DNA from: Natronococcus sp. CG52
Lineage (GTDB): Archaea; Halobacteriota; Halobacteria; Halobacteriales; Natrialbaceae
Length of the DNA: 64,000 nucleotides
Reading direction: 5' to 3'
Assembly: GCF_023913515.1 (NCBI RefSeq)
Contig: NZ_CP099391.1
Location: forward strand, 2,480,001 to 2,544,000
The notes under the pieces were generated by a model. It had not been told where the DNA came from. It was given only the letters and a program-made list of their open reading frames with translations, and did not search any database. This document shows, piece by piece, positions 1 through 64,000 of this stretch; within the stretch, counting starts at the first letter, position 1; the number at the start of each line of letters is the position of its first letter. A program made the position numbers and the translations under genes.

Positions 1-296
1 AGCGCCCCCTGGACGGAGGCCATCGAGCGAAGCCCCGAGTCACCCGCTTCGAGTTCCTGCATCAGCAGTCCGTAGGCAGTCTCCGAGACGTTCGGCGAAC
101 CGTACCCCTCAAGATTGGGCGCGTAAAACCCGAGATCGCCCATCTCCGAGATTAATTCCTCGGGGAACGTCCCGCTCTCGAAGTGCTCCCCGATGTCGGG
201 TTTGACACGGTCCTCGACGAACTCTCGGGCCGTATCCCGGATCAATTGCTCCTCCTGCTCTAAATCCGCCTCGAGACCCACGAAATCGAGCGTCAT
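1..296 (-). CDS. Acyl-CoA dehydrogenase, glutaryl-CoA type (N-terminal part, cut by window edge)
   Basis: The minus-strand frame opens with MTLDFVGLEADLEQEEQ at 296 and stays open to the window edge, giving about 98 residues. It holds the N-terminal helical pattern of acyl-CoA dehydrogenases: IRDTAREFVDE, then EMGDLGFYAPN, then GYG..NVSETAYGLLMQELEAGDSG. The spacing of YG and the GDSG turn is closest to the glutaryl-CoA dehydrogenase branch, which oxidises and decarboxylates glutaryl-CoA to crotonyl-CoA with FAD in the cytoplasm. Its ATG overlaps the TGA of the upstream aminotransferase by four bases (ATGA), so the two are probably translationally coupled. The substrate is inferred from family resemblance. 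The active-site base lies outside the window. Confidence 0.8.
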   Translation of the reverse strand, partial: MTLDFVGLEADLEQEEQLIRDTAREFVEDRVKPDIGEHFESGTFPEELISEMGDLGFYAPNLEGYGSPNVSETAYGLLMQELEAGDSGLRSMASVQGA

Positions 297-1648
297 TGCC
301 CCTCGTTGACCGCCGCACGGATCGCGTCACAGATGATATCCATCCCGACGGCCGCCTGGCGGTCGGTGAGCACGAGCGGGGGAATCAGGCGGAGCACGTT
401 GCCGTGCCGGCCCGCACTCCAGACGAGAACGCCGTTCTCGTAGCACCGTCGCTGGACGTCGAGGACGAGTTCTTTGGCCGGCCCGTCCTCGTCGGCGAAC
501 TCGACGCCGACGAACAGTCCCTTGCCGCGGACGTCGACGATCTCCGGAACGTCATCGGCGACCTCCTGGAACCGATCGCGGATCTCGTCGCCGAGTCGTC
601 GGGCGTTCGCGAGGAGGTCGTGTTCCTCGATGTACTCGATCGCACGGAGGCCGCCGACCATCGCCGGCACGTTGCCGCGGAAGGTGCCGACGTGACCGCC
701 CGGCCCCCACGTGTCCAGTTCCTCACGGAACAGCATCGCCCCGATCGGCAACCCGGTGCCGCCGAGCGCTTTCGCCATCGTGATCGCGTCGGGCGTCACG
801 TCGAAGTGATCGCTGGCGAACCACTCGCCGGTTCGCCCGAGCCCGGTCTGGATCTCGTCGGCGATCAGGAGCGCGTCGTTGTCGTCGGCGATGTCGCGAA
901 GGCCGCAGAGGAAGTCCTTCGGTGGGACAACGACGCCACCCTCGCCCTGGATCGGCTCGACCCAGATACCAGCCGGCGACTGGTGGCCACCGTAGGGGTT
1001 CTCGAACTTCCGCTTGACCGCGTCGAGCGCCCGCTCGCTGTCGACGCCGAGCGACGGCGACGGGAACGGAACGTGGACGGCGTCGGCGAGCAACGGCCCG
1101 TACCCCTCCTTGTACTTCTTGCCGGCGGTGAGGCTGAGCGCACCGGCCGTGGTCCCGTGGTACGACCCCTCGAAAGCGAGGGTGCCGTGGCGGCCGGTGT
1201 TGTGTTTCGCGAGCTTGATCGAACCCTCGATGGCGTCGCTCCCGCTCGGCCCGCCGAAGATCACCGTACTGTTTCCGCTGAGGTCGCCGGGGGCAATCTC
1301 GTCGAGTTTCTCGATGAGGTCGAGCCGGGCCTCAGTGGGGAAATCGATAGTGTGCGTGTAGCGCTCGAGTTGCTCCTGGACGCCCTCGAGCACGTACGGA
1401 TTCGAGTGGCCGACGTTCAACACGCCGATTCCCGCGAAGAAGTCGAGGAACGTGTTGCCGTCGACATCGCGGACGGTCGCACCTTTCGCCTCGTCAAGCG
1501 CGATAGGGATGCGCTTCGGATAGGCGACGGCGTTACTGTCGACGTCTCGCTGGCGCTCGAGCAGGACTTCGGAGTTGGGGCCCGGAACGTCGTCGACGTC
1601 CGGCTCCTCGGAAAAGTGTAGCTCGTCGGTCGTGAGACTGATTGCCAT
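293..1648 (-). CDS. Class III PLP-dependent aminotransferase (lysine/GABA/diaminobutyrate type)
   Basis: A 451-residue class III aminotransferase, full length for the family. The start MAISLTTDEL at 1648 is preferred over an upstream in-frame start because a TATA box lies 27 bp upstream. Visible marks are the N-terminal GNTFLDFFAGIGVLNVGH, the PLP-phosphate region GGPSGSDAIEGSIKLA, the cofactor aspartate in LLIADEIQTGLGRTG and the Schiff-base lysine in TMAKALGGTGLPIG. Haloarchaeal homologues are often labelled diaminobutyrate or 4-aminobutyrate aminotransferase. The overlapping glutaryl-CoA-dehydrogenase-like gene makes an omega-amino-acid or lysine degradation role attractive, since lysine breakdown ends in glutaryl-CoA. 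The family assignment is firm; the exact substrate is not. Confidence 0.85.
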   Translation of the reverse strand: MAISLTTDELHFSEEPDVDDVPGPNSEVLLERQRDVDSNAVAYPKRIPIALDEAKGATVRDVDGNTFLDFFAGIGVLNVGHSNPYVLEGVQEQLERYTHTIDFPTEARLDLIEKLDEIAPGDLSGNSTVIFGGPSGSDAIEGSIKLAKHNTGRHGTLAFEGSYHGTTAGALSLTAGKKYKEGYGPLLADAVHVPFPSPSLGVDSERALDAVKRKFENPYGGHQSPAGIWVEPIQGEGGVVVPPKDFLCGLRDIADDNDALLIADEIQTGLGRTGEWFASDHFDVTPDAITMAKALGGTGLPIGAMLFREELDTWGPGGHVGTFRGNVPAMVGGLRAIEYIEEHDLLANARRLGDEIRDRFQEVADDVPEIVDVRGKGLFVGVEFADEDGPAKELVLDVQRRCYENGVLVWSAGRHGNVLRLIPPLVLTDRQAAVGMDIICDAIRAAVNEGQ

Positions 1649-1670
1649 GCCGTACGATTTGCAGCATCGC

Positions 1671-1680
1671 ACATATATGT
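1671..1680 (-). promoter_or_regulatory. TATA box of the aminotransferase operon
   Basis: The reverse strand reads ACATATATGT centred about 27 bp before the ATG at 1648, the spacing expected for a leaderless haloarchaeal transcript. The rest of 1681-1990 holds no convincing gene on either strand. A second AT-rich stretch (about 1985-1997, TTTATGTTTAATC) lies about 30 bp before the CHRD gene on the plus strand and is its likely promoter. Confidence 0.6.
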
Positions 1681-2022
1681 TGTTATACGTCTCAATTAAC
1701 GACCTCAAGTTGGATTCAGTCCAAAATATCTGGCCGCACTTTCGACGACGGTTACGAACCAGTACGGTGCCGTTCCGGTCAACACTCGAAAGCGAAAAAT
1801 TGCCTCGAGGAGACGGTGATCGGGACCGGAAAGCGGGTTACGCTCCGAATTCTTCGACCGACACCCAGAGGTAAACGTGATACTCGGTGTCGTCAATCAA
1901 TGGCTCCTCTGAGGTCTCACCGTCGGGGAACAGCAACCAGACGAGACGAATGTCATTATGAGAAGTATATGTTCTGTTCGATAGGTTTATGTTTAATCAA
2001 TTAGAACTATCTACGGTAACGA

Positions 2023-2601
2023 ATGGTCCCTCAGTTCAAGTCACGACGGTCCCTTCTTCGCGTTGCAACCGTCGTCCTCGGCAGTGGTGTCGGGATCGGA
2101 ACCGCCGGTGCAGACCGGACGCTCGAGGGCGACACCCTCGCTGAGTACCCGACCAGCTTCTCGGCGACACTCACGAGTGACGCCGTTGCCCACCCGGTCG
2201 AGAGTGATGCTAGCGGCGCCATCACGCTCGAACTCGACCCGGATACACGGACGGTCGAGTATACAGTCGAGATTGCACACCTGTGTCAGGTAACGCAAGT
2301 CCGCCTTCACTGTGGAGCCGAGACCGACGACGGGCCCGCCGTTGTCTGGCTCTACCCTGAATCGGGGCCCGGGATCCGACCCACGGAGGGACGGGTTGAC
2401 GGAACGCTCGCCGAGGGCACACTCACTGTCGCCGACTTCGATGGCCCGTTTCGGGACGAGCCGCTGGAGGCCGTCGTGCAGACGCTGGCCAGTGAAGCGG
2501 CCTACGTGACCGTCCACACCACGGAACACCCCGACGGAGCGCTTCGAGGCCGGGTCGCGCCCGACGACGCTCCAGGCGGGGACGCGGCGAGCGACAAGTG
2601 A
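2023..2601 (+). CDS. CHRD-domain protein with Tat signal peptide
   Basis: A 192-residue protein. The N-terminus FKSRRSLLRVATVVLGSG is a twin-arginine signal followed by a short hydrophobic stretch, so export in folded form is predicted. The mature part matches the CHRD fold (a domain first noted in chordin and widespread in secreted prokaryotic proteins): a FSATLTSDAVAHPV opening, central beta strands, and the typical end YVTVHTTEHPDGALRGRV. The family has no established enzymatic activity. Two cysteines (CQVTQVRLHC) could form a disulfide. It stands alone, with its own TATA-like sequence upstream. No lipobox is evident. Confidence 0.8.
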   Translation: MVPQFKSRRSLLRVATVVLGSGVGIGTAGADRTLEGDTLAEYPTSFSATLTSDAVAHPVESDASGAITLELDPDTRTVEYTVEIAHLCQVTQVRLHCGAETDDGPAVVWLYPESGPGIRPTEGRVDGTLAEGTLTVADFDGPFRDEPLEAVVQTLASEAAYVTVHTTEHPDGALRGRVAPDDAPGGDAASDK

Positions 2602-3156
2602 GGGCCCCCGGGGTCGGCCCGGAACGTCCTTGCGACGGGATTCTCTCGCTGTTTGAAGATAGGACGCCGTCGAACGGGCGCGATGCCGCTCCGAGCTATC
2701 GGCGACACGTACTGGGGCAGCTCGCGGTCGGTGCAGTCGTAGGGGAGGATCGGTGGACCGCTGATTGAGTGGTGCCTCGGCGGGCCAGCCCCGGCCCTCG
2801 CCAGTGGACGCGAGCTCGGGTTCGATCCCAGTGCGTCGCTGGCAATCTCAGCAACGCGAGTCACGGCACTCGTCGCTTGCGCCCCTGGATTGGAGAGGCG
2901 AGCGGCCCCGCGGTGTGCTTGAGGACTCTACCACCGCTCGAGACAGTCGTCGACGTGCATATTCGACTGCTCTTGGCGGCCGTGCCTGAGAATCGTCATC
3001 ATTGCCAGCCCTCGAAGACGTCGAGGCCGACGCCGAGATTCCGTATCTGTCGTCGAATCAATCGCGCTCGTTGCTGCGGAAGCCGATCGGACGTTCGAGA
3101 CCGGTGACTCGCGGCTAGCTGCCGTCACCCCACAACCGGCGTCTCACGCGCAGGTG
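2602..3156. other. Gene-poor stretch with transposon-end debris
   Basis: No reading frame here looks coding. The only recognisable item is the right part of the 94-bp palindromic element at 2634-2663, directly behind the CHRD gene. A T-loop-like GGGTTCGATCCC string near 2820 is not part of a foldable tRNA. Confidence 0.4.
2634..2663 (+). repeat. Partial copy of the 94-bp palindromic element (right end)
   Basis: The sequence CGGGATTCTCTCGCTG followed by TTTGAAGATAG matches the right end of the two complete copies at 18121-18214 and 27925-28018. The left arm of the hairpin is missing. Sequence identity to the other copies stops right after GAAGATAG, which helps define the element boundary. Confidence 0.7.
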
Positions 3157-3276
3157 TCACTCCTCGGTATCGCCACCGCACGTGCGACAGAGGTTCGATT
3201 GCCACGGCACTGTTTTCTTGATCTCCCGCTCCTCGCCACAGTGTGGACAGTATGCGTGTATGTTTTCTTGCTCCAT
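3157..3276 (-). CDS. Small CPxCG-type zinc-ribbon protein, 39 aa
   Basis: A 39-residue protein starting MEQENIHAYCPHCGEE and ending CRTCGGDTEE. Two CxxC pairs, about 20 residues apart, form one zinc site. Such very small zinc-finger proteins are common in haloarchaea and several affect stress or biofilm phenotypes, but no function can be given here. An in-frame upstream extension exists but lacks cysteines, so the short start is preferred. Confidence 0.65.
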   Translation of the reverse strand: MEQENIHAYCPHCGEEREIKKTVPWQSNLCRTCGGDTEE

Positions 3277-3788
3277 TGGTCCCCCACTAGCGAGACATCT
3301 CCCGAACAACTCATATATGTTGCGAGAAAATCTCCCATTTGCCCACATTCTCCGGGAAAATCCAATCATTTTGGAAGCATATTTAGATTTGAATATTAGT
3401 TAAATTTCCTTAATGTAGTGACTATCGAAAGGTACCGGTCTCCCAGCTTGAGGCACCTCACCGGACCGTTGACGGTCCAGCCCCGGTCGCGGCCGGTGGG
3501 CCTGGACCCGGGTTCGCGCTCCAGCACGTCGGTGCCGATCGTTGCGATCACGCTGGGTTGGTGCGCGGCCCGAGGTGGCGGTAGCAAGCGGCCCGTCGGA
3601 ACCCTCGCGAACGGACAGCATTGCGTCACGACAGTCGGTGACGGATACGGAGGACTTCGGTGTTCATCGTGGGAGTCTGTTCGTCCCGTTCGCGATGCTG
3701 CTCGATATGCAGGCCGGCGTCGCCCCACACGCTGGGTCCCCTCGCTCGGCCATCGCACAGCTGGTAGTCACGTGGAGTCGCGTCTTCG
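3277..3788. other. Intergenic remnant region with a glycosyltransferase tail fragment
   Basis: Bases about 3676-3715 (plus strand) encode PFAMLLDMQAG. This closely resembles the C-terminal MFAMLFDMQVN of the GT2 gene at 42092-43189 and a second fragment at 38527. The match of roughly 30 bases is too short to be a gene and looks like a relic of a lost GT2 gene. A minus-strand stretch (3400-3500) resembles, over the words DRxWTVxG, the upstream frame of the hypothetical gene at 3789. Nothing else is convincing. Confidence 0.35.
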
Positions 3789-4022
3789 TCAGGAGAGGCG
3801 GGTCACGAGTTCGGTGACTCGGCCGCCCGGGTACTCGACCTCGTCGATCTTCTGTTCGACAGCGTCGCCCGTCACTCCGCTCACGTTCGACAGTGGAACG
3901 ACGATCTCTTGGCCATCGTTAGCCGGGCTCGCCCACACGATGTTCCCGATCACTTTGGCCTCCTCGCACTCGATTTCGTGGCGGTCGTCCATCGGGGTCT
4001 CGAGGAACACAGTCGTGCTCAT
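3789..4022 (-). CDS. Hypothetical protein, 77 aa
   Basis: Starting at ATG 4022 the product is MSTTVFLETPMDDRHEIECE..., 77 residues, acidic and probably cytoplasmic, with no recognised motif. The frame stays open upstream to 4403 and includes protein-like words (MSINIQQGADELVFASFWLYPG), so a longer start, or an upstream gene fused by mutation, is possible. There is no operon partner. The function is unknown. Confidence 0.4.
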   Translation of the reverse strand: MSTTVFLETPMDDRHEIECEEAKVIGNIVWASPANDGQEIVVPLSNVSGVTGDAVEQKIDEVEYPGGRVTELVTRLS

Positions 4023-4481
4023 GGCGTCTTCCCGTTTATCGCGACGGGGCATCAATCGATGTGTCAGGCGGAGACGGGATGGGGTCCCGGTCAACCCGTC
4101 GCTACCCGGCGGGCTCGACAGACCGTCGTACAGTCCGGGATAGAGCCAGAACGAGGCGAACACCAGTTCGTCGGCGCCCTGTTGGATATTGATTGACATC
4201 CTCTCGCCCTCGACGGTCCAGTTCCGGTCGCCGCTGGTGGGAGATGGAAAAGATGATTTGACAGGTTTCTGTAGTCGGTCGAACAGCAGGGACAAAAGAG
4301 CGTTGCCGTCCCGTATGACAGTCTGGGAATGTGTGTCGCTCACACACCGAATTTCAATTGAAATTCTCTCGGTTACGATTCCCGACGAACAGCAAGAGAG
4401 CATCGAGACTAGGAGTACGCAGCCCTAGTTGAGCAGCGCTCGAAAAGGTGGAGAATCAGCGAACGGCGTTGAGTGCGTCGC
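4023..4481. other. No confident gene
   Basis: Part of the open frame upstream of the 3789-4022 gene lies here (see that entry). The rest, 4404-4481, is spacer behind the thiolase beta-subunit gene. No hairpin or repeat stands out. Confidence 0.3.
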
Positions 4482-4886
4482 TTATACCGGTTCGAACTGG
4501 TAGCCATCCCAGTCCTGACTCTCGGGCTTTCTGATGCCGGCGCCGGGGTCGCGAAGCTCCTCGACGAAGACCGGCCGGACTTCGTCACCCGTCTCGAGAT
4601 CGCCGGTCGTCAGTTGGACGAGCGCCCGAACGGATTCGCTGTCCTCATCGGACTCCGTCCGATTATCCGAGGCGTCGACCGCCTCGCTGACGTCGAACTC
4701 GACGATCGCGAGGTGGTTCGGCTCGCGCACGCCGGGTGGTGTCGCTGTACTGGTCGTCCACGTCACGACCTCCGCGGTGTGCTCGCTCAGGTCGATCGTC
4801 TCGACCGGCTCCGCGCCGTTCCGGCTGCGCGGGTGGCCGGGATAGCTGATCGTGCCGTCGTCGTAGCGGGTTGCTTCCATCGTCAT
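4482..4886 (-). CDS. Beta-ketothiolase beta subunit (OB-fold, DUF35-like)
   Basis: A 134-residue protein without the zinc-ribbon cysteines of classical DUF35 proteins. It has an OB-fold-like beta pattern and the ending EELRDPGAGIRKPESQDWDGYQFEPV. Haloarchaeal beta-ketothiolases studied in Haloferax mediterranei are two-component enzymes in which a thiolase-fold alpha subunit needs a small OB-fold beta subunit, and this gene sits exactly in that position. Its ATG overlaps the alpha-subunit TGA by four bases (ATGA). It is the last gene of the operon. The role follows from neighbour and family; no catalytic residue is expected here. Confidence 0.75.
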   Translation of the reverse strand: MTMEATRYDDGTISYPGHPRSRNGAEPVETIDLSEHTAEVVTWTTSTATPPGVREPNHLAIVEFDVSEAVDASDNRTESDEDSESVRALVQLTTGDLETGDEVRPVFVEELRDPGAGIRKPESQDWDGYQFEPV

Positions 4887-6121
4887 CGTGCTGCCTCCAT
4901 GATCGTGGTGATAACGCAGTTCCCGAAGCCGCCGACGTTACAGCAGAGGCCGACGTCGGCCTCGACCTGTCGCGGACCGGCCTCGCCGACGAGCTGTTCG
5001 TAGATCTCGACGCCCTGTGCGACGCCGCTCGCGCCGAGCGGGTGGCCCTTCGACTTGAGGCCGCCGGAGGTGTTGACCGGCAACTCGCCGTCGCGTTCCG
5101 TGTAGCCCTCCTCGACGAGCTTCCAGGCCTCGCCCTGGTCGGCGAAGCCCAGTCCCTCCATCTGGAGGAACTCGAGGATGGTGAACATGTCGTGGAGCTC
5201 CGCGACGTCGATATCGTCGGGCCCGTAGCCGCTCATCGCGTAAGCGCCTTTGCCGCTCTCGACGACGCCGCCCATGACGGTCGGATCCTCGCGCTCGTGG
5301 ACGACGTGCGTGTCCGTCGCGCCATCGACGCCGGCGATGACGGCGTACTCGTCGGTATACTCTTTGGCAACTGACTCCGGACAGAACAGCAACGCCGCCG
5401 AGCCGTCGGTGATCGGACAGAAGTCGTACAGCCGCAGCGGGTCCGCGACGATCGGCGACTCGAGCACCGTCTCGAGATCGACCTCCTTCTGGAACTGGGC
5501 GTTCGGATTATCGACGCCGTTCCTGTGGTTTTTGACCGCGACTTTCGCGAGGGTCTCGCGGGGTGCGTCGAAGCGTTCCAGATAGTTCCGCGCCGTGAGC
5601 CCGGCGAAGGAGGGGAGCGTTACCCCCGCCTTGTACTCGACGGGGTGAGCGATCGAGGCGATAATGTCGGTCGTATCAGCGGTCGACTTGTGAGTCATCT
5701 TCTCGCCGCCGACGAGCAGCGTCATCTCGCTCGCTCCACTGGTGATCGATTGCCAGGCAGCGTAGATCCCCGCGCCGCCGCTGGAACTCGTCTGATCGAC
5801 GCGCTGCGTATAGGCCGGCATCGCGCCGAGATCGTGTGCCAGCGCGTTCATCACACCCGTCATTCCCTCGAACTCGCCGCTGGTCATGTTCGAGACGTAC
5901 AGGTGCTCGACGTCCGTCGCGTCGACGCCCGCATCCTCTAGGCACTCGAGTCCGGCCTCGGCGAGGAGGTCCTGGACCCAGCCCTCTCGCTGGCCGAACT
6001 GGGTCATCGAGGCTCCGATAACTGCCACGCGGTCGGACTGGCGGTCCGTGGAGTGCTCGCCTGCCGTCATTTGTAACTGCCCTCCAGAGGTGGTGAGTTC
6101 TGCTGGGTGAGCGTCGTCCAT
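4883..6121 (-). CDS. Beta-ketothiolase alpha subunit (SCP2-type thiolase fold)
   Basis: A 412-residue thiolase-fold protein that would condense acyl-CoA with acetyl-CoA, or cleave the 3-ketoacyl-CoA. At the usual nucleophile position it has DQTSSSGGAGIY (about residues 109-120) with serine and no cysteine; the later GHPLGASG motif (His about 360) is present. Ser-His-His catalytic residues are a known peculiarity of haloarchaeal ketothiolases used for polyhydroxyalkanoate precursors. A shorter start at 6070 (MTAGEHSTDRQSDRVAVIGAS) is possible, because the family usually begins just before RVAVIGASMTQFG. It lies 43 bp (or 94 bp) downstream of the PhaB-like reductase and overlaps the beta subunit, giving a compact ketoacyl-CoA module. 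Confidence 0.85.
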   Translation of the reverse strand: MDDAHPAELTTSGGQLQMTAGEHSTDRQSDRVAVIGASMTQFGQREGWVQDLLAEAGLECLEDAGVDATDVEHLYVSNMTSGEFEGMTGVMNALAHDLGAMPAYTQRVDQTSSSGGAGIYAAWQSITSGASEMTLLVGGEKMTHKSTADTTDIIASIAHPVEYKAGVTLPSFAGLTARNYLERFDAPRETLAKVAVKNHRNGVDNPNAQFQKEVDLETVLESPIVADPLRLYDFCPITDGSAALLFCPESVAKEYTDEYAVIAGVDGATDTHVVHEREDPTVMGGVVESGKGAYAMSGYGPDDIDVAELHDMFTILEFLQMEGLGFADQGEAWKLVEEGYTERDGELPVNTSGGLKSKGHPLGASGVAQGVEIYEQLVGEAGPRQVEADVGLCCNVGGFGNCVITTIMEAAR

Positions 6122-6164
6122 CGGATGGATTGCTGTCCGCTCGTCTCGTAAATCGGTCTGGATC

Positions 6165-6962
6165 TCATAGGTCGATTCCTCCGTTGATGTCGATCACTTC
6201 GCCGGTCACGTAGCCCGACTGCTCGCCGGCGAGGTAGCGCACGAGGCCGGCTACCTCGCTCACGCTGGCGAACCGCTCGAGCGGGATATCCGCGCGTAGA
6301 CTGTCCTGAATATCGTCCGGAATCGCCTTGACCATCTCCGTGCGGGTGAAGCCGGGCGCGATGCAGTTGGCCGTCGCGTCTGAGCCCGCCAGCTCGAGGG
6401 CGAGTGAGCGAGTAAACCCGAACAGGCCGCTTTTCGCCGCCGCGTAGTTCGCCTGGCCGACGTTGCCTTGCTTGCCGATCACGCTCGAGATGTTGATCAC
6501 CCGCCCGTGATCGACGGCTGTGATGTCGTCGTAAAACGTCTGTGTGCAGTTGAACGTCCCGTTTAGCGAGACGTCGATCACGCGGTGCCAGTCTTCCGCC
6601 GTCATCTTCTGGAACGTCCGATCGCAGGTGATCCCGGCGTTGTTGACGAGGACGTCGATCGGCCCGAACGCGTCGTGGACCGCGTCGCGCATCGTCTCGA
6701 TCTCGGCGCGATCGGTGACGTCAGCCTGGACCGGGTGAGCCGTCCCTGCGGTGTCCGCTTCGGTAATTGCGTCGGCGACCACGTGGGCGGCCTCCTCGGA
6801 GGAGCGGTAGTTGATGACGACGGTCGCGCCGTACCGTCCGAGTTCGCGGGCGATCCCGTGTCCGATCCCCCGCGAGGCGCCGGTGACCAGGCACGTCCGG
6901 CCGGCGAGCGGCTGACGGGACGGCCGGTCCAGGTCGGCCGGCTCTGCGAGCTTCGCCGTCAT
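6165..6962 (-). CDS. phaB: PhaB/FabG-like 3-ketoacyl-CoA reductase (SDR family)
   Basis: A 265-residue short-chain dehydrogenase. The NADP(H) site TGASRGIGHG is at about 28-37, NNAG at 107-110, and the catalytic Ser160-Tyr173-Lys177 lies in ISSVIGKQG...YAAAK. The TERTEM-like region (FTRTEMVKAIPDD) and the C-terminal SGYVTGEVIDINGG are typical of acetoacetyl-CoA reductases. Next to a two-subunit ketothiolase it would make 3-hydroxyacyl-CoA for polyhydroxyalkanoate synthesis. No PHA synthase (phaC/phaE) is in the window, so use in another 3-ketoacyl-CoA route is possible. Its ATG overlaps the upstream HTH gene by four bases. Confidence 0.8.
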   Translation of the reverse strand: MTAKLAEPADLDRPSRQPLAGRTCLVTGASRGIGHGIARELGRYGATVVINYRSSEEAAHVVADAITEADTAGTAHPVQADVTDRAEIETMRDAVHDAFGPIDVLVNNAGITCDRTFQKMTAEDWHRVIDVSLNGTFNCTQTFYDDITAVDHGRVINISSVIGKQGNVGQANYAAAKSGLFGFTRSLALELAGSDATANCIAPGFTRTEMVKAIPDDIQDSLRADIPLERFASVSEVAGLVRYLAGEQSGYVTGEVIDINGGIDL

Positions 6963-7558
6963 TGTTCCTCCTCGGGAAGTGTCGCCTGCTCGTGCTGGAA
7001 GGTGTATGTGGGCCCCTCACCTGCATCCGTTTCGATCGTGGAGAGCCACTCATCCACAGTGTATGTCCGCTCCGCACCGGTGTCCGATCGGTCCGTGTAC
7101 GGGACGACCCCGCGGAGTAGCTCCGTATCCGGGTCCGTCTCGGTGTCGTCCTCGTAGAGCGCCAGTGCTACGATCGGGACCCGAATTCGCTCGTGTGTCT
7201 CGTCGGTCCCCAGTCCGAGGGGTGACGACGGTATCTCCTTCCGACGAAACGCCGGCTCGAGCGTGTAGCCGTGCTGATCGGCCCACTGTTCGAACGCGGC
7301 CACGAGCTCGTCCCGCGTGGGCTCTCTCGTGTCGTCCGCGTCGGCGATCGCAGGGTGTTCCGGCGGCCAGTGAGTGATCTGACTCTCGGTGATGAATCCC
7401 TGGTCCTGAAGGTGCTGCAGGCGCTCGGTGACGGAGCTGACCGCCTTCATGAGAGGAGCAGGCACAGTGGATCGCACGTAACAGTCGACCCGGAGATCCC
7501 CCAGGAGATCGGTACCGCCAACCTGAGCCGGGGTGTCCGCAGACTTACTAACTGGCAT
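6959..7558 (-). CDS. Haloarchaeal HTH-domain protein, probable regulator
   Basis: About 199 residues from MPVSKSADTPAQ. The pattern DLRVDCYVRSTVPAPLMKAVSSVTERLQHL, then a WP-containing segment (ITHWPPEHPAI), an FEQWADQHGY helix and a C-terminal YTVDEWLSTIE matches a haloarchaeal family annotated only as HTH domain-containing. It lies inside the ketothiolase operon, overlapping phaB (ATGA) at its end and the preceding small HTH gene at its start. It may be a local regulator of the operon; DNA binding is inferred from family annotation. Confidence 0.6.
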   Translation of the reverse strand: MPVSKSADTPAQVGGTDLLGDLRVDCYVRSTVPAPLMKAVSSVTERLQHLQDQGFITESQITHWPPEHPAIADADDTREPTRDELVAAFEQWADQHGYTLEPAFRRKEIPSSPLGLGTDETHERIRVPIVALALYEDDTETDPDTELLRGVVPYTDRSDTGAERTYTVDEWLSTIETDAGEGPTYTFQHEQATLPEEEQ

Positions 7559-7763
7559 ACCCGCCCTCCGTCCGCTGGGCGAGCCCACGCGCAACGAGCG
7601 ACGTGAGTATCGGCAGGAGCGTTAGTTTGGGCAGCCCCAGTAACTGCTGGAGTTCGGTCACTGTCGTCTCCTCCGTCACGAGGAGCGTCAGATACACCAG
7701 TTTGGCCTGTGGTGAGCCAAGATCGTCTGGTAATGTCGGTTTTTGTTCGCTCGTGGACATCAT
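7548..7763 (-). CDS. Small winged-HTH regulator (MarR/TrmB-like)
   Basis: About 71 residues from MMSTSEQKPTLP. A single winged helix is visible: SPQAKLVYLTLLVTEETTVTELQQLLGLPKLTLLPILTSLVARGLAQRTEGGYAS. Alternative starts at 7769 or 7760 cannot be excluded; the TATA box at 7790-7797 favours 7763-7769 and a leaderless mRNA. It is first in the operon and overlaps the next HTH gene by 11 bases. It is plausibly autoregulatory and tied to carbon-storage or fatty-acyl metabolism, an inference from position only. Confidence 0.6.
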   Translation of the reverse strand: MMSTSEQKPTLPDDLGSPQAKLVYLTLLVTEETTVTELQQLLGLPKLTLLPILTSLVARGLAQRTEGGYAS

Positions 7764-7789
7764 TCGCATGGAAACCCCCAACGAGATGA

Positions 7790-7800
7790 GATATAAAGCT
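7790..7800 (-). promoter_or_regulatory. Promoter of the HTH-phaB-ketothiolase operon
   Basis: The reverse strand reads AGCTTTATATC with purines (ACTAAG) before it as a BRE-like element. The TATA centre is about 26 bp from the ATG at 7769. One promoter appears to serve all five genes down to 4482, since every junction downstream overlaps or is short. Confidence 0.6.
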
Positions 7801-8467
7801 TAGTGATTGGTGCAAACATCTCCCACGAAATGAACTGACACGGTGTCGATCACCCAGTCATATTACTGACGACAATGGCTCTACATAATTATTTTTCCAT
7901 ACTGATACGAACGGGGTACTCACCGTTCAGCGTACAAACCCCCTCCAGTGAAGCCGGATGGCGGTCCTCGGTCATCGTCTCCGATGCAGACACGAATGAG
8001 GCCTCAACGAGGGTGCGTACTCGCCGTTGCAGTAGGGACTCTCGAGAATCGTGAACTCCGAGATGATGTCCACGAGTGGCCGCTAAGCGGCGGCCAGCCG
8101 TGTGCGGCTCCTTCAGATGAATTAACCGCACCCCTGTCTATGTATTCAGGGGATAAATTCGCAACCCCAACATAGTTTGGAACAGAGACGAATCGTGCCG
8201 AGATCTCCTGCACTGACGACCTCGAATCCGTAATCACCGACCTCGGTGAGACGATTGCTGATCGCGAGTCCACGCACACGTGCACAACGAGGATTTCCCA
8301 GGGGCAGCCCAACTCCTCGGAGAGAACGCACTCGCCATGCAACGAACGGCAGTCGTCACTCTGGAGCTTCGCGAACAGATTCGACGATGCCGATACCAAT
8401 TCTGCTGAGAGTGCGTGGGGCGCCGGGGTCTCTCGCGCCCGCGCACATCTAAAATCGAATCGATCGG
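7801..8467. other. Decayed region without a convincing gene
   Basis: No frame is convincing. On the plus strand 8290-8405 can be read as DFPGAAQLLGENALAMQRT..., protein-like but without a start, ending at a stop near 8408. It may be the tail of a lost gene. The stretch leads into the tnpB 3' remnant at 8468. Confidence 0.3.
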
Positions 8468-8638
8468 TGTGGAGACTGCGCTCCCTGTAGATACGCCCGT
8501 ATCTGCAAAGCGCGTTCGCCAGATGTAGTCTGGCGGGCTGTCAGACTCTTCGAGTCTGACAACGTCGTGGAAACAGGAGGCCCCACCCTCATAGAGCGAA
8601 CGGCGTCAGCCGTGAGCGAGTAGGGTGGGGTAGTTCAC
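8468..8638 (+). pseudogene. tnpB 3'-end remnant with omega RNA/right-end hairpin
   Basis: It begins at GTGGAGACTGCGCTCC, which matches the codons for VETAL near the C-terminus of other tnpB copies here. It continues through two inserted palindromes (CGCCAGA/TCTGGCG and TGTCAGACTC/GAGTCTGACA) to the terminal hairpin with arms CCCCACCC (8581-8588) and GGGTGGGG (8623-8630), ending TAGTTCAC at 8638. The rest of tnpB is gone. A solo end of this kind could still be transcribed as an omega-RNA-like molecule with 8639 onward as guide, but no promoter is evident. Confidence 0.65.
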
Positions 8639-8706
8639 TATCACTACTACTCCTGTGAACACCGCCCACGTAAGGCATATCCGTCTCTCCGATCTTTTCT
8701 CAGGTG

Positions 8707-8820
8707 ATGTCAAAGGACTACTACAAATGCGGAGAGTGTGACTGCGAATTACACTACCAAACGACGAAACACAACGGCTGTCCGAACTGCGGACTCGTTC
8801 CGCTGCATAGTGCTGACTGA
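8707..8820 (+). CDS. 37-aa zinc-finger protein (rubrerythrin-like/DUF7129 type)
   Basis: MSKDYYKCGECDCELHYQ...GCPNCGLVPLHSAD. The pattern CxxC...CxxC in 37 residues is a minimal zinc ribbon. Similar haloarchaeal proteins carry DUF7129 or rubrerythrin-like labels. It follows the tnpB remnant by 68 bp and is free-standing. The start is the only ATG in frame. No function is known. Confidence 0.6.
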   Translation: MSKDYYKCGECDCELHYQTTKHNGCPNCGLVPLHSAD

Positions 8821-8863
8821 GTCGACGCCTGCTAGCGCTGGGATCGCAGTGCTCCCGTGCGGA

Positions 8864-9049
8864 TCAGTTCGTCTTTCGCTGAACCCCTGGCTGTGGTGAT
8901 CGACCCTCGCTCGAGTGTTCCACACCGGCTCCGTCCTGGAGCTCGCGATACGTCGCACAGTGGGGACAGCCGTGGACCTTGCCGTCGACACCGAACACTC
9001 GGATGAAATCGCGGGTGACGTACTCGCCACAATCATCACAGCTGGGCAT
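8864..9049 (-). CDS. 61-aa zinc-binding protein (DUF7563-like)
   Basis: From ATG 9049: MPSCDDCGEYVTRDFIRVFGVDGKVHGCPHCATYREL, then a polar tail. CxxC and CxxC, spaced by VTRDFIRVF, match a common haloarchaeal mini zinc-finger family. An in-frame ATG further upstream (9091) adds a non-conserved extension and is rejected as start. It is convergent with the 8707 gene. Confidence 0.65.
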   Translation of the reverse strand: MPSCDDCGEYVTRDFIRVFGVDGKVHGCPHCATYRELQDGAGVEHSSEGRSPQPGVQRKTN

Positions 9050-9465
9050 GAGGTATTCATTGACACTCACCACTGATAACCGTGGTGCCAAAGACGATAG
9101 TTAGCCGTCCACGACTCGCACTGCCACGGCGAGGAGATCGTCTCGCAGTCAGCCCACGGAAAGGAGGTAGTTGGCGGTGAGAATACTGCCAGTCTAGACC
9201 GGCCTCGAGGCTCCTCACCACTGGCCAGATTTCCGGTGGGCAACCTCCTCGACGACGTTGAGAAACACCGCCTCGAGCTCGTCGGCCGGAAGCTCCTCGA
9301 GCGCCTCGGTATGATCGTTCTCCGGAGAACCACCGCCCCGACGAGCTCGGGATTGCGTTCTCGGTGTCGGTCCCGTGGTCGGGCGTGGCTCATTCGGGAA
9401 TCGGTCCCGGTACGGGCGTTAGGTGTACCGAAGCGACGTCTGGACCCGAACGGTCCGCATTCCAC

Positions 9466-9654
9466 ATCCCGCGACAACGAGACATCCCGCGCCTCGAAGG
9501 CGGGAACTGACACCCAACTCACTGACGCCAGTCCGGGCCCGATCAGGAGAGACTGCGTTACCTCCCGACCCTGAGCAGTCGTGAATAGTGCTTCACAGCC
9601 ATATTCGTCCGTGACGTCGTGTCGCTGGGTTTCGATCCAGTCGTCAAGCAACAT
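9466..9654 (-). pseudogene. Phage-type integrase fragment interrupted by a transposon-end hairpin
   Basis: The minus strand from 9654 reads MLLDDWIETQRHDVTDEYGCEALFTTAQGRE, typical of the mid-catalytic domain of haloarchaeal tyrosine recombinases. Homology stops near 9560. Further on, the reverse strand carries a hairpin at 9486-9504 (CCCGCCTTCGAGGCGCGGG) followed by ATGTCTCGTTGTC, similar to the hairpin of the 94-bp element. The integrase is therefore truncated next to transposon-end sequence. From 9050 to 9465 and 9655 to 9716 only protein-like scraps remain. Confidence 0.55.
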
Positions 9655-9716
9655 GCCGATGTTGTCGAACAGCGCGACAAATGCTTGCTCCTTTTTATTA
9701 GCGATTAAGGGATATT

Positions 9717-11006
9717 TCAGTCCTCGAGCGTTGGTTGTTCGGGCGCTTCTGGAGCAGGAGCTGGCGGTTCGTGGGTGCCGAAGTCAGGATGAGTCTCTTC
9801 CATCCACAGATACACAATTGCCCCAGAAATGAACATCAAGATGGCAGTCATATAGAAGGCGGCCTCAGCGTTCACAATCTCCATCGAGAGACCAATCAGA
9901 ATCGCACCGACGCCATAGCCGGCGTCACGCCACATGCGGTAGACACCCATCCCCGCCGACCGCCACGTCGGGTGGGCAGCGTCGCTCGGGACCGTCATGA
10001 GATTCGGATAGAGCAGCGCCATCCCGAGCCCGGAAATTCCGGCCAGGGCCGCCCATGGGAGGTAACTGTCGACGAACACCATCCCGAGGACGCCTGCGCC
10101 GGCGAGGAACATCCCTGCGACGACCGGCGGGCGTCGCCCGATGCGGTCGGCGAGCCCGCCAGTCCCGATCTGGAGGAAGTACATCGCGCTGTGGACGCCG
10201 ACGACGACGCCAACGGCTTCGATCGCGAGCCCCTGACTCGTGAGATACAGCGGGACGGCAATCCAGAACAGCGTATCGACGAAGTTCTCGATGTGGCCGG
10301 CCTGAGCCGCCGCGAACAGAGTCTTGTCGCCGTAGGTTGCTCGCTTCAGAACCTCGTTGAACGGGAGGTTTGCATCGTGGTGGTCGTCGTCACCCTCGAG
10401 ATGTGCAAGCTGGACCGTCTCCTTGATGAGGAAAACCGAGATAAGGAACGCTAACACCACGACGGCAGCGAGGAAGTAGAATGGTTCCGGCCGGAGACTG
10501 GTCTGGCCGGCAATGACGCCCGTAATCCACGCTCCAGCCGCGACACCAGTGTAGCCGAACGCCTCGTCGATACCGACTGCGAGCCCACGCTGGTCGGGAC
10601 TCGCGAGATCGATCTTAGCGTTAATCGCCATGCTCCAGGTTAGCGCCTGGTTAATCCCGAGCAGGATGTTTCCGACGGTAATCCAGCCCCAACTCGGCGC
10701 AAAGATGAGGATCACCGGTATCGGCAGTGCGGTGAGCCAGCCGAGAATGAGCACTGGCTTGCGTCCGTACTCCTCACCCCACTTGCCGGCGTAGAGGTTG
10801 AGCAGCGCTTTGACGAAGCCGAACGAGACGACGAATGAGCCGATAACGAGAAACGACTTGACGCCGAATACCTCTTCGCCCAAGACTGGCACGACCGTAC
10901 GCTCTGATCCGATGGTCAGCCCCGTCGCGAACACCAGCAGGACATGTAGTGAGAACTGTCCGAGGTGCTCGCGAATTCCCTGTTTCACCTCAACTTTATC
11001 CCTCAT
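9717..11006 (-). CDS. MFS transporter, 12 TM
   Basis: About 429 residues from MRDKVEVKQGIREHLGQ. Twelve hydrophobic segments are visible. The MFS loop motif after TM2 (GKWGEEYGRKPVLILGW) and its echo in the second half (GGLADRIGRRPPVVAG) are clear, with a His/Asp-rich central loop (GDDDHHDAN) between halves. The substrate is unknown. It ends the row of minus-strand genes led by the rhodanese-MBL fusion at 11091-12215, 84 bp downstream of it. That suggests export or import of a sulfur compound or a related anion, but this is context only. Confidence 0.75.
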   Translation of the reverse strand: MRDKVEVKQGIREHLGQFSLHVLLVFATGLTIGSERTVVPVLGEEVFGVKSFLVIGSFVVSFGFVKALLNLYAGKWGEEYGRKPVLILGWLTALPIPVILIFAPSWGWITVGNILLGINQALTWSMAINAKIDLASPDQRGLAVGIDEAFGYTGVAAGAWITGVIAGQTSLRPEPFYFLAAVVVLAFLISVFLIKETVQLAHLEGDDDHHDANLPFNEVLKRATYGDKTLFAAAQAGHIENFVDTLFWIAVPLYLTSQGLAIEAVGVVVGVHSAMYFLQIGTGGLADRIGRRPPVVAGMFLAGAGVLGMVFVDSYLPWAALAGISGLGMALLYPNLMTVPSDAAHPTWRSAGMGVYRMWRDAGYGVGAILIGLSMEIVNAEAAFYMTAILMFISGAIVYLWMEETHPDFGTHEPPAPAPEAPEQPTLED

Positions 11007-11090
11007 TACTGTAGTGAATTCTGTAGTTGGATCCAATTTCGATGATTTTTGTGTAAATGTGGAAAACGAGGTCGGATTGATTTGCCCGCT

Positions 11091-12215
11091 TTAGTTAGCA
11101 GCGCAGTTGTTCGGGCCGAGTTCAAGCGCTTCAGCGTCCCCGCTTGGCTGCTGCTTCCCCCAGTTGATCTGCTTGATTTCGTTGTAGTTCGCGGGCTCGT
11201 CAGCGAGACTTCCGACGATAGTTTCGACGAACGCCGTTTCGTCGCCGTCCTCAACGTAACTCAGGAGCTCATTCGTCGTTTCTTCCTGGAGTTCCTCAAG
11301 CTTTGTAGCGAGCGGTCGAATCTCTTCATCACTGAAGTGCCCCGGCAGAACGACCGTTTCGTCGTCCAGGTTCGTCAGCCGGTCCAAACTGTCGAACAGT
11401 TGGCCAGCTGCTTCGCGGACTGCATCTTCAGCGCTATCCTCAAGGTCTGGTCGGCCGACGCTGCGCAGGAACAGCGTGTCCCCGGAGAGGAGTGCATCAC
11501 CGAACTTGAACGAGACGCTTCCGGGCGTGTGACCGGGCGTATAGACCACGTCGAGTTCACGGTCTCCGACAGTGATCGTCTCTCCGTCCTCAAGTTCTGT
11601 GACGCTTTCGAGCTCGCCATCGTCGTCCTCGTGCAGGTAGTACGGAACGTCGAGTTCACCGGCAAGCTGACGAGCGCCCGAAACGTGGTCCGCGTGCGCG
11701 TGGGTGTCTGCAACACCAACGATTTCGAGATCGCGCTCGTCTGCCGCGTTCAGATATTCGTCGATGTACTGGCTCGGGTCGACGACGATGGCCTCACCAT
11801 CGCCGTAGGCGAGATATGAAACGCATCCCGTTCCGGGGCGGACAATCTGGGTGATCCCGTCGACGCCCTCTACCTCGTACTGGCGGTGAACACGTCCCCA
11901 GCCGTTCATTCCGCTGTCGATCGACTTCGCGTCGAAGCCGTTCTCACGGAGGAATTCGGCGGCGCGTGCCGACGTGACACCACCGACGCAGACGACCGCG
12001 ATCTCCTCGTTTTCCGGTAGTTCATCGAGCTTTGTTTCCAGCGTAGAATAATCGTACTCCAGCAGTTCGTCGTAGACAGGGACGTTCGTACTCCTCGGGA
12101 TCTGCCACTCGTCGTAATCGTCCTCGTTGCGGACGTCGAGGACGAAGAGATCCTCGGCGTCGGCTTCTTGGACACGTCGAGCGACTTCCGAAGGCGCAAT
12201 CTTAGTCTTGCCCAT
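11091..12215 (-). CDS. Rhodanese-persulfide dioxygenase fusion (MBL fold), copy 1
   Basis: A 374-residue two-domain cytoplasmic protein. Residues 1-115 form a rhodanese domain with candidate persulfide-carrying Cys76 in VVCVGGVTSARAA. Residues about 125-330 form an ETHE1-like metallo-beta-lactamase domain with THAHADH (171-177), then YTPGHTPGS, SGDTLF and LPGHF. The family oxidises glutathione- or low-molecular-weight persulfide to sulfite with non-haem iron; here the rhodanese would feed or drain sulfur. ATG 12215 is chosen over an upstream TTG. It ends with ELGPNNCAA, which the paralogue at 15703 also has. A CAATACT motif lies seven bases upstream of the start. Confidence 0.85.
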   Translation of the reverse strand: MGKTKIAPSEVARRVQEADAEDLFVLDVRNEDDYDEWQIPRSTNVPVYDELLEYDYSTLETKLDELPENEEIAVVCVGGVTSARAAEFLRENGFDAKSIDSGMNGWGRVHRQYEVEGVDGITQIVRPGTGCVSYLAYGDGEAIVVDPSQYIDEYLNAADERDLEIVGVADTHAHADHVSGARQLAGELDVPYYLHEDDDGELESVTELEDGETITVGDRELDVVYTPGHTPGSVSFKFGDALLSGDTLFLRSVGRPDLEDSAEDAVREAAGQLFDSLDRLTNLDDETVVLPGHFSDEEIRPLATKLEELQEETTNELLSYVEDGDETAFVETIVGSLADEPANYNEIKQINWGKQQPSGDAEALELGPNNCAAN

Positions 12216-12240
12216 TACACCCAATACTATGAAACAGCGA
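12216..12240 (-). promoter_or_regulatory. Candidate operator upstream of rhodanese-MBL copy 1
   Basis: The minus strand reads TTTCATAGTATTGGGTG just before the ATG at 12215. The core AGTATTG recurs on the same strand upstream of the HTH regulator (13483-13489) and the DUF7512/TSUP genes (about 14686), with a one-base variant before rhodanese-MBL copy 2 (16946-16952). Confidence 0.4.
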
Positions 12241-12411
12241 CTATTAAATCCGTTGGTCGAAATACCACCGAGAAATTCTATTCACCCTTACAGTTTGGAC
12301 GGTATTCGGCAATTCGCGGCAAATCACATATCGAGCTTCAAAGACACCCGGAGCCACCTTTGGAGAACAGCAGCGTTAACTCTTACATAGTTTAGACACT
12401 ACTGTGAATTA

Positions 12412-13017
12412 TGAGCTATCATACATACGAGGCTGAGCAAGCCGACAGATTAGAAGATGCAGCGTCTCGCTACCGGTACTCTCCGCTGAAGAACTTCTCT
12501 GGAGTGTTTCCCCTTCGGATGACGATGTAATCGCCGATCTCGGAAGTGAACCGGTTTCTATACGGACGATCTTTCCCCACACGTAGGCCAAGCGTATGCT
12601 GTCGACGTGCAGGAAGCAATGCATGACTATTACCTCGAAAAGGGGGTTCCCGAGAACGTCGCACTCGTCACAGCAGAAATCAGCGATCTACAGGTTGAAC
12701 AGGGCGAGTGCCTCGGGGCTTGTCCCCGAGGTACTTCACCGTTCGATACCGACTTCCTTGCTACTGTAGTTTCGACAATGACCTACCACGAGTTCGCTAG
12801 TTCCGATGCATTGCAAGAACTCGCACGAGTCGTTAGTTCGGGGGGTCGGCTCGCTATCGCCGACTGGTCAGCTGATGGTCGTGGAGAGGCTGGTCCACCG
12901 TTAGACGAACGATTTACTGCCGAAGAGGCGGTGTCCTCGCTTCAGAATCATGGCTTCAAAATTCAGCACGAAGCTACACGAACTGAGACGTTCGTTCTTG
13001 TTGGAGTTCGAGAGTAG
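12412..13017 (+). pseudogene. Class I SAM methyltransferase, frameshifted and carrying a 48-bp insertion
   Basis: The pieces join into one haloarchaeal methyltransferase: MSYHTYEAEQADRLEDAASRYRY, a frameshift near 12478, then SAEELLWSVSPSDDDVIADLGS, a second frameshift near 12550 in the SAM motif (expected GTGFYTDD), then AYAVDVQEAMHDYYLEKGVPENVALVTAEISDL. The latter half has STMTYHEF, ALQELARVVSSGGRLAIADW and GEAGPPLDERF. Between DL and PFDTDF sits an extra 16-codon segment that is the palindromic element at 12691-12738. It lies divergently from the rhodanese-MBL gene. Because of the two frameshifts the gene is probably dead, although the insertion itself is in frame. Confidence 0.75.
12691..12738 (-). 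repeat. Palindromic element PE1, copy A (in-frame insertion)
   Basis: A 48-bp insertion with stem CCTCGGGG (12711-12718) and CCCCGAGG (12724-12731) and a 5-nt loop. Its reverse complement reads GGTGAAGTACCTCGGGG, then ACAAGCCCCGAGGCACTCG, closely matching the copies at 18023-18076 and 38415-38524. In the methyltransferase frame it encodes QVEQGECLGACPRGTS without a stop. Confidence 0.75.
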
Positions 13018-13026
13018 AGAGATAGA

Positions 13027-13431
13027 TCAGCTTTCGATGGTGGGTGTCTGACCGGACTTGTCACCATATTTTTCGCTGAATTCGCCGATTAGCTGCCCCA
13101 TCTGTGCGTACCAGTCGTTGAGCATTCGTTGCATCTCCTGGGTAATCTCGTCGGCGTCTCGCGGGAGGTAGACGTGGTAGTAGCCGCCCTGATCGTAGTT
13201 GACCTGCTCCTTTTGGATGAATCCGGCCTGCATCAACCGCTGGACAGATCGGTAGGCAGTCGACCGCTCACGATCGATCTCGTCGGCGATTTCGTCGACG
13301 GTGAGCGGTTCGTCCATTTCGTTCAGGAGTCGGAACACGTCTTTGTCGATTTCTTTGAGGTTGTGGAAACACTCAAGCAGGCCCTCACACTGCATGTCCT
13401 GCCGGAGCATTTCACTCATTGAGTCAGCCAT
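13027..13431 (-). CDS. Winged-HTH regulator of the sulfur island
   Basis: A 134-residue TrmB/MarR-like protein. The winged helix runs over KEIDKDVFRLLNEMDEPLTVDEIADEIDRERSTAYRSVQRLMQAGFIQKEQ with a YYHVYLP wing, followed by a C-terminal helix (EITQEMQRMLNDWYAQMGQLIGEF) suited to dimerisation. Cys15 and Cys21 precede the HTH, placed where a thiol pair could sense persulfide or redox state; this is inference. It sits in the middle of the minus-strand sulfur genes, 66 bp downstream of the TSUP gene, with its own upstream motif. It is the best candidate for controlling the surrounding transport and persulfide-oxidation genes. Confidence 0.7.
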   Translation of the reverse strand: MADSMSEMLRQDMQCEGLLECFHNLKEIDKDVFRLLNEMDEPLTVDEIADEIDRERSTAYRSVQRLMQAGFIQKEQVNYDQGGYYHVYLPRDADEITQEMQRMLNDWYAQMGQLIGEFSEKYGDKSGQTPTIES

Positions 13432-13460
13432 TAGTTATCGGTCTTAGGTGCTGGCCACTC

Positions 13461-13490
13461 AAAAATATTTGCATAGTCGGCACAATACTG
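13461..13490 (-). promoter_or_regulatory. Promoter/operator of the HTH regulator
   Basis: The minus strand carries an imperfect palindrome, GGCACAGTATTGTGCC (13480-13495), then ACTATGCAAATATTTTT with a TATA-like AAATATTTTT. The gene starts at 13431. The words ACTATGCAAA and AGTATTG/GGTATTG, in the same order, also precede rhodanese-MBL copy 2 (16921-16952) at similar distances from the start. Confidence 0.45.
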
Positions 13491-13497
13491 TGCCCAT

Positions 13498-14493
13498 CTA
13501 TGACGACATGAGCTTACACCATGTCTCAGTACGTTCCTGCCGAAGGGCGCAAATTGCTGCGAGTACGACCGCAGTGCTGACCAAGACCGTTGCACCGAAG
13601 ATGAGCACGATACTCACCGTGTTAAGCGCTTCAATACCGAGGTAGTTGCTCAACTCTTTGGCTGCGACTGAGAGGCTCCCAGCAAGCAACATTGCGGCGA
13701 AGTAGCCCTTGATGTCATCTTCGTCGACCAATTTCGTCGCCCCAGCACCGATACGTGCACCGAGCGCACTCCCGGCGAGGAGCGAGCCGACAACCGGAAT
13801 CGCTACAGCATCAGCCTGTGCGTAGACGAATGCACCATACGCTCCGGAGATAGTAATCTGGAGGATGTCAGTCCCGACAGCGACCGCAGCGGGCACGCCA
13901 AGACCGTACATCATCGCCGGCATTAGGAGGAATCCACCACCGACACCGAGGAATCCAGAGAGAATTCCGATCGCACCACCGAGAGTGAGGACGATCCAGA
14001 CCGAGACGGAGATGTCACCGGATATCGTAACCATCGGTGGAATGTGAATCGCCTGCACCCGCTCTGCGAGACTGATTCCACCTGATTCCCTCCTCTCGCT
14101 TCGCGCATCCTGTAGGGTGAACAGTCCGACGATGGCAAGCAGCCCGACGTAAGCAATGCTGACGACGAGATCGGCCGAACCGAGTTCCTCGAGCAGGAAG
14201 ACAACCCGCTTACCGAGTTCGATACCGAGGGTCATGCCGACTGTCATCAACGCTGCGAGCTTGTAGTCGACTTGGCCGTGGTCACGGTGTTTGAGTGCGC
14301 CGATGACGCTCGTCCCAAAGACGAACGCGAGCCCGCTCCCGACCGCGACCTTCGCTGGATAGCCCAACACCAGTAGTGCTGGCGTCACAAGGAAGGACCC
14401 ACCCATCCCGAAGAACCCGAAGAGGATGCCGATCAGAAGGCCAAACCCAACGAAAAGGGCGATCATCGCAATACTCAGGCCTAATAGTTCCAT
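13498..14493 (-). CDS. TSUP/TauE-SafE family sulfite or sulfur-anion exporter
   Basis: A 331-residue membrane protein with about eight hydrophobic segments in two similar halves: GFGLLIGILFGFFGMGGSFLVTPALLVLGYP and GILSGFLGVGGGFLLMPAMMYGLGVP. The repeated FGxGGxFLxxPxL motif defines the TSUP family, whose members export sulfite, sulfoacetate or related anions across the membrane. Persulfide dioxygenases upstream would produce sulfite, fitting an exporter. The start is two bases after the stop of the small DUF7512 gene, so the two are surely cotranslated. Confidence 0.85.
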   Translation of the reverse strand: MELLGLSIAMIALFVGFGLLIGILFGFFGMGGSFLVTPALLVLGYPAKVAVGSGLAFVFGTSVIGALKHRDHGQVDYKLAALMTVGMTLGIELGKRVVFLLEELGSADLVVSIAYVGLLAIVGLFTLQDARSERRESGGISLAERVQAIHIPPMVTISGDISVSVWIVLTLGGAIGILSGFLGVGGGFLLMPAMMYGLGVPAAVAVGTDILQITISGAYGAFVYAQADAVAIPVVGSLLAGSALGARIGAGATKLVDEDDIKGYFAAMLLAGSLSVAAKELSNYLGIEALNTVSIVLIFGATVLVSTAVVLAAICALRQERTETWCKLMSS

Positions 14494-14495
14494 CC

Positions 14496-14645
14496 CTATT
14501 CACCTCCGAGGATGTCACGAGCGGCTGGACTGGCCACCTGCATCACTGCTCCGTATCCGATGTAGAGAGCGATTGCTTCAGCGAAGACGAGTCCAACCGT
14601 GGTGATGGCCTGGGCTGAGCCTGATAGGGGTTCAAGACCGAACAT
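14496..14645 (-). CDS. DUF7512-type small membrane protein, 49 aa
   Basis: MFGLEPLSGSAQAITTVGLVFAEAIALYIGYGAVMQVASPAARDILGGE: one hydrophobic helix flanked by short polar ends. Haloarchaeal genes of this size, labelled DUF7512, are typically found just before TSUP genes, as here, with the stop two bases before the exporter ATG. It may be an accessory subunit of the exporter. No enzymatic motif. The upstream region 14646-14739 contains a CAATACT box near 14686. Confidence 0.7.
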   Translation of the reverse strand: MFGLEPLSGSAQAITTVGLVFAEAIALYIGYGAVMQVASPAARDILGGE

Positions 14646-14739
14646 CTCAATCACACCTCTTTCGATTGTCTAATGATTCCATTTCTATACAATACTCCTG
14701 GGCAAACTGTATCTGGTAATTCTGATGGGACATCGGTAC

Positions 14740-15210
14740 TTAGCTGGAAGTAATTTCTGTCATATCGTCGGTGCTGGTCGGCCGAAGTGCTCGCCAGTAT
14801 CCCTGTGCGTATGCACCGAGGAACATCCCGAAGACTGCCCACAAGATCGGGTAATTCCCGATGCCGACGCTCGCGTAGGCGGCCCCCGGACAGATGCCTG
14901 AAAGTCCCCAGCCGACGCCAAAGATCGTCCCTCCAACGACGACGTTGCGATCGAACTCCTTCACTCGGCGCGTGTACTCGCTGGCTGTCAGCGGTGCACG
15001 GTCAAGGGATCGCGTGGCAACAGCGAAGGTGATTCCGGTCACAATAGCTGCCCCACCCATGACGAACAAAAGGCCGAAGTCCTCGAACTGGAGGAAATCC
15101 AATACGACCTCCGGGCGGGCCATCCCGCTGATCGCGAGACCGAAGCCGAAGATCAGTCCACCGATATAGATAATCGGCATGAACCACGGACTACGGTGAT
15201 TCTCGCTCAT
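14740..15210 (-). CDS. YeeE/YedE-family half-transporter, C-terminal partner (DUF6691-like)
   Basis: About 156 residues from MSENHRSPWFMPIIYIGG. Four hydrophobic segments are visible, with the signature GLSGICPGAAYASVG around a conserved cysteine. YeeE/YedE proteins conduct thiosulfate or other sulfur species through cysteine-lined pores, and in many prokaryotes the transporter is split into two genes. The start ATG overlaps the stop of the preceding half-transporter by four bases (ATGA), so this is the second half. A long in-frame upstream extension in the same frame only shadows the neighbour. Confidence 0.8.
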   Translation of the reverse strand: MSENHRSPWFMPIIYIGGLIFGFGLAISGMARPEVVLDFLQFEDFGLLFVMGGAAIVTGITFAVATRSLDRAPLTASEYTRRVKEFDRNVVVGGTIFGVGWGLSGICPGAAYASVGIGNYPILWAVFGMFLGAYAQGYWRALRPTSTDDMTEITSS

Positions 15211-15701
15211 GGTGCCACCCCCATCGCCTGGACGAGTTGAGCAGTCCCGATCGCGACGGCGAGGAACGTCGCCACGTTCACAAGCGAGGTATTCGACAGT
15301 GATCCGACGCCGCAAACGCCGTGCCCCGACGTGCAGCCCTTGCCGAGACGGGTTCCCACGCCAACGAGAAAGCCGCCGCCGAGCAGCCGCCACCACTGGA
15401 CGTCAGTCGTCCAAATCGCTCCCTGGAAGAGAACCGCGTAGACGGCGGCGCCGCTGACGATGCCCGCGGTGAACACGAGCCGCCAGTCCCGCGATTGGAC
15501 GTACTTGAACCGGTTAAACCGTGGAACGTCGGAGACGTACGACAGCGTCGACTCGAGGAACGTACTCGCACCGGCGATGATCCCCGTGGCGAGGTAGATG
15601 ACTGCGGCGCCGAGCCCGACGAGCAGTCCACCGAGGAGATACGGCAGGACCCCTCGCGGGAAGAACTCTCCGAGCGCGAGTAGCGGTGTGAGTTCGCTCA
15701 T
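15207..15701 (-). CDS. YeeE/YedE-family half-transporter, N-terminal partner
   Basis: A 164-residue membrane protein: MSELTPLLALGEFFPRG, then about four transmembrane segments and the family signature GTRLGKGCTSGHGVCGVGSLS with two cysteines. Together with the overlapping gene at 14740-15210 it would form a complete sulfur-compound channel. It follows the rhodanese-MBL fusion gene with a one-base gap (stop at 15703, start at 15701). Transport followed by rhodanese/persulfide chemistry is thus encoded as one unit. Confidence 0.8.
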   Translation of the reverse strand: MSELTPLLALGEFFPRGVLPYLLGGLLVGLGAAVIYLATGIIAGASTFLESTLSYVSDVPRFNRFKYVQSRDWRLVFTAGIVSGAAVYAVLFQGAIWTTDVQWWRLLGGGFLVGVGTRLGKGCTSGHGVCGVGSLSNTSLVNVATFLAVAIGTAQLVQAMGVAP

Positions 15702-15702
15702 C

Positions 15703-16890
15703 TTAGTTCGTTAGCGCCTCCTCGCTGGCTGCGCAGTTGTTCGGCCCGAGTTCGAGCTCAAACGCTTCCTCGTCGTCAGGCGATTCCTGACCGAGGTTCG
15801 TGGCGATGATCTCTTCATAGTTTGCGGGCCGCGGCGGCATGTCCGAGACGATGAACTCGACGAACGACTCTTCGTCCATCGACAGTGCATCCATCGTGTC
15901 TCGCAGTTCACCGAGTGCAGCGGTGTACGTGCCGTCATCGTTCGGCGTTGCGGAATCGCTGAAATGTGCAGGTGCGATGACCGTATCATCAGACTGCGTC
16001 AGCACCTTCTCGGTGAGCGATTCGTACAGCGTCCTGGCTGCGTCTTTGGCTGCCTCCGGGTCTTCCAAGTCAGGACGCGCGACGCTTTCTGTGAACAGCC
16101 CGTCGCCGGTGAACAGCACGTTTCCGACCTTGTATGCAGTCATCCCCGTCGTGTGACCGGGCGTATGAATCACGTCGATTTCCACGTCGCCGACCGTGAG
16201 CGAGTTACCGTCTTCGACGGTCTCGTACTGGAGATCATAATCGACGCCGCGCGCCGCAGCTGCTTTGGGCACGACCGCAGTTGCGTCCGTCCGCTCGGCG
16301 ACTGACCGAACTCCAGAGATGTGATCTGCGTGGATGTGCGTGTCGAGCGCGTATACGAAGTCAGCACCGAGGTTCCGCGCGTCTTGGGCGTAGGTATCGG
16401 GAAACGCGCGAAGCGGATCGATGATCGCGGCTCGACCGTCCGAAACCACAAGATACGCGAGACACCCGCTCGACGGACGCTGATACTGCGCGATCGTCGC
16501 ATCGATGTCGACGTCAAGTTCAGTGTATTCATAGATGCGCGCCCACCCCTTCATTCCGCGCTCGAGATGGTTGACGTCGTAGCCCTCCTCTTCGAGGTTC
16601 TCGGCAACCATCTCACTAGAGCCGCCCTTCGCACACAGGGCCGTGATTTTTTGTTCTTCGGGCAGCTCTGCGAGGAGATCCTCTGGAATCCCGTCGAGCA
16701 GTTGGAAGTACGGGTAATTCACGATCTCGACGTTCTCGCCATCGATATGCCACTCGTCGAAGTCACCTTTCGAGCGGGCGTCAAGGATGAACACGTCCTC
16801 GCCACTATCAATTCGCTCTTTCAGTTCCTCCGGCGTGATCGATTCGACTTCTTCCTCAGCGTTGGGAAGGTCTCCTTCAGTCATCGTCAT
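15703..16890 (-). CDS. Rhodanese-persulfide dioxygenase fusion (MBL fold), copy 2
   Basis: A 395-residue paralogue of the 11091 protein with the same order: rhodanese (residues about 17-120, Cys86 in ITALCAKGGSSEM), then ETHE1-like MBL with THIHADH (184-190), HTPGHTTGM, FTGDGLF and APAHF. The C-terminus again carries PPRPANYEEIIATNLG and ELGPNNCAA. It begins the unit that continues with two YeeE halves. A slightly shorter start (MTEGDLPN) is equally possible. Two diverged paralogues in one island suggest different sulfur donors or conditions. Confidence 0.85.
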   Translation of the reverse strand: MTMTEGDLPNAEEEVESITPEELKERIDSGEDVFILDARSKGDFDEWHIDGENVEIVNYPYFQLLDGIPEDLLAELPEEQKITALCAKGGSSEMVAENLEEEGYDVNHLERGMKGWARIYEYTELDVDIDATIAQYQRPSSGCLAYLVVSDGRAAIIDPLRAFPDTYAQDARNLGADFVYALDTHIHADHISGVRSVAERTDATAVVPKAAAARGVDYDLQYETVEDGNSLTVGDVEIDVIHTPGHTTGMTAYKVGNVLFTGDGLFTESVARPDLEDPEAAKDAARTLYESLTEKVLTQSDDTVIAPAHFSDSATPNDDGTYTAALGELRDTMDALSMDEESFVEFIVSDMPPRPANYEEIIATNLGQESPDDEEAFELELGPNNCAASEEALTN

Positions 16891-17088
16891 CCCTCTCTAC
16901 AGACGGGCCACCAATAAGACTTTGCATAGTATTTCTACTTCTACACAATACCACATCGGTCAAATGGCCTCTAAAACCCTCTACACGCGCGATATAGAAT
17001 AATATGCTATATAGTAGTGCTCAATATGCAGTCTACTACCGACACACTTTTACTACCGGCACCAATATTGGGCAGTGAAGTCAATACC
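16891..17088. promoter_or_regulatory. Divergent promoter region between rhodanese-MBL copy 2 and tusA
   Basis: It contains TTTGCATAGTATT at 16921-16933 and CACAATACC at 16944-16952 (reverse strand GGTATTGTG, ACTATGCAAA). These match the words upstream of the HTH regulator. On the tusA side are AT-rich stretches with GCTATATAG (17007-17015) and TACTACCGG. Control of both directions by one regulator is plausible. Confidence 0.4.
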
Positions 17089-17331
17089 ATGGCTGAGTAC
17101 AAAATCACCGAGACGCTCGACGTGAAAGGACAGAACTGCCCGATGCCTGTCGTCAAAACAAAGCAGAACATCGACGAACTCGCTGAAGGCGAGGTTCTGG
17201 AAGTTCTCGCAACCGACCCCGGGAGTATGAGCGACATCGCTGGCTGGGCAAACACGACTGATGGCGTCGAACTCGTCGATCAGGACGAGGGAGACGACGT
17301 CTTCACGCACTACGTGCGCAAGACGGAGTAA
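17089..17331 (+). CDS. tusA: TusA-family sulfur-carrier protein
   Basis: 80 residues from MAEYKITETLDVKGQNCPMPVVKTK. The CPxP motif (Cys17) at the start of the first helix is the persulfide-carrying site of TusA-like proteins, which pass sulfane sulfur between enzymes. The rest follows the compact beta-alpha fold (EVLEVLATDPGSMSDIAGWA). The upstream in-frame extension is rejected because the family begins right here. A DsrE gene starts four bases after its stop, a common pairing in sulfur relay and oxidation clusters. Confidence 0.85.
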   Translation: MAEYKITETLDVKGQNCPMPVVKTKQNIDELAEGEVLEVLATDPGSMSDIAGWANTTDGVELVDQDEGDDVFTHYVRKTE

Positions 17332-17335
17332 CAAA

Positions 17336-17920
17336 ATGAGCACGGACACCCAACAGGCGCCTACCAACGATGACGAGACGCTGACTCGCGCAGAGCTCGA
17401 AGAACGGGTCGCCGAACTCGAGGACCGACTCGCTGCCGTGGAAACCGAGAGTGGCGACGACCAGCCAAAAATGTCCATCATCGCGACGAAGGGTACCCTC
17501 GACATGGCGTACCCGCCGCTCATCCTCGCGAGCACCGCCGCGGCATTCGGCTACGAAGTCACAGTCTTCCATACGTTCTGGGGGCTGGATATCCTCCACG
17601 AGGAGAAATCGAAGAACCTGAAGCTGAGTTCGGTCGGGAATCCCAACATGCCCGTCCCGAATGCGATCGCAGCACTTCCTGGTATGGATCGCATGACGAC
17701 GAAGATGATGGAAAAGCAGATCCGGGACAACGACACGGCCACGATCGATGAACTCATCGATACCTCACTGGAGATGGGAGTCGAATTCCAAGCCTGCCAG
17801 ATGACGATTGATCTCATGGACTATGACGAGGACGACTTCTACGACGGTGTTACTGTCGGTGTCGGCGCGGCGACAGCTATTCAGGATATGGCCGAGTCCG
17901 ACATCCAACTTCTTGTTTAG
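17336..17920 (+). CDS. DsrE/DsrF/DrsH-like sulfur relay protein
   Basis: 194 residues. The N-terminal part (1-45) is acidic and coiled-coil-like (RAELEERVAELEDRLAAVE). The DsrE fold follows: KMSIIATKGTLDMAYPPLILASTAAAFGYEVTVFHTFWGLDIL. A C-terminal FQACQMTIDLMDYDEDDF carries a cysteine at the usual sulfur-binding site. Such DrsE2-like proteins exchange sulfur with TusA and rhodaneses. It forms an operon with tusA and originally with the rhodanese gene 85 bp downstream, now disrupted. Confidence 0.8.
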   Translation: MSTDTQQAPTNDDETLTRAELEERVAELEDRLAAVETESGDDQPKMSIIATKGTLDMAYPPLILASTAAAFGYEVTVFHTFWGLDILHEEKSKNLKLSSVGNPNMPVPNAIAALPGMDRMTTKMMEKQIRDNDTATIDELIDTSLEMGVEFQACQMTIDLMDYDEDDFYDGVTVGVGAATAIQDMAESDIQLLV

Positions 17921-18022
17921 TCGCCGTTTTTGAGTACGCCACACTTCGAGCAGAACCGCTAACTAATAGTAGTCCAAAATATTGTACGTATTAAGAAATA
18001 CTAAAATGCAACCAGCCGAAGC

Positions 18023-18076
18023 GGTGAACAGCCTCGGGGTCAAGCCCCGAGGCACTCGGCCTGCCCCGCCTGTAGA
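18023..18076 (+). repeat. Palindromic element PE1, copy B (in-frame insertion)
   Basis: A 54-bp element: GGTGAACA, stem GCCTCGGGG (18031-18039), loop TCAAG, stem CCCCGAGGC (18045-18053), tail ACTCGGCCTGCCCCGCC, TGTAGA. It is open in the rhodanese frame, encoding about 16 residues (NSLGVKPRGTRPAPPV), between MQPAEAV and DQRENVF. It lies opposite in orientation to copy A relative to its host gene. Confidence 0.7.
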
Positions 18077-18120
18077 CCAGCGTGAGAACGTGTTCATCCT
18101 CGATATTCGACCGCAGTATG

Positions 18121-18214
18121 GAATCCGACTCAGCCGATTAACGGCAACTACGTAGTCGAGTGACGCGATTCACGCCCGCCCTAAAGGGCGGGATTCTCTC
18201 GCTGTTTGAAGATA
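18121..18214 (+). repeat. 94-bp palindromic element, copy 1
   Basis: Identical over 94 bp to 27925-28018. It contains the perfect hairpin CCCGCCC TAAA GGGCGGG and ends GCTGTTTGAAGATA. The left junction (CAGTATG) and right junction (GTTTCGAGG) rejoin the rhodanese frame exactly, so this is a clean insertion and not a rearrangement. No gene is carried. It resembles the short palindrome-associated IS200/IS605-derived elements described in haloarchaea. Confidence 0.8.
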
Positions 18215-18335
18215 GTTTCGAGGAAGAGCATATTCCAGACAGTCACAATCTGCCCATCTACGACCAACTCGAGGGGAAGAATTTCATTGGTCTCGATGCC
18301 TCACTTGATGATCTGCCGGAAGATCGAGTTGTACT

Positions 18336-18668
18336 TTCGGGGTCGACTGGCGGTGAATATCGAGCGTTCGGTCGATACCCTCGAGAAGTCGGTACAGTGT
18401 TTTGAATCGAGAGTGGTCCTCCCAGCAGTTGACGGACTGGTAGTTGAGGCTGATAACTGATTCGCGTAGTTTGGTAGTGGTGTACTGCGCGATACAGGTC
18501 TTTCCCGCACCGGAAGGGCCGAACAGGAATGATGTTTCAACCTGTTCGCCGTCAGTGATGGGTCGTAGCGCACTGGAGAGATGATTGATCTCGACGTCAC
18601 GATGCACGACATCTTTCGGTACGAATTCCGACTGGAATACGCGTGCATCTGTTATCGTTGTGGAGTAA
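18336..18668 (-). pseudogene. Orc1/Cdc6 N-terminal fragment
   Basis: The minus strand reads [48 protein letters not shown] (Walker A GPSGAGKT), [20 protein letters not shown] and IHRQSTPK, then stops making sense at 18336. This is the first third of an AAA+ Orc1/Cdc6 replication initiator, differing from the intact gene at 60504. It is truncated at the junction with the broken rhodanese, and no start codon is clear. From 18669 to 18909 only a possible inverted repeat (CGGCCCAA/TTGGGCCG) is noted. Confidence 0.7.
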
Positions 18669-18909
18669 TGATCCCTGTCTGTCGGCCCAAGGTGAGCGTG
18701 ACGGTCCCGACCGGGTCCCCACGGTGAGCACGACCTCCCACGTCAGCCCACCGCTTTGGGCCGTTTCTCCCGAAATTAGCTGGCGTTACCAAACACGCGG
18801 ACGCCGCATCGCCACACTAATGTGAAGCTCCCAACTAGTATAAACAAGAGAATACTATTATGGGGATTGAACGAGATGTGAGGCATAACGAGGATCGGAG
18901 TTAACCCCT

Positions 18910-19458
18910 ATGCCACCAGAACGACCGAACGCGGACGACTATATCGAGTATCCTGCTGCCGAGCGCTCCAGCGACTCTCAACGGGGATGCGACATTTGTG
19001 GAGCGACGGACTCGCGCTCGGAGTACTCGTTCGGTCCCTCGTCGGATGCCGATTCAACGGCGGTTCTCTGTTCATCCCACTATCAAGTCGCGACTCTTTT
19101 GAGCGACTCCCGTTCTCACGACGCAGAGGCGCCGCTGGATTACGATTTACAGGACACGAAGAAGATAACGGTTCGTGTTCCACGAGCCCTGATCGAAAGT
19201 GCCGATTCTGCCGCTGAACAGCAGGGCCACACGCGGAGCGAGTTCGTTCGCGATGGAATACAGCTGGCTATCAAGCTTCAAGACGTCGACGAGGCGTTCG
19301 ACGATGTCCTCGCTCGAGCAGTGCAATCGCCGACCGAGACGGAATCCGAAGCCGTCCCATCGGAGACGGACACGGCCTCGGAGACCGATGTCGAGTTCCT
19401 CAAAGAGCGCATTCGAACGCTCGAGTCCCTCCTCGAGGATAGTATCGACAAGATTTGA
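18910..19458 (+). CDS. Ribbon-helix-helix protein with N-terminal zinc-binding region
   Basis: 182 residues. An N-terminal CDICGATDSRSEY...CSSHYQVA segment looks like a small zinc site. A CopG-type RHH domain follows (about 82-122): KKITVRVPRALIESADSAAEQQGHTRSEFVRDGIQLAI. The C-terminus is acidic with a heptad-like end (VEFLKERIRTLESLLEDSIDKI), probably a coiled coil. RHH proteins bind DNA as dimers. No partner gene is adjacent. It follows the transposon-scarred end of the sulfur island. Confidence 0.7.
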   Translation: MPPERPNADDYIEYPAAERSSDSQRGCDICGATDSRSEYSFGPSSDADSTAVLCSSHYQVATLLSDSRSHDAEAPLDYDLQDTKKITVRVPRALIESADSAAEQQGHTRSEFVRDGIQLAIKLQDVDEAFDDVLARAVQSPTETESEAVPSETDTASETDVEFLKERIRTLESLLEDSIDKI

Positions 19459-19773
19459 CCTCCCCACCTAGTTACGCGCGGAATTCTCTTGGTGACCGAT
19501 CACTCCCGGCAGAGCCGCTCCCCAACGCCAGTCCGAGGCCGATCAGGCGCTACTGCACCGCCAATCATGTTAATTGTTCACATCTAACATCTGATTTAGC
19601 GATCCGACAGTGCACTATATTGGGGAGAGCCTCGTTAGTGCCAGCAATGGGTGATGCGGTGTTCGCGTTGGCAGGTCCATCCCCCAGACAGGCACTGGTC
19701 CCGTGGAGACACACACGCCCGTTTGTGCGGCATTCCCTGACGACTCCCGCATTCGCGTCCCCGCTCACAGTCC
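19459..19773. other. No confident gene
   Basis: No frame is convincing. A short stretch near 19520-19545 resembles one near 9535, both readable on the minus strand as LIGxGLA, perhaps remnants of signal-peptide regions. It ends at the TraB-like gene start. Confidence 0.25.
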
Positions 19774-20442
19774 ATGATTACTCTCCGAATCGACGAGATC
19801 CACATCAACGGCGGGCTACACCGAAACCGACGACGCTTCCAGCCCATCCTTGATCTGATTGCGGAGACCGACCCCTCGATTCTCGCGATCGAGTACGACC
19901 CGCCACGGTTCGAGCGGTTCGTTGACGCCGTCCTCGTGAATCGAATCCGCTGCGACCCAGCGGATGTCTTTCTCGCGATCTTTGCGAGCAAGGCCCTTGA
20001 CATCCCGTTAGCCCTGATCGATACCGGCCACACTGCGGCTGCCCTCGCTGCCGAAGCACACTACCAACGCGAGATCGTTCCCGCGCGCATCGATGAGTCC
20101 GGACGCTTTCAGGAAGCGAACTCGCTGTCCACCATCCGCAGCGAGCTTCACAGACTCGAACGGCGCGCTCCTGACGCGTATCGCGCGCTCGTTCACGACC
20201 GCGATCAGCGGATGGCCGGTCATCTCCGTGCGCTGCACTACCGCGACGAACGGATCGTTGCCATCGTCGGCGAAAACCATACGGTTGGGCTACAGTCGTA
20301 TTTGACGAACCCCGCTACGATCGCTGACTCTCACATCGAACCTCCACCGATCCGTGAGCCGCCTCGCGGTGCGTTCACACCGTGGGCCGTCCGCCACCTC
20401 TCATCCCATCCGTCGATGCCGGATGTGACTGCGAAAGCATGA
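19774..20442 (+). CDS. TraB/PrgY-GumN-like protein
   Basis: 222 residues. The conserved elements of the TraB fold are present in order: an early HING motif, ILAIEYDPPRFERF, AIFASKALDIPLALIDTGH, RDQRMAGHLRALHYRDERIVAIVGENHTVGL. The family includes the pheromone-shutdown protein PrgY and GumN, thought to be metal-dependent peptidase-like or protease-regulating; the mechanism is not established. No transmembrane segment is present, unlike many archaeal TraB proteins, so this short form may be soluble. It stands alone. Confidence 0.6.
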   Translation: MITLRIDEIHINGGLHRNRRRFQPILDLIAETDPSILAIEYDPPRFERFVDAVLVNRIRCDPADVFLAIFASKALDIPLALIDTGHTAAALAAEAHYQREIVPARIDESGRFQEANSLSTIRSELHRLERRAPDAYRALVHDRDQRMAGHLRALHYRDERIVAIVGENHTVGLQSYLTNPATIADSHIEPPPIREPPRGAFTPWAVRHLSSHPSMPDVTAKA

Positions 20443-20540
20443 ATGAGCCACTCCGTGGTCCCCGTCGAGCAGCCGTGGTGGCAGCGTCGGATGAGACCAG
20501 CACACCGAGAGATGCTGAGCACCATCCTCGTTCTCTGTTA

Positions 20541-20879
20541 TCAATCAAAATACAACGCGTCAAGGTGCTTCTGAACGGTGACAAGGTGTTTGCCCCGCTC
20601 GGTGAGGGCGATCAAATTCTGCTCTTGATCGTATGTGATCACGTTCTCCTCGACCAACTGCGGCACATGCGAGTGAGTGAGCGCCAAGTAGATTTTCTTC
20701 ACCTCCGCTTCTGGGATCTCCGATATCGGTTCGCTTTTGCAGTCTCGCGCCACTTCTTCTGCCGCATCGGCCACTGCGAGCGGGACGTCGTGCTGATCGA
20801 GACAGCCGAGAAGCGCTTGTCGATAGACGTGACTCAACAACCGGTACACGACATCTTGAGGCAATTCTTTGTTTTCCAT
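20541..20879 (-). CDS. DUF7344-type winged-HTH protein
   Basis: 112 residues from MENKELPQDVVYRLLSHVYRQALLGCLDQHD. The order LLSHVYRQALL, AEVKKIYLALTHSHVPQLVEENVITYDQEQNLIALTERG is the DUF7344 winged-helix pattern, very common in haloarchaea and assumed to be regulatory. The start at 20879 fits better than the frame extension to 20909. It is upstream of no obvious partner. A related but longer DUF7344 gene with membrane helices is at 28288. Confidence 0.7.
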   Translation of the reverse strand: MENKELPQDVVYRLLSHVYRQALLGCLDQHDVPLAVADAAEEVARDCKSEPISEIPEAEVKKIYLALTHSHVPQLVEENVITYDQEQNLIALTERGKHLVTVQKHLDALYFD

Positions 20880-20980
20880 TCGAAACACGTGTCCGGATAG
20901 TGTTAGCACTTAACATGGAAAATGGACCCAACTTGCCGCGAGCAAGATTTTATATGAAGCTCGATGAGAGAAGAGTCGTC

Positions 20981-21637
20981 TTACTGCTCAGGTTGCGTCT
21001 CTGCGGTCAACGTTGAGAAGATGAGATTTTCGATCCCGCGTCGAAGGAGTTCGGAAACCGCTTGATGAGTTACGTCGAGTTCGTCCGCGAGTTCCGCAGT
21101 TGTGGTTTCTCTCGGAATGCGGAAGTAACCGTGTTCCGCAGCAGTCACGAGTGCGTCCCGTTGTGCCGGTGTGAGGTCCCGATACCCTTGGTGAGGTTGC
21201 TCCGGTTCGTACAGGCCCAACAGTTCGAAGGAGTAACTGCGGTCTAACAAATGCTCTCGGAACGCGTCGAACTGCTCACGATGGGTGAAGCGGAAGTCGA
21301 GTTCCCAGTTGCCCTCTCGGAGCCGTGCTTCGAGTATCGATCCCTCTTTATCGATGTAAGAGTTGATTCGCTGTTCGACTTCCTCGGCCCACTCAACGTG
21401 GTAGTACGCTTCATCATTGAACCTCACAGTCTCAATGATTGTCTCTACTGAGGGGTCCGATTGAAATGCGTCCTTCACAGCATCGAACTCCGGATGAGCA
21501 ACCCACAGACACGGCATCACCCATTCTGTGCTGTGAGCGGCGATCCGCTCCGCTTCGATTTCGATTTCGGGGACAGCACTCGCCGAGTGTTCTAATGCGA
21601 GCGCCTCGGGAGGAATCGAGACGGACGCTATCAACAT
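20981..21637 (-). CDS. Bacterio-opsin-activator-like HTH regulator
   Basis: 218 residues. The N-terminal half (MLIASVSIPPEALALEHS...) is the small-molecule-sensing-like beta domain typical of Bat paralogues. The C-terminal HTH_10 domain reads YRDLTPAQRDALVTAAEHGYFRIPRETTTAELADELDVTHQAVSELLRRGIENLI. Such proteins are transcription factors with unknown ligands. It is a single gene and its target is unknown. A tnpB remnant lies directly upstream. Confidence 0.8.
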   Translation of the reverse strand: MLIASVSIPPEALALEHSASAVPEIEIEAERIAAHSTEWVMPCLWVAHPEFDAVKDAFQSDPSVETIIETVRFNDEAYYHVEWAEEVEQRINSYIDKEGSILEARLREGNWELDFRFTHREQFDAFREHLLDRSYSFELLGLYEPEQPHQGYRDLTPAQRDALVTAAEHGYFRIPRETTTAELADELDVTHQAVSELLRRGIENLIFSTLTAETQPEQ

Positions 21638-21712
21638 ACCCTGAGTAGGGTCTTCTACAAGATAAAGCGGCAGTCTAGTTCAAGTCAAAGAAGATGAGAA
21701 AGTGATACCGGT

Positions 21713-21975
21713 GAACTACCCTACCCTACCGCTCGCCTGACGGCTCGCGCTTGAGAGGAGAGCTTCCTGTTTCCACGACGTTGTCAGACTCTTCGAGTCT
21801 GACAGCCCGCCAGACTACATCTGGCGAACGCGCTTTGCAGATACGGACGTATCCACAGGGAGCGCAGTCTCCACAGGCGGTGATTCGGAGTGTCCCACTC
21901 CTACGTTCTTGATACCGCGAGAAAGGATGTTCTATGCAGCATTCGCGTCCCTATCCGCCGTGAAACCACAAGCAG
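21713..21975 (-). pseudogene. tnpB 3'-end remnant with inserted palindromes and right end
   Basis: The minus strand reads CGFTADRDANAA*NILSRGIKNVGVGHSESPPVETALPVDTSVSAKRVRQM*. This is the C-terminal zinc/RuvC-III part of TnpB with a nonsense mutation at the usual Trp. It then passes through the palindromes TCTGGCG/CGCCAGA and TGTCAGACTC/GAGTCTGACA and a decayed terminal hairpin to TAGTTCAC (21718-21711). It is the same arrangement as the copies at 8468 and 36328. From 21976 to 22284 nothing else is clear. Confidence 0.7.
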
Positions 21976-22284
21976 GTGACTGGGAAATTTGTCACCGAAT
22001 TTGTCACCGATCGCGAAAAATAAACGAATACAGCATACAATCATCATCAGATATACGAGTCGATCTGCGAAGAGTAGTGACCGGTCAGTATAGGGAACTC
22101 GTGTATCGTTTCGCACTCCTCTCCGACGGCCTGAGTAGACGGTGACCAGCGAGTTGCCCACCTGGTTCGATTTTGGTAGGGATGGAACTGGCTGACAGTG
22201 CAGAAGCGGTGATCAATGAGCTTCCCTGCAGGGGCCTGCGCTCTCGTTATTTCCCAACGCTGGCTATACTGTTTGGAGTTCATT

Positions 22285-22746
22285 ATGAGTGACACACCAT
22301 CGAACACACGAACAGAGCGAGATACCGAATCCAACATGGGCGCCGAGACCGAGACCAAGCGTGATACCCTGAACACGGACGTAATGCAGTGGCTGAGCGC
22401 GCTCGTCGCGCTGGTCGGGCTGTGGCTCGTCGCCTCGCCGTTCATCTTCGAGGCCACGGAGGCGGCCGTATGGAATAACACTATGGTCGGGACGGCGATC
22501 TTCCTGCTCGCCGGTTACAACTTCTACCGACTGTCGAAAGATCGGCTGGCAAGCGTCGGAATCGCGGCGCTGGCCGCCCTACTCGGGCTGTGGGCGGTCA
22601 TCTCGCCGTACGTCATCGAGATGGGAAGCGACCAACTGGCGGCGAGTACACTCTCTGCCGGACTGATTGTTGCGGTGCTCTCCATCTACAACGCCTACGC
22701 GAACAGGAAGACCGACGCGCCAGACCACGCCCGCGCTCGTGCCTAA
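22285..22746 (+). CDS. SPW-repeat membrane protein
   Basis: 153 residues from MSDTPSNTRTERDT. Two repeats of the SPW family are seen: VMQWLSALVALVGLWLVASPFIF and ALAALLGLWAVISPYVIEMG, each a hydrophobic helix ending in SP[FY]. There are about four transmembrane segments. The function of the family is unknown. An in-frame extension upstream was rejected because it lacks conservation features. The tnpB element follows within 50 bp. Confidence 0.75.
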   Translation: MSDTPSNTRTERDTESNMGAETETKRDTLNTDVMQWLSALVALVGLWLVASPFIFEATEAAVWNNTMVGTAIFLLAGYNFYRLSKDRLASVGIAALAALLGLWAVISPYVIEMGSDQLAASTLSAGLIVAVLSIYNAYANRKTDAPDHARARA

Positions 22747-22792
22747 CTCAGCCAGCGATTCTCTTTTAGCGGTGGCGGTGAGGGTGCCAAAC

Positions 22793-22835
22793 CCCCGTCC
22801 TCAACGAGCGACCGAAGGGAGCGAGTAGGACGGGG
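22793..22835 (+). repeat. Left-side hairpin of the tnpB element
   Basis: Arms CCCCGTCC (22793-22800) and GGACGGGG (22828-22835) enclose TCAACGAGCG...GAGCGAGTA. The layout equals the right-end hairpin at 24148-24190 (CCCCGCCC TCAAGGAG...GCGAGTA GGGCGGGG). It is probably the left-end palindrome of the IS200/IS605-group element; it could instead be the relic of an earlier right end. Confidence 0.55.
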
Positions 22836-22915
22836 ATACGGCACCCGCACGAGCATCAAACACGCAAGAGTCAGAATCTTTACAACCGAATACTTCGAAC
22901 ACATGGACAAGCCGT

Positions 22916-24172
22916 ATGATGTACAGCCCCCGCTTCCGCCTGCTCCCCACCACGGAGCAACGCGAAGCGATGGACTGGACACGAAACATCGTGCGGCAAA
23001 CCTACAACCACGCACTCCGCGAATTCAACCAGATACCCGAGGACACCGGGACGCTCCGCCAGCGTGTCTGGAGTGTGCGAGACACGCTTCCAGCGATGAA
23101 AGACTGGTGGCCCGACCTCAAACAAGTCTACTCCACCGTCCTCCAGAAAGCCGTCGAGCGCATCCGCGACAACATCCAGAACCTCGGAAAGCTCAAGGCC
23201 AAAGGCTACGACGTGGGGTCGTTGAACTGGAAGAAACCGCGAGAGTACAGGAGTTTCACGTACCGGCAATCGGGCTTCGAACTCGACAAGAAGAGTGGCC
23301 CAAACGGACGCGGACTCCTCATCCTCAAAAAACTCAAAGGCGAAACCCGCGAAATCCCAATTCGCCTTCATCGCGACCTTCCAGACCACGAGCAAATCAA
23401 AGAAGTCACGCTCAAGAAAGGACCCACGGGAGCGTGGTACGTCTCGTTCTGCATCAAAACAGAAGCTCTCGAGAAACCCGCTCCTGAGGACATCGGCTCC
23501 GACGACGCGGTGGGTCTCGACCTCGGCGTTCTCAACTTCGTCCATGACTCGGACGGACGCTCGGTTGGGCGACTCGACCTCTCGGCTGACCGCGAGCGCC
23601 TTGAACGCGAGCAACGCTCGCTTTCCCGCAAAGACTACGAGTCGAAAAACTGGGATAAACAACGCCGGAGGGTCGCAAAAGTCCACGCACGGATGTCGAA
23701 CAAGAAGCGTGATTACAAGCACAAACTCGCGCACTTTTACACCACGGAGTACGACGCCGTGTTCGTCGAAGACCTGAACGTCAAGGGAATACTTGAATCG
23801 CCACAGAATGCGCGGAACAAGGCCGAGGTGGGCTGGCGAGACTTCATCACCATTCTCAACCACCACGGTGAGAAGAACGCCTGCCACGTCGAAGAAGTCG
23901 AACCCGAAGGAACGACGAAAGAATGCGCCTCGTGTGGTGTTTCAACGTGGAAACCCATCTGGGTACGCGAGCATTCCTGCCCGAGTTGTGGATTTGAACT
24001 TGACAGGGACTGGAACGCGTCGTTAAACGTTCTTTCCCGGGGACTGGACAAACTAGGAGTGGTTCACTCCGAAGACACGCCCGTGGAGACTGCGACCAAT
24101 GTGGATTCCTTTGTGGTATCTGCAAGTCGCGTCGTTGAAGCGGGAAGCCCCGCCCTCAAGGAGCCTGCGTAG
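22916..24172 (+). CDS. tnpB: TnpB, RNA-guided nuclease of an IS1341-type element (intact)
   Basis: 418 residues, full length. The N-terminal OrfB-type helix-turn-helix region begins YSPRFRLLPTTEQREAMDWTRN. RuvC-I Asp202 lies in AVGLDLGVLNF, RuvC-II Glu285 in VFVEDLNVKG, and the zinc finger is C337xxC340 with C355xxC358 (KECASCG, HSCPSCG). RuvC-III Asp365 lies in DRDWNAS. All catalytic residues are present, so an active nuclease is possible. TnpB proteins of this group cut DNA guided by an omega RNA made from the element's 3' end. No tnpA is nearby. The last codons (EAGSPALKEP) run into the right-end hairpin. Another frame starts at 22903 but is a shadow. Confidence 0.9.
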   Translation: MMYSPRFRLLPTTEQREAMDWTRNIVRQTYNHALREFNQIPEDTGTLRQRVWSVRDTLPAMKDWWPDLKQVYSTVLQKAVERIRDNIQNLGKLKAKGYDVGSLNWKKPREYRSFTYRQSGFELDKKSGPNGRGLLILKKLKGETREIPIRLHRDLPDHEQIKEVTLKKGPTGAWYVSFCIKTEALEKPAPEDIGSDDAVGLDLGVLNFVHDSDGRSVGRLDLSADRERLEREQRSLSRKDYESKNWDKQRRRVAKVHARMSNKKRDYKHKLAHFYTTEYDAVFVEDLNVKGILESPQNARNKAEVGWRDFITILNHHGEKNACHVEEVEPEGTTKECASCGVSTWKPIWVREHSCPSCGFELDRDWNASLNVLSRGLDKLGVVHSEDTPVETATNVDSFVVSASRVVEAGSPALKEPA

Positions 24173-24198
24173 CAGGCGAGTAGGGCGGGGTAGTTCAC
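24060..24198 (+). ncRNA. Putative omega RNA scaffold / right end of the tnpB element
   Basis: The 3' end of tnpB and beyond forms the hairpin CCCCGCCC (24148-24155), TCAAGGA, inner stem GCCTGC-GTA-GCAGGC, GAGTA, GGGCGGGG (24183-24190), then TAGTTCAC. The other four copies in the window share this end and diverge right after GTTCAC (GTTGAC in one), which marks the element boundary. In known TnpB systems the guide is the flanking DNA, here starting at 24199 (GTTTCTCGAAACGT...). The 5' limit of the RNA is a guess. Confidence 0.55.
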
Positions 24199-24599
24199 GT
24201 TTCTCGAAACGTATCATAGCCCGAACGAGGTACGGAACAAGTAGCTCGCCCTGTGGCAGGGACACTTAACCGTTCCATCCGCAGGTCTAATGAACGGCTG
24301 GTTCACTGGCTTCAACGTGAAACAAATGAAGCCGCCATGCTGAACTCATCCTCTGTATCTCGCACGCATTTTCTAACAGCTACGTGATAGTTCGAGCGGG
24401 ACGTGCAAGATACACGGCGCGATTGCAGCAAGTGGTGACTGCCATGTTAGCACCACGACCGAGGTGCGTCGCCACCATTGGGGCGGGCTAGGAAGCAGGC
24501 GTAGGATACGCCATTCGATCCTCCCCAGGCCCTCGAATGTAGAGTCGTCTGTCTCCCCCACGGTAGAAACGCTAAGCTCTTCGCCTCCCTATATCGCCT
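24199..24599. other. Spacer with a repeated tail motif
   Basis: No gene is convincing. The segment 24326-24361 (GTGAAACAAATGAAGCC then GCCATGCTGAACTCATCC) resembles 38209-38245, suggesting a shared relic of an insertion-sequence end. A TATATCG-like box ends at the start of the next gene. Confidence 0.35.
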
Positions 24600-25412
24600 A
24601 TGACTGCGGGAATTGACAACATTCAGTTCTTGGCCGCATCGGCCCACCGCGTCGGCGTCCTCGAAACGTTGCGCGACGGACCGACCGACCGTCAAGAGCT
24701 GTGTGAGGCCACCGGCGCCTCCTCGCCAACCGTCGGACGAGTGCTCGCCGACTTCGAAGAGCGTAAGTGGCTCGTTAGGGACGGCCCCACGTACGGACTG
24801 ACCCCCCTCGGCGAGTACGTCGCCGACCAGTTTCTGGCTCTCCGGGACGCGATGGAGATCGAGGGGAAGCTCCGCGACGTCTGGCAGTGGCTGCCGGTCG
24901 AGATGCCGAGCTTCTCCGTCGACCTCTTCGCCGACGCGGTGGTCTCCTACCCCGGGCCAGGTTACCCCTACGAGCCCGTCGAGCGTCTCGGTCAACTCAT
25001 CGCGTCGACCTCGTCGTTGCGCGGGTTCGACAACATCGTTTACAAGTCGAGCAACCTTGAGACGGCCTGCGGTGCGGTCCTCGAGGGAATGACGTTCGAG
25101 TACGTGTTCACGCCCGAGGCCTTGGAGGGGATGTTCGCCTGGAACCCAGACCGGATCGTGGAGGTCGCATCCTGCGAGAACGCGACCATCCTCGTCCACG
25201 ACCACCTCCCCGATGGCGACCGCTGCGGCCTCGGCATTGTGGACGATCGGGCCGGCATCTGCTGCCACGACGCCGAGACTGGGGCGCTCGTGGCGGTCAT
25301 CGACACCGACGCCCCGGAGGCCTGTGACTGGGCCGTCTCGGTCTTCGAGCAGGTTCGCGCAGAGGCGACCCCGATAGACCCCGCCGCCTTCGAATCCCGC
25401 GCGCCGTCATAA
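24600..25412 (+). CDS. Winged-HTH transcriptional regulator (FilR1-like sensor domain)
   Basis: 270 residues. The N-terminal winged helix reads FLAASAHRVGVLETLRDGPTDRQELCEATGASSPTVGRVLADFEERKWLVRDGPTYGLTPLGEYV. A sensor domain follows with the pattern seen in archaeal FilR1-type regulators (SSLRGFDNIVYKSSNLE, PEALEGMFAW, ILVHDHLPDGDRCGLGIVDDRAGICCHD). It is probably a ligand-responsive repressor or activator. It lies 156 bp upstream of, and codirectional with, the monooxygenase gene, which may be its target. A CCCTATATCG element sits just before the ATG, suggesting a leaderless or very short leader. Confidence 0.75.
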   Translation: MTAGIDNIQFLAASAHRVGVLETLRDGPTDRQELCEATGASSPTVGRVLADFEERKWLVRDGPTYGLTPLGEYVADQFLALRDAMEIEGKLRDVWQWLPVEMPSFSVDLFADAVVSYPGPGYPYEPVERLGQLIASTSSLRGFDNIVYKSSNLETACGAVLEGMTFEYVFTPEALEGMFAWNPDRIVEVASCENATILVHDHLPDGDRCGLGIVDDRAGICCHDAETGALVAVIDTDAPEACDWAVSVFEQVRAEATPIDPAAFESRAPS

Positions 25413-25568
25413 CGCCACTGACGACGACCGCCATCAGACTGGCAAACCGATCAGCCAAGACCCTCTGAAGTAACAGACATCCGGCTTATCCGAGATTTCA
25501 GGGTATGAAATCCTGCACGCGGCATCATCATTCCCCTCCTGCACGTACGCTTACCGAGGAACGAACAC

Positions 25569-26708
25569 ATGATCGAACGACACGACACCGTCATCATCGG
25601 CGGCGGCCAGGCAGGACTGGCGACCGGGTACTACCTGCAGCAGCACGACCAGGACTTTGTCATCCTTGACGCGAGCGACCGTGTCGGCGACGCATGGCGG
25701 GCCCGCTGGGACTCCCTCCAGATGTTCACGCCCGCCAGTTATTCGAGCCTGCCGGGGATGGACTTTCCGGGCGCACCGTACGCCTTCCCCACAAAAGACG
25801 AGGTGGCCGATTACCTGGAGACCTACACCCAGCGGTTCGACCTGCCCGTCGAACTCGGCGTCCGCGTGGACGGGCTGGAACGGAGCGGCGATGACTTGCT
25901 CGTCACCGCGGGCGACCGACGGATTGAGACGGACAACGTCGTGGTGGCGATGGCGAGCTATCAGATCCCGAAGGTCCCAGATTTCGCGGCGGAGCTCTCC
26001 GACGACATCGTCCAGCTGCACACGAGCGACTACCGCAATCCCAATCAGCTCCAGGACGGGGACGTGCTCGTCGTCGGGGCGGGCAACTCCGGTGCCGAGA
26101 TCGCCCTCGACGTCGCCTACGAGCACGAAACGTGGCTGTCGGGCCGGGACGTCGGCCACGTGCCGTTCCACATCGACTCGTGGGTCGGCCGTCACCTCGG
26201 GGTCCCGTTCGTAATGCGCGTGCTCTTCCACCGGATCTTCACAACGGGGACGCCGATCGGGCGCCGTATCCGCCCGAAGGTGCTCTCACAGGGCGGCCCG
26301 CTAGTGCGCACGAAGCCGAGTGACCTGGCCGCAGCCGGCGTCGAGCGGGTGCCTCGCATGACCGGCGTCCGCGACGGTCGCCCCGTTGTCGGGGACGATG
26401 ACGTTCTCGACGTCGAGAACGTCATCTGGTGCACTGGCTTCCGCCCTGACTTTTCATGGATAGACCTCCCGATCTTCGACGGGAAGGAACAGCCCAAGGA
26501 GCCCGTCCACGTGCGCGGCGTCGTCCCGGACGAGCCAGGACTGTACTTCGTCGGCCTATTCTTCCTGTACGCGATGACGTCGGGGCTGTTCACCGGCGTC
26601 GGCAGGGATGCGGAGTATGTCGTCGACCACCTGACGTCGACGGCGCGGCAGCAGCCGCCTCGGCCGAGCTACACGGGATCGGTGGACGGACTTCCACAGC
26701 AGTCGTAG
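25569..26708 (+). CDS. FAD/NADPH-dependent flavoprotein monooxygenase-like oxidoreductase
   Basis: 379 residues. FAD-binding GGGQAGLA (about 11-18) lies in TVIIGGGQAGLATGYYL. The second dinucleotide site GAGNSGAE (about 171-178) lies in VLVVGAGNSGAEIALDV. FxPxxYxxLPG and the late motif VIWCTGFRPDFSWIDLP are typical of the YhiN/CzcO and flavin-containing monooxygenase group. It is a soluble enzyme of unknown substrate; homologues act on N, S or carbonyl compounds. The upstream HTH gene may regulate it. Confidence 0.8.
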   Translation: MIERHDTVIIGGGQAGLATGYYLQQHDQDFVILDASDRVGDAWRARWDSLQMFTPASYSSLPGMDFPGAPYAFPTKDEVADYLETYTQRFDLPVELGVRVDGLERSGDDLLVTAGDRRIETDNVVVAMASYQIPKVPDFAAELSDDIVQLHTSDYRNPNQLQDGDVLVVGAGNSGAEIALDVAYEHETWLSGRDVGHVPFHIDSWVGRHLGVPFVMRVLFHRIFTTGTPIGRRIRPKVLSQGGPLVRTKPSDLAAAGVERVPRMTGVRDGRPVVGDDDVLDVENVIWCTGFRPDFSWIDLPIFDGKEQPKEPVHVRGVVPDEPGLYFVGLFFLYAMTSGLFTGVGRDAEYVVDHLTSTARQQPPRPSYTGSVDGLPQQS

Positions 26709-27201
26709 TCGAGTTCGGCGCCGGCACCGAGTCTGAGAAAGGCCAGTCTCGCAAACGTCGCCATCTCATGCGGTCTAACTCATCCTGACTTGGAGCCGGA
26801 CCACCCGCGGTGACTGATACATCCTCTGAAGCTATGGGAGCCTGCTAAGCCTCGATGCGTGGTTTAGGAACCGGGATGGCAAAGGCCGATGCTGAATATG
26901 CACGTCCCAGTGCGGCCCTCTGAATGGCCTGAGTGCCAAGGAAGCAGCTTCGTGGGCCTGAGCCCGAGTGACATCCTCCCCGCCGTGAACAGTAGTTCCG
27001 AATGACGAAATCTGTGCATTGCTTATTTTCACATCACTTCGGGTGAATCGACTGGTCAGTACAGGTCAAGCAGGTAACGGAACGACATTTGATTTCACTA
27101 ATGACTGTCAGGAGCGGTGTGCTGGATAGAGAAGATGAGTTCAGCAAATCAGTTCCGCTTGTTCAGGAACCTGTGCTGAGTTGGCCGATTGGTACGACTG
27201 C
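26709..27201. other. Transposon-scarred spacer
   Basis: The minus strand around 26890-26990 reads TVHGGEDVTRAQAHEAASLALRP, resembling the C-terminal tail of some archaeal transposases, next to CATCCTCCCCGCCGTGAAC (26971-26989), a typical IS200/IS605-type end string. The rest holds nothing convincing. Confidence 0.35.
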
Positions 27202-27369
27202 TTACGAAGTAGTGTGCAAGTCATAGAGGGTCGCAACTCCAATGAGAGCGACAAGAATACCGACTACACCGGTAACCCAATCGTTCGATACGAAGAAGGA
27301 ACCTGCCAAGAGTACACCAATAACAATCGAGGCAGCCCCACCGAATTTTCGAACCCGGATACTGTCCAT
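27202..27369 (-). CDS. Small membrane protein, 55 aa, two TM helices
   Basis: From ATG 27369: MDSIRVRKFGGAASIVIGV, a first hydrophobic helix ending LLAGSFFV, SNDWVTG, a second helix GILVALIGVATLYDL, and a short polar end. The two-helix hairpin resembles small DUF2892/YgaP-like membrane proteins, but the match is weak. It stands alone between relic regions; the function is unknown. Confidence 0.45.
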   Translation of the reverse strand: MDSIRVRKFGGAASIVIGVLLAGSFFVSNDWVTGVVGILVALIGVATLYDLHTTS

Positions 27370-27706
27370 ATGTTCATTTCTCTTGTTATTGTGTTAACTA
27401 CTTTGATTGGAATGTATAATATTGTCTCCCGTTGGTCGAGGAGATTCGGTTCAGAATAGCCATCGATTCAGGCTATATTCGAGTTCTGTATTCCGCCCTG
27501 CTCTATCAACACAATCGATAGCTGAGAGAAGTAGCGGTGTTAGGTTCGCACACGTAGGTACCGAATCACCCAATTCAGTTTCAACCACATTTCTGAATAA
27601 AGAAGTTGCACTACCAACTACTGTTATCGACGCGTCCTCGGACATGAAGTGGAAATGTGGAAACCTGCCACCTAGTCTTGGGAAGCATCCAACTGACTCT
27701 CGTATT
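27370..27706. other. No confident gene
   Basis: AT-richer spacer between the small membrane gene and the exonuclease-like fragment. No hairpin, repeat or convincing frame. Confidence 0.3.
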
Positions 27707-27820
27707 ATGGGCGCATTAGACCCCATAGCGTTCGATATCGAGACCAGTGGATTAGAACCCGGGTCAGTCATCACCGTGGCCGGACTCGCGACCGACATGG
27801 GTGCATGTATCGTAGCGTGA
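27707..27820 (+). pseudogene. N-terminal fragment of a 3'-5' exonuclease/RNase H-like protein
   Basis: MGALDPIAFDIETSGLEPGSVITVAGLATDMGACIVA, then TGA. FDIETSGL is the ExoI motif of DnaQ-like exonucleases (DxE metal ligands). Only 37 of the usual 200 or more residues remain, so it is truncated. Its TGA overlaps the ATG of the RHH gene by one base (TGATG). Alternatively it is a true leader peptide, which I consider less likely. Confidence 0.45.
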
Positions 27821-27945
27821 TGGAACGCAAGCAGATAACGATCCGAGAGGATCAGGTCGAATGGATCGACGAGAACCACATCAACCTATCCAGCCTCGTG
27901 AGAGGCTGTATCGACGAACGGATGGAATCCGACTCAGCCGATTAA
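27820..27945 (+). CDS. Small ribbon-helix-helix protein, 41 aa
   Basis: MERKQITIREDQVEWIDENHINLSSLVRGCIDERMESDSAD. Strand KQITIRE and helices DQVEWIDEN and NLSSLVRGCIDERM make an RHH (Arc/MetJ-like) DNA-binding fold. The last seven codons (ESDSAD and stop) lie within the 94-bp element, so its C-terminus was changed by that insertion. It could be an orphan antitoxin-like or transposon-linked regulator. Confidence 0.5.
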   Translation: MERKQITIREDQVEWIDENHINLSSLVRGCIDERMESDSAD

Positions 27946-28018
27946 CGGCAACTACGTAGTCGAGTGACGCGATTCACGCCCGCCCTAAAGGGCGGGATTC
28001 TCTCGCTGTTTGAAGATA
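27925..28018 (+). repeat. 94-bp palindromic element, copy 2
   Basis: Identical over 94 bp to 18121-18214, with hairpin CCCGCCC TAAA GGGCGGG and right end TTTGAAGATA. The left flank ends ATG in both copies; the right flanks diverge after one G. It supplies the stop codon of the small RHH gene. From 28019 to 28287 no gene is seen. Confidence 0.8.
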
Positions 28019-28287
28019 GACGACCACTCCGTGCGGGAGTGACGAGCTGTCGCGATTGGGTGAGTTGGTATGCAGAGGGAGTTGTTCGTTGGCCGATTCC
28101 ACTGCTGCCACTACTTCCAGCGGCTACTCCATTCTGGGTTGTGTACATACGATTTCGTATCCCTTACAGAACCGTAACGCAGTAGCGGCCACGGTTTGCC
28201 GGACAAACCAACATCTATCGCTTCGGTTGCACAGCCCGCATGTTCCAAGGATGTCGCTCAGCGGTCGGCAGTGATAGGCGGCGCCAC

Positions 28288-28842
28288 CTAGGTGGCCGCA
28301 ATCACGGATGAGAGATAGGTGGTGATCACGAGACCCCCGATCATCACGCCGGCGGCCAACGATAGCAACATCACTCCCCCGCTGAGGACGAGTCCGGCCA
28401 GCCCGAGAGCCGCCGGCCGCGCGCCCGGATGGGCGGTCGGCTCCGGATCGGTCGGTGGTGCGGTCGGGTCGGCGGCTCCATCGAGCGCCGGCTCGGCTTC
28501 GGCTGTGGCGTGCTCGAGGATCCCCGTCGGGTAGACAAGGCCTCGTGTGCGGTCGTACTCGAGTACGCCGGCGCGGTCGAGCCGCGGCAGGTGGGTGCGA
28601 TACAGCGCGGTGTAGATGCGCCGATACTGCGCGGTCGACAGTGCCTCGACCGGCGTCCCGGACTCGGCGGCCGCGACGTTGCGCGCGAGGGCGCCGATCC
28701 GAACCGGGTCCTCCCGCTCTGAGAGATACTGTTCCACGAACCGTTCCAGCCGGTGACTGTGAACCGCCGACTCACCGCGTTCAGCGCCTTCATCACCGTC
28801 GTCGGTTAGTTGCCGTGCTTGAAATTCTGATTGAAGAGACAT
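28288..28842 (-). CDS. DUF7344 winged-HTH protein with two C-terminal TM helices
   Basis: 184 residues. The DUF7344 HTH (about 30-110) has RLERFVEQYLSERED, ALSTAQYRRIYTALYRTHLPRLDRAGVLEYDRTRGLVYPTG. A proline/alanine-rich acidic linker and two hydrophobic helices follow (ALGLAGLVLSGGVMLLSLAAG and VMIGGLVITTYLSSVIAA). It is a membrane-anchored putative transcription regulator, a common haloarchaeal layout. It is monocistronic and no target is indicated. Confidence 0.75.
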   Translation of the reverse strand: MSLQSEFQARQLTDDGDEGAERGESAVHSHRLERFVEQYLSEREDPVRIGALARNVAAAESGTPVEALSTAQYRRIYTALYRTHLPRLDRAGVLEYDRTRGLVYPTGILEHATAEAEPALDGAADPTAPPTDPEPTAHPGARPAALGLAGLVLSGGVMLLSLAAGVMIGGLVITTYLSSVIAAT

Positions 28843-28978
28843 TTGTTATCAGATACTACAATTTCCGACTGTTATAAAATTTCACACTGTTATCAGCGGA
28901 ATAAGATCGATTGACAGGGGAGAGTGTAGCAGCCACGTCACCCCTGTCAGACGAAAAGACGAACGACGTGTAGGTAGT

Positions 28979-29033
28979 CAACTACCCCACCCTACTTCGC
29001 TCACCCTGACGGGTTCGCTCGTGGAGGGTGGGG
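28979..29033 (-). ncRNA. Right-end/omega-RNA-type hairpin of the truncated tnpB
   Basis: Arms CCCCACCC (28985-28992) and GGGTGGGG (29026-29033) flank TACTTCGCTCACCCTGACGGGTTCGCTCG. On the minus strand it ends TAGTTGAC at 28979. It is the same architecture as the other tnpB ends but from a different TnpB clade. The putative guide would start at 28978 on the minus strand. Confidence 0.5.
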
Positions 29034-29530
29034 CTTGTCCATGAACTCGGCCTCAAACCCTTCCGGGTGGGCGGTAAATCCGCCACTTGGCGTCACTGTT
29101 CCAGACTTTAGGGCAAGCTGACTGTTGCCCGTCCGCCGAGACGACTGTTGGCCCCGACGGACATACCGCATCCCGATGTTCTTCGCCGCGTTGTAATCCG
29201 CGTTCGCCTTCGACTCGCACTTCACACAGTGGAAGTCGTTGCGTGCCGGGCGATTCTCGTCTGCCGTGAATCCACATTCGGCGCACCGTTTCGACGTGTA
29301 CGCTGGACCGACTTGCTTCACCGAAACCCCCACCGCTTCGGCCTTGTACTCCACCTGTTCGTACAGCGTTCGGAACGCCCACTTGTGACCCCACGACGCG
29401 CCTGTGCGATCGCGGATATCGGTCAGGTCCTCGAACGCGATTACGTCGCACTCATATCGGAGTGCTTCATCTACAATCGCGTTCGAGGCTCTATGTAGCA
29501 CGTCGCGAACGTAACGGAGTTCGCGCCCAC
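29001..29530 (-). pseudogene. TnpB C-terminal fragment, second clade
   Basis: Homology begins GRELRYVRDVLHRASNAIVDEA and holds RuvC-II Glu in VIAFEDLTDIRDRTG, the zinc finger KRCAECG...FHCVKCE and RuvC-III Asp in NADYNAAKNIGMRYV. The N-terminal half and RuvC-I are absent and an in-frame stop lies at about 29535, so it is inactive. Its sequence differs clearly from the 22916 and 35490 copies. Confidence 0.75.
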
Positions 29531-29551
29531 TCGACTCTCCGCGCTACTGCT

Positions 29552-29797
29552 TCAGTTGAAGAAGCCAAAGTCAGGGGTCGTCGATTCACCCGTGGGAAGG
29601 ATCGTGGGCACCTCGCGGTTTCGGTAGTCGTCGTTCGGGAAGTTGTCTTGCTCCTCCCAGAACTCTCGTCTCTCTTCTTGCCGCGACTCCGTCTCTTCCT
29701 CCTCGCCTTCGTCCGCGATCACGTCGAGGCAACCGGCGAGGGCCGATGTGGCGGTTCCTATGCCCATTCCTAGCAATAAACGTCGCGTGAAATTCAT
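29552..29797 (-). CDS. Small Tat lipoprotein, 81 aa
   Basis: MNFTRRLLLGMGIGTATSALAGCLDV: a twin-arginine signal with lipobox LAGC (Cys22), predicting a membrane-anchored extracellular lipoprotein. The mature part is acidic and Glu/Arg-rich (GEEEETESRQEERREFWEEQDNF), probably helical. Nothing known matches. It is separate from the next lipoprotein gene by transposon debris. Confidence 0.65.
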   Translation of the reverse strand: MNFTRRLLLGMGIGTATSALAGCLDVIADEGEEEETESRQEERREFWEEQDNFPNDDYRNREVPTILPTGESTTPDFGFFN

Positions 29798-30122
29798 ACA
29801 AAGATATGTTTCTATTATAGTTATATTATTGATCAGTTTTTGATCTGTCAGTATGGATCGCAGTTTCTCTCACGTGTGGGCCGGCTATTCGTCACTGGTC
29901 GCCGAATATGAGAGTGTACTGCTCAGGACTCCTGCTTTGCAGGAGCTACCCTCCCCCCGGATTCACACCGGAAAGATATCGACCATCCACCCTCATCGCT
30001 TTTCGCCGTGTCCTCCTGTGAGAGTATGTATCCAGTATAGCCGTGTCATCTGGTGCCTAGTCGGCACCCAACGGACAGCGGTCAAACGCGACTTCCCTGA
30101 CACGCTGTGTTCCTCGGTAGTT
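29798..30122. other. Spacer with a triloop hairpin
   Basis: No gene. A short perfect hairpin CTCCTGC-TTT-GCAGGAG sits at 29929-29945, of the same three-base-loop type as those in the tnpB relic at 36216-36319. Confidence 0.4.
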
Positions 30123-31439
30123 TCAGCGGCCAGCATCATCACCGGGCTGTGATCCGAACGCGTACGCCGTCCCCGTTCCGTCGGCACAGAACACGTACCC
30201 GTCTCCCGGAGCCGGCCACTGCTGCTGTGGGCTCACCCGCGTCATGTCGTGGTACCACAACAACTCTCCGGACTCGAGGTCGTTCGCCGTGAGCGCCCCG
30301 TGATCACCGACCCCGTAAATAACGGTATCAGCGATGGCGATCCCGCCTTTGTACCGTTGGATGCCTGAATTCGTTGCCTCGTAGACGCGGTCGCCTGTTT
30401 CCACTTCGGCGCCGACAATCTGGCCACTCCCGTTGCCGGCATAGACGACACCGTCGGCAACCGCGGGCGAGGTTTCGACCCAGCGATCGGTTTCGTGTGT
30501 CCAGTCGAGGCTCCCGTCAGCCGCGTCAACGGCGTGAATGGTGCTGTTTCGGCCGCCGAAAAACACCTTGCCATTCGCGATCGTCGGAGCGAACTTTGCG
30601 GTGGCACCGATCTCGTAAACCCATTGCTGGGCGCCGGACTCCGCATCGAACGCGATGAGCTGGCCGTCACCGGGCGTCCCCTCGGTGTGGAACACGGTGA
30701 CACAGACAAGTCCGTCGCCGACCGCGGGCTCGTGACGGGCTCGATACTCACCCGGGGTCTGGGCTCGCCACCGTTCCATGCCAGAAAAATCGAACGCGGC
30801 GACTGTATCCCGTCCGCGGGCGTAGAGAAGATCATCCGCAACTGTCACCCCGTAGGTTTCGAACGACTGGTGCCACGCGATCTCGCCAGTGTCCGCGTTG
30901 AGCGCCGCGAGTGCGGAGTCGTTACCCGCGAAAACCAAGCCATCCGCGTACGCCGGTGTCGGGCGAAACCCGGTAAACGGTGATTCCCAGAGCACGTCGC
31001 CAGTCTGGGGCTTGAGTGCCGTGACGCCGTTGACGATCACCTTCCCGTCTGCGAGGATCGGTCCGCCCGCTTCGCCCCCGACTCCGTAGTTGTGGGTCCA
31101 CTGGAGCTCTTTCTCGGTGACTCCAGCTCCCGATATCACCCCGGTGTTCGCCGCATCGTTCCCGAACTGCGGCCAGGTCCCTATGACTGCAGGGGGCTCA
31201 CTGTCGTCTTCCTCGGCCTCGCTGTCATTTGTATCGCCACCGTCTTCTTCAGTCTCGCTGTCATTTGCATCAGGTGGCTCCGTGTCTTCGCTTCCATCAG
31301 ATTCAGCTGTCTCCGAGGGCTCGTCTGTCTCCTCCCCTGTAGCTGCAGAATTGGTGTCCTGAGTGGCGATCTCCTCAAGTCTCAGACAGCCTCCTGTCAG
31401 CAAGACACCACCACTCCCTAAGAGCGTTCGTCGTCGCAT
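30123..31439 (-). CDS. PQQ-type beta-propeller Tat lipoprotein
   Basis: 438 residues. The signal MRRRTLLGSGGVLLTGGCL has a twin-arginine motif and lipobox TGGC (Cys18). An acidic, low-complexity stalk follows (Glu/Asp/Ser/Thr, about residues 22-85), usual for haloarchaeal cell-surface proteins. The rest is a PQQ-like propeller with repeated GxVxALxxxTGxxxW units (ALKPQTGDVLWE, ALNADTGEIAWHQ, AFDAESGAQQWVYE, AVDAADGSLDWTHE). No PQQ ligand set is recognisable, so it is more likely a BamB-like scaffold than a dehydrogenase. Confidence 0.8.
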   Translation of the reverse strand: MRRRTLLGSGGVLLTGGCLRLEEIATQDTNSAATGEETDEPSETAESDGSEDTEPPDANDSETEEDGGDTNDSEAEEDDSEPPAVIGTWPQFGNDAANTGVISGAGVTEKELQWTHNYGVGGEAGGPILADGKVIVNGVTALKPQTGDVLWESPFTGFRPTPAYADGLVFAGNDSALAALNADTGEIAWHQSFETYGVTVADDLLYARGRDTVAAFDFSGMERWRAQTPGEYRARHEPAVGDGLVCVTVFHTEGTPGDGQLIAFDAESGAQQWVYEIGATAKFAPTIANGKVFFGGRNSTIHAVDAADGSLDWTHETDRWVETSPAVADGVVYAGNGSGQIVGAEVETGDRVYEATNSGIQRYKGGIAIADTVIYGVGDHGALTANDLESGELLWYHDMTRVSPQQQWPAPGDGYVFCADGTGTAYAFGSQPGDDAGR

Positions 31440-31557
31440 GCTTTGTCGATCTCATTCGTATCACTTCATAGTACTGTATCTATCTCTAACTTGAATCGCC
31501 GTTCGCCGAACGACGATCCGTCTCCGGGACGGGTACAGGAGTACGACATAACGAATA

Positions 31558-32160
31558 TCACTCGCGTGTCTCGGTCGAGACCCTTCGTATCTCCGCCCGG
31601 ACACGTTCCGGATCGTTGAGATGTTCGAACTCAATAAACCCGAGGCTCCGATTCGTCCCGGCAGTGAGCAGTCGAATCGTCCCGAAGCCGAGCAGCGCTT
31701 GGATACGGCCCTGAGAGTACTCGTGGCCGCGAAGTTTCCGGACGGGTATCTCACGCGACTGCGTCCGGTAGAGGAGATCGTACTCACGGTGAAACGCATC
31801 GTCGCGTATCGTATACTGCGTGCGCGCCAGCACAAGGATTTTGATCAGTAGGCGGAGGGTGCTGATCGCCACGAGGATCGCAACCGCGCTCATGACGATA
31901 GTCGCGAGTTCCTCTCCGCCGATGAGCTCCGGTGCCACCCATAGGAGTCCAACGGTGACGAATCCGGACCCCAAGACCAGTCCGAGCACGATGAGTACCG
32001 GCCGTACGGTCGGCATCGTTTGATACCGGACCGTCTCCCGGTCGGCCGCCGAGTTGTGCTCGGCCGACCGCCCAGCTGCTGGTGGCTGACTATCGTTCAA
32101 TTCCTCCGTACGCGTCTCCGTTTCGGTCGCTGCAGTCTGTTGGTGAGAGTTGGGTGTCAT
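31558..32160 (-). CDS. Membrane protein with bacterial PH domain
   Basis: 200 residues. The N-terminal 45 residues are polar and probably cytosolic. Two hydrophobic helices follow (VRPVLIVLGLVLGSGFVTVGLLWV and LATIVMSAVAILVAISTLRLLIKILVLA). The bPH2-type domain reads YTIRDDAFHREYDLLYRTQSREIPVRKLRGHEYSQGRIQALLGFGTIRL. Such proteins bind membranes or partner proteins, but the function is undefined. It starts four bases after the YIP1-family gene stop, so the two form one operon. Confidence 0.75.
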   Translation of the reverse strand: MTPNSHQQTAATETETRTEELNDSQPPAAGRSAEHNSAADRETVRYQTMPTVRPVLIVLGLVLGSGFVTVGLLWVAPELIGGEELATIVMSAVAILVAISTLRLLIKILVLARTQYTIRDDAFHREYDLLYRTQSREIPVRKLRGHEYSQGRIQALLGFGTIRLLTAGTNRSLGFIEFEHLNDPERVRAEIRRVSTETRE

Positions 32161-32163
32161 GGG

Positions 32164-32949
32164 TTATCCGAGAATCACAGTAACAACAATGAGGCCGAGT
32201 ACGTACAGCACGGGTGCGAGGATAACGCATCCGACGGCGACCGCCGCCTCGAACCGAGTCGCCTGATGCGCGACCCGCGCCCCCAGATACAGCACGTACA
32301 GATAGTAGACCGCGGCAAGCAGCAAGAGGACGAGCAGCCCCTGGCCGATCGCCGTGAGCTGGCTCAGGTCGACGGGGGCGGGTCGGCCACCCGGCAGTCC
32401 GAGTTCCGCACCGGTGAGATCGATCACGGCGTAGATGAATTCCGCCTGGAGATAGATCAGGAAGTCATCAGCAACCCGGATCGCCGGTGTGGTGGCCATG
32501 ACCCAGACAACGGTGAAGATGATTGCGAGGTAGATTCCGGTACTGTAACTCACTGTCCGGAGCGACCGTACGACCCCCGCGGAGCTTCCGGTCAGAAACA
32601 CACCCAGGTGAAAGGTCCCAAACGTCAGGGCGGTCGCCACAAACAGGAACGCGCTGTTCTGAGCGAGTGCCATCGTCACCTGCCACGCAGCATCAGGCGC
32701 CCTAAGAAGGGGGGCGACGATCGTTGTGAAGGTGGCGGGCGCAGGACCCGTCTCGGTGATCCCGATGCCGGCCAACGTCAGGGGCAGGGCATAGAGCACG
32801 AGGTTCGCGAAATAAAAGGTCGAGAGCCGGATGCTTGCGATTATCGCCGACCTGACTCCCGGAACTCTCTCGGCAGCCCGCGTCGAAACGAGACCCCGTG
32901 GCCGGAAGATGACGTCAACCGGCCACCGAAGGAGTCCACTGTCCGTCAC
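32164..32949 (-). CDS. YIP1-family membrane protein, GTG start
   Basis: 261 residues when started at GTG 32949 (VTDSGLLRWPVDVIFRPRG). The start is chosen because a TATA box lies 27 bp upstream, giving a leaderless mRNA; the longer ATG frame to 33051 would place the promoter inside the gene. Five hydrophobic segments are visible, with the family-like entry FRPRGLVSTRAA...SAIIASIRLSTFYFANLVLYALPL. YIP1 proteins are integral membrane proteins of unknown function in archaea. Cotranscribed with the PH-domain gene. Confidence 0.75.
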   Translation of the reverse strand: MTDSGLLRWPVDVIFRPRGLVSTRAAERVPGVRSAIIASIRLSTFYFANLVLYALPLTLAGIGITETGPAPATFTTIVAPLLRAPDAAWQVTMALAQNSAFLFVATALTFGTFHLGVFLTGSSAGVVRSLRTVSYSTGIYLAIIFTVVWVMATTPAIRVADDFLIYLQAEFIYAVIDLTGAELGLPGGRPAPVDLSQLTAIGQGLLVLLLLAAVYYLYVLYLGARVAHQATRFEAAVAVGCVILAPVLYVLGLIVVTVILG

Positions 32950-32970
32950 ATCCCGACCAACGAAATCATC

Positions 32971-32980
32971 AGATAAATAT
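32971..32980 (-). promoter_or_regulatory. TATA box setting the GTG start of the YIP1-family gene
   Basis: The reverse strand reads ATATTTATCT, centred about 27 bp before GTG 32949. The spacing is that of leaderless haloarchaeal genes and supports the non-ATG start. From 32981 to 33270 no gene is apparent. Confidence 0.6.
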
Positions 32981-33273
32981 TCACTGTTTCTTACTATTCC
33001 GAGATCAAAGTGATGATTGGCAGCATGCTGGTGGCGAGAGCCAGCATCCAACTGGACAAGGAAGCGTCTAGCCGGGAGGTGATCCGGACTAAAAATGGAG
33101 GTATCGCGTGAACCAGTTCGCTATGCTCGAGACGTCCGCCGGTCGGTCGCGCCGGACTAATTGACTATCGCAACCCTTGGGCCGATTCTGAAACGGGATG
33201 GACTCGGTAACGTCGTGGGAATCACGCGCCGGGCGGAGTGCAGTGGTTTCAATTACCGGGCCTGTCGCTCAGA

Positions 33274-33293
33274 CCCCGCCCTGAAGGGCGAGG
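33274..33293 (+). repeat. IS200/IS605-type end hairpin, solo
   Basis: CCCCGCCCTGAAGGGCGAGG followed by CTTTCGCTAACTTTCG resembles the hairpin and tail of the 94-bp element (GGGCGGGATTCTCTCGCTG). There is no associated gene. Confidence 0.45.
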
Positions 33294-33346
33294 CTTTCGC
33301 TAACTTTCGTCACCAGGCCGAGCAGTTCCAGACTTTTGCCGGCGCA

Positions 33347-33505
33347 TCAGGGAATCTCGTACCGGGCGACCTCGGCGGCGCCGCAGGCCGGACAGCACTC
33401 GGTCTCGTGGTCGACGGTGGTGCCACAGCGGCGGCACTCGCGGATCACCCGGTGTGTATCGCGACCCACCACCCGCTTCAGGCGGGCGAGCAGCGTGGCG
33501 GTCAT
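33347..33505 (-). CDS. Zinc-ribbon protein, 52 aa
   Basis: MTATLLARLKRVVGRDTHRVIRECRRCGTTVDHETECCPACGAAEVARYEIP. CxxC and CxxC separated by TTVDHETEC form one zinc ribbon, with a basic N-terminal helix. Its ATG overlaps the stop of the neighbouring zinc-protein gene by four bases, so the two proteins are made together and may act as a pair. The family is frequent in haloarchaea; the function is unknown. Confidence 0.7.
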   Translation of the reverse strand: MTATLLARLKRVVGRDTHRVIRECRRCGTTVDHETECCPACGAAEVARYEIP

Positions 33506-33666
33506 ACCGGATGCACCACCTCCCTGCAGTCGGGACAGTCGGCCCAGACTGCTGGCTGGCCGTTGACGTCGTACTCGACCAGCACGTCGACAGCGGTGAT
33601 CGTCGCAGCGCAGGCGGGGCAAGTCCCGAGTCGGGAGGGAGACTGGCGTGACATAATCGGTGTCAT
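33502..33666 (-). CDS. DUF7837-like zinc-binding protein, 54 aa
   Basis: From ATG 33666: MTPIMSRQSPSRLGTCPACAATITAVDVLVEYDVNGQPAVWADCPDCREVVHPV. The layout GTCPxC...VEYDVNGxxAVWADCPDCxxVVHP matches a haloarchaeal mini zinc-ribbon family. A start at 33654 is possible. A TATTTATC box at about 33757-33764 on the reverse strand is a candidate promoter with a leader of roughly 70 bases. First gene of a two-gene unit. Confidence 0.7.
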   Translation of the reverse strand: MTPIMSRQSPSRLGTCPACAATITAVDVLVEYDVNGQPAVWADCPDCREVVHPV

Positions 33667-34257
33667 GTGAGGGGAACGGCGAGGAGTGGGTGACACTGGT
33701 GTCGTGCGGTCAGCGGTGAACGGGTGTCACCCGCTATCAACCACGCAGGACTGGCTGAGATAAATAAGTCTTCCAACCAGAGTGAAACTGAAACCGCACG
33801 ACCGGGCGGTGATCGACACCGGCGCCGGTCACCCGCCGGACGGGAGTACGGTGGCGTCCCGGCGGCCGCGTCGCGGACAGCGTGTCGTCGAACGAGCCGC
33901 CCTGCCACGAACGGAGTGCAACCACGGCAGTGAAACGGAGCCCGACCGGGGCGAGCGCTGGATACGCGGCGCCTAGCCCGGTTAGTGGGGCCACGTCGGG
34001 CAGCGCAGCGGGCGCCATAGTTTCCGGCGGTGTTGTCCACGGTGGCATCGCCGCCCTCGAGGGGCGAAGCCGTGAGGCCCGGTCAGGAGGAGGTCGTTTA
34101 TCGTGGGCTTACACGGCCGAGACTCTCGCCCGACCAATAGCCGACAACGGCGATGTCTTCCTGCCGTTTCCGACGCGTGTTGATCGCCCGAATGCGAATA
34201 AATTAAGACTCGACTATACGCGTTAATAATATACGCTGCGCCGTCGAGCGACAGGGC
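33667..34257. other. No confident gene
   Basis: A minus-strand frame (33737-34048) starts with a hydrophobic word (MAPAALPDVAPLTGLGAAYP) but turns basic and arginine-rich, so it looks non-coding. The segment also includes the probable promoter of the zinc-protein pair and an AT-rich patch (34195-34230) before the amidohydrolase gene. Confidence 0.3.
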
Positions 34258-35418
34258 ATGCCTCGGTCGTCTCCCTCCTCCGACGATTCATCCGCCCGTG
34301 ACGCCGAGCCAGCCGACTCGGACGCTGGCGACGCCCCGTACAGAGCAGTGTCCACGACGCGGCGGCGATATCTCGCACTCGCAGGCGTCGGTCTCTCCGC
34401 AACCACTGCTGGGTGTGCCTCGACGGAGTCCGACGGCTCACCAACGGGATCTGGAATTCCGGAGTCGGCCGATGACACGTCCTCCGACCCAGAGATCGCC
34501 GAGCGTGGCACGGCGAGCAACGACGACGATAGGGAGTCCGACGACGATACGGAACCGGATGACGATGCTGACCCGGAGTCCATCGACGACCTCCCGCTGT
34601 TCGACGCGCACACGCACATCGTTCCGACGGAAGCGCGGGGTCGCGACCCGCTTTCGACCGACGAACTCGTCGACTGGATGGATGCCACCGGCATCGATCG
34701 TGCGGTCGTCCTCCCGTTCGAGTATCCCGAGAGCTATCCGGTCCAGGCACCGACCTCGTTGGTGCTCGAGGAGGTCGCGGCGTATCCCGACCGCCTCGTT
34801 CCCTTCTGCGCGGTCGATCCGCGAAACGTCGACGGCGAGGACGCCGCTGCACTCCTCGAGCGCTACATCGACCGCGGCGCCCGCGGATTCGGCGAGCTCA
34901 AAATCGAGCTGGCCGTCGACGACGCCCGCCTCGAGCCGCTCTACGAGCTCTGTGCGTCCTACGAGTTACCGATCCTCTTTCATACCGACCAGCAGTCGAT
35001 GCGGGACGAGGTCGGCCTCCCGCGACTCGAGAGCGTGCTCGCCTCGTATCCCGAGGTCGATTTCATCGCGCACGCCCACGGGTGGTGGTCGCACATGGCC
35101 GCAGACGTCGCGCCGCGAGATCTCGGCACCATCCCGGAAGGGTCGATCGAGGCACCTGGCCGCATCTGGGAGCTGCTTGGGAGGTACGACAACATCTACG
35201 GCGACCTCTCCACGCTGGGAGGCTGGAACGCGCTGACCCGCGACCACGAGTACGGGCAGGCGTTGCTCGAGTCGCACCACGACCAGCTCGTGTTCGGGAG
35301 TGACTACCTCTTTCCCGGCCAGCAGGTGCCACTCGTCGCCCTGTTCGAACGGTTCGAGCTCGAGCTCGATGCGTGGGCGAATATCCGGTCTCGAAACATC
35401 GAGAACCTGCTTCGCTGA
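34258..35418 (+). CDS. Secreted amidohydrolase-family lipoprotein
   Basis: 386 residues. After 34 polar residues comes TTRRRYLALAGVGLSATTAGCAS, a Tat signal with lipobox (Cys57), then an acidic Asp/Glu/Ser stalk. The catalytic part is an amidohydrolase_2 TIM barrel: FDAHTHI metal ligands, GFGELKIE, LFHTDQQ, FIAHAHGWW and FGSDYLFPGQ, the usual HxH...H...H...D set. Most relatives (aminocarboxymuconate decarboxylase-like) are cytoplasmic, so a surface-anchored form is unusual. The substrate is unknown. Its end abuts a tnpB relic. Confidence 0.8.
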   Translation: MPRSSPSSDDSSARDAEPADSDAGDAPYRAVSTTRRRYLALAGVGLSATTAGCASTESDGSPTGSGIPESADDTSSDPEIAERGTASNDDDRESDDDTEPDDDADPESIDDLPLFDAHTHIVPTEARGRDPLSTDELVDWMDATGIDRAVVLPFEYPESYPVQAPTSLVLEEVAAYPDRLVPFCAVDPRNVDGEDAAALLERYIDRGARGFGELKIELAVDDARLEPLYELCASYELPILFHTDQQSMRDEVGLPRLESVLASYPEVDFIAHAHGWWSHMAADVAPRDLGTIPEGSIEAPGRIWELLGRYDNIYGDLSTLGGWNALTRDHEYGQALLESHHDQLVFGSDYLFPGQQVPLVALFERFELELDAWANIRSRNIENLLR

Positions 35419-35489
35419 ACCGACGGTTGGGGCAAAGACATTCACAGAGCGACGCTATCGTCCTGTTCGATACCACATCGTTCGACACC

Positions 35490-36389
35490 ATGGAGAGAAC
35501 AGGCGAGGGGTTCGGCAAGTCCGACGGCGCTGCACTCAAACAGGTCACGCTCAAGAAGGAGCCGACGGGCGAGTGGTTCGCCACGTTCGGCGTTGAAATC
35601 GAACGAGAGCCGCCAGAGAAACCCGACCGGCCGAAGAACGCCGTCGGGATCGACGTGGGTATCCTCAAGTACGCCCACGACACTGACGGCCACGCAATCG
35701 AATCGGTCGACCTTTCGGACGAACGCGATCGCCTCGAGCGAGAGCAACGGAAACTCTCACGCAAAGAGCACGGCTCGAACAACTACGAGAAGCAACAGCG
35801 AGTCGCCGCCAAACGTCACGCCGACCTGAAGCGGAAGCGCCGGGACTTCTTGCATAAACTCTCGAACTACTACGCACGAGAGTACGACCTCGTGGCTGTC
35901 GAAGATCTCGATGCGAAGGGGCTGGTCGAACTCGACGGCAACTCTCGAAACCGCGCCGGAGCGGCGTGGGGAACGTTCCTGCGAATGTTTGAATAAGAGT
36001 GCGAACGCGAAGGGACGCACTTCGTGGCTGTCGATCCAGCCGGAACGACCAAAGAGTGTGCGGCCTGTGGTGTCTCGACCGACAAACCGCTGTGGGTCCG
36101 CGAACGCTCGTGTCCGTCGTGCGGGTTCACGGCGGACAGGGATTGGAACGCGGCCTGGAACATTCTTTCTCGCGGGATCAAGCAAGTAGGAGCGGGACGC
36201 TCCGAATCAACGTCCTCAGAATCGTTCTGCGATTCTGATGTCGAGGCGAATCTCCGATTCGCCGACCATTGGAGAGCTTTGCTCTCCAAGAGGCTGCGAA
36301 AATCGCTTCGCGATTTTCGAACGCCTGTGGAGACTGCGCTCCCTACGGGAACCACTTCGATTCCTGCACAGCGCGTTCGCCAGATGTAG
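35490..36389 (+). pseudogene. tnpB relic: N-terminus lost, internal stop, hairpins inserted
   Basis: Homology to the intact TnpB starts at about its residue 158 (QVTLKKEPTGEWFATFGVE). RuvC-I (GIDVGILKYAHD) and RuvC-II (LVAVEDLDAKG) follow, then a stop in FE*ECEREGTHF at 35994, where other TnpBs have Tyr. The zinc finger CAACG...CPSCG and RuvC-III (DRDWNAAWNIL) are kept. After KQVGAGRSESTSSES the frame passes through four inserted hairpins (36216-36319) and resumes with TPVETALP in phase. It is inactive as a nuclease. Confidence 0.85.
36216..36319 (+). repeat. Four tandem short-loop hairpins inside a tnpB relic
   Basis: In order: TCAGAATCG-TTCTG-CGATTCTGA (36216-36238), GGCGAATC-TCC-GATTCGCC (36245-36263), TTGGAGAGC-TTT-GCTCTCCAA (36269-36289), CGAAAATCGC-TTC-GCGATTTTCG (36297-36319). 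All stems are perfect, three loops are 3 nt, and spacers are 5-7 nt. None occurs at the same place in the other tnpB copies. Confidence 0.85.
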
Positions 36390-36491
36390 TCTGGCGGGCT
36401 GTCAGACTCTTCGAGTCTGACAACGTCCTCGAAGCAGGAAGCCCCACCCTCAAGGAGCGAGCCGCCAGGCGAGCGGTAGGGTGGGTAGTTC
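36328..36491 (+). ncRNA. Expanded omega-RNA/right end of the tnpB relic
   Basis: It runs from GTGGAGACTGCGCTCC through CGCCAGA-TGTAG-TCTGGCG (36378-36396) and TGTCAGACTC-TTC-GAGTCTGACA (36400-36422) to the terminal hairpin with arms CCCCACCC (36442-36449) and GGGTGGG (36478-36484), ending GTAGTTCAC. The middle two palindromes are shared with the relics at 8468 and 21713 but missing from the intact element, where CGCGTC runs straight into GTTGAAGCGGG. Confidence 0.6.
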
Positions 36492-36528
36492 ACCTATCGA
36501 CTCTCACGGCCGCTTGCTGGCCGTCGGT

Positions 36529-37128
36529 CTAGATGCCAAGCCACTCGTCGTTCCGGACCTCATACCCGTTCGTCCGGCAGAACTTCGCCGCTTGCCGGCG
36601 TACCGCCCGGGAACCCGGGAGTTTTTCTTTGTCGCTGATTTGCTCAACGATCCAGTCGCTGATGGCTTGGATTCCCTCATCGTCGTCATCGGCGTCGATT
36701 GCTTTGAGTTCCCGAAACGTTTTCTCGTAGCCTTTGCGCTGTGACTCACGGAGATCCGTGTTTGGGAGGGTTCCGGTGGCTTCTACGACTCGTTTCATAG
36801 CCGCAGCGACTGTCGGCCGCTGTACTCGCATTCGGACGGCAAACGGGGAGTCGAACGTCTCCGCGTCTGTCTCCGGAACGAATTCCTCGACAGTGTAGCT
36901 CCCGTCGTCTGCTTCGACTTTGCGGTCGCCGATCACCGCGACGACCTCCGACCCCGTTGCCGGGAATTCCAGCGATTCGAGTTCCGAATCGAAATCGGCG
37001 AGCTCTCCCGAGTCAACCGGCGGCTCTGTTTCGTCCCCTCGTTCCAGTTCCGCGGCAACGTCGCGCTCTCGCTGGCGTCTGTCGGCGTCGCGTGCTTGCT
37101 TCTCTCGGCCGCGCTTGTCGTCTGCCAT
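36529..37128 (-). CDS. Haloarchaeal DUF5789-like protein
   Basis: 199 residues. The start MADDKRGREKQARDADRRQRERD is a charged helix. An acidic linker, a beta region (FPATGSEVVAVIGDRKVEADDGSYTVEEFVPET), a conserved RVQRPTVAAAMKRVVEA helix and the end EKLPGSRAVRRQAAKFCRTNGYEVRNDEWLGI follow. It is highly similar in layout to a conserved haloarchaeal family of unknown function. Cytosolic and monocistronic. I am sure of the family feel, less so of the DUF number. Confidence 0.65.
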   Translation of the reverse strand: MADDKRGREKQARDADRRQRERDVAAELERGDETEPPVDSGELADFDSELESLEFPATGSEVVAVIGDRKVEADDGSYTVEEFVPETDAETFDSPFAVRMRVQRPTVAAAMKRVVEATGTLPNTDLRESQRKGYEKTFRELKAIDADDDDEGIQAISDWIVEQISDKEKLPGSRAVRRQAAKFCRTNGYEVRNDEWLGI

Positions 37129-37393
37129 CTCTGAATATAGCCTCTGCAGCCCGATAGTCCTGTGGTTGACGTGGGGGTACCTCTAGACGTAGTAGGCCGA
37201 CTTCGAGATCTCTTGCAGAGTAGTGCGCTGCTATCTCTCGACTGACGGACTGACGAGATGACTCGTACTCACGACAGTCACGCGCGACTCGTCATTCGAT
37301 GTGTGGAAGCGCGCGAAACTGATAACTGCCGAAAGCACCGAACCGTCGGCCCCCGGAGAAGGATCTTATCCCGCTATAGAACGAAGTACAAGT

Positions 37394-37633
37394 ATGGAAC
37401 GATATGAGGCTTCCTTCGAGATAGATTCGAGAACCAATTCGTACGCCGCTAGACGCGTCTTGGAGCAAGCATATGACGCGATCCGAGAAGAGTCACAGAG
37501 CATCCGAGACGGCTCGAAAGACACGAGCGCGTTACTTCAAGAGTTCAAGATGCTTCGAGATGCGGCGGAAAAACCGACGCCGGGGAAGTTGGTGATCACC
37601 TACGAACAATACGACGACGGGTTCGATGACTGA
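37394..37633 (+). CDS. Hypothetical acidic protein, 79 aa
   Basis: From MERYEASFEIDSRTNSYAARRVLEQAYDAIREESQSIRDGSKDTSALLQEFKMLRDAAEKPTPG: mostly helical and amphipathic, acidic, with a short beta-like end (KLVITYEQYDDGFDD). The ATG at 37394 is preferred because the in-frame upstream part is proline- and serine-rich without pattern. No family recognised and no operon partner. A TATA-like TATAG lies about 20 bp upstream (37374-37380). Confidence 0.55.
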   Translation: MERYEASFEIDSRTNSYAARRVLEQAYDAIREESQSIRDGSKDTSALLQEFKMLRDAAEKPTPGKLVITYEQYDDGFDD

Positions 37634-37810
37634 TAATGGGACTCGGATAATCGATTCAGCTGCACTCTTCCTGAGAGGACGTAGGCGTGCTGAACACAGT
37701 TATGCGAGCTACATAGTGCGACTGTGGCACGAACCGAGGGGTGATCAACCCAGAGGGCTGAATGCTCAGCACAGGTCCTGTAGATAGTCTCTTCACTAGT
37801 GACGAAGCGC

Positions 37811-38092
37811 TTAAACTGGATCGTCTGAATCGTGTACGTTCGCCATCCGCGTAGCTTCAGTAGCGTACTGATTTTGCAACGTTTCATCGTTGACTGGGTC
37901 AAGGTCGTCTGGGTCAACATCAACCGCAGCGGTTGTAAGACGCGTTTCGGAGAGGCCCGTAATGGCGTGCTCCTTCATCGTGTACCGTTCACCGTCAGTT
38001 GTCGCATACACCAGTACAATGAGGTTCGACTTGTCTTCAGCAAACGTCCGTTCAACCAACCAGACTTGAACTGGGGCTGTATCCTCCGTCAT
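37811..38092 (-). CDS. Hypothetical haloarchaeal protein, 93 aa
   Basis: MTEDTAPVQVWLVERTFAEDKSNLIVLVYATTDGERYTMKEHAITGLSETRLTTAAVDVDPDDLDPVNDETLQNQYATEATRMANVHDSDDPV. Beta-rich first half, then an acidic helical end. Composition and the balanced use of hydrophobic strands support a real gene. No motif recognised; the neighbours give no clue. Confidence 0.55.
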   Translation of the reverse strand: MTEDTAPVQVWLVERTFAEDKSNLIVLVYATTDGERYTMKEHAITGLSETRLTTAAVDVDPDDLDPVNDETLQNQYATEATRMANVHDSDDPV

Positions 38093-38244
38093 AGCCGATC
38101 ATACGGGCGATACGAGGTTAGTTGTTTGCAACTAGTACCGAGACACGCTTCTGACCGGTGGATCGATCAGTACGCAGGTTCTCTTTCGGGTAAATCAGGA
38201 TTGGTGACGTGAAATAAAGCGAGTCGCCATGCTGCATCCATCCT

Positions 38245-38414
38245 CTAGGCCTTGTTTAGATGCTTGAATTCATCGGCTGTACCCTCGTCGACGATCTCCG
38301 TTCCGGCGTTGACCAGTTCCTCGAGCGTACGGAGATCATCTTCGTCGTACCCGACCTTCTCGAAGACGATGAGATTGTACTGGAATAAGACCGGGTTCGA
38401 CTTCCAAGGCGCTT
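38245..38414 (-). pseudogene. C-terminal fragment of an unknown gene next to a palindromic insertion
   Basis: The frame reads EAPWKSNPVLFQYNLIVFEKVGYDEDDLRTLEELVNAGTEIVDEGTADEFKHLNKA and looks like a true protein end. Upstream it runs without a stop into the palindromic element (38415-38524). The original N-terminal part is not found beyond it, where a glycosyltransferase tail lies on the other strand. I do not recognise the family. The gap 38093-38244 includes the repeated tail motif noted at 24326. Confidence 0.45.
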
Positions 38415-38524
38415 CGTGAACCGCCTCGGGGTCAAGTGGTTCGAGACGCCAAAGGCGTCTCGTCATCACGGAAATCGAAGATTTCCGAACGACCCCGTGG
38501 CACTCGGCCTGCTCCGCCTGTAGA
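38415..38524 (+). repeat. Palindromic element PE1, copy C (expanded by nested hairpins)
   Basis: Outer sequence GTGAACCGCCTCGGGGTCAA and CCCCGTGGCACTCGGCCTGC, CCGCCTGTAGA matches copy B (18023-18076). In place of its 5-nt loop there are two nested perfect hairpins: GAGACGCC-AAA-GGCGTCTC (38443-38461) and CGGAAATC-GAA-GATTTCCG (38469-38487). Length is 110 bp against 54. The reverse strand stays open across it in frame with the 38245 fragment. Confidence 0.75.
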
Positions 38525-38526
38525 AT

Positions 38527-38612
38527 CTGGTCGTCCTGTTCGCGATGCTGTTCAATATGCAGGCCAGCACAGAGTGTGAGATCCAGATTCGCGAGGAAGG
38601 GCACACGGAGAC
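38527..38612 (+). other. Glycosyltransferase C-terminal tail fragment
   Basis: The plus strand reads LVVLFAMLFNMQASTECEIQIREEG. This is closely related to the end of the GT2 at 42092-43189 (MFAMLFDMQVNKDSEVQIHE) and to the shorter fragment at 3676. It is probably debris of a lost GT2 gene at the edge of the glycan region. Confidence 0.5.
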
Positions 38613-38630
38613 TGTACAGCGACTTTCGGC

Positions 38631-40244
38631 TCAACACTCGAAGTCGGTCGTGGGCACGACGATCGTCACCGGATCCGTGCCGCCCGTCGCGTAGACGGCG
38701 TGCTCGGTCGCGATCGTCCCCTGATAGGCTGCGCGATCGATCGAGAGCGGCGAAGACGGATACCGCTGGGCGCCGACGGTTTGCCAGGAGGCTTGCATCA
38801 CGGTCGGACACCGCAGCTCGCCGCCGCCGTGGAGCCAGCCGTAGGCGGGTTGGGGGGAGGCTCCAGCCTGGTGGTAATTGCTCGCAACCCGGGTAATGTG
38901 ATCGTCGCTGGTCCACTCCTCAAGGCTGTGGGTCGCAAAGGTCGCGCTTGCGAACTCCTCGCTCGTGGTCGTTCCCTGGTAGGCGAGTGCCTCGAGGCCG
39001 GCAAAGGCCAGCGGGAGCGAGGCCAGCGCACACAGACAGAGCACCAGCGGGAGCCCGACGGTGACGGTCTTCCGCCGAGTCGGCGTATCCACCCGGCGGG
39101 CGAGCGCGAGGATCGCCAGGCCGGCACAGACGACGGTCGCGAGGTGGACGAACGTCTGGCCTCGACGAGCGAAGAGTGCGTAGACGGGGTCGACACCGGC
39201 AGTGATCGCGAAGCCGGTCCACGCCAGCGGGGCGGCGAGCAACGCCAGGACGACCGCTCGGTCGCCCACAAGGCCGGTTCCCAGTGGGAGTCCCCAGATC
39301 GCTAGGGCGGCCAACACCGTCAACGGTGCCATATACATGAGGAGTTGAGGCGGTGTCGCCGCGGTGGCGGGAAAGAGTTCCCAGACGGCGTTCGCGCCGA
39401 GAATTGCAAAGCCTCCCCCCATAGTGCCGCCAATAGCGAGCCGGAGGGGGCGAGCGGGGGCTCGAGCCAGCCACACGGCGCCGACAGCCATGACGATCAC
39501 CCAGGCGGCGAACAGCCCCGGCTTCGACGCGAGTTCATCGGAAAACGGCGGCCGCGTCAGCGCGTAGTAGCCAAGCACGTAGAGCCAGAACGGCACGAGC
39601 ACGACGAGGCCGGGGCCGAGTGCGCGCCGCCAATCGCGCGCGACGGCCAGGACGACGACGCCGGTCAGCGTCAGTGCCGCCATGAACGTGCTCAGATGGT
39701 GGGTGATCGGGAGGGCGACGAGCAGTATGATCGTGGCGATTCCCCACGCCGGTCGTCGCGTGCGACAGAACTGGTGGGCGCCGATCACGACGAGGGCGAC
39801 GAAGAGGATTCCCAGCACTTCGTAGCTCACCGTCACGGTGCGGCGCAGGTAGAGCCCCTCGAGGGCGAGCGTCAGCCCGGCCGCCAGCGCCGCGAGCGTG
39901 ACGGCGGACTCGTGGCTCCGAGAACTGGCGAGGCGCCAGACCAGCACGACGGCGATCACGGGCGGGAGCGCGCCAACGAGGGCGATGATCGGCTGGGCGA
40001 GCCAGAGCGGCCCGATGTTGGTGATAACGGCGACGAGTGACAGGAGTGTCGGGAGAACATAGCCGTGGGGTCCAATCGCCTCGAGTGGCAGGCTGCCGGC
40101 CGCGATCGCGTTGCGCGCTTGGGCGGCAAAGTTGAACCCGTCGGGATTGAACGGATACGGCGTCCACACCAGCGGTGCGAGCCGAACGGCAACCGCGACT
40201 GCGACGACGATCACTGCCGCCTTGCCGAGTCGCCGTCGGTCCAT
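38631..40244 (-). CDS. GT-C-type membrane glycosyltransferase-like protein
   Basis: 537 residues. About 11-13 transmembrane helices span residues 8-440 (VIVVAVAVAVRLAPLVW at the start). An acidic residue follows the first helix in the first outer loop (YPFNPDGFNFAAQARNAI), the usual catalytic place of GT-C enzymes using lipid-linked donors. The C-terminal 100 residues form a soluble extracellular domain. The end SIDRAAYQGTIATEHAVYATGGTDPVTIVVPTTDFEC is typical of haloarchaeal S-layer-glycan associated membrane proteins. Precise activity unknown. It starts the glycan region, divergent from the sugar dehydrogenase. Confidence 0.65.
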   Translation of the reverse strand: MDRRRLGKAAVIVVAVAVAVRLAPLVWTPYPFNPDGFNFAAQARNAIAAGSLPLEAIGPHGYVLPTLLSLVAVITNIGPLWLAQPIIALVGALPPVIAVVLVWRLASSRSHESAVTLAALAAGLTLALEGLYLRRTVTVSYEVLGILFVALVVIGAHQFCRTRRPAWGIATIILLVALPITHHLSTFMAALTLTGVVVLAVARDWRRALGPGLVVLVPFWLYVLGYYALTRPPFSDELASKPGLFAAWVIVMAVGAVWLARAPARPLRLAIGGTMGGGFAILGANAVWELFPATAATPPQLLMYMAPLTVLAALAIWGLPLGTGLVGDRAVVLALLAAPLAWTGFAITAGVDPVYALFARRGQTFVHLATVVCAGLAILALARRVDTPTRRKTVTVGLPLVLCLCALASLPLAFAGLEALAYQGTTTSEEFASATFATHSLEEWTSDDHITRVASNYHQAGASPQPAYGWLHGGGELRCPTVMQASWQTVGAQRYPSSPLSIDRAAYQGTIATEHAVYATGGTDPVTIVVPTTDFEC

Positions 40245-40772
40245 TACCGTTGTGACTGGGTATCGGTGACAAGTTAATGATTCCGACTTTCACGGTGAAA
40301 CTTCTGTGCGGTCGGGGCGACGAGCGGTACGCGACGCCCGTCACTGCATGTCTGTCTGCCTTTTCCTAGCGACTGCCATGTGACTCCCCTCCGACACGCG
40401 GAGTAACCTCTCATTCTCGCCTTCACGACCCTCGGATCCAGCTAGAATTCTTGCCTCATCGAATAAGTTATATATAGAACTGTATATTGGGAAATTAAAT
40501 GCTCCTCGGAAGTAATCCAATAGCTGATATAATCCAGACAAAGTGTTCATGGAATGTTACTTTTACTTGTTCCGTCAGCTATTTACCGGACCTAAGAGAA
40601 GGTTTGTTTGACTTGAAGATCAGCGGATCAATATATTCACACTGATAAATAATGGGAATTCGATCACGATTCGGCGTGAGAGCTGAGGGGGAAACGAATC
40701 GCACGCACGAGTCCGTCCGGACGCGTCGGATGTCGAGCCGACCAGACCACGCCAAGAGCGGTGGTGACAGCG
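40245..40772. other. AT-rich regulatory spacer before the glycan genes
   Basis: No gene. AT-rich stretches at 40465-40500 (AGTTATATATAGAAC) and 40625-40655 stand out against GC-rich flanks and may hold the promoter of the nucleotide-sugar dehydrogenase operon. There is no clear hairpin. Confidence 0.35.
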
Positions 40773-42092
40773 ATGAGTGAGCAGCGTTACGAGGCGCCAG
40801 AGACCGTCGTCGAGGCGGCCCGGATCTGCGTCGTCGGCCTGGGCTATGTCGGGTTGCCGCTCGCCCACGCGTTCGATGCGGCGGGCCACGACGTCCACGG
40901 GGTCGACATCGATCCTGAGAAGGTCGCGACGCTCGAGGCTGGCACGGATCCGACCGGCGACATCGGCGACGACGCGATCGCCGACAGCGAGATCGAGTTT
41001 ACGACCGAGAGTTCGGTGATTGCGGAGGCGGAGTACGTCGTCGTCGCCGTGCCGACGCCAGTTGATGACCTCGAAAAACCCGATCTCGGCCTCGTCGAGA
41101 GCGCCGGCCGGACAATCGGCGAACAGTTGGAACCGGGGACCACGGTAGTCCTCGAGTCGACCGTCTATCCGGGTGCGACTCGCGAGGTCTTTGTTCCTGC
41201 GCTCGAGGAGGCGTCAGGCCTCGAAGCGGGCGTCGAGTTCGGCGTCGGCTACTCGCCCGAGCGGATGGTGCCCGGCGACGAGGAGCACGGCCTCGCGAAC
41301 GTCGTCAAGATCGTGAGTGCGCTGACCGACGAGACCCTGACGGAGATCGTCGACCTTTACGAGTCGGTCGTCGACGCCGGCCTCCACGAGGCGCCGACGG
41401 TCGAGACCGCCGAGGCGGCGAAGTGCGTCGAGAACACCCAGCGCGATCTGAACATCGCACTCGTCAACGAACTCGCCATCGCCTGCGACCACCTGGAGCT
41501 GGATACGGAAGCGGTACTCGAGGCCGCGGGCACCAAGTGGAACTTCCACGACTACCGACCCGGCCTCGTCGGCGGCCACTGCATTCCCGTCGATCCGTTC
41601 TACCTGATTCACGAGAGCGAGCAGAAGGGGTTCGATCCCGAGCTGATCCGGAAGGCCCGCGAGGTCAACGAGTACGTTCCGACCCACGTTGCCGAGCAGA
41701 CGATCAAGGCGCTCAACGAGAGCGAGAAGATCCTCAAACACAGCCGCGTGCTCGTCCTCGGGCTGGCGTACAAGCCCGACGTCGACGATATTCGAACCTC
41801 TGCCATTGGGGGCGTTATCGACGACCTCCAGGAGTACGGCATTGAGGTCGTCGGCTTCGATCCACACGCTGACGACGCGGCGATGCGCGACGAGTTCGGG
41901 ATCGACGTCCAGGAGGAACTCGACGTGGCGGGCTTCGACGGGCTCGTCGTCGGCACCCCGCACAGCGAGTTCCACGGGCTGCCGTTCGGTGATCTCGCCC
42001 ACGAAATGGCCGCCGACCCCGTTTGTGTGGATATCGACGGCACCTTCGAGGAAGCGGCAACTGAACACGACTTCACGTATCGGAGGCTCTAA
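40773..42092 (+). CDS. Nucleotide-sugar dehydrogenase (UDP-ManNAc/GlcNAc dehydrogenase type)
   Basis: About 439 residues from MSEQRYEAPE. NAD site ICVVGLGYVGLPLAHAF, a substrate loop with ESTVYPGATREVFVP, and catalytic Cys270 in LVGGHCIPVDPFYL. The C-terminal domain has LGLAYKPDVDDIRTSA and VGFDPHA. The GGHCIPVDP form places it with WecC/TviB-like enzymes that oxidise UDP-N-acetylhexosamines to uronates, distinct from the UDP-glucose dehydrogenase at 55687. The stop overlaps the next ATG (TAATG), so it is coupled to a GT2 gene. It makes a uronate donor for the surface glycan. Confidence 0.85.
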   Translation: MSEQRYEAPETVVEAARICVVGLGYVGLPLAHAFDAAGHDVHGVDIDPEKVATLEAGTDPTGDIGDDAIADSEIEFTTESSVIAEAEYVVVAVPTPVDDLEKPDLGLVESAGRTIGEQLEPGTTVVLESTVYPGATREVFVPALEEASGLEAGVEFGVGYSPERMVPGDEEHGLANVVKIVSALTDETLTEIVDLYESVVDAGLHEAPTVETAEAAKCVENTQRDLNIALVNELAIACDHLELDTEAVLEAAGTKWNFHDYRPGLVGGHCIPVDPFYLIHESEQKGFDPELIRKAREVNEYVPTHVAEQTIKALNESEKILKHSRVLVLGLAYKPDVDDIRTSAIGGVIDDLQEYGIEVVGFDPHADDAAMRDEFGIDVQEELDVAGFDGLVVGTPHSEFHGLPFGDLAHEMAADPVCVDIDGTFEEAATEHDFTYRRL

Positions 42093-43189
42093 TGTATCGG
42101 GATCACACGATCGGCGTCGTCATCCCGGCGTACAACGAGAAAGGGTTTATCGGCGATGTCATCCGCGAGATGCCGGAGTACGTCGACGCGATGTACGTCG
42201 TCGACGACCAGTCGACCGACGGGACATGGGACGAGATTCTCGAGGCCGCACAGGACGACAGCGGCGTGACTGACGAACAGATCGTTCGAACCGACACCCA
42301 GGCTGACGAGGGAACGGCCATGCAACACACCGAGCGACAGATTCGGACCGACGGCGGGTCACTGCTTACCCAGCGCGCCGAAGTCCACGATGCCGTCGGT
42401 CGGGTTTTCCCCATCAAGCACCGCGAAAATATGGGTGCCGGCGGCGCGATCAAGACAGGATATTTGGCGGCACTCGAGGACGAAGTCGACATCACGGCGA
42501 CCGTTGACGGCGACGGCCAGATGGACCTCTCCCAGATGACGCGCCTGTTGGATCCGATCGTCGAGGACGAGGCCGACTACGCGAAGGCGAATCGGTTGTT
42601 GTACAAGGAGTACCGTCAGGGGATGCCGCCGTTTCGGTTCTTCGGGAACTCGATCCTGACGTTCCTGACGAAGATTGCGTCGGGCTACTGGAAGACGATG
42701 GATCCCCAGAACGGTTATACGGCGATTTCGCACTACGCGCTGGACAACGTCGGCATCGGGGCAATGTACGAGTACTACGGCTACTGTAACGACATCCTCG
42801 TGAAACTCAATGCGAAGGGGATGCGCGTCGCCGACGTCGCGATGCCCGCAGTGTACGGCGACGAGGAGTCGAGCATCGACTACTCGACGTACATCCGGAA
42901 GGTCTCGGGGATGCTCCTGAAGAACTTCCTCTGGCGGCTGAAGGTGAAGTATCTCGTCCTGGATTTCCACCCGCTCGCGCTGTTTTACTTCTTCGGCGCC
43001 GGAACGACCGCGGTCGGCATCTTGGGTGGCTTGTGGGCGATCTACACGAACATCGTCTACGGGAACCAGCTCTTCGTTCGAGCGTCGGCGAGTATGATGC
43101 TGTTCACGATGGGCAGTATGTTCTTGATGTTCGCCATGCTGTTCGACATGCAGGTCAACAAAGACAGCGAGGTACAGATCCACGAGTAA
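42092..43189 (+). CDS. GT2 glycosyltransferase with C-terminal membrane helices
   Basis: 365 residues. The GT-A domain starts TIGVVIPAYNEKGFIGDVIREM; donor-binding VVDDQSTDGT and the metal-site TVDGDGQMDL are present, and the central MGAGGAIKTGYLAAL is typical of dolichol-phosphate sugar synthases. An insertion at about 60-105 is longer than usual. Two transmembrane helices (PLALFYFFGAGTTAVGILGGLWAIY and SASMMLFTMGSMFLMFAMLFDMQ) close the protein. It likely charges dolichol phosphate with a sugar at the inner membrane face. Translationally coupled to the dehydrogenase upstream. Confidence 0.85.
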   Translation: MYRDHTIGVVIPAYNEKGFIGDVIREMPEYVDAMYVVDDQSTDGTWDEILEAAQDDSGVTDEQIVRTDTQADEGTAMQHTERQIRTDGGSLLTQRAEVHDAVGRVFPIKHRENMGAGGAIKTGYLAALEDEVDITATVDGDGQMDLSQMTRLLDPIVEDEADYAKANRLLYKEYRQGMPPFRFFGNSILTFLTKIASGYWKTMDPQNGYTAISHYALDNVGIGAMYEYYGYCNDILVKLNAKGMRVADVAMPAVYGDEESSIDYSTYIRKVSGMLLKNFLWRLKVKYLVLDFHPLALFYFFGAGTTAVGILGGLWAIYTNIVYGNQLFVRASASMMLFTMGSMFLMFAMLFDMQVNKDSEVQIHE

Positions 43190-43261
43190 CTCGCATCCCG
43201 ACACTTGAACGCGAGAAATATAATTTCGGAAGTAAATAATCAGAGGAAATAGAACTCGGAT

Positions 43262-44374
43262 ATGTCGAATACAGAATTAAAGCAAGGCGAGGAAGCACAG
43301 AGAGGGGAACATAACGGGTTAGGGGAGAACCGCGTCTCCGATCCCTCTACGATAATCTTCACGATTCAACATCCGGCTCACGTCCATCTCTTTCGAAACA
43401 GCATACGAACGTTGTCTGAACAGGGACACGAGGTACATACACTCGCCAGAGAGAAAGAAATCAATATCGACCTTTTGGATCAGTATGGAATCGACTACGA
43501 ATTGCTAGCAGACGAGCCAAAACGATCGTGGGAACTTCCACTGGTTCAACTCAAGTATGAATATGGAATCATTCGGAAAGCACGGGAAGTCGATCCGGAT
43601 GTCCTCGTGGCAATGGGTGAGCCGTCAATCACGCACGCAGCGAAGCTTACGGATTCGACGAGCCTCGTGTTCACGGATACCGAACACGCGACGCTGCAGA
43701 ACACGCTCGCGTTTCCGTTCGCGGATCGGATCTATACACCGGAGTGTTACCAAGACGAGATCGGCGAGAAACAGGTTCGGTACCCTGGCTATCACGAACT
43801 AGCGTATCTCCATCCCGATCGATTCGAACCGGATCCATCGATCCTAGAAGAAGCGGGCTTAGAGCGTGACGAACAGTTCGTCGTCCTCCGGTTGGTCTCG
43901 TGGGACGCGATGCACGACGTCGGTGACAGTGGGTTCGAAGACATCACTGACGTTGTTCATGCACTCGAAGACACGGGTACGACCGTTTGCATTACGTCCG
44001 AAGCGGAGCTTCCGGACACGATCGAGGACCGACGAGCATCGATCTCGCCCGATCGGATTCACGATCTGATGGCATTTTCGGATCTCTATGTGGGTGAGAG
44101 TGCGACGATGGCGACAGAGAGTGCGGTACTCGGGACGCCAGCGGTGTTTGTCTCCTCGAGCCGACGAGGGTACACCGACGAGCTCGAGGACGAATATGGA
44201 CTAGTCTTCAACTACTCCGGCGAGAACCGCCACGAGCAGGGTCTGGAACAAGCGCTGGAGATTCTCGAGACGGATGATACTGAACAATGGAACCAACGAC
44301 ACGCAGCTATGCTCGAAGATAAGGTCGACGTCACGGAATTTATTATGGAGACGGTTCGGGAAAACGTCCAGTAA
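43262..44374 (+). CDS. DUF354 glycosyltransferase-like protein
   Basis: 370 residues. After a polar N-terminus the first Rossmann domain reads IIFTIQHPAHVHLFRNSIRTLSEQGHEVHTLAREKE. The second half has FVVLRLVSWDAMHDVG, IHDLMAFSDLYVGESATMATESAVLGTPAVFVSSSRRGYTDELEDEYGL, matching the GT-B-like DUF354 family common in archaeal surface-polysaccharide loci. It probably transfers a sugar or acts as an epimerase-like partner; the family is uncharacterised. It starts 72 bp behind the GT2 gene. Confidence 0.75.
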   Translation: MSNTELKQGEEAQRGEHNGLGENRVSDPSTIIFTIQHPAHVHLFRNSIRTLSEQGHEVHTLAREKEINIDLLDQYGIDYELLADEPKRSWELPLVQLKYEYGIIRKAREVDPDVLVAMGEPSITHAAKLTDSTSLVFTDTEHATLQNTLAFPFADRIYTPECYQDEIGEKQVRYPGYHELAYLHPDRFEPDPSILEEAGLERDEQFVVLRLVSWDAMHDVGDSGFEDITDVVHALEDTGTTVCITSEAELPDTIEDRRASISPDRIHDLMAFSDLYVGESATMATESAVLGTPAVFVSSSRRGYTDELEDEYGLVFNYSGENRHEQGLEQALEILETDDTEQWNQRHAAMLEDKVDVTEFIMETVRENVQ

Positions 44375-44375
44375 C

Positions 44376-44880
44376 GTTTAACGAGACCTCCAAGTCCGGT
44401 AGCCGTGTTGCCTCGTATAGACGGGCCGTCAGCGTCGTTGGATCCGGGTTGTTACGACTGAGGCGATTTGTCTCGGGATCGTATGTGCGTTCGAGTTGTC
44501 TCTTCAGCCAATTTTTTTGCCGGTCACGACTTTCTTCCCCATAGAACATCTCGAGCGGGAACGGGACTTCGAATTCCGATGGGTTATAAGTGCACCAAAT
44601 TTATTTCATTTGACCTTTAGTATATTTCCATATATAAATACATAATATAATTGTCTCGACGGCCTCTGTTGATCAGAACGGATGATTCGGATCGCTCTCG
44701 TAGAGGAATGCAAGCGCATACAGATTGAACGCATGGTATCCAGCAAACTTGTGAAGATGTGTTTCACCGGAAAGTGGTGCGCAACAGACCGGTGCAAATC
44801 GGCCGTTCAAAAGCGTATTGATAGCGGTTGCCAGTGTGATACGTCCACTCGCGAGTAGATAAGACAGACATTTGTAGTTC
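44376..44880 (-). pseudogene. Decayed gene of a glycan locus, two coding fragments
   Basis: Fragment one (44880 to about 44685) reads YLLASGRITLATAINTLLNGRFAPVCCAPLSGETHLHKFAGYHAFNLYALAFLYESD. Fragment two (about 44588-44380) reads EVPFPLEMFYGEESRDRQKNWLKRQLERTYDPETNRLSRNNPDPTTLTARLYEATRLPDLEVSLN. They follow each other on the minus strand and look like parts of one enzyme with the middle lost. I do not recognise the family. The end runs into the DUF354 stop. Confidence 0.55.
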
Positions 44881-45080
44881 TTCTCACTGAATTTTTGACG
44901 TATGACGAGGAAGACCTTATCGACGAGGTCATCCGCGAGATGCTAGGCTTGAGGAGAATATTGATACGACTGAGTTTATTATCTACTCTATTAAAGATTA
45001 TAGACATATGTATTTTTATAATTTGGATTACAATTATAGAAGCCGGAAATTACATATCCTCTATCGCTATTAATACCTTT

Positions 45081-45974
45081 ATGACACACTCGTTCGTTTC
45101 GGTTGTTATCCCTGTCTATAATGATGGAGACCGGCTACAAAAGACACTTTCAGCGCTTGAAAACCAGACTTATCCTGACTCTCAGTACGAGACTATTGTC
45201 ATAGATAACGGATCCACTGATAATACAGCCACTATAATCAATGAATTTTCAGTCAGATCATCGGAAATAACAGCTATTCAGAGCCCATACGCTGCCCGAA
45301 ACCGCGGAATCCAAATGGCAAATGGTGATATTATCGCTCTTTTGGATGCGACATGTGTACCCATCAGTAGCTGGATAGAGTCAGCAATCAATTGTATGGA
45401 AGAAAATAACGCAGATCTTATAGCAGGTGATATTCAATTTGAGCTGGGAGAGGATCCAAGTCCAGCAGAACTGTACGACTCAATAGCTCACGTTCAAGTT
45501 GAGCGTAACGTCCGTGAGCGGGGTGTAGCTACAACCGGGAACCTAATCGTTAGAAAGGATCTCTTTGATGAGGACCACCTTGGAAAATTTCCTGTCGTCC
45601 GATCAAGTGCGGATGTAGAGTGGACGGGTAATGCAACAGAGGCAGGCTATACTTTAGGTTATTGCCCTGATGCGATCAGTACGTATCCCCCAAAAGACTT
45701 TCCAGGCCTAATGCGTAAGGCATACCGGGTCGGAAAAGGGAAACCCAAAGCATGGGCGCGAAATGGAAGTCATCCGCTACTTGCAGCCGCTTCTGGTGTG
45801 AGAAGCCTCCCTAGTAAAGTTTTCCAAACAATTACTGCTACAAATGATGATGGCCATACAAATAAGAATAATCAACAATCAATGCCGAAAATAGTGTTTG
45901 CAGTCGGCATACTTGCATTTGGTGTACAACTATGTGGATCTACTAAAGCTATCATAGAATATCTCGTGAATTGA
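45081..45974 (+). CDS. GT2-family glycosyltransferase
   Basis: 297 residues from MTHSFVSVVIPVYNDGDRLQKTL. Donor-site IVIDNGSTDNTATIINEF, SPYAARNRGIQMANGDIIALLDATC (the DxD place is DAT), and acceptor region ATTGNLIVRKDLF...SADVEWTGNATEAGY with the ED-type base. A hydrophobic C-terminus (KIVFAVGILAFGVQLCGSTKAII) may touch the membrane. The upstream open frame (44895-45080) is AT-rich and unpatterned, so this ATG is preferred. Its base composition is clearly lower in GC than the genes before 44.4 kb. Confidence 0.8.
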   Translation: MTHSFVSVVIPVYNDGDRLQKTLSALENQTYPDSQYETIVIDNGSTDNTATIINEFSVRSSEITAIQSPYAARNRGIQMANGDIIALLDATCVPISSWIESAINCMEENNADLIAGDIQFELGEDPSPAELYDSIAHVQVERNVRERGVATTGNLIVRKDLFDEDHLGKFPVVRSSADVEWTGNATEAGYTLGYCPDAISTYPPKDFPGLMRKAYRVGKGKPKAWARNGSHPLLAAASGVRSLPSKVFQTITATNDDGHTNKNNQQSMPKIVFAVGILAFGVQLCGSTKAIIEYLVN

Positions 45975-46078
45975 ACTTTTTTAGAAGTGAAAGACGACAT
46001 ATAGACTCGGCGAATCGTTCCACTATACTGGAAGTTCGTGGAAACGCGGATCCGAACTGGGCACCCTTTTCGCTTATC

Positions 46079-46914
46079 GCTCTTACGCAAAGCTACGGAA
46101 ACAGCAGAGGGCAAAGCAATCGATAAGTGCGAAGATCGACGCATCGATTTTGTTCAACGACCGGACGCGGCGAAGGTATGAGCGGCCTGTTCCAAGCTTC
46201 GCTTGGAACAGGCCGCGGAACTTCCGCAGCCACGGGTGCAAGAGTGACGACAGACACTTAACCTAGTTAATGTGGACGCCGTCCGGCGAAACATACCGTC
46301 TTCATGGATGACCGTCCGGTGGTCGTAGTCCATCCAGCGATACGCCTGAAGCGCATCGGTCCAGACCACTCCCAGCCGCTGGGAGAGGTCTTCAGCTTCC
46401 TGAATTACCGGACCAAGGTCATCCTCGTAGCGGATTCCTTTCTTTGCGCGAATGACAGTGAGATCGTCGCGGCAGGCCGCGACGAGCATCAGTTGATCAC
46501 CGTGACGTCCCTGTCATCATGTGCGTCCCCGAGACGACCCGCCGCGACCCCATCCGGGCCGCGGCGGGTCGTGGCCTTTGTATCCCGAGCATACTTTCCT
46601 ACTCTCATCGATTTGTAAGGCGTCACTGTGTAGCTGTTTGGGGTGATTCTATATCACGAATCTACGACACCAGACGGGATCAGCGGGCTTCCACGTTCTC
46701 ATCGTCCGATTTCCGCACCGAGGGCACGGTGTGTGCTTCTGAATCTATTTGAGGCGCCGCTCGACACCCTCGTCAAGCGGCTCGGTCCGAAGCTCTAAGA
46801 TACCACGGCCGATTAGTTTTCGAAGCATTCCGCCGAAGGTTGGCTGGGTTTTGGACATCTCCACTATATACGTCGGTGGGGTGCACTGAATTTTCCGTAG
46901 CTTTGCGTAAGAGC
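46079..46914 (-). mobile_element. IS1595-like insertion sequence, decayed
   Basis: An 836-bp element with perfect 23-bp terminal inverted repeats (46079-46101 and 46892-46914, outer sequence GCTCTTACGCAAAGC). No flanking duplication is visible. The minus strand encodes transposase pieces: MSKTQPTFGGMLRKLIGRGI, zinc ribbon CPRCGNRTMRTWK...WCRRF, VIRAKKGIRYEDDLGPVIQEAEDL, WTDALQAYRWMDYDHRTVIHEDGMF, and a C-terminal GVHIN...LLHPWLRKFRGL, with several stops and frameshifts. The family is judged from the zinc ribbon and the DGMF/HIN pattern. It marks the start of the AT-rich glycan block. Confidence 0.7.
46182..46216 (-). repeat. Perfect 16-bp hairpin with TTC loop in the transposase relic
   Basis: Arm GCGGCCTGTTCCAAGC (46182-46197), loop TTC, and the exact complement (46201-46216). 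The related intact protein would read FRGLSKQGLEQA here, itself an imperfect palindrome. The relic has one extra base, which both perfects the stem and shifts the frame. Confidence 0.7.
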
Positions 46915-46948
46915 GAGATGTTCTAAGGTCGTAGTGATCGATCGTGAT

Positions 46949-47896
46949 TCACATATATCCCAACGCTTTGAGTTGGGATTTTGTATCTTTTATATCGTTT
47001 TGCGTTTCAACTGGCGGATCGGCAACAATATTTCGCCGTCTCTTGTACGGAATTTCTAGCCATGGGACTTCAACTAATTCGTTGATATAAGTTTTTAGAG
47101 GATGACCATAGGTTTTTACAGGGATTGGCCGATCACGTTCTCCCACTACATTCCCGTGATCAGATGTAACCACAACTTTTCCATCAATATCCTCGAGCAG
47201 TAATTCAACGAATTCTAAGACGACATCTAAATTTTCGTAATACGCTTCAAGCACGGCGGCACGTGAGAGTTCTGAATCGTTGAAGCGTAAACGACTCCAT
47301 ATTGGACGTTCTTCTTTATTTCTGATATCTTCATCTGGGATGTATCCGCGATGTGATATCGACTTCCCTTTCTCTCCGATAAACGGATAGTGTGGCTGCA
47401 TATAATGACCAATAATCCTCTTCTGAGGGTACTTTTCATGCGCTTTTCTTATCTCAGAATTCATTGTCTCTGGTGTGACTGTTTGCAGATCCTTATCCCA
47501 TCCTGTCTCATAGACAGGTATATGCGCATGGAATGTTTCATCAGGAAGTTCTGAGGTGAACGGGTTAGACGATACATAGACAATATCATGGAATTGATTG
47601 CCAGCAAAGTTCTCTTTAAGGAATTCTTGCGAACCACTCCCTAGTGATCGGTATTTCGACAATTTCCCAGGTAGATTGTTTTTCCTCTGAAACATATCAA
47701 ACCGGCAGGCGTCCAGAATTAGAATAGTGTCCCATTCTTTATCAACCATACGTAGACCATCGCGATCTTTTATACGGCTGTTGATGGCAACGTTGGTTAA
47801 ATGACCGATCTGTCGGAGATATCCAATTGTCTGTGTTGGATTCAATATTATATCCTTGACAGCTTTCTGTAGCTCAGTTCTCGATGGCATCTTCAT
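46949..47896 (-). CDS. Alkaline-phosphatase-fold (sulfatase-like) protein of glycan loci
   Basis: 315 residues. The start WDTILILDACRFDMFQ gives the first metal Asp and the usual nucleophile region, though with Arg-Phe in place of a clear Thr/Ser. Later KVVVTSDHGNVVGER supplies the TSDHG motif of the superfamily, and IIGHYMQPHYPFIGEKG the middle histidines. Such proteins recur in haloarchaeal polysaccharide clusters and may add or remove phosphate, sulfate or phosphoglycerol groups. It lies downstream of the flippase (12 bp), same strand, same low GC. Confidence 0.7.
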   Translation of the reverse strand: MKMPSRTELQKAVKDIILNPTQTIGYLRQIGHLTNVAINSRIKDRDGLRMVDKEWDTILILDACRFDMFQRKNNLPGKLSKYRSLGSGSQEFLKENFAGNQFHDIVYVSSNPFTSELPDETFHAHIPVYETGWDKDLQTVTPETMNSEIRKAHEKYPQKRIIGHYMQPHYPFIGEKGKSISHRGYIPDEDIRNKEERPIWSRLRFNDSELSRAAVLEAYYENLDVVLEFVELLLEDIDGKVVVTSDHGNVVGERDRPIPVKTYGHPLKTYINELVEVPWLEIPYKRRRNIVADPPVETQNDIKDTKSQLKALGYM

Positions 47897-47908
47897 ACTA
47901 TTGAACTA

Positions 47909-49402
47909 TCAAAGGGAGTCATATAATCTCCGGTCTGCCTTATTGAGTCCTAAACTGAATATCGCTGCGGTATAGACGCCGATACTTATAGCTCCCGCAA
48001 TGAACATTGTAACAACTGGTGGTGTAGGGAATATCTTTGGTAAGAGTAGCATAGCTGATGCACAAGGTAGAGAGGCTATTATTGGCTTCAGAAATGACTG
48101 CGATATAGGGATCATTCCCTCGAGATACCACACTTCACCAGCTCGTGCGATATTCAATACTACAAGAACCACAGCACTCGCATATGCTGCCCCAATAAGA
48201 CCAAATTGGAGTATAAATAAGTAGTTGAGTATGATGTTGAGAATAGCTGCTACCCACTGGTTAAGGAATACAATATATTGGTGATCAGTCATCATGAGAA
48301 GATATCCACTTGGTCCCACTGATGAGTCAATGAGTTTTGCGGTTGATAGTATAATAAGGATTGTTCCACCAGCAATGAACTCTCTGCCAAATAGGGACAA
48401 TAATTCTTTATGATAAATAATTGCCCCAAGTGTTAGTGGAATTGAACACGTAAATGACCACCGTGAAGTTACAGTAAAAATCTCGTTCAATTCATCAAGA
48501 TCGTTATTAAAATAGAGCCTTGAAGCAATAGGGGGGAATAATTGCCCAATTGCGGAAACAGGCAGAGTTATAAACGACGCTAATAGCACCGCAATATTAT
48601 AAGTTCCTACGCTGGCTGCAGAGAAAAATATACCCACCATAAGAATATCAGTTCGTGTGTAAAAAAATTGTCCCATATCCTTGGCCGACAACGGGACTGA
48701 GTAGGTGTAATACTCCTGTATATCTACGTTGTCCGTTGACCAGGACGGGTTGATCTCAAGATGTCGCGAGGAGAGATAGAAACCATATAGGAGTGTTAGC
48801 ACACTTGCAATGACAACAGTTATAGTCGTTTCGAGGACCTGTAATCCCAGTAAGAACGAAATAACAGCAGCAGCCAGTGTTAGCCCATGCCAAGCAATCT
48901 TACGTATTAGAACGTCGTATTTGGCTAACTCAAGGGCTCGAAATGTGTTTGAGGTTACTTGCATTATTGTATCAAAGACTAGAATAATAGCAAAAAGTCG
49001 AAGGACATCAATGAAAATCGGATCATCAATCGTATAACTAGCAATAGTTGGTGCCATAGCAATGACTATACTAGCTGTCACAACACTTCCTGAAAACGAA
49101 GTAACATATGCAAGGGTTAGTGTATCTTCTTGGGTAGTAGGGGTGTCTGTCTGTGCAGGCAAATATTTCATCAACGATTTATTTGAACCTAAGTTTGAAA
49201 TGCGACGAGCTAGCAGAAGACCTGTTTGAGCAAATGAAAAGATGCCGTAGCCCGATGCACCTAGCAACCGTGTCAGGAGCACCTGTGCGATGAATCCAAA
49301 AGCATTGGAAATTATATATCCTACAGAGAAAAATGATGCTCCCTGAAAGACAGAGCCTAGAGACTGTGTGACCTTTTTTGATTCAGAGTCGGTTTCAGAC
49401 AC
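47909..49402 (-). CDS. Polysaccharide flippase (Wzx/RfbX, MOP superfamily)
   Basis: 497 residues with about 14 hydrophobic helices. The N-terminal FFSVGYIISNAFGFIAQVLLTRLLGASGYGIFSFAQ is the MOP flippase signature. A later YTYSVPLSAKDMGQFFYTRTDILMVGIFFSAASVGTYNIA repeats the pattern in the second half. It would move lipid-linked oligosaccharide across the cytoplasmic membrane for S-layer or exopolysaccharide glycosylation. Next to a polymerase-like protein (49494) and a phosphatase-fold enzyme. Confidence 0.85.
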   Translation of the reverse strand: MSETDSESKKVTQSLGSVFQGASFFSVGYIISNAFGFIAQVLLTRLLGASGYGIFSFAQTGLLLARRISNLGSNKSLMKYLPAQTDTPTTQEDTLTLAYVTSFSGSVVTASIVIAMAPTIASYTIDDPIFIDVLRLFAIILVFDTIMQVTSNTFRALELAKYDVLIRKIAWHGLTLAAAVISFLLGLQVLETTITVVIASVLTLLYGFYLSSRHLEINPSWSTDNVDIQEYYTYSVPLSAKDMGQFFYTRTDILMVGIFFSAASVGTYNIAVLLASFITLPVSAIGQLFPPIASRLYFNNDLDELNEIFTVTSRWSFTCSIPLTLGAIIYHKELLSLFGREFIAGGTILIILSTAKLIDSSVGPSGYLLMMTDHQYIVFLNQWVAAILNIILNYLFILQFGLIGAAYASAVVLVVLNIARAGEVWYLEGMIPISQSFLKPIIASLPCASAMLLLPKIFPTPPVVTMFIAGAISIGVYTAAIFSLGLNKADRRLYDSL

Positions 49403-49493
49403 GTATGGAAACGGCCGTGCTTCAATTATTTAATTCCGGTGTAAACAGTTACAGAGGGATAGGACGATTCATCTATGTGAAATATATTATAAA

Positions 49494-51395
49494 TTAGGTG
49501 TACTTAGTATAGATCGTATTATTACCAGAGTTATAGATATTCGATTGTTTATGAAAGTTATCCCAAACTCTTGCTTCTGAGGAATAGCGTGAATTGTGTC
49601 TTATAGACTCAGCAACCTCTTTATCATCAGTGGTGTAGACCTTTAACGGCCTCTCATTTAACTCACCGTAACGAACAAGAGATAGTGCATTAGTGTCATC
49701 TGTGATTAAAGAACTATTCTGTGAGTTGACTTGTATTAGCCTCTCTTGTCCAGTAAACTGGGAGAACTCAAGATACCGTGCCACAACATAGTCTGAATGG
49801 ATTGACTGGTTACTATATGTGCCAGAGTGGTTGATTGCACTCGTTTCTTCAGAAGTAAGATAGCCAGTATGCGTATCCGTTTTCACGGCAGGATCGTTAC
49901 TCACGAGGTCCGTTGAAACCCCTCCAAACATGGAGAATGCTACAAGCATGACAACAATACCAGACAAGATAAGATTCTGTGATGGTTGGTATAACCAGAC
50001 AACACTTACTGCTGTTGCAATTGATATGAACATTATTGTATAGAGTCCCCAACGCTCAAAATTAAATTCGCCTCCAAGTTGCTCAAGTATGAGTGTTGGC
50101 CCAGGTGCGGTAATTGCAATAGATAGTAGCCCAATTGTCACGAATACTTTCAATAGTGGATTCATATCATTGTCAATATCACTAGAGTAAACTACTAGAG
50201 ACGATAATACAATGAATAATACAATCGGTGAAAAATGGGCATAATTTATATATCGGGCTACTATGTCAATTTCTCGAACAGCAGTTTCGCTTGCAGCCGG
50301 TGCACTGGAGAAGGCACCGAGAAAGGTTAGTACGAGCACTTCAATAATATCTGGTGACCGATACATCCAGTATACTAATAAGAAGATGCCTGAGATGAAT
50401 AATATTCGTTTAGGCACAGGTATCGATTTTTCCCCTTTAAGGGAAAATAATGAGCTGATACAATAATATCCAATAATAATAACTGATATAAATGGTGCGG
50501 AAGCGGCATGATATGGTATCGTTGAAAAAATTGTAACAAATAGGAGAATACTAATATTTTTATTTGGATTATTAATAAATAGCCAAAATATGACAATAAG
50601 AAGTAAGCCTACTACACTGCGTGAGATACTGTAGGTTCCATAATCTATAAAATATGTACTATAGGGTGTAAAAAGTGCAGCTACTAAGGCTATTTCTCGT
50701 GTTGAAATACGCCGCGTAATGGAGTAAATCAGAGGTGGAATGACAGCATAAAGTAAACCATTAGTTACTAACATTATCTGATGAGGTGTCAAGCCTACTG
50801 GTACAACATTATAGATCATGGCATTTAGGATGTGCCAGAATGCAAATGCACTATAAACCTCTCCGAAACGGCCGAAAGCCTCATCCAGTGATTTTCCCTG
50901 AAGTAATTCGCTGATCCACCAAGCATGTGGAATCGTGTCTGTCCCACCAACAAAAAAGTGAGGTAAAAGGGAAATGCTCCAGATAATTATGGCAGATAGT
51001 AGCGATATTTGTGCTAGAATGAGTGGTACGGAACTATTACTGTGAAAAATTTGACCGAAAATAGTTATTCCTGATAGGGTTAATAATAGATAGATTAGAA
51101 TATTCTGCCTACCAGCCCATGATGTTAATAAAATAGCACAACTTAGAGAGATGAAAAATGCAGATAAAAGGACACGTTTATCAATGAGCCCTTTTATACT
51201 ACCACTCTTTGTATTTATATTGTAATTGTAGAGAACTGGTGCTATAATCATTGGAACTGCCAGATAGGTTCCAAGAATGGCGTACTCTGTTAGGTCTAAT
51301 ATTGCGGCTACAACAACACCAAGAACACCGACTACGGGAATGCCATAAAAAAGACTGATACCTATTACGCGATGGTAGATTGATACAGATCCCAT
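49494..51395 (-). CDS. Large GT-C/polymerase-like membrane protein
   Basis: 633 residues. Thirteen or more hydrophobic segments in the first 480 residues. A loop with SLLPHFFVGGTDTIPHAWWISELLQGKSLDEAFGRFGEVYSAFAFWH carries Asp/His residues at the place used by GT-C glycosyltransferases. The C-terminal 150 residues are soluble and Ser/Thr/Asn-rich. It is probably an oligosaccharide polymerase or lipid-linked-sugar transferase; no exact family recognised. AT-rich and isoleucine-rich like its neighbours. Confidence 0.65.
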   Translation of the reverse strand: MGSVSIYHRVIGISLFYGIPVVGVLGVVVAAILDLTEYAILGTYLAVPMIIAPVLYNYNINTKSGSIKGLIDKRVLLSAFFISLSCAILLTSWAGRQNILIYLLLTLSGITIFGQIFHSNSSVPLILAQISLLSAIIIWSISLLPHFFVGGTDTIPHAWWISELLQGKSLDEAFGRFGEVYSAFAFWHILNAMIYNVVPVGLTPHQIMLVTNGLLYAVIPPLIYSITRRISTREIALVAALFTPYSTYFIDYGTYSISRSVVGLLLIVIFWLFINNPNKNISILLFVTIFSTIPYHAASAPFISVIIIGYYCISSLFSLKGEKSIPVPKRILFISGIFLLVYWMYRSPDIIEVLVLTFLGAFSSAPAASETAVREIDIVARYINYAHFSPIVLFIVLSSLVVYSSDIDNDMNPLLKVFVTIGLLSIAITAPGPTLILEQLGGEFNFERWGLYTIMFISIATAVSVVWLYQPSQNLILSGIVVMLVAFSMFGGVSTDLVSNDPAVKTDTHTGYLTSEETSAINHSGTYSNQSIHSDYVVARYLEFSQFTGQERLIQVNSQNSSLITDDTNALSLVRYGELNERPLKVYTTDDKEVAESIRHNSRYSSEARVWDNFHKQSNIYNSGNNTIYTKYT

Positions 51396-51561
51396 GTGGT
51401 TAAGTTCTGAATAGACATTTATATATATGCCTTATTCGATCTTTGAACCGGATAGCTGAGAGCATTAGTAAGAATCAACCCCAAATAGATTCTGGCTACT
51501 CAATAACACTTGAAGGTAGCAAGAAACTGACGTTAGTGTACCAGACAGAGTTGTGTATACC

Positions 51562-52839
51562 TTAGGACTGATCATCTGGTTCATAACTACAGACGAAGTA
51601 TCGATCCCTATTCTCAGCAATATACTCATAAATAGGTTCTCCAACCCATACGACTGGTGCCAGCCCCATTATCCAAACTACTGGAGCAAAAATACGGAAT
51701 TGACGAAGTAATTCGCGGAACGCCCAGTATCCCCCATAGTTAGCACCGTCGTTAAAGACATACATTCTTTCATCAAGTTGTATTTCTTCTTGATCAGTAT
51801 ACTCTTCTGGAGCAGTTGTTTGAGTGTAAAATAGTAAGTTATCATTTATATCTAATATTTTGAAAATATAGAGGCTGCGGGCGCACATATAGCAATGCTC
51901 ATCGTATACAATGTCGAGTTTTCGGTCTGAAACGATTCGTGCATAACCCTTATCCCATGCTAAGAAGAGTGAGAGGAAAATCATTTGATCGAAAAAGAAA
52001 GGACCTAAAGCAAGCCCAATAATGCCATGCATTCCGAACAACCCTATAACAAAGGGAGTTATGGATAGACCAAGAAAGATTGCTACCAAAAAGCCAGCTT
52101 CCAGCAGAATTGTCGAGATAGCAGAAAGAGCAGAAATGAGTGGAAATGTCGTGATAACCTCGCCAATAGGACGAGCTAAGCTATCAATTTCATTCCTGTA
52201 AGTGATAAAACGAATGGTCGTATCCGGTTGGATCCAGTTCCAGAGCGGTCCACCTATAATTTTCCCTATTCCACTTCCAAAATATATAATGGCTACAATA
52301 AGAAGAGAAGATTTCAGAATTGTCATTGGATAACTACCTTTGTTTGAAGTTTGCAGATGGTTATTGAGTTCAGAAAGAGACTGATCAGATGTTTGTCGAA
52401 TACCATCAATAGTAAGAGGATCTGTTTCTGCATACAGACCAAATATGCTAATGAATAATACAGCTATAAACAGCGATTCGGTTCCGCCGCTAGCATTATA
52501 TACAAACCGATGAGCACCCAGATATGCAAGGCTGAACGCAAATAAAAACGATACAATCCGTAGACGATAACCAATAATGAATAAACAGGCTATCAAAACT
52601 GTGGTCCAGACTATGAACGGCAATAATTCTAGTAGAAACGTAGAGCGTAGTAGACCATATCGATTTACAGGAACACTTGGCCACTCTGTCAACACTTTCC
52701 AATTCAATGAAGTAACCTTCCAAATGATATATGTTCCAATAATAATTCGAAATACAGCTAGGTTAATTGGGGATGGACGTTGATCATGTGACCAGTAATT
52801 TACTGTCAGCGATCGGGTCTTTGACCAAAATCCGATCAT
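51562..52839 (-). CDS. HTTM (gamma-carboxylase-like) protein fused to a DCC thiol-oxidoreductase domain
   Basis: 425 residues. Residues about 20-300 form the HTTM membrane region: SPINLAVFRIIIGTYIIWK, AYLGAHRFVYNASGGTESLFIAVLFISIFG, and IYFGSGIGKIIGG...W, related to vitamin-K-dependent gamma-carboxylases. From residue 309 a DCC/DUF393 domain begins: KLDIVYDEHCYMCARSLYIF with Cys316 and Cys319, in place of the usual DGxCxxC, then an FNDGANYGGYWAFRELLR helix. The fusion puts a thiol-redox centre with a carboxylase/epoxidase-like membrane fold. Function unknown. The ATG overlaps the stop of the upstream gene (ATGA). Confidence 0.8.
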   Translation of the reverse strand: MIGFWSKTRSLTVNYWSHDQRPSPINLAVFRIIIGTYIIWKVTSLNWKVLTEWPSVPVNRYGLLRSTFLLELLPFIVWTTVLIACLFIIGYRLRIVSFLFAFSLAYLGAHRFVYNASGGTESLFIAVLFISIFGLYAETDPLTIDGIRQTSDQSLSELNNHLQTSNKGSYPMTILKSSLLIVAIIYFGSGIGKIIGGPLWNWIQPDTTIRFITYRNEIDSLARPIGEVITTFPLISALSAISTILLEAGFLVAIFLGLSITPFVIGLFGMHGIIGLALGPFFFDQMIFLSLFLAWDKGYARIVSDRKLDIVYDEHCYMCARSLYIFKILDINDNLLFYTQTTAPEEYTDQEEIQLDERMYVFNDGANYGGYWAFRELLRQFRIFAPVVWIMGLAPVVWVGEPIYEYIAENRDRYFVCSYEPDDQS

Positions 52840-53513
52840 AGTTGCCCCTCACAACTCACATGTTCTGTCGCATCAAACGTATAGAGGCGATGATCTGATC
52901 TCTCAACCACTTTTGTTCCATCTTCTGAGGTTTTAATCATGATTTCATAAACCCGAAGTTCCGTAAATTCAGATACAGATTCCACATCATTGACTGTCCA
53001 ATGTTTTTCAAATTTGTGGGTGGGAAAAGACAGATGGGATCCTTGATGGTTTCCTGATAATATCTGATTTCGATATGAATTTGCTTGATTAATAAAGAAA
53101 CAACTTAGTTCAACTGTTTCTCCAGAACCGTAATCATAGACCATATTTTTTGCTTCTTGTCGAATATGTACGTTTAAAAATGGAGGGACCGCGCGGCTAT
53201 CAAGATATAGCTCTGTATCATTCTCATCAGCCACGTACATCATATGAAAAGTTTCTGTTTGTTGCTCAGGTTGACTAAATTTCTGCATATGTATAAAGGG
53301 AAGCATTTCTATTGCTAAGACGGAGCTTAGAAAAACAACACAGATTAAACCAATAGTGAAATATTTTCTTACTCTCTTATTATCTGAAAATACATAGGCA
53401 ATAGCAAGACTAACAAAAAACGATATAAAAATGCCTCCGGCGAGATAAGATATGAAGACACCTGACCAAAGTAATGACCAATCCATGGAAGGGAGATTTG
53501 TCGACATATACAA
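52836..53513 (-). CDS. Membrane-anchored partner of the HTTM-DCC protein
   Basis: 225 residues (MYMSTNLPSMDWSLLWSGVF; MSTNLP or a later Met could be the start). Two N-terminal helices (FISYLAGGIFISFFVSLAIAYVF and YFTIGLICVVFLSSVLAIEML) are followed by a beta-rich extracellular domain with one pair of cysteines (VELSCFF and HVSCEGQL). The ATGA overlap with the HTTM-DCC gene suggests a complex. Placement as partner is inferred from gene order and coupling only. Not recognised otherwise. Confidence 0.65.
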   Translation of the reverse strand: MYMSTNLPSMDWSLLWSGVFISYLAGGIFISFFVSLAIAYVFSDNKRVRKYFTIGLICVVFLSSVLAIEMLPFIHMQKFSQPEQQTETFHMMYVADENDTELYLDSRAVPPFLNVHIRQEAKNMVYDYGSGETVELSCFFINQANSYRNQILSGNHQGSHLSFPTHKFEKHWTVNDVESVSEFTELRVYEIMIKTSEDGTKVVERSDHRLYTFDATEHVSCEGQL

Positions 53514-53631
53514 ATATGTTTCTATCGATATTGTTTTATTAAGTCAGAGAGGTGAGCAAGTCATAGTGAGTGTTATCTATGACGCTCATGAATTATCTCG
53601 GAGACACATTAGACGTAAGTTTTTCTAACCA

Positions 53632-54148
53632 CTATGTGAGATCGGCCTTCGCCGCGTCAGTCTCACTTAGCAGAACCTGTTGCGTCCGTTCATACCACCG
53701 AAGCTGTTTTCGTGCAGTTTTCCGTTCCTCGTACTCCGTAGATCCGTTTTCGAACCGATCGGCGACGTCCTTCGGCGTATCTGCATCGCACCGATCTTGG
53801 TATGCCTGAATCTGAGCACCCCGCTCTCGGATACGGTCCTCGAGGCCGTCGAGCGATGACTCCTGTACGAGATCACACACGATCTCCCATTCGAACGCGG
53901 CCGCGTTTCGCTTGTACGTCAGTGGATCTCCGTCGTATTCGATGGCAACACCGAGGTTGACGAACGTCTGGAGATACTCGCGGACCAACGGCAGGTTCAC
54001 ATCCGGTTCGATCAGTCAGAGCAACGGCAGTAATTGGCTCCTCCCCCTGGATGAGTGCGTCGAGGAGTTGCTCTTCGCCAGTATCCTGGTTGGCTATACT
54101 TTTTTCTCCTGATAGGATTTCATCCGGACATCGTCCCATTTCTACCAC
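53632..54148 (-). pseudogene. DUF7342 protein, frameshifted copy (left duplicate)
   Basis: Two frames join into one protein: MVEMGRCPDEILSGEKSIANQDTGEEQLLDALIQGEEPITAVALTDRTGCEPA, then VREYLQTFVNLGVAIEYDGDPLTYKRNAAAFEWEIVCDLVQESSLDGLEDRIRERGAQIQAYQDR...KTARKQLRWYERTQ. It is very similar throughout to the intact gene at 56974-57495. A single frameshift near 54000 breaks it. Together with the next two entries it forms the left copy of a duplicated three-gene module. Confidence 0.85.
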
Positions 54149-54216
54149 CGTTATTCACGAAACCCTACAATTCCCCCTAACATCATTGAACGTCATAATA
54201 TCTTACTATATACCCA

Positions 54217-54419
54217 CTCGCTTTGCTGTACATTCGCTCTTCTCGTCGAAACGAAGTGGTAGCAGCACGACGAACTGACTCTCAGTGACCACTGATCAAT
54301 CCACTTCGGATGGGACTGAAAGGGGCGACGCGCTCGAGGTGAGAAGGGTCAACGAGACACAGTGCGCCTCGTTTTACGAGGGTCCTGAACAAACCGTCGA
54401 CTGGTATCGTACCCAGTAG
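54217..54419 (+). pseudogene. Left duplicate of the 71-aa hypothetical gene
   Basis: Reads RFAVHSLFSSKRSGSSTTN*LSVTTDQSTSDGTERGDALEVRRVNE...YEGPEQTVDWYRTQ. It matches 57557-57772 except for a stop replacing Trp. No start codon is kept at the expected place. Confidence 0.75.
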
Positions 54420-54447
54420 ACCGTTTTCACCAAAATGACTCTGATCA

Positions 54448-54789
54448 CTACTTTCGCGGAAGTGCCATTGTGAACGATCCTCGAATTTCGTCCAGTACTG
54501 GCTCGAGTCATTCGACGTCCCCAGATTCGAGTGCGTACTCGAGCTCATCGAGACTACAGCTGATCTCCCGTTGGAGATCCTCAAATACGGTTTCGAGTCG
54601 TTGCCGTCTCGCCCGTTTACGCTTCCATCGGCGGATCGTTCGGCTGCTGATTTCGACGTTGCTGGACAGATTGCCTGATACTGGATCTTCCCGTCTCGTC
54701 ACATAGTTCATCCACTCGAGTTGTGTGACTATTGTTCGAATACGTACGTTTAGAACTCGAATTCGCGCGAGAGCGAATGAAGAGATCAC
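54448..54789 (-). pseudogene. Left duplicate of a short HTH-like/coiled-coil gene with nonsense mutation
   Basis: From MISSFALARIRVLNVRIRTIVTQLEWMNYVTRREDP, then SSNVEISSRTIRRWKRKRARRQRLETVFEDLQREISCSLDELEYALESGDVE, TGA, LEPVLDEIRGS. The right copy (57799-57930) reads through with Arg at the stop. The central part resembles an HTH with a basic recognition helix (SSRTIRRWKRKRARR). Function unknown. Confidence 0.55.
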
Positions 54790-54846
54790 TCTTGCTCTTT
54801 CGACGAAAGAAGGGCTAAGAGAATTAGACGCGTGCTGTGACTGATC

Positions 54847-55581
54847 TCAGTCAGCAGTCGCTGGCACTTCCGCCTCTTGCAACCGTTCCTCCGCTTCGTC
54901 GCGATCCTCGGGATAGCCGACGTCGATCCGCCAGCCGTCGAGCCCAATCGCGTCGATCGTCCGCCCGCTCTGGATTAGCAGGTCGATCGCCTCGCTGATC
55001 TCGTACTCGTTGCGATCGGAGGGCTGGACGAGGTGACACGCGTGGAAGATCGCGGGCGTGAACGTGTAGAAGCCGGTCATGACGAGATTGGACGGTGGAT
55101 CGTCGGGTTTCTCGACGACGTCCGTGATCTCGCCGTACTTGTTCGTATCGCAGACCCCGTAGCGCGACGCTTCCTCCCACGGCACTTCCTCGACGAGGAA
55201 CGCCGCATCCGCTCGCTCTTCCTGCTGGCGGCGAACGACGTCCTCGAGGTTCGCCTGGAAGATATTGTCCCCGAGAATCAGCATGAAGTCGTCGTCGATG
55301 TGGTCCTCGACAGTCAGCAACGCGTGGGCGAGCCCCTGCTGCTCGCGCTGGTGGGCGTACGTGATCGGTACGCCGCGATACTCGTCGCCGTAGTGGTCGA
55401 TGATCTTCTCCTTCAGGTAGCCGACAACCACGACGAACTCGTCCGCGCCGAGTTCGACGAGCTGATCGAGACAGTGGGTGAGGATCGGTTCCTCGTCGAC
55501 CTCCACCATCCCCTTCGGTTTGTCTTCCGTCAGCGGGCGAAGCCGCGTGCCTTCTCCCGCGGCGAGTACGACAGCTTGCAT
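54847..55581 (-). CDS. aglF: Sugar-1-phosphate nucleotidyltransferase (AglF-like)
   Basis: 244 residues from MQAVVLAAGEGTRLRPLTEDKPKGMVEV, with the GxGxRxxPxTxxxPK signature of glucose-1-phosphate uridylyl- and thymidylyltransferases. ILTHCLDQLVELGADEFVVVVGYLKE, LILGDNIFQ (metal-binding Asp) and IDVGYPEDRDEAEERL follow. In Haloferax AglF makes UDP-glucose and AglM oxidises it for N-glycan assembly. The divergently placed AglM-like gene here supports that reading, though the donor base is not proven. Confidence 0.75.
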   Translation of the reverse strand: MQAVVLAAGEGTRLRPLTEDKPKGMVEVDEEPILTHCLDQLVELGADEFVVVVGYLKEKIIDHYGDEYRGVPITYAHQREQQGLAHALLTVEDHIDDDFMLILGDNIFQANLEDVVRRQQEERADAAFLVEEVPWEEASRYGVCDTNKYGEITDVVEKPDDPPSNLVMTGFYTFTPAIFHACHLVQPSDRNEYEISEAIDLLIQSGRTIDAIGLDGWRIDVGYPEDRDEAEERLQEAEVPATAD

Positions 55582-55686
55582 TGACACCGATTAATGACTC
55601 TCCGATCACAATAACGTTCTGGTTCATGGTAATCTCCGCTCACAGTATCAGAACGCTCTTGCATATCGGCTCGGGCAATCCATCTA

Positions 55687-56973
55687 ATGGATATCTCTGT
55701 CATCGGCAGCGGCTACGTGGGGACGACGATCGCAGCCTGTTTTGCAGAGCTGGGCCACGACGTCACAGCGATCGACATCGACGAGGAGATCGTTGCAACG
55801 CTCAACGAGGGCCGGGCACCGATCGACGAGCCCGGTCTCGGGGAGTTGCTCGAAACGCACGTCGGCGATCGGCTCGAGGCCACCACGTCCTACGACGCCG
55901 TGCCTGAATCAGACGTCACGTTCCTGGCAATCGGCACCCCGTCGAACGAAGACGGTAGCATCGATCTCACTGCCTTGGAAGGAGCCGCCGAAGCAACTGG
56001 CGAGGCCCTCGCCGACAAATCCGATCGCCACCTCGTCGTCATCAAGAGTACGGTGACGCCGACGAGCATCGCAAACACCCTCGAGCCCGCCGTCAAACGA
56101 GGCGCCGACGGAAACGAGAACGTCGAGGTCGGAATGAATCCCGAGTTCCTCCGCGAGGGAAGTGCAGTCTCCGATTTCATGCATCCGGACAAACTCGTCT
56201 ATGGAACGAACTCCGAGTGGGCGACGGAGCGACTGCACGCTATCTATGAGCCGCTGCTCGAGGACCACGACGCCGATATCGTCGAAACTGACCCACAGAC
56301 CGCATCGATGATCAAGTACGCCAATAACGCCTTTCTCGCCTCCAAAATCAGTCTCGTCAACGACCTTGGGAACATCTGTAAGGAGTTTGGTCTCGACGCC
56401 TACGAGGTGATGGAAGCGATCGGCCTCGACGACCGAATCTCCGAACAGTTCCTCCGCAGCGGCGTCGGCTGGGGCGGTTCCTGCTTCCCGAAGGACGTCA
56501 ACGCCATCATCGCGGCGGCGCGCGAGGAAGGCTACGAGCCGGCACTCCTCGAGGCTACTGTCGAAATCAACGACCGCCAGCCCGAACGAATGCTCACCCT
56601 CCTTACAGACTACGTCGATCTCGAGGATGCCCGCGTCGCAGTCCTCGGCCTCTCGTTCAAACCGCAGACGGACGACATCCGGAACTCTCGAGCGATCCCG
56701 ACTATCGAAGGTCTCCAAGAACGTGGGGCTGAAGTCGTCGCATACGACCCGGTCGCGATCGAGCCGATGCAAGAGCGGTTCCCCGAGATCGAGTACGCGG
56801 AGTCGGCGGCTGATGCCCTAACCGATGCCAATGGAGTAGTAGTCGTAACGGACTGGGACGAGTTCGCGGCACTGGATGAGGAGTTCGATACGATGGCCGC
56901 CCCTATCGTCGTCGACGGCCGCCGAATCATCCAGCGTCGAGACGGCATCACGTACGAAGGCCTGACCTGGTGA
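55687..56973 (+). CDS. aglM: UDP-glucose 6-dehydrogenase (AglM-like)
   Basis: 428 residues, full length. NAD site MDISVIGSGYVGTTIAACFAELGH, FLAIGTPSNEDGSID, VVIKSTVTPTS, EFLREGSAVSDFMHPDKLVYG, and catalytic Cys266 in GVGWGGSCFPKDVNA. The C-terminal domain has LGLSFKPQTDDIRNSRA. Oxidises UDP-glucose to UDP-glucuronate, a precursor of haloarchaeal N-glycan hexuronic acids. The 105-bp divergent region with aglF holds the promoters. Both genes lie between the two copies of the DUF7342 module. Confidence 0.85.
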   Translation: MDISVIGSGYVGTTIAACFAELGHDVTAIDIDEEIVATLNEGRAPIDEPGLGELLETHVGDRLEATTSYDAVPESDVTFLAIGTPSNEDGSIDLTALEGAAEATGEALADKSDRHLVVIKSTVTPTSIANTLEPAVKRGADGNENVEVGMNPEFLREGSAVSDFMHPDKLVYGTNSEWATERLHAIYEPLLEDHDADIVETDPQTASMIKYANNAFLASKISLVNDLGNICKEFGLDAYEVMEAIGLDDRISEQFLRSGVGWGGSCFPKDVNAIIAAAREEGYEPALLEATVEINDRQPERMLTLLTDYVDLEDARVAVLGLSFKPQTDDIRNSRAIPTIEGLQERGAEVVAYDPVAIEPMQERFPEIEYAESAADALTDANGVVVVTDWDEFAALDEEFDTMAAPIVVDGRRIIQRRDGITYEGLTW

Positions 56974-57495
56974 CTACTCGGACGTGAGACCGGCCTCCAT
57001 CACGCCAGTCTCACTCAGTCGGACCTGCCGTGCTCGTTCGTACCGCCGAAGCTGTTTCCGTGCAGTTTTCCATTCTTCGTACTCCGCAGATCCCTTCTCG
57101 AGCCGATCGGCGACATCCTTCGGCGTGTCCGCATCGTACCGATCCTGATACGCCTGAATCTGAGCACCTAGCTCTCGGATACGCTCCTCGAGGACGTCGA
57201 GCGAGGACTCCCGCGCAAGATCACACACGATCTCCCATTCGAACGCGGCCTCGTTTCGCTCGTACGTCGATGGATTCCCGTCGTATTCGATGGCGACACC
57301 GAGGCTCACGAACGACTGGAGATACTCGCGGACGACGGCAGGGTCACATTCAGTTCGATCGGCAAGAGAAGCGGCAGTAATCGGGTCATCCGCCCGAGTG
57401 AGTACATCGAGGAGTTGGTCTTCGACAGCACCCTGGGTGGACATATTATTTTCGCCTGATAGATCGTTATCCGGGCGTCGCTCCATTACTACCAC
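56974..57495 (-). CDS. DUF7342 winged-HTH protein (right copy, intact)
   Basis: 173 residues. The N-terminal winged-helix part reads VEDQLLDVLTRADDPITAASLADRTECDPAVVREYLQSFVSLGVAIEYDG. A helical region (AFEWEIVCDLARESSLDVLEERIRELGAQIQAYQDRYDADTPKDVADRLEKGSAEYEEWKTARKQLRRYERARQ) follows, a probable dimerising coiled coil. The start could also be MERRPD (57486) or MSTQGA (57444); similarity to the left copy extends upstream, so the longest is kept. The stop directly follows that of aglM (convergent, no spacer). Putative regulator. Confidence 0.75.
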   Translation of the reverse strand: MVVMERRPDNDLSGENNMSTQGAVEDQLLDVLTRADDPITAASLADRTECDPAVVREYLQSFVSLGVAIEYDGNPSTYERNEAAFEWEIVCDLARESSLDVLEERIRELGAQIQAYQDRYDADTPKDVADRLEKGSAEYEEWKTARKQLRRYERARQVRLSETGVMEAGLTSE

Positions 57496-57556
57496 CGTTA
57501 TTCACGAAACCCCATAGTTCTTCTCAATAGTATAGACACTCACGCAAATTTACTAA

Positions 57557-57772
57557 ATGTCCGTTCGCTTTGCCGTGCATTCACTCTTTTCGTCGAAGGA
57601 AAGTGGTGACAGAACCAGCACAACGAACTGGCTCTCGGTGACGACCGATCAATCCACCGCGGATGGAACTGAAAGGGACGGCACGCTCGAGGTGCGAGGG
57701 GTCAGCGAGATGCATAGTGTCTCGCTTTACGAGGGTCTCGAGCAAGCTGTCGACTGGTATCGCACTCAGTAG
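57557..57772 (+). CDS. Hypothetical protein, 71 aa (module gene)
   Basis: MSVRFAVHSLFSSKESGDRTSTTNWLSVTTDQSTADGTERDGTLEVRGVSEMHSVSLYEGLEQAVDWYRTQ. The right-hand copy of the duplicated module and the only one without a stop. The end GLEQAVDWYRTQ is helical; the middle is polar. Divergent to the DUF7342 gene. No family recognised. Confidence 0.5.
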   Translation: MSVRFAVHSLFSSKESGDRTSTTNWLSVTTDQSTADGTERDGTLEVRGVSEMHSVSLYEGLEQAVDWYRTQ

Positions 57773-57798
57773 CCCGTTTTACCAAAAGCGGCTCCCGA

Positions 57799-57930
57799 TC
57801 ACTGTTCTCGTGACGAAGCCGTTGTGAGCGACTCGCGCATTTCGTCGAGTACTGGCTCGAGTCGTTCAACGTCCTCGGATTCGAGCGCGTACTCGAGTTC
57901 GCTTGGCTCGGACCGAAGCAGTCGGATCTA
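57799..57930 (-). pseudogene. Right duplicate of the short third module gene, truncated
   Basis: Reads LLRSEPSELEYALESEDVERLEPVLDEMRESLTTASSREQ on the minus strand. It aligns with the left copy (54448-54789) but its 5' part is missing beyond about 57930, so only the C-terminal 40 residues persist. The remainder up to 58101 is a spacer with an AT-rich patch that may be the promoter of the next gene. Confidence 0.5.
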
Positions 57931-58101
57931 TCGGGCCCGTCTTGAGTCTCTTCACAGAGTTTATGAAGTGAGGAGACACCGCTCCTCACGGGCTGATATT
58001 CATACCCCAAGTAGAATATTTTTTGCCTGTTTCTCTAGTTACCTTGGGAGTTCCCTATCCATTTTTGTCTCCTTTCGATGGAGGGGTGGATGGTGTGGGT
58101 G

Positions 58102-58584
58102 ATGGATACACATACCAATCCACAGAATAAAGACGATGCTGACGCGGGTGAACAGCCGATCTATCGGCGGGCAGTGATGGCTGCTGCGGGAGCCGTTGGA
58201 AGCATGGTGGCGCTCTCGCCGGTGAGCGCTGATGAGCACGAGCGCACGGTCGAACCGGGCGAGACAATCGAGACGCCAACCTGTCGCGAGCGTGTATATG
58301 ATCACATCGAATGCGAGGCACGAACCCGTCCGTGGGCAACAGGTGCAATCACGGCGATCGGTTGTCCCGACTGTGACACTGGCTTCCAGCTTAGTGTTGA
58401 GGCTAGTGATGGTATCTCACGCGATCCGTGCGAGGAGTCAGGGAGCAATACGGCTACCGAGTACGTCGAGCCTGGAGAGCGCGTAACGCTCTGGTTTGAC
58501 GGGCACATCACGTCACTGACAACGAGTCAGTCGAACGCTCGTATCGCAATCAATCAGAACAACTGTACCCGTCCAGCGGATTGA
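58102..58584 (+). CDS. Secreted Tat-signal protein, 160 aa, unknown function
   Basis: From MDTHTNPQNKDDADAGEQPIYRRAVMAAAGAVGSMVALSPVSADEHERTVEPG: YRRAVMAAAG is a twin-arginine-like signal with a probable cleavage after SPVSA. The mature part is beta-rich with several cysteines (PTCRERVYDHIECEAR, IGCPDCDTGFQL, RDPCEES, NNCTRPAD) that could pair outside the cell. No known domain. The start is set to the ATG nearest the signal; an upstream ATG at 58078 is possible. Confidence 0.6.
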   Translation: MDTHTNPQNKDDADAGEQPIYRRAVMAAAGAVGSMVALSPVSADEHERTVEPGETIETPTCRERVYDHIECEARTRPWATGAITAIGCPDCDTGFQLSVEASDGISRDPCEESGSNTATEYVEPGERVTLWFDGHITSLTTSQSNARIAINQNNCTRPAD

Positions 58585-59351
58585 CGCCGAAGACAGCGGC
58601 CGATAAGGACGAAATCCTCGGTATTCTTTCCTATCTGACGATGATGCTGAAGGCGATCTGCTATCACTACCATCGATGCGGAGCGTTCCCGTCTTGAGGG
58701 GAAGATCCTTGTACGATATGAGTATAAGTCCCTAGTCCAACGTACACCGTTCTCGTTGTCGTTTCCGGGAGCGATATCCGCCAGTGTTCCGTGGAGTCAC
58801 GATGACCAGTATCGGCCTCTCCGGAAACTCTGCCTGATGCCACTGCTTTGCGTGTGGAGTTGTTCGGGAAAGAGACAGAGTCATCTCACGGACGATCAAC
58901 GCGTCCCTCAACTCTCGAAGCATCGTCTGGCCCTCCGCAAGACGACCGAGCGGAAGAACGGCCTCTAGCACGCACACCGAACGCCAGGGCCTGTTGCCGA
59001 CCGACGTCGAGATCCCTGGCGAGTCATCTACTGGTTTACCGGAGACGGCTGCCAGCCACGGCTGCAGCTGACCACGAGGACGAAACACCGCTCGAGAGAG
59101 CCCACACGCTTCCGACCAATCCACGAACCATCCGCGTGCGGTTGCTCGAACGGGTCGCGTAGTCGTGTGGGTTGCTTCCTCGATCGGTTGTCGTCGGTCT
59201 GGACGCGAGACGACGTTCAGTGGTCGGCCGAGGACACCAGCTGTCACTGGAGACTCTCATTCGACCGATTGGTGACTATGAACCCGCTTATCCTCGATCG
59301 AGGTGGACAGATTCCGAAAAATGGCTCATCAATCCGGTCCGGAACCGGATC
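58585..59351. other. Spacer of about 770 bases with no confident gene
   Basis: A minus-strand frame (58732-59247) has one protein-like stretch (VGNRPWRSVCVLEAVLPLGRLAEGQTMLRELRDALIVREM), but its ends are basic and unpatterned, so it may be a decayed gene. A plus-strand stretch near 59250 reads QLSLETLIRPIGDYEPAY, also without context. Confidence 0.3.
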
Positions 59352-60062
59352 CTACTCGACGGTCACACTTTTTGCCAAGTTCCGCGGCTTGTCGATCGAC
59401 CGTCCCAGCCGATTTGCAACCCAGTAGGAGACCAACTGCAACTGGACGTTCGCCAACACCGGCGTCAGTTGCGGGTGGCTCGAGGGGACCTTTGGGACGT
59501 GATCGGCGTACCGCCCCACCTCGTCGGGCGCGTCGGTCACCGCGACGACCGGTGCCTCGCGGGCCTCGACTTCCTTGACGTTGCCCAGCGTCTTTTCCAG
59601 GCTCGACCCCTCCGTCAACAGCGCAAACACCGGTGTGTCCGCACTCACCAGCGCCAGCGGACCGTGTTTCAACTCGCCGGCCGCAAAGCCCTCGGCGTGC
59701 TTGTACGTGATCTCCTTCATCTTCAGCGCGCCCTCGAGGGCGACCGGCGCAGCGTCCCCCCGGCCGATGAAGAAGTACGCGTCCGCGTCGACGTAGGTGT
59801 CGGCCACGTCGTGCGCCTGCGACGAGTCGAGCACCTTCTGGACCCGATCCGGCAGTTCGCGCAGCGCCTCCAAAAAGGCCGGACTAGTATCACCGGTGAG
59901 CGCCCCCACAACGAGCGCCAGCGCGACCTGCTGGCTCGCGAACGTCTTCGTCGCGGCGACGCCGATCTCGGGGCCGGCCCGGATGTAACAGACGTGATCG
60001 CACTCGCGAGCGGCCGAACTCCCTACCGTGTTCGTCAGCGCGAGCGTCGTCGCGCCGGAGTT
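59352..60062 (-). pseudogene. GlmS C-terminal (SIS domain) fragment
   Basis: The minus strand reads SGATTLALTNTVGSSAARECDHVCYIRAGPEIGVAATKTFASQQVALALVVG, then the second SIS domain with FFIGRGDAAPVALEGALKMKEITYKHAEGFAAGELKHGPLALV, ending at the authentic GlmS terminus PRNLAKSVTVE. The glutaminase domain and part of the first SIS domain are absent. The 5' side is joined directly to a DUF7342-type remnant near 60062. Glutamine:fructose-6-phosphate aminotransferase activity is therefore lost here. Confidence 0.8.
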
Positions 60063-60345
60063 CCATTCGCGCCGCGGGCCAGTCGGCGAACTTCGCTGTC
60101 TCCGCGGCCCGGTCGACCTCAGCGAGCGTCTCCACCCCGTACCGGTCCTGGTATGTCTGGATCACCTGGAGCAAGCGCTCCAGTTCGGCATCGAGTTCCG
60201 CGAGCGAGTGTGCGTCGGCGAGGGTAGCCGCCGGCTGGGGCTCGTCGGCGGCCTCGAGCGCGTCGTACAACCGCTCTCTCATGTCACCGTCGAACGGGTT
60301 CGTAGGCGCGGCCTCCTCCACACTGGATCCCTTGTGCCACTGACC
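60063..60345 (-). pseudogene. DUF7342-like remnant fused to the GlmS fragment
   Basis: Reads GQWHKGSSVEEAAPTNPFDGDMRERLYDALEAADEPQPAATLADAHSLAELDAELERLLQVIQTYQDRYGVETLAEVDRAAETAKFADWPAARMELR. The start and the QxYQDRYxxxT...A helix match the DUF7342 proteins at 53632 and 56974, but about 60 central residues are missing. At 60062 the frame changes to GlmS. A third DUF7342 copy within 7 kb. Confidence 0.65.
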
Positions 60346-60350
60346 CACAG

Positions 60351-60373
60351 AGAGAGAGAGTACGTTTCGTGTG
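60351..60373 (-). promoter_or_regulatory. Candidate Orc-binding repeat, upstream copy
   Basis: The reverse strand reads CACACGAAACGTACTCTC, matching the two downstream copies CACACGAAATCCACTCTC and CACACGAAATCTACTCTC outside three central bases. Its orientation is opposite to theirs, so the repeats point toward the Orc1/Cdc6 gene from both sides. Confidence 0.55.
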
Positions 60374-60503
60374 CTTTTAGTGTTCAGATGAGCCGAAAGG
60401 GTCGAGAGCGCGTGATATCCAGAACGGTCTCTTGATCGGCAAAGCATACGAATCAGACGAAAGGTGGTTTTAAGTAACACTACTGAGTGGTCGTCAGCAA
60501 GGA

Positions 60504-61700
60504 ATGTCGGGACCGTTTAGCGACATCACGGACACGATCTTCGCCGAGAAGTCCGTGCTGAGCGAGAGCTATCAACCTGCAGAGATCCTCGAGCGCGACG
60601 AAGAGATCACCGAATTCAGTCACGCGCTCCAGGACGTCCTATTCGGCCGGGAGCCGGAGAACGTCTTTCTCTACGGGAAGGCGGGACTCGGGAAAACAGC
60701 GGTGACGACATACATGATGACCGAGTTGCAAGCGGAGGTCGAAACCCGAGACGAAGCCGACGAACTCCACGTCCACGAGATCAACTGCAACGGCAAGACG
60801 CTGTTCATGGTCGTGCGGCGGCTCGTCAACGAGTTGCTGACGGCGAATGCGAGTCCGTTTCCAAAGCGCGGGCTCGGCACGGGCGATGCCTTCGACGAAC
60901 TCTACCGACAGCTCGATCGCCACGAGGGCACGCATCTGCTCGTCTTCGACGAGATCGACCACCTGGACGAGGTCGATACGCTCCTGTACGAACTGCCTCG
61001 AGCCCGCTCCAACGGCCACATCACGGACGCGCTCGTCGGCGTGGTCGGCATCAGTAACAACTACACGTTTCGGCAGTCGCTGTCGGCGAAAGTCAAGGAC
61101 ACGCTCATGGAGACAGAGATCTCGTTCAGTCCGTACGACGCCGGCGAACTGCGGACGATCCTCGAGGATCGAGCCGATCGCGCGTTCGTCAGCGGGGCCT
61201 GTGACGACTCGACCATCGCGAAAGCCGCCGCACTCTCGGCCCAGGATATGGGAAACGCGCGCCAGGCGATCGATCTCCTGCGTGTCGGAGCCGAAGTCGC
61301 CGAACGAGCGGGAGACGACGTCGTCACCGACGAGCACATCGAGGACGCACGGACGCTCGTGCAACGCGGACGACTCCAGGACAAGATCCGCGATCAGACC
61401 GAACACGCCCAGTACATCCTGGAGACGATCGCGAAACTGGAACGGCAGGGAGCCGTTCCGGTTCGATCGAAGACGGTTCAGGAGAGATACGAACAGGTCG
61501 CGACCGCCTACGGCGCGTCACCGCTCACGACGCTGAAGAGTATCCAGGACCACCTCTCGGATCTGCACATGCTCGGGTTTTTGATCAGACACGAGCGGAA
61601 TAAGGGACTCAGTGGCGGACAGTACTACGAGTACGAACTCGATCTCGATCCGATGATCGTCCTCGAAACGAGAGACGAAATCGGGCGGACGTTCGAATAG
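60504..61700 (+). CDS. orc: Orc1/Cdc6 replication initiator
   Basis: 398 residues, full length. AAA+ Walker A YGKAGLGKT (57-65), Walker B THLLVFDEIDHLDEVD, sensor-1 VGVVGISNNYTFRQSLSAKVKDTL, sensor-2 ALSAQDMGNARQAIDLLR, and a C-terminal winged helix (VRSKTVQERYEQVATAYGASPLTTLKSIQDHLSDLHMLGFLIRHE). Binds ORB repeats and helps load the replicative helicase at an origin. Repeats of one motif flank the gene (60351-60373 and 61704-61780), so a replication origin here is plausible. Start: ATG after GCAAGGA. Confidence 0.9.
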   Translation: MSGPFSDITDTIFAEKSVLSESYQPAEILERDEEITEFSHALQDVLFGREPENVFLYGKAGLGKTAVTTYMMTELQAEVETRDEADELHVHEINCNGKTLFMVVRRLVNELLTANASPFPKRGLGTGDAFDELYRQLDRHEGTHLLVFDEIDHLDEVDTLLYELPRARSNGHITDALVGVVGISNNYTFRQSLSAKVKDTLMETEISFSPYDAGELRTILEDRADRAFVSGACDDSTIAKAAALSAQDMGNARQAIDLLRVGAEVAERAGDDVVTDEHIEDARTLVQRGRLQDKIRDQTEHAQYILETIAKLERQGAVPVRSKTVQERYEQVATAYGASPLTTLKSIQDHLSDLHMLGFLIRHERNKGLSGGQYYEYELDLDPMIVLETRDEIGRTFE

Positions 61701-61703
61701 AAA

Positions 61704-61780
61704 CACACGAAATCCACTCTCCGACTGGGCATCGACTGTCTCCCTCTCGCTGTCTGAGAGAGCACACGAAATCTACTCTC
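61704..61780 (+). promoter_or_regulatory. Candidate Orc-binding repeats, downstream pair
   Basis: CACACGAAATCCACTCTC (61704-61721) and CACACGAAATCTACTCTC (61763-61780), direct repeats 59 bp apart right behind the orc stop. With the inverted upstream copy they give the consensus CACACGAAANNNACTCTC. A duplex-unwinding AT-rich stretch is not obvious. Confidence 0.55.
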
Positions 61781-61818
61781 ACACCGAGAGGCCGTCGAGT
61801 GGGACTGCGTCCACATCA

Positions 61819-62004
61819 CTACGAGTGATACTCGTAGCTTCCGTCGTGATCGCCGCAGCGCCGACAGGTACCGTCGTCTCGTTTCTCGACCTCGATCGAG
61901 CGTATCGACCAGTCGTATCCGCACGTCGTTGGGTCGTCGAACGCCACAGGTTCACCGTCACGGGCTTCGGCGGCGAGTTCCGAAAACTCCAGTCTGGAAC
62001 TCAC
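61819..62004 (-). CDS. Small zinc-binding protein, 61 aa, GTG start
   Basis: From GTG 62004: VSSRLEFSELAAEARDGEPVAFDDPTTCGYDWSIRSIEVEKRDDGTCRRCGDHDGSYEYHS. CxxC near the end plus CGYDW suggest one zinc site. The GTG overlaps the TGA of the upstream gene by four bases (GTGA), a common coupled arrangement, and no ATG fits. Unknown function. Confidence 0.6.
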   Translation of the reverse strand: MSSRLEFSELAAEARDGEPVAFDDPTTCGYDWSIRSIEVEKRDDGTCRRCGDHDGSYEYHS

Positions 62005-62405
62005 GGCTCTGAACCTTCCGTTGGCGGGCTGAATGCCCGTGTTGTGAGTTCGCTCAGACAGAGCTGTTGGCTGCGTGGCGTGGGGAACGCGATCGTCCCG
62101 AGCCGACCACCGACAAGAACCTCCGTCGTGCCGAGGGTCGGCGAGCGAATCCGATTGGGCACACAGCCACGACAGAACAACCGCGGGACGTCCCACCGTG
62201 TTGAATCGGCACAGCGATACGCGTACGCGAACACGATGTCGGTCTCGTGCAGCGCCGTCCCACAGCCGATGCAGAGGACGGTATCGGGTTCGGGCCCGAC
62301 GGGATAGCCTTGCAAGATCTGTGCTGGCGTCGCGACGACAGCCGGGCCGTTCTCGAGTGTTTCGCTCAGTTCAGTGAGATGCCGATAGACATCGTTAGTG
62401 GGCAT
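62001..62405 (-). CDS. Zinc-finger-like hypothetical protein, 134 aa
   Basis: From MPTNDVYRHLTELSETLENGPAVVATPAQILQGYPVG, then a metal-binding-like core VLCIGCGTALHETDIVFAYAYRCADSTRWDVPRLFCRGC and the end LGTIAFPTPRSQQLCLSELTTRAFSPPTEGSEP. Two CxxC pairs about 35 residues apart. Belongs to a haloarchaeal family without a known role, often near mobile regions. Coupled by overlap to the 61-aa gene. Confidence 0.65.
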   Translation of the reverse strand: MPTNDVYRHLTELSETLENGPAVVATPAQILQGYPVGPEPDTVLCIGCGTALHETDIVFAYAYRCADSTRWDVPRLFCRGCVPNRIRSPTLGTTEVLVGGRLGTIAFPTPRSQQLCLSELTTRAFSPPTEGSEP

Positions 62406-62760
62406 TGCCACCATCCTCCTTGCTGCGCGCTACTGTGAAACACGTGAAGCAGGGAAGCCCATCCGACCGCGGACCATCACACCAGTCATGATCGAATAGT
62501 TGCTGGACAATACGTTTTTCACCGATAAGTGACGTAGCGTACATTGCTTCTCACACCTCGAGAAGCGCAGGCGGTGTCTCCAGCACCGTCTGATTCTGCT
62601 CAGAAATCCTGCGCTCCTACGGTTACTACTCTAGCGTCCAGGCCCATATAGTTTGCTTCTCAAACTTGAGTTAGGAGTTTATATTGAGAGCTCCCGTGGG
62701 ATGCCAGAATGACAATCAAATAGTAACAAGTATGTAATGCAAGTATGGAAAGCAAGCAGT
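62406..62760. other. Spacer before the provirus-like genes
   Basis: No gene. A short string (GTGAAGCAGGGAAGCCCATCC at about 62443) resembles the approach to a tnpB right-end hairpin but the hairpin is missing. TTTATATTGAG near 62678 and ATGTAATGC near 62731 could be promoter parts for the next gene. Confidence 0.35.
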
Positions 62761-63003
62761 ATGGCTCTATCCGATAGCGACTTACGCGATGTCGATCGAG
62801 ATTTACTGGAATATCTACTCGAGGGTCGTATAACACCAGTCTACGCGCGCGAACGAATGGCCGATGAAGGCCAGAGAGATGTAACAAGTACATATCTTGG
62901 CCAACGGCTTCAACGGCTCGAGGAACATGGTCACGTGCGTAATCTCTATGATACGGGATTATACGAACTCATCAACGATCCACGCGAGACCGAAAGTAAG
63001 TGA
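62761..63003 (+). CDS. Winged-helix protein, phage phiH1 repressor-like
   Basis: 80 residues from MALSDSDLRDVDRDLLEYLLEGRITPVYARERMADEGQRDVTSTYLGQRLQRLEEHGHVRNLYDTGLYELINDPRE. One winged HTH with the layout of the phiH1 repressor family of halophage and haloarchaeal proteins: helix, EGRxTPxYA, a recognition helix and a short wing. Next to a terminase gene it is likely a provirus regulator. The ATG at 62761 is chosen over one 24 bases upstream. Confidence 0.7.
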   Translation: MALSDSDLRDVDRDLLEYLLEGRITPVYARERMADEGQRDVTSTYLGQRLQRLEEHGHVRNLYDTGLYELINDPRETESK

Positions 63004-63060
63004 CGTAGCAAAGGCACCCAACTGATAGCGACGACGGCCGACGTCGCCACCCGCGGAGCC

Positions 63061-64000
63061 CTACGTGCTGGAGGGGCCCATCACGGCGTAGCGCAGGGCG
63101 TCGAGACAGTGATCCCGCGCGCCCGGCGCGCCGACGTCGTCCTCGGTGTAGCTGAAGAACTCCCGGATCAGGGGCCGACAGCGCTCCGAGACCAACAGCC
63201 CGACCGCCGGCTCGTCGGTGTCGTCCGACTCGTCGGCGTCGTCAGGCTCATCGTCCCGCCTGAATCGCTTCGAGCGAGCCCGTGGGGGAGCGGGATGGCC
63301 CATGAACGGCCGCCGCACCGTTTGCTTTTTCGGCGTCGGCGCGACGGAGAGGTTGCCGTCGGGCTCGAGGCGCTTGCGCACCTCGGCGATCCCGGCGTCG
63401 ATATCCTTCGTTGCCTTCTCGACGCGGTAGCCCGCCCGCTCGAGTCGGTCGATATGGGCGGGGTCGTGATCGCAGTAGATCGTCCCCGTCGGCCGGCCCT
63501 CGAGCCAGTCGCGCACGTCCTCGGTGTGGCTCTCGGTCTCGTAGAACACGTCGAGGACGACGAGCTGATCGAGCGGCGTTTTGCCGAGTTCGAGGACCAC
63601 GCTCGGATTGTTCCAGCCGACGTCGTGGCCGTAGATCCGCCAGCTGTCGTCGATACGGGTGACGGCCTCGGCGTGGGGGATGACGTGGGTCTCGCGGCTG
63701 AACGTCGCGTACACCAGTCCCGTGGCGGCGGCAAAGCCGCCGTGGAGCGCCTGCTCCTCACGCTGGGTGTCGCTGTACTGCCGCTTGAACCGCTCAAGGA
63801 CGTCGTCTTCGAGATACGGGTTGTCGAGCGTCGAGGCCCGTACCAGTTCAATCTCGAGGTCGAGCGGCTTGCCGGTCGCGTCCTGGCGCTTTTCGAGGAT
63901 CTCATAGGCGTCGTTAAAGCCGTTGCCCGTCAGCGTCCAACACCGGACCTTCGACCCGGCGACGCCGCGGAGCCGCGAGCCCTCCATCTCGAGAAGCCGG
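63061..64000 (-). CDS. Phage terminase large subunit, C-terminal part (cut by window edge)
   Basis: About 313 residues visible, open to the right edge. The packaging-nuclease fold is seen: WRIYGHDVGWNNPSVVLELG (first Asp), VVLDVFYETESHTEDVRDWL, TIYCDHDPAHIDRLERAGY (second acidic site) and the last DHCLDALRYAVMG. An Asp/Glu-rich insertion (about 235-265) is a halophilic addition. Terminases cut concatemeric DNA and drive it into proheads. With the repressor-like gene it marks the edge of a provirus or head-gene relic extending beyond the window. Confidence 0.85.
   Translation of the reverse strand, partial: RLLEMEGSRLRGVAGSKVRCWTLTGNGFNDAYEILEKRQDATGKPLDLEIELVRASTLDNPYLEDDVLERFKRQYSDTQREEQALHGGFAAATGLVYATFSRETHVIPHAEAVTRIDDSWRIYGHDVGWNNPSVVLELGKTPLDQLVVLDVFYETESHTEDVRDWLEGRPTGTIYCDHDPAHIDRLERAGYRVEKATKDIDAGIAEVRKRLEPDGNLSVAPTPKKQTVRRPFMGHPAPPRARSKRFRRDDEPDDADESDDTDEPAVGLLVSERCRPLIREFFSYTEDDVGAPGARDHCLDALRYAVMGPSST

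Follow-up and report, generated by a model that had tools for sequence, protein, structure and literature searches.

A short palindrome recurs in the 64,000-nucleotide stretch of Natronococcus sp. CG52 DNA analysed here (hereinafter the window; G000:C1:2480001-2544000, from a genome of 4.74 Mb), and we conclude with high confidence that it is a core-deleted insertion of the IS200/IS605 family, i.e., a terminal-only PATE, of which there are three copies in the window. The palindrome common to them is matched four times against 0.1 matches expected by chance per window, and none of 100 shuffles of the window contained as many. The original prediction had placed such palindromes at 12691-12738, 18023-18076 and 38415-38524; they are real and non-random, and their exact limits, set by comparing the copies with each other and with empty sites, are 12692-12739 (plus strand), 18024-18071 (minus strand) and 38416-38519 (minus strand). 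The first copy is a 48-bp fusion of IS200/IS605 left and right tips that adjoins the target pentanucleotide TCTAC at 12687-12691 (plus strand) in a methyltransferase locus, and this TCTAC is probably the TAM of a lost tnpB. It belongs to a subfamily marked by CTTGT / GTACTTCAC that is also present in the genomes G009, G035, G044, G053, G057, G059 and G072. The second, likewise a 48-bp terminal-only form, is of the consensus subfamily, and its minus-strand target, TCTAC, lies at 18072-18076. The third measures 104 bp, since its 48 bp are interrupted by a second element of 56 bp nested in them, and has its TCTAC at 38520-38524, again on the minus strand.

Derivation from IS200/IS605 elements

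Read in the orientation of its parents, the element has the form AGGCGGGGCAGGCCGAGT-GCCTCGGGGCTTGACCCCGAGG-CGGTTCAC and lies nearly always 3′ of TCTAC, its 48 bp being made up of an 18-nt left tip, a 22-nt palindrome and an 8-nt right tip. Full-length parents (LE/tnpA/tnpB/RE) were found in G090 (two), G087, G093 and G034, with the left end TCTAC|AGGCGGAACAGGCCGAGTGCCTCGGGGCTTGACCCCGAGG and the right end ..CCACGGGAAGCCTCGGGGCTTGACCCCGAGGCGGTTCAC. They carry an IS200-type tnpA and, on the opposite strand, a tnpB, with Pfam matches to Y1_Tnp (PF01797, 6.8e-39) and the TnpB domain (PF07282, 1e-16). The 22-bp palindrome GCCTCGGGGCTTGACCCCGAGG is a direct repeat near both ends of the parents, and the fusion of a parent's two repeats yields the 48-bp form to the base. 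The copies have a TCTAC target and a TTCAC end (136 of 141), with no target duplication, and the T at −5 preceding CTAC, a position outside the search pattern, is present in 137 of the 141. A separate search with the right-end pattern returned chiefly short copies and another subfamily. Thus, the marks of a PATE are all found here, namely a parent-related near-terminal palindrome, a fixed short target, no duplication and a length too short for a transposase gene, and repeat-mediated core deletion is indicated by one orthologous trio (the DUF6735 gene, see below). A classification as MITEs does not fit, as AGGCGG.. and ..GTTCAC at the two tips do not form inverted repeats and the target is not duplicated.

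The original prediction knew of no described haloarchaeal counterpart, but one exists: terminal-only PATEs of IS605 type have been in print since 2011, when Dyall-Smith et al. reported PATEs of Haloquadratum walsbyi that are relatives of IS605-type elements and lose their core via 19–22-bp near-terminal direct repeats (PMC3119063). In that work ISHwa23 is reduced from 1500 bp to 52 bp through a 19-bp repeat and HqIRS46 through a 22-bp repeat, and 52-bp terminal-only elements hint at movement of the short form (PMC3119063). Our elements resemble these in a length of about 50 bp, a near-terminal palindrome, deletion through 19–22-bp direct repeats, the absence of target duplication and a target oligonucleotide of 4–5 bp. 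However, they constitute another sequence family (TCTAC target, CCTCGGGG palindrome) and display, for one gene, the empty site, the full element and the scar, as well as in-frame retention in otherwise intact genes; of such retention inside genes we found no mention in the main text of PMC3119063. With IS608 and ISDra2 of the IS200/IS605 family they share a Y1 tnpA plus tnpB, subterminal palindromes and insertion 3′ of a fixed short target without duplication, whereas the 48-bp form is gene-less and has one palindrome only.

Full-length IS200/IS605 elements insert after 5′-TCTAC, and we propose that the core is then lost by repeat-mediated deletion, via slippage or recombination, between the direct repeats; in some lineages the short form might have been transposed by TnpA in trans. 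What is left in a gene is usually in frame and adds a peptide like RRSRPSASGLDPEAVH, because the element is 48 bp (3 × 16) and the target within genes is nearly always read as xTC TAC|. That the 48 bp keep the frame was correctly foreseen from the window alone. Annotators should be aware that peptides such as RRSRPSASGLDPEAVH in haloarchaeal proteins are transposon scars.

In-frame carriers and damaged host genes

The DUF6735 gene (PF20509) occurs in three states in three related genomes. It is empty in G059 (..GACAGCACCGTCTAC|ACGTACGGCGGAGC..; ..GTCTAC|ACGTAC..), is interrupted at the same base in G057 by a tnpA/tnpB element of about 2.1 kb, whose left palindrome is short by 4 bases, and carries the 48-bp form in G058, where the frame is kept, RRSRPSASGLDPEAVH is added and the ORF is otherwise intact. 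This trio is most simply read as core deletion from the full element. The 48-bp and full states could also stem from two independent insertions at one TCTAC, which is possible but less likely; the identity of the tips is weak evidence in this regard because they are of the commonest type. The trio thus offers a natural experiment on how genes regain readability after an IS200/IS605 insertion.

Comparably, a NAD/FAD oxidoreductase of G023 has 396 aa as opposed to 380 in its 92–93% identical orthologues, the 16 extra residues being the element, and a PQQ-propeller gene of G089 (L123) bears the element in frame near the C-terminus. The predicted insert peptides of G058-type and G023-type strains are RRSRPSASGLDPEAVH and RLSRPSASGLDPEAVH. 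Judging from the reading frames of the G023 oxidoreductase and the G058 DUF6735 gene, clean in-frame insertions in otherwise intact ORFs do occur. Homologues free of the insert, a point on which the original prediction hinged, are indeed found, with exact empty sites for the methyltransferase (in G027), DUF6735 (in G059) and the oxidoreductase (in its orthologues). Two further candidates for intact carriers were rejected. The NorB gene of G062 (L178) is truncated, its N-terminal domain running straight into a short C-terminal part, and to judge by the usual length of NorB the middle seems to be deleted; the 48-bp copy in it (G062:C3:45327) is positioned as if the deletion had ended at the element. 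The gene at L143 in G053, without a Pfam match and presumably 5′-nucleotidase-like by its type of sequence, seems to have a later frameshift.

The window's own host genes are in a different condition. The methyltransferase remnant (12411-13017, plus strand) differs from an intact, 85%-identical homologue in G027, which has a Methyltransf_11 domain in Pfam, by the insert and by two 1-base deletions upstream of it (near 12478/12479 and 12547/12548). The homologue lacks exactly these 48 bases (GATCT|CCCGTTCGATACCGAC), and the insert, precisely 48 nt and in frame, encodes QVEQGECLGACPRGTS between DL and PFDTDF. Accordingly, the 16 in-frame codons originally claimed for this gene stand, but their host has two further frameshifts, and as a result of the two missing bases only a 136-aa ORF is left; these single-base losses may be sequencing errors. 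We also considered whether the stop-avoiding CTTGTCCCC in place of CTTGACCCC, which opens the methyltransferase frame, was a mutation specific to this gene, and discarded the idea since it marks a subfamily of many genomes and sites.

The rhodanese-like gene remnant (18006-18407, plus strand) has two inserts. Across the first, of 48 nt, the frame is open, in agreement with the roughly 16 in-frame codons claimed for it, but the second, a 98-bp repeat (18118-18215, plus strand), brings stop codons. This repeat is identical to 27922-28019, holds a CGCCCGCCCTAAAGGGCGGG palindrome and appears to be the end of a different mobile element. At the third site lies a gene fragment without a Pfam family (38245-38560, minus strand), in which a minus-strand reading of haloarchaeal character (..ILNSIANRTTRFY|EAPWKSNPVLFQYNLIVFEKVGYDEDD..), with ..RTTRFY|EAPWKSNPVLFQYN.. 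continuous, is unbroken only once the 104-bp insert is removed. With the insert kept, the upstream frame meets two stops, and the insert is out of frame (104 mod 3 = 2). The minus frame that had been noted as open through 38415 is fortuitous, as it joins two different phases. Thus, each of the window's three host genes looks damaged and none intact. Between about 21926 and 36164 (G000:C1:2501926-2516164) there are four tnpB matches in 15 kb, of which one contains an internal stop and another is reduced to a short remnant; IS605-type elements and damaged genes abound in this region.

Placement relative to genes and alternative readings

Copies are present in 65 of 125 genomes of the family and in 101 of 392 sampled genomes of the order (44 of 95 genera), with no match to a reversed control pattern in either set. 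Their positions were classified with an author-made codon-usage score on short flanks, the model for which was trained on the loci themselves. By this test, which gives false negatives (the window methyltransferase passes at the weakest setting only), an open coding-like frame surrounds 1–4 of about 140 copies at the stricter settings and 7 of 141 at the weakest, as compared to 35–55% of random positions at the same loci. Set against TCTAC control sites, 2–3% of the copies are intragenic versus 45–53% of the controls (Fisher p 8e-25 to 2e-30). In a sample from other families none of 35 copies is intragenic at the two stricter settings, the weakest adding a single weak call, for which the frame is short, versus 86 of 162 controls. 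In-gene copies are rare, at about 2–5% of 141 in the family. Purifying selection is the simplest explanation for this depletion. The consensus element has a stop in two of its six frames. Nearly all of the intragenic copies share one phase, which we had considered as a sign of coding selection. However, phase 0 is also found in 87–89% of intragenic TCTAC sites, and the one-sided phase of the copies follows from xTC TAC being common in codon-biased genes.

These figures bear directly on the view that the palindrome is a haloarchaeal counterpart of the Rickettsia palindromic elements, spreading preferentially into genes in frame and retained as a peptide. The two are alike in being palindromic and able to extend a protein by a peptide read in frame, and 48 bp equal 16 codons, with clean in-frame insertions in the oxidoreductase and DUF6735 genes. 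However, the Rickettsia elements are about 150 bp long with nearly half of them inside genes (PMC10969869), whereas ours are of 48 bp and of known IS605 parentage, and the high share of in-frame copies in genes that would be expected of such an element gives way to 2–5% versus about 50% at the same target. Hits being mainly intergenic had been named beforehand as the outcome that would refute this view, and mainly intergenic they are. The empty result for the 35 copies from other families at the stricter settings, the damaged hosts in the window, the out-of-frame insert at 38416, a target that by itself accounts for the phase and the lack of any intragenic copy among sites shared between species all speak against it too. 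As a general rule this view is already refuted, and we consider it very improbable; the likeness is one of effect only. The documented transposon origin thus displaces a tempting claim of peptide-adding elements in archaea.

Even less credible, to the point of being negligible, is that the copies are ordinary host sequence devoid of mobility, such as terminator-like or REP hairpins. The strong hairpin and mostly intergenic placement would suit this, but the sharp boundaries and fixed TCTAC target do not, and the exact empty sites in homologues already refute it. A more serious contender, to which we give somewhat less than even credence, is that the 48-bp form is itself mobile as a minimal two-ended PATE, served by TnpA in trans, with most copies, including those of the window, having inserted as 48 bp. 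It draws on near-identical subfamily copies at several sites per genome (e.g., CTACAGGCTGAGTAGGG..CTTGTCCCCGAGGTACTTCAC in G059, G057, G053 and G072) and on the six strain-specific insertions in Haloquadratum, all of 52 bp (PMC3119063). Conversely, the full element at one site in a sister genome favors local deletion, and a single shared palindrome may not offer TnpA two separate ends to pair. For the majority of copies, those of the window among them, deletion and short-form mobilization cannot be separated.

According to a proposal by Karvelis et al. (2021), the donor joint left by precise excision is cut by TnpB (PMC8612924). If valid here, TnpB would cut the restored junction at the TCTAC target, so that clean loss would be opposed and the scar would be the favored way back to a readable gene. 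Core deletion might then be a built-in healing route, in which TnpB opposes clean excision and the 48-bp scar keeps the junction interrupted, in frame by construction. Haloarchaeal proteins would in that case gain a standard 16-residue insert recurrently, through IS605 insertion and subsequent core deletion; we raise this tentatively and deem it rather unlikely.

A nested double-hairpin repeat

The 56-bp element within the third copy (38437-38492, plus strand) follows GGGGTCAAG in the loop of the PATE palindrome and has the form TGGTTCGA-stem-CGTCATCACG-stem-CGAACGA. Double hairpins of this form (TGGTTCGA-stem1-CGTCATCACG-stem2-CGAACGA, 54–66 bp) were found in 94 of 125 genomes, a count in which a few entries look like chance matches, with none for a reversed control pattern. 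Among 32 full copies there are 29 and 26 different stem sequences, with stem pairs nearly all Watson-Crick and up to four pair types per position; the stems are highly variable yet covarying. For at least 5 of 33 copies the site is the loop of an IS605/PATE palindrome, and the loci of the hairpins include, besides 38437-38492, L264 in the G057 tnpA, L127 and L274-L303.

Rfam has no family for the nested element and literature searches returned no match to it. It is like SMR-A of Haloquadratum in lying inside near-terminal palindromes of IS605/PATE elements and in the lack of target duplication, but SMR-A measures about 110 bp and has prominent inverted terminal repeats, whereas the nested element has 54–66 bp, two variable hairpins and fixed linkers. 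Hence, it is a second widespread small repeat, for which we found no description. One 54-bp copy lies in frame within the tnpA of the G057 element (L264). Also at L264, an unrelated 51-bp double hairpin, TCAAGCAAAGCGAAGCTTTGCGTACCTCGCGGGATCTTCGATCCCGCTCAG, lies in that tnpA on the plus strand (offset ~1942-1992), in frame after CPK.

Follow-up and report, generated by a model that had tools for sequence, protein, structure and literature searches.

Double-hairpin modules at the omegaRNA-type end of a haloarchaeal tnpB relic, probably copies of a short mobile DNA element

Hairpin modules in the tnpB relics of the window

The DNA analysed in this study, a 64-kb stretch of a Natronococcus genome (the window), contains a tnpB relic in which the N-terminus is missing and the frame is interrupted by a TAA at 35994-35996 (Table 1). 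The initial annotation had described four perfect hairpins, three of them with 3-nt loops, placed in frame between the SES and TPVET residues of this relic. Our data agree with both points: the four hairpins (HP1 to HP4) are present at 36216-36319 with loops of 5, 3, 3 and 3 nt, and the 111-nt addition that contains them (36213-36323) preserves the TPVETALP reading frame downstream. Two extra hairpins on the 3' side had been overlooked. The six hairpins form pairs, and each pair is one double-hairpin (DH) module of about 46-60 nt; the relic locus at 36213-36426 therefore holds three DH modules, namely one at a position termed site A, one nested inside the spacer of the site-A module, and one at a position termed site B. 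The 111-nt insertion is flanked on both sides by AACG (36209-36212 and 36320-36323), and it consists of a 60-nt-type module with a 51-nt module in its spacer, the deletion of which leaves exactly the TGGGCTG spacer of relatives. Empty site B in relatives reads gcgcgt^cctcgaagcagg, where ^ marks the junction.

Table 1. Position of the tnpB-associated features and hairpins in the window
Feature	Coordinates	Strand	Remarks
tnpB relic: OrfB_IS605 part and C-terminal zinc ribbon	35481..36389	+	tail stop TAG at 36387-36389
Site-A insertion, 111 nt: outer DH module (HP1 and HP4) with inner module nested	36213..36323	+	
HP1	36216-36238		perfect 9-bp stem, 5-nt loop
HP2	36245-36263		perfect 8-bp stem, 3-nt loop
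HP3	36269-36289		perfect 9-bp stem, 3-nt loop
HP4	36297-36319		perfect 10-bp stem, 3-nt loop
Nested DH module, 51 nt: HP2 and HP3	36241..36291	+	excision gives the spacer of relatives
Site-B DH module, 50 nt	36377..36426	+	hairpins 36378-36396 and 36400-36422
Conserved right end, predicted omegaRNA-type hairpin CCCCACCCT..AGGGTGGG	36427..36493	+	terminus GTAGTTCAC
Site-B DH module of the second tnpB relic	8517..8561	+	identical or nearly so
Site-B DH module of the third tnpB relic	21782..21826	-	one loop different
DH module of another subfamily, 56 nt	38437..38492	.	within the loop of a tnpB-type right-end hairpin

The hairpins had also been said to be absent from the intact TnpB and the two other relics of the window, which was only partly confirmed. 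Sites A and B are both empty in the intact TnpB (22916-24172), and site A is empty in the relic at 21.8 kb; the relic near 8.5 kb is truncated before it reaches site A. Conversely, the site-B pair (36378-36422) is also found in both of these relics. The remaining module of Table 1 lies in a host hairpin that ends with GTTCAC on the minus strand and has an empty form at 18031-18053, and all module copies recognised within the window are located in tnpB-type ends.

The window contains 8 adjacent-hairpin pairs compared with a mean of 0.25 in 20 Markov-1 simulations, and the fold of 36180-36500 scored z = -6.2 with RNA and z = -8.2 with DNA parameters against dinucleotide shuffles. A reading of the hairpins as transcription terminators was rejected, as the sole terminator-like site in 35900-36900 was at 36606 and none fell on the hairpins. 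Two other hairpins of the window were recorded: an isolated perfect 16-bp hairpin with a TTC loop (GCGGCCTGTTCCAAGC-ttc-GCTTGGAACAGGCCGC) at 46182-46216, outside any module, and a 13-bp perfect hairpin at 26397-26426 within a flavoprotein-like ORF (25569-26708).

Site A and the omegaRNA-type end in haloarchaeal tnpB copies

The comparison of site A began from 117 loci, of which 13 had no anchor, and one locus (L094) was removed from the filled class as a regex artefact. Among the 97 haloarchaeal tnpB copies with usable anchors, 35 were filled and 62 were empty at site A, a ratio that is not a prevalence, as the set was ranked by similarity to an insert-bearing query. The empty site reads gaatcaacg^cctgtgg or a near variant, and the typical insertion in relatives is a single hairpin pair of 57 nt (n = 21) or 60 nt (n = 8); inserts of 111 nt (n = 2, the window relic and paralog L003) and 42 nt (n = 1) also occurred. 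The reading frame is kept in 32 of the 35 filled copies, the insert being a multiple of three, and the other three inserts belong to a third subfamily and are out of frame. Different stem families occupy site A, which is filled at the same position in distant hosts.

Whether a copy is filled or empty bears no relation to tnpB phylogeny. In a tree of the tnpB DNA upstream of site A, a quick build with long branches, the status required 28 changes compared with a mean of 28.8 after shuffling (222 of 500 shuffles were as low), and the well-supported branches alone forced at least 18 changes. Two alignments (A1 and A2) were excluded for being too gappy or having too few sequences. At the closest range, a filled (L038) and an empty (L052) Natronorubrum copy shared 995 of 1000 upstream nucleotides. 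The site-A insert could also pass from one tnpB copy to another by recombination, with no need for fresh transposition.

Concerning the structure of the 3' end, the consensus fold of 32 empty copies, drawn from the 55 extracted, comprised 37 pairs, 12 of which showed changes on both sides, arranged as an outer helix, an inner helix with a hairpin, and the right-end hairpin. On the basis of this conserved and structured model, the tnpB end appears to be of the omegaRNA type. Site A is an unpaired linker directly 5' of the outer helix, whereas sites B and C lie within helices, and the core omegaRNA scaffold as modelled need not change upon site-A insertion. Haloarchaeal omegaRNAs are described as expressed and processed in Halobacterium, and the Rfam sotRNA families RF02656 and RF02657 are named there for omegaRNA (PMC12558985, in the portions available). 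With the Rfam covariance models, neither 35400-36600 nor the window as a whole nor the tnpB ends of 13 loci produced a hit at E<=1.

Architecture, signature and distribution of the modules

The DH unit follows a common plan: T(C/T), a perfect hairpin, a spacer of 3-10 nt, a second perfect hairpin, and (G/A)A(C). A short repeated target word, which is CG, GG or CA and, at site A of the window, AACG, likely lies outside the unit in most cases. Beyond site A, modules recur at site B, at site C inside the right-end helix, at the tnpB 5' end, and within both the zinc ribbon and the TnpB coding region; the 5'-end copies were found in both orientations. The length was a multiple of three in 12 of 16 distinct 5'-end copies as well; therefore, the preservation of the frame at site A partly reflects just the usual unit length.

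Read by eye, filled/empty sites are flanked by AACG or CG in the case of site A, by CG where the module lies at the 5' end, by GG within the TnpB coding region and the zinc ribbon, and by CA at site C, and no flanking duplication was seen in the third subfamily (AAG^CCCC, AACG^CCTG). The left flank is mostly CGTC or CGTT, its CG part changing to GG or CA according to the target. In a mechanical search, a dinucleotide was repeated close to the ends of 112 of 152 distinct modules, and this was CG in 93; placement was free and there was no control, and a target duplication is therefore likely although unproven.

The paralog L003, located on another replicon of the same genome, shows the same nesting as the window relic. 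All four loops or tips differ between the two, whereas in the stems hardly more than one compensatory exchange, T-A to C-G, separates the two copies, indicating that the loops turn over faster than the stems. Loop inversion was rejected as the source of this turnover, since 11 reverse-complement pairs were found against 9.0 expected among 104 close pairs.

The loops and stems bear a distinct signature. Loops of 3 nt were found in 100 of 129 distinct module hairpins; 81 of these 100 were R-N-A or its complement and 97 had a C-G closing pair, compared with 57 and 177, respectively, among 357 isolated 3-nt-loop hairpins from 1.59 Mb. In DNA, triloops of the C(GNA)G type have exceptionally high stability. 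Among the 57 loops at site A, R-N-A occurred 20 times on the tnpB sense strand and 19 times on the antisense strand, and the stem pairs comprised 617 Watson-Crick, 3 G.U and 2 mismatched pairs, a count inflated by the choice or trimming of stems at mismatches for good pairing. As a selected RNA should favour one strand and tolerate G.U, the presence of triloops on either strand and of stems nearly without G.U points to folded DNA rather than selected RNA.

The DH module is not a part of tnpB, and within the sampled phylum it is nearly confined to Halobacteria. In 857 kb of the Natronococcus genome, 21 hairpin pairs were found compared with 1, 1, 0 and 2 in simulated sequences, many of them at places free of tnpB. 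The stem variant YCAGAAATCNNNGATTTCTGR was carried by 148 of 292 Halobacteria genomes, spread over 54 of 77 genera, and the reversed control gave 0 matches. Of the 277 genomes with an OrfB_IS605 match 144 carried it, as did 4 of the 15 that lacked such a match. Sampled across the phylum, it was present in 17 of the 33 genomes as close as the same order and in one of the other 163. The lone match to the haloarchaeal hairpin pattern beyond order-level relatives came from G335, of the same phylum, and could be transfer or contamination. At loci chosen by the pattern, tblastn found tnpB at 6 of 32, with a narrow set of 13 queries, two of which were the longest ORFs of their loci and perhaps not TnpB; other TnpB families may have escaped. 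In haloarchaeal plasmids, two module queries matched 49 and 53 records; no annotated feature lay under 36 of 38 and 39 of 40 of these matches among the listed rows with annotation, figures that come from an incomplete gene table, with 9 and 13 records outside the listing. The phage records searched gave no match to the module, and no DH pair was present in the H. walsbyi plasmid PL47 (46.9 kb). Genome G017, which had no match to the tnpB end of the window, no Y1 match and 0 hairpin-pattern matches, contained 6 hairpin pairs in 400 kb compared with 2, 3 and 2 simulated, and on visual inspection none of the 6 had the features of a module.

Because most greedy ORFs in GC-rich DNA are spurious, ORF overlap was dropped as a measure of coding insertions; the case for such insertions therefore rests on a gene with orthologs. 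In G112, a gene that we take to be an S9-type peptidase from its sequence carries two tandem units (114 nt) in frame with GACG on both sides, and the three closest orthologs, in G089, G263 and G218, are empty.

A probable mobile DNA element and its alternatives

The modules are recurrently present or absent at identical sites, nest within one another, lie at many unrelated sites and carry triloops of the DNA type. We consider it probable that each hairpin pair is a copy of a short haloarchaeal DNA element, mobile but non-autonomous, and not a remodelled guide scaffold. In the window relic, one unit would have inserted into the linker separating the zinc ribbon from the omegaRNA core, with a second unit inserting into that one and a third going to site B. 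The element may move as folded single-stranded or extruded DNA, with an enzyme supplied in trans cutting and joining it, and tnpB may retain copies because they are tolerated in the linker and do not shift the frame at the common lengths of 57 and 60. The omegaRNA from filled loci would then bear extra autonomous hairpins as a by-product.

A sub-case of this mobile-element explanation, which names the mobiliser, is a REP/BIME-like element moved in trans by an IS200/IS605-type Y1 (HUH) transposase or RAYT; we regard it as rather unlikely, at perhaps a quarter of our credence. The two hairpins with small tags, the CGTC-like left end and the frequency at IS200/IS605-type loci are in its favour, and hairpin presence is weakly linked to Y1 presence across 292 genomes, with hairpins in 111 of 201 genomes with Y1 and in 37 of 91 without it (Fisher p = 0.023, ignoring relatedness). 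However, those 37 genomes have hairpins and no Y1, and PF01797 (Y1 transposase; RAYT/TnpA) had 0 matches in the Natronococcus genome, although modules are numerous there. Furthermore, the likely small target duplications clash with the habit of the IS200/IS605 family, which to our knowledge makes no target duplication on insertion. IS605-type transposons are likewise described as producing none (PMC3119063, in the part available).

The initial annotation had proposed that the hairpins remodel the guide RNA together with the protein tail. An in-frame hairpin addition at the putative omegaRNA-coding end of tnpB, with an altered protein tail, is indeed what the sequence shows, and the proposal holds for the location of the additions but not for a selected function. 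That the hairpins were added and kept for changing the omegaRNA scaffold is improbable in our judgement. In its favour, sites A, B and C all lie within the omegaRNA-type end, 12 of the 37 consensus pairs show changes on both sides, and filled copies occur in stop-free TnpB frames of 428-482 aa (L009, L010, L011 and L013). Nevertheless, remodelling specific to tnpB does not fit modules that are abundant and mostly located outside tnpB, inserted either way round at one tnpB 5' site and once in the S9 peptidase; selection on the scaffold does not fit a DNA-triloop preference that is equal on both strands, a filled/empty state unclustered on the tree, a window copy that is a dead relic, and a site A in a single-stranded linker, where the core scaffold need not change.

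That most of the clade would carry these hairpins at this very position had been named beforehand as the finding that would speak against addition; in the copies compared, site A was filled in 35 of 97 without phylogenetic clustering. An ancestral feature of the tnpB clade that was lost repeatedly, to which the shared position across distant hosts would correspond, is highly improbable in view of the at least 18 changes forced, the several stem families at one site and the stems shared with copies at unrelated places. De novo palindromes arising by template switching in replication would agree with loops changing faster than stems, but we give them hardly any weight, as identical stem sequences recur in 148 of 292 genomes, the architecture is two-hairpin with flanking duplications, and loop inversion is not in excess.

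Returning to the mobile element, short palindromic mobile elements (REP, RPE, mitochondrial DHE and SMR) are already known in scattered lineages, and the literature search found no described two-hairpin family spanning Halobacteria. By description, the nearest published system in habit is SMR-A, a likeness that does not imply homology. The SMR-A repeats of Haloquadratum walsbyi (HqIRS42/43/55) measure about 110 bp, have terminal inverted repeats and produce no target duplication; they prefer IS605-type (tnpB) transposons and PATEs, insert in near-terminal palindromes, and their mobilisation is termed enigmatic (PMC3119063, in the part available). As so described, SMR-A resembles the DH modules in being haloarchaeal, tiny and non-coding, and the window module at 38437-38492 likewise sits in a right-end palindrome. 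However, DH units measure 46-60 nt and reach 111-114 only when nested or in tandem, and repeats of 2-4 nt flank DH modules at most filled/empty sites, with none in the third subfamily. PATEs, defined by near-terminal palindromes related to IS605 ends (PMC3119063, same part), are, like the DH modules, small palindrome-bearing mobile DNA of haloarchaea, but they carry IS605-type palindromes, whereas DH modules insert into such ends.

The CGTC-tagged REPs, described from bacterial species in the text available of PMC3733652, are small palindromes forming head-to-head dimers, in several families and with no dedicated transposase known. They share with DH modules the inverted palindrome pairs, the CGTC-like end and the several families, but differ, as described, in loops of 4-5 nt rather than mostly 3 nt and in dimer spacers mostly of 20-100 bp rather than about 3-10. 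Their tag (CGTC/TGTC/CCTC) is unpaired, and in the DH left flank the CG depends on the target. The genomic Y1 transposase expected of a GTAG-REP/RAYT system had no PF01797 match in the Natronococcus genome. Double-hairpin elements of fungal and other mitochondria, likened here by description, are similar in name, two-hairpin plan and mobility, but are organellar. Rickettsia palindromic elements (RPEs) are longer than DH modules. As partly described, they belong to another domain of life, whereas DH modules are two separate short hairpins, mostly without an annotated gene. RPEs are palindromic and lie in frame in protein genes (PMC3733652, same portion), a habit shared by 32 of the 35 site-A inserts and by the 114 nt of the S9 peptidase.

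A broader proposal, which we advance tentatively and hold to be more doubtful than not, is a class-wide Halobacteria element of two DNA hairpins with hyperstable purine-N-A triloops, a 2-bp-type target duplication and an enzyme acting on folded DNA, which homes to omegaRNA-coding tnpB ends, writes in-frame peptides and may damp or re-tune RNA-guided transposons. For the omegaRNA field, the data call for caution, as haloarchaeal scaffold annotations and TnpB tails contain mobile inserts, and the filled/empty pairs are ready-made experiments on scaffold tolerance. The DH family bears a clear DNA-hairpin signature, includes copies in nested and tandem form, and comes with natural pairs of filled and empty sites resolved to the single base, so that the question of what mobilises a minimal element becomes testable in genetically tractable haloarchaea.

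Three further arrangements were observed. At about 1450-1570 of L160 (genome G046), at least five different short-loop hairpins stand in tandem with aacgtcc/tgggc-type spacers, denser than any module. In G112, a pair type with one 6-nt loop, GTGCGGGCGAC..GTCGCCCGCAC tgcca GCGGGACC..GGTCCCGC, is repeated at L208:8773-8824, L209:3506-3558 and L225:15782-15833, and in this genus with many copies it is possibly a separate subfamily. Finally, two different modules, one of the site-C family, lie 18 nt apart outside tnpB at L159:17773-17889 of the Natronococcus genome itself (C1, about 177.8 kb).
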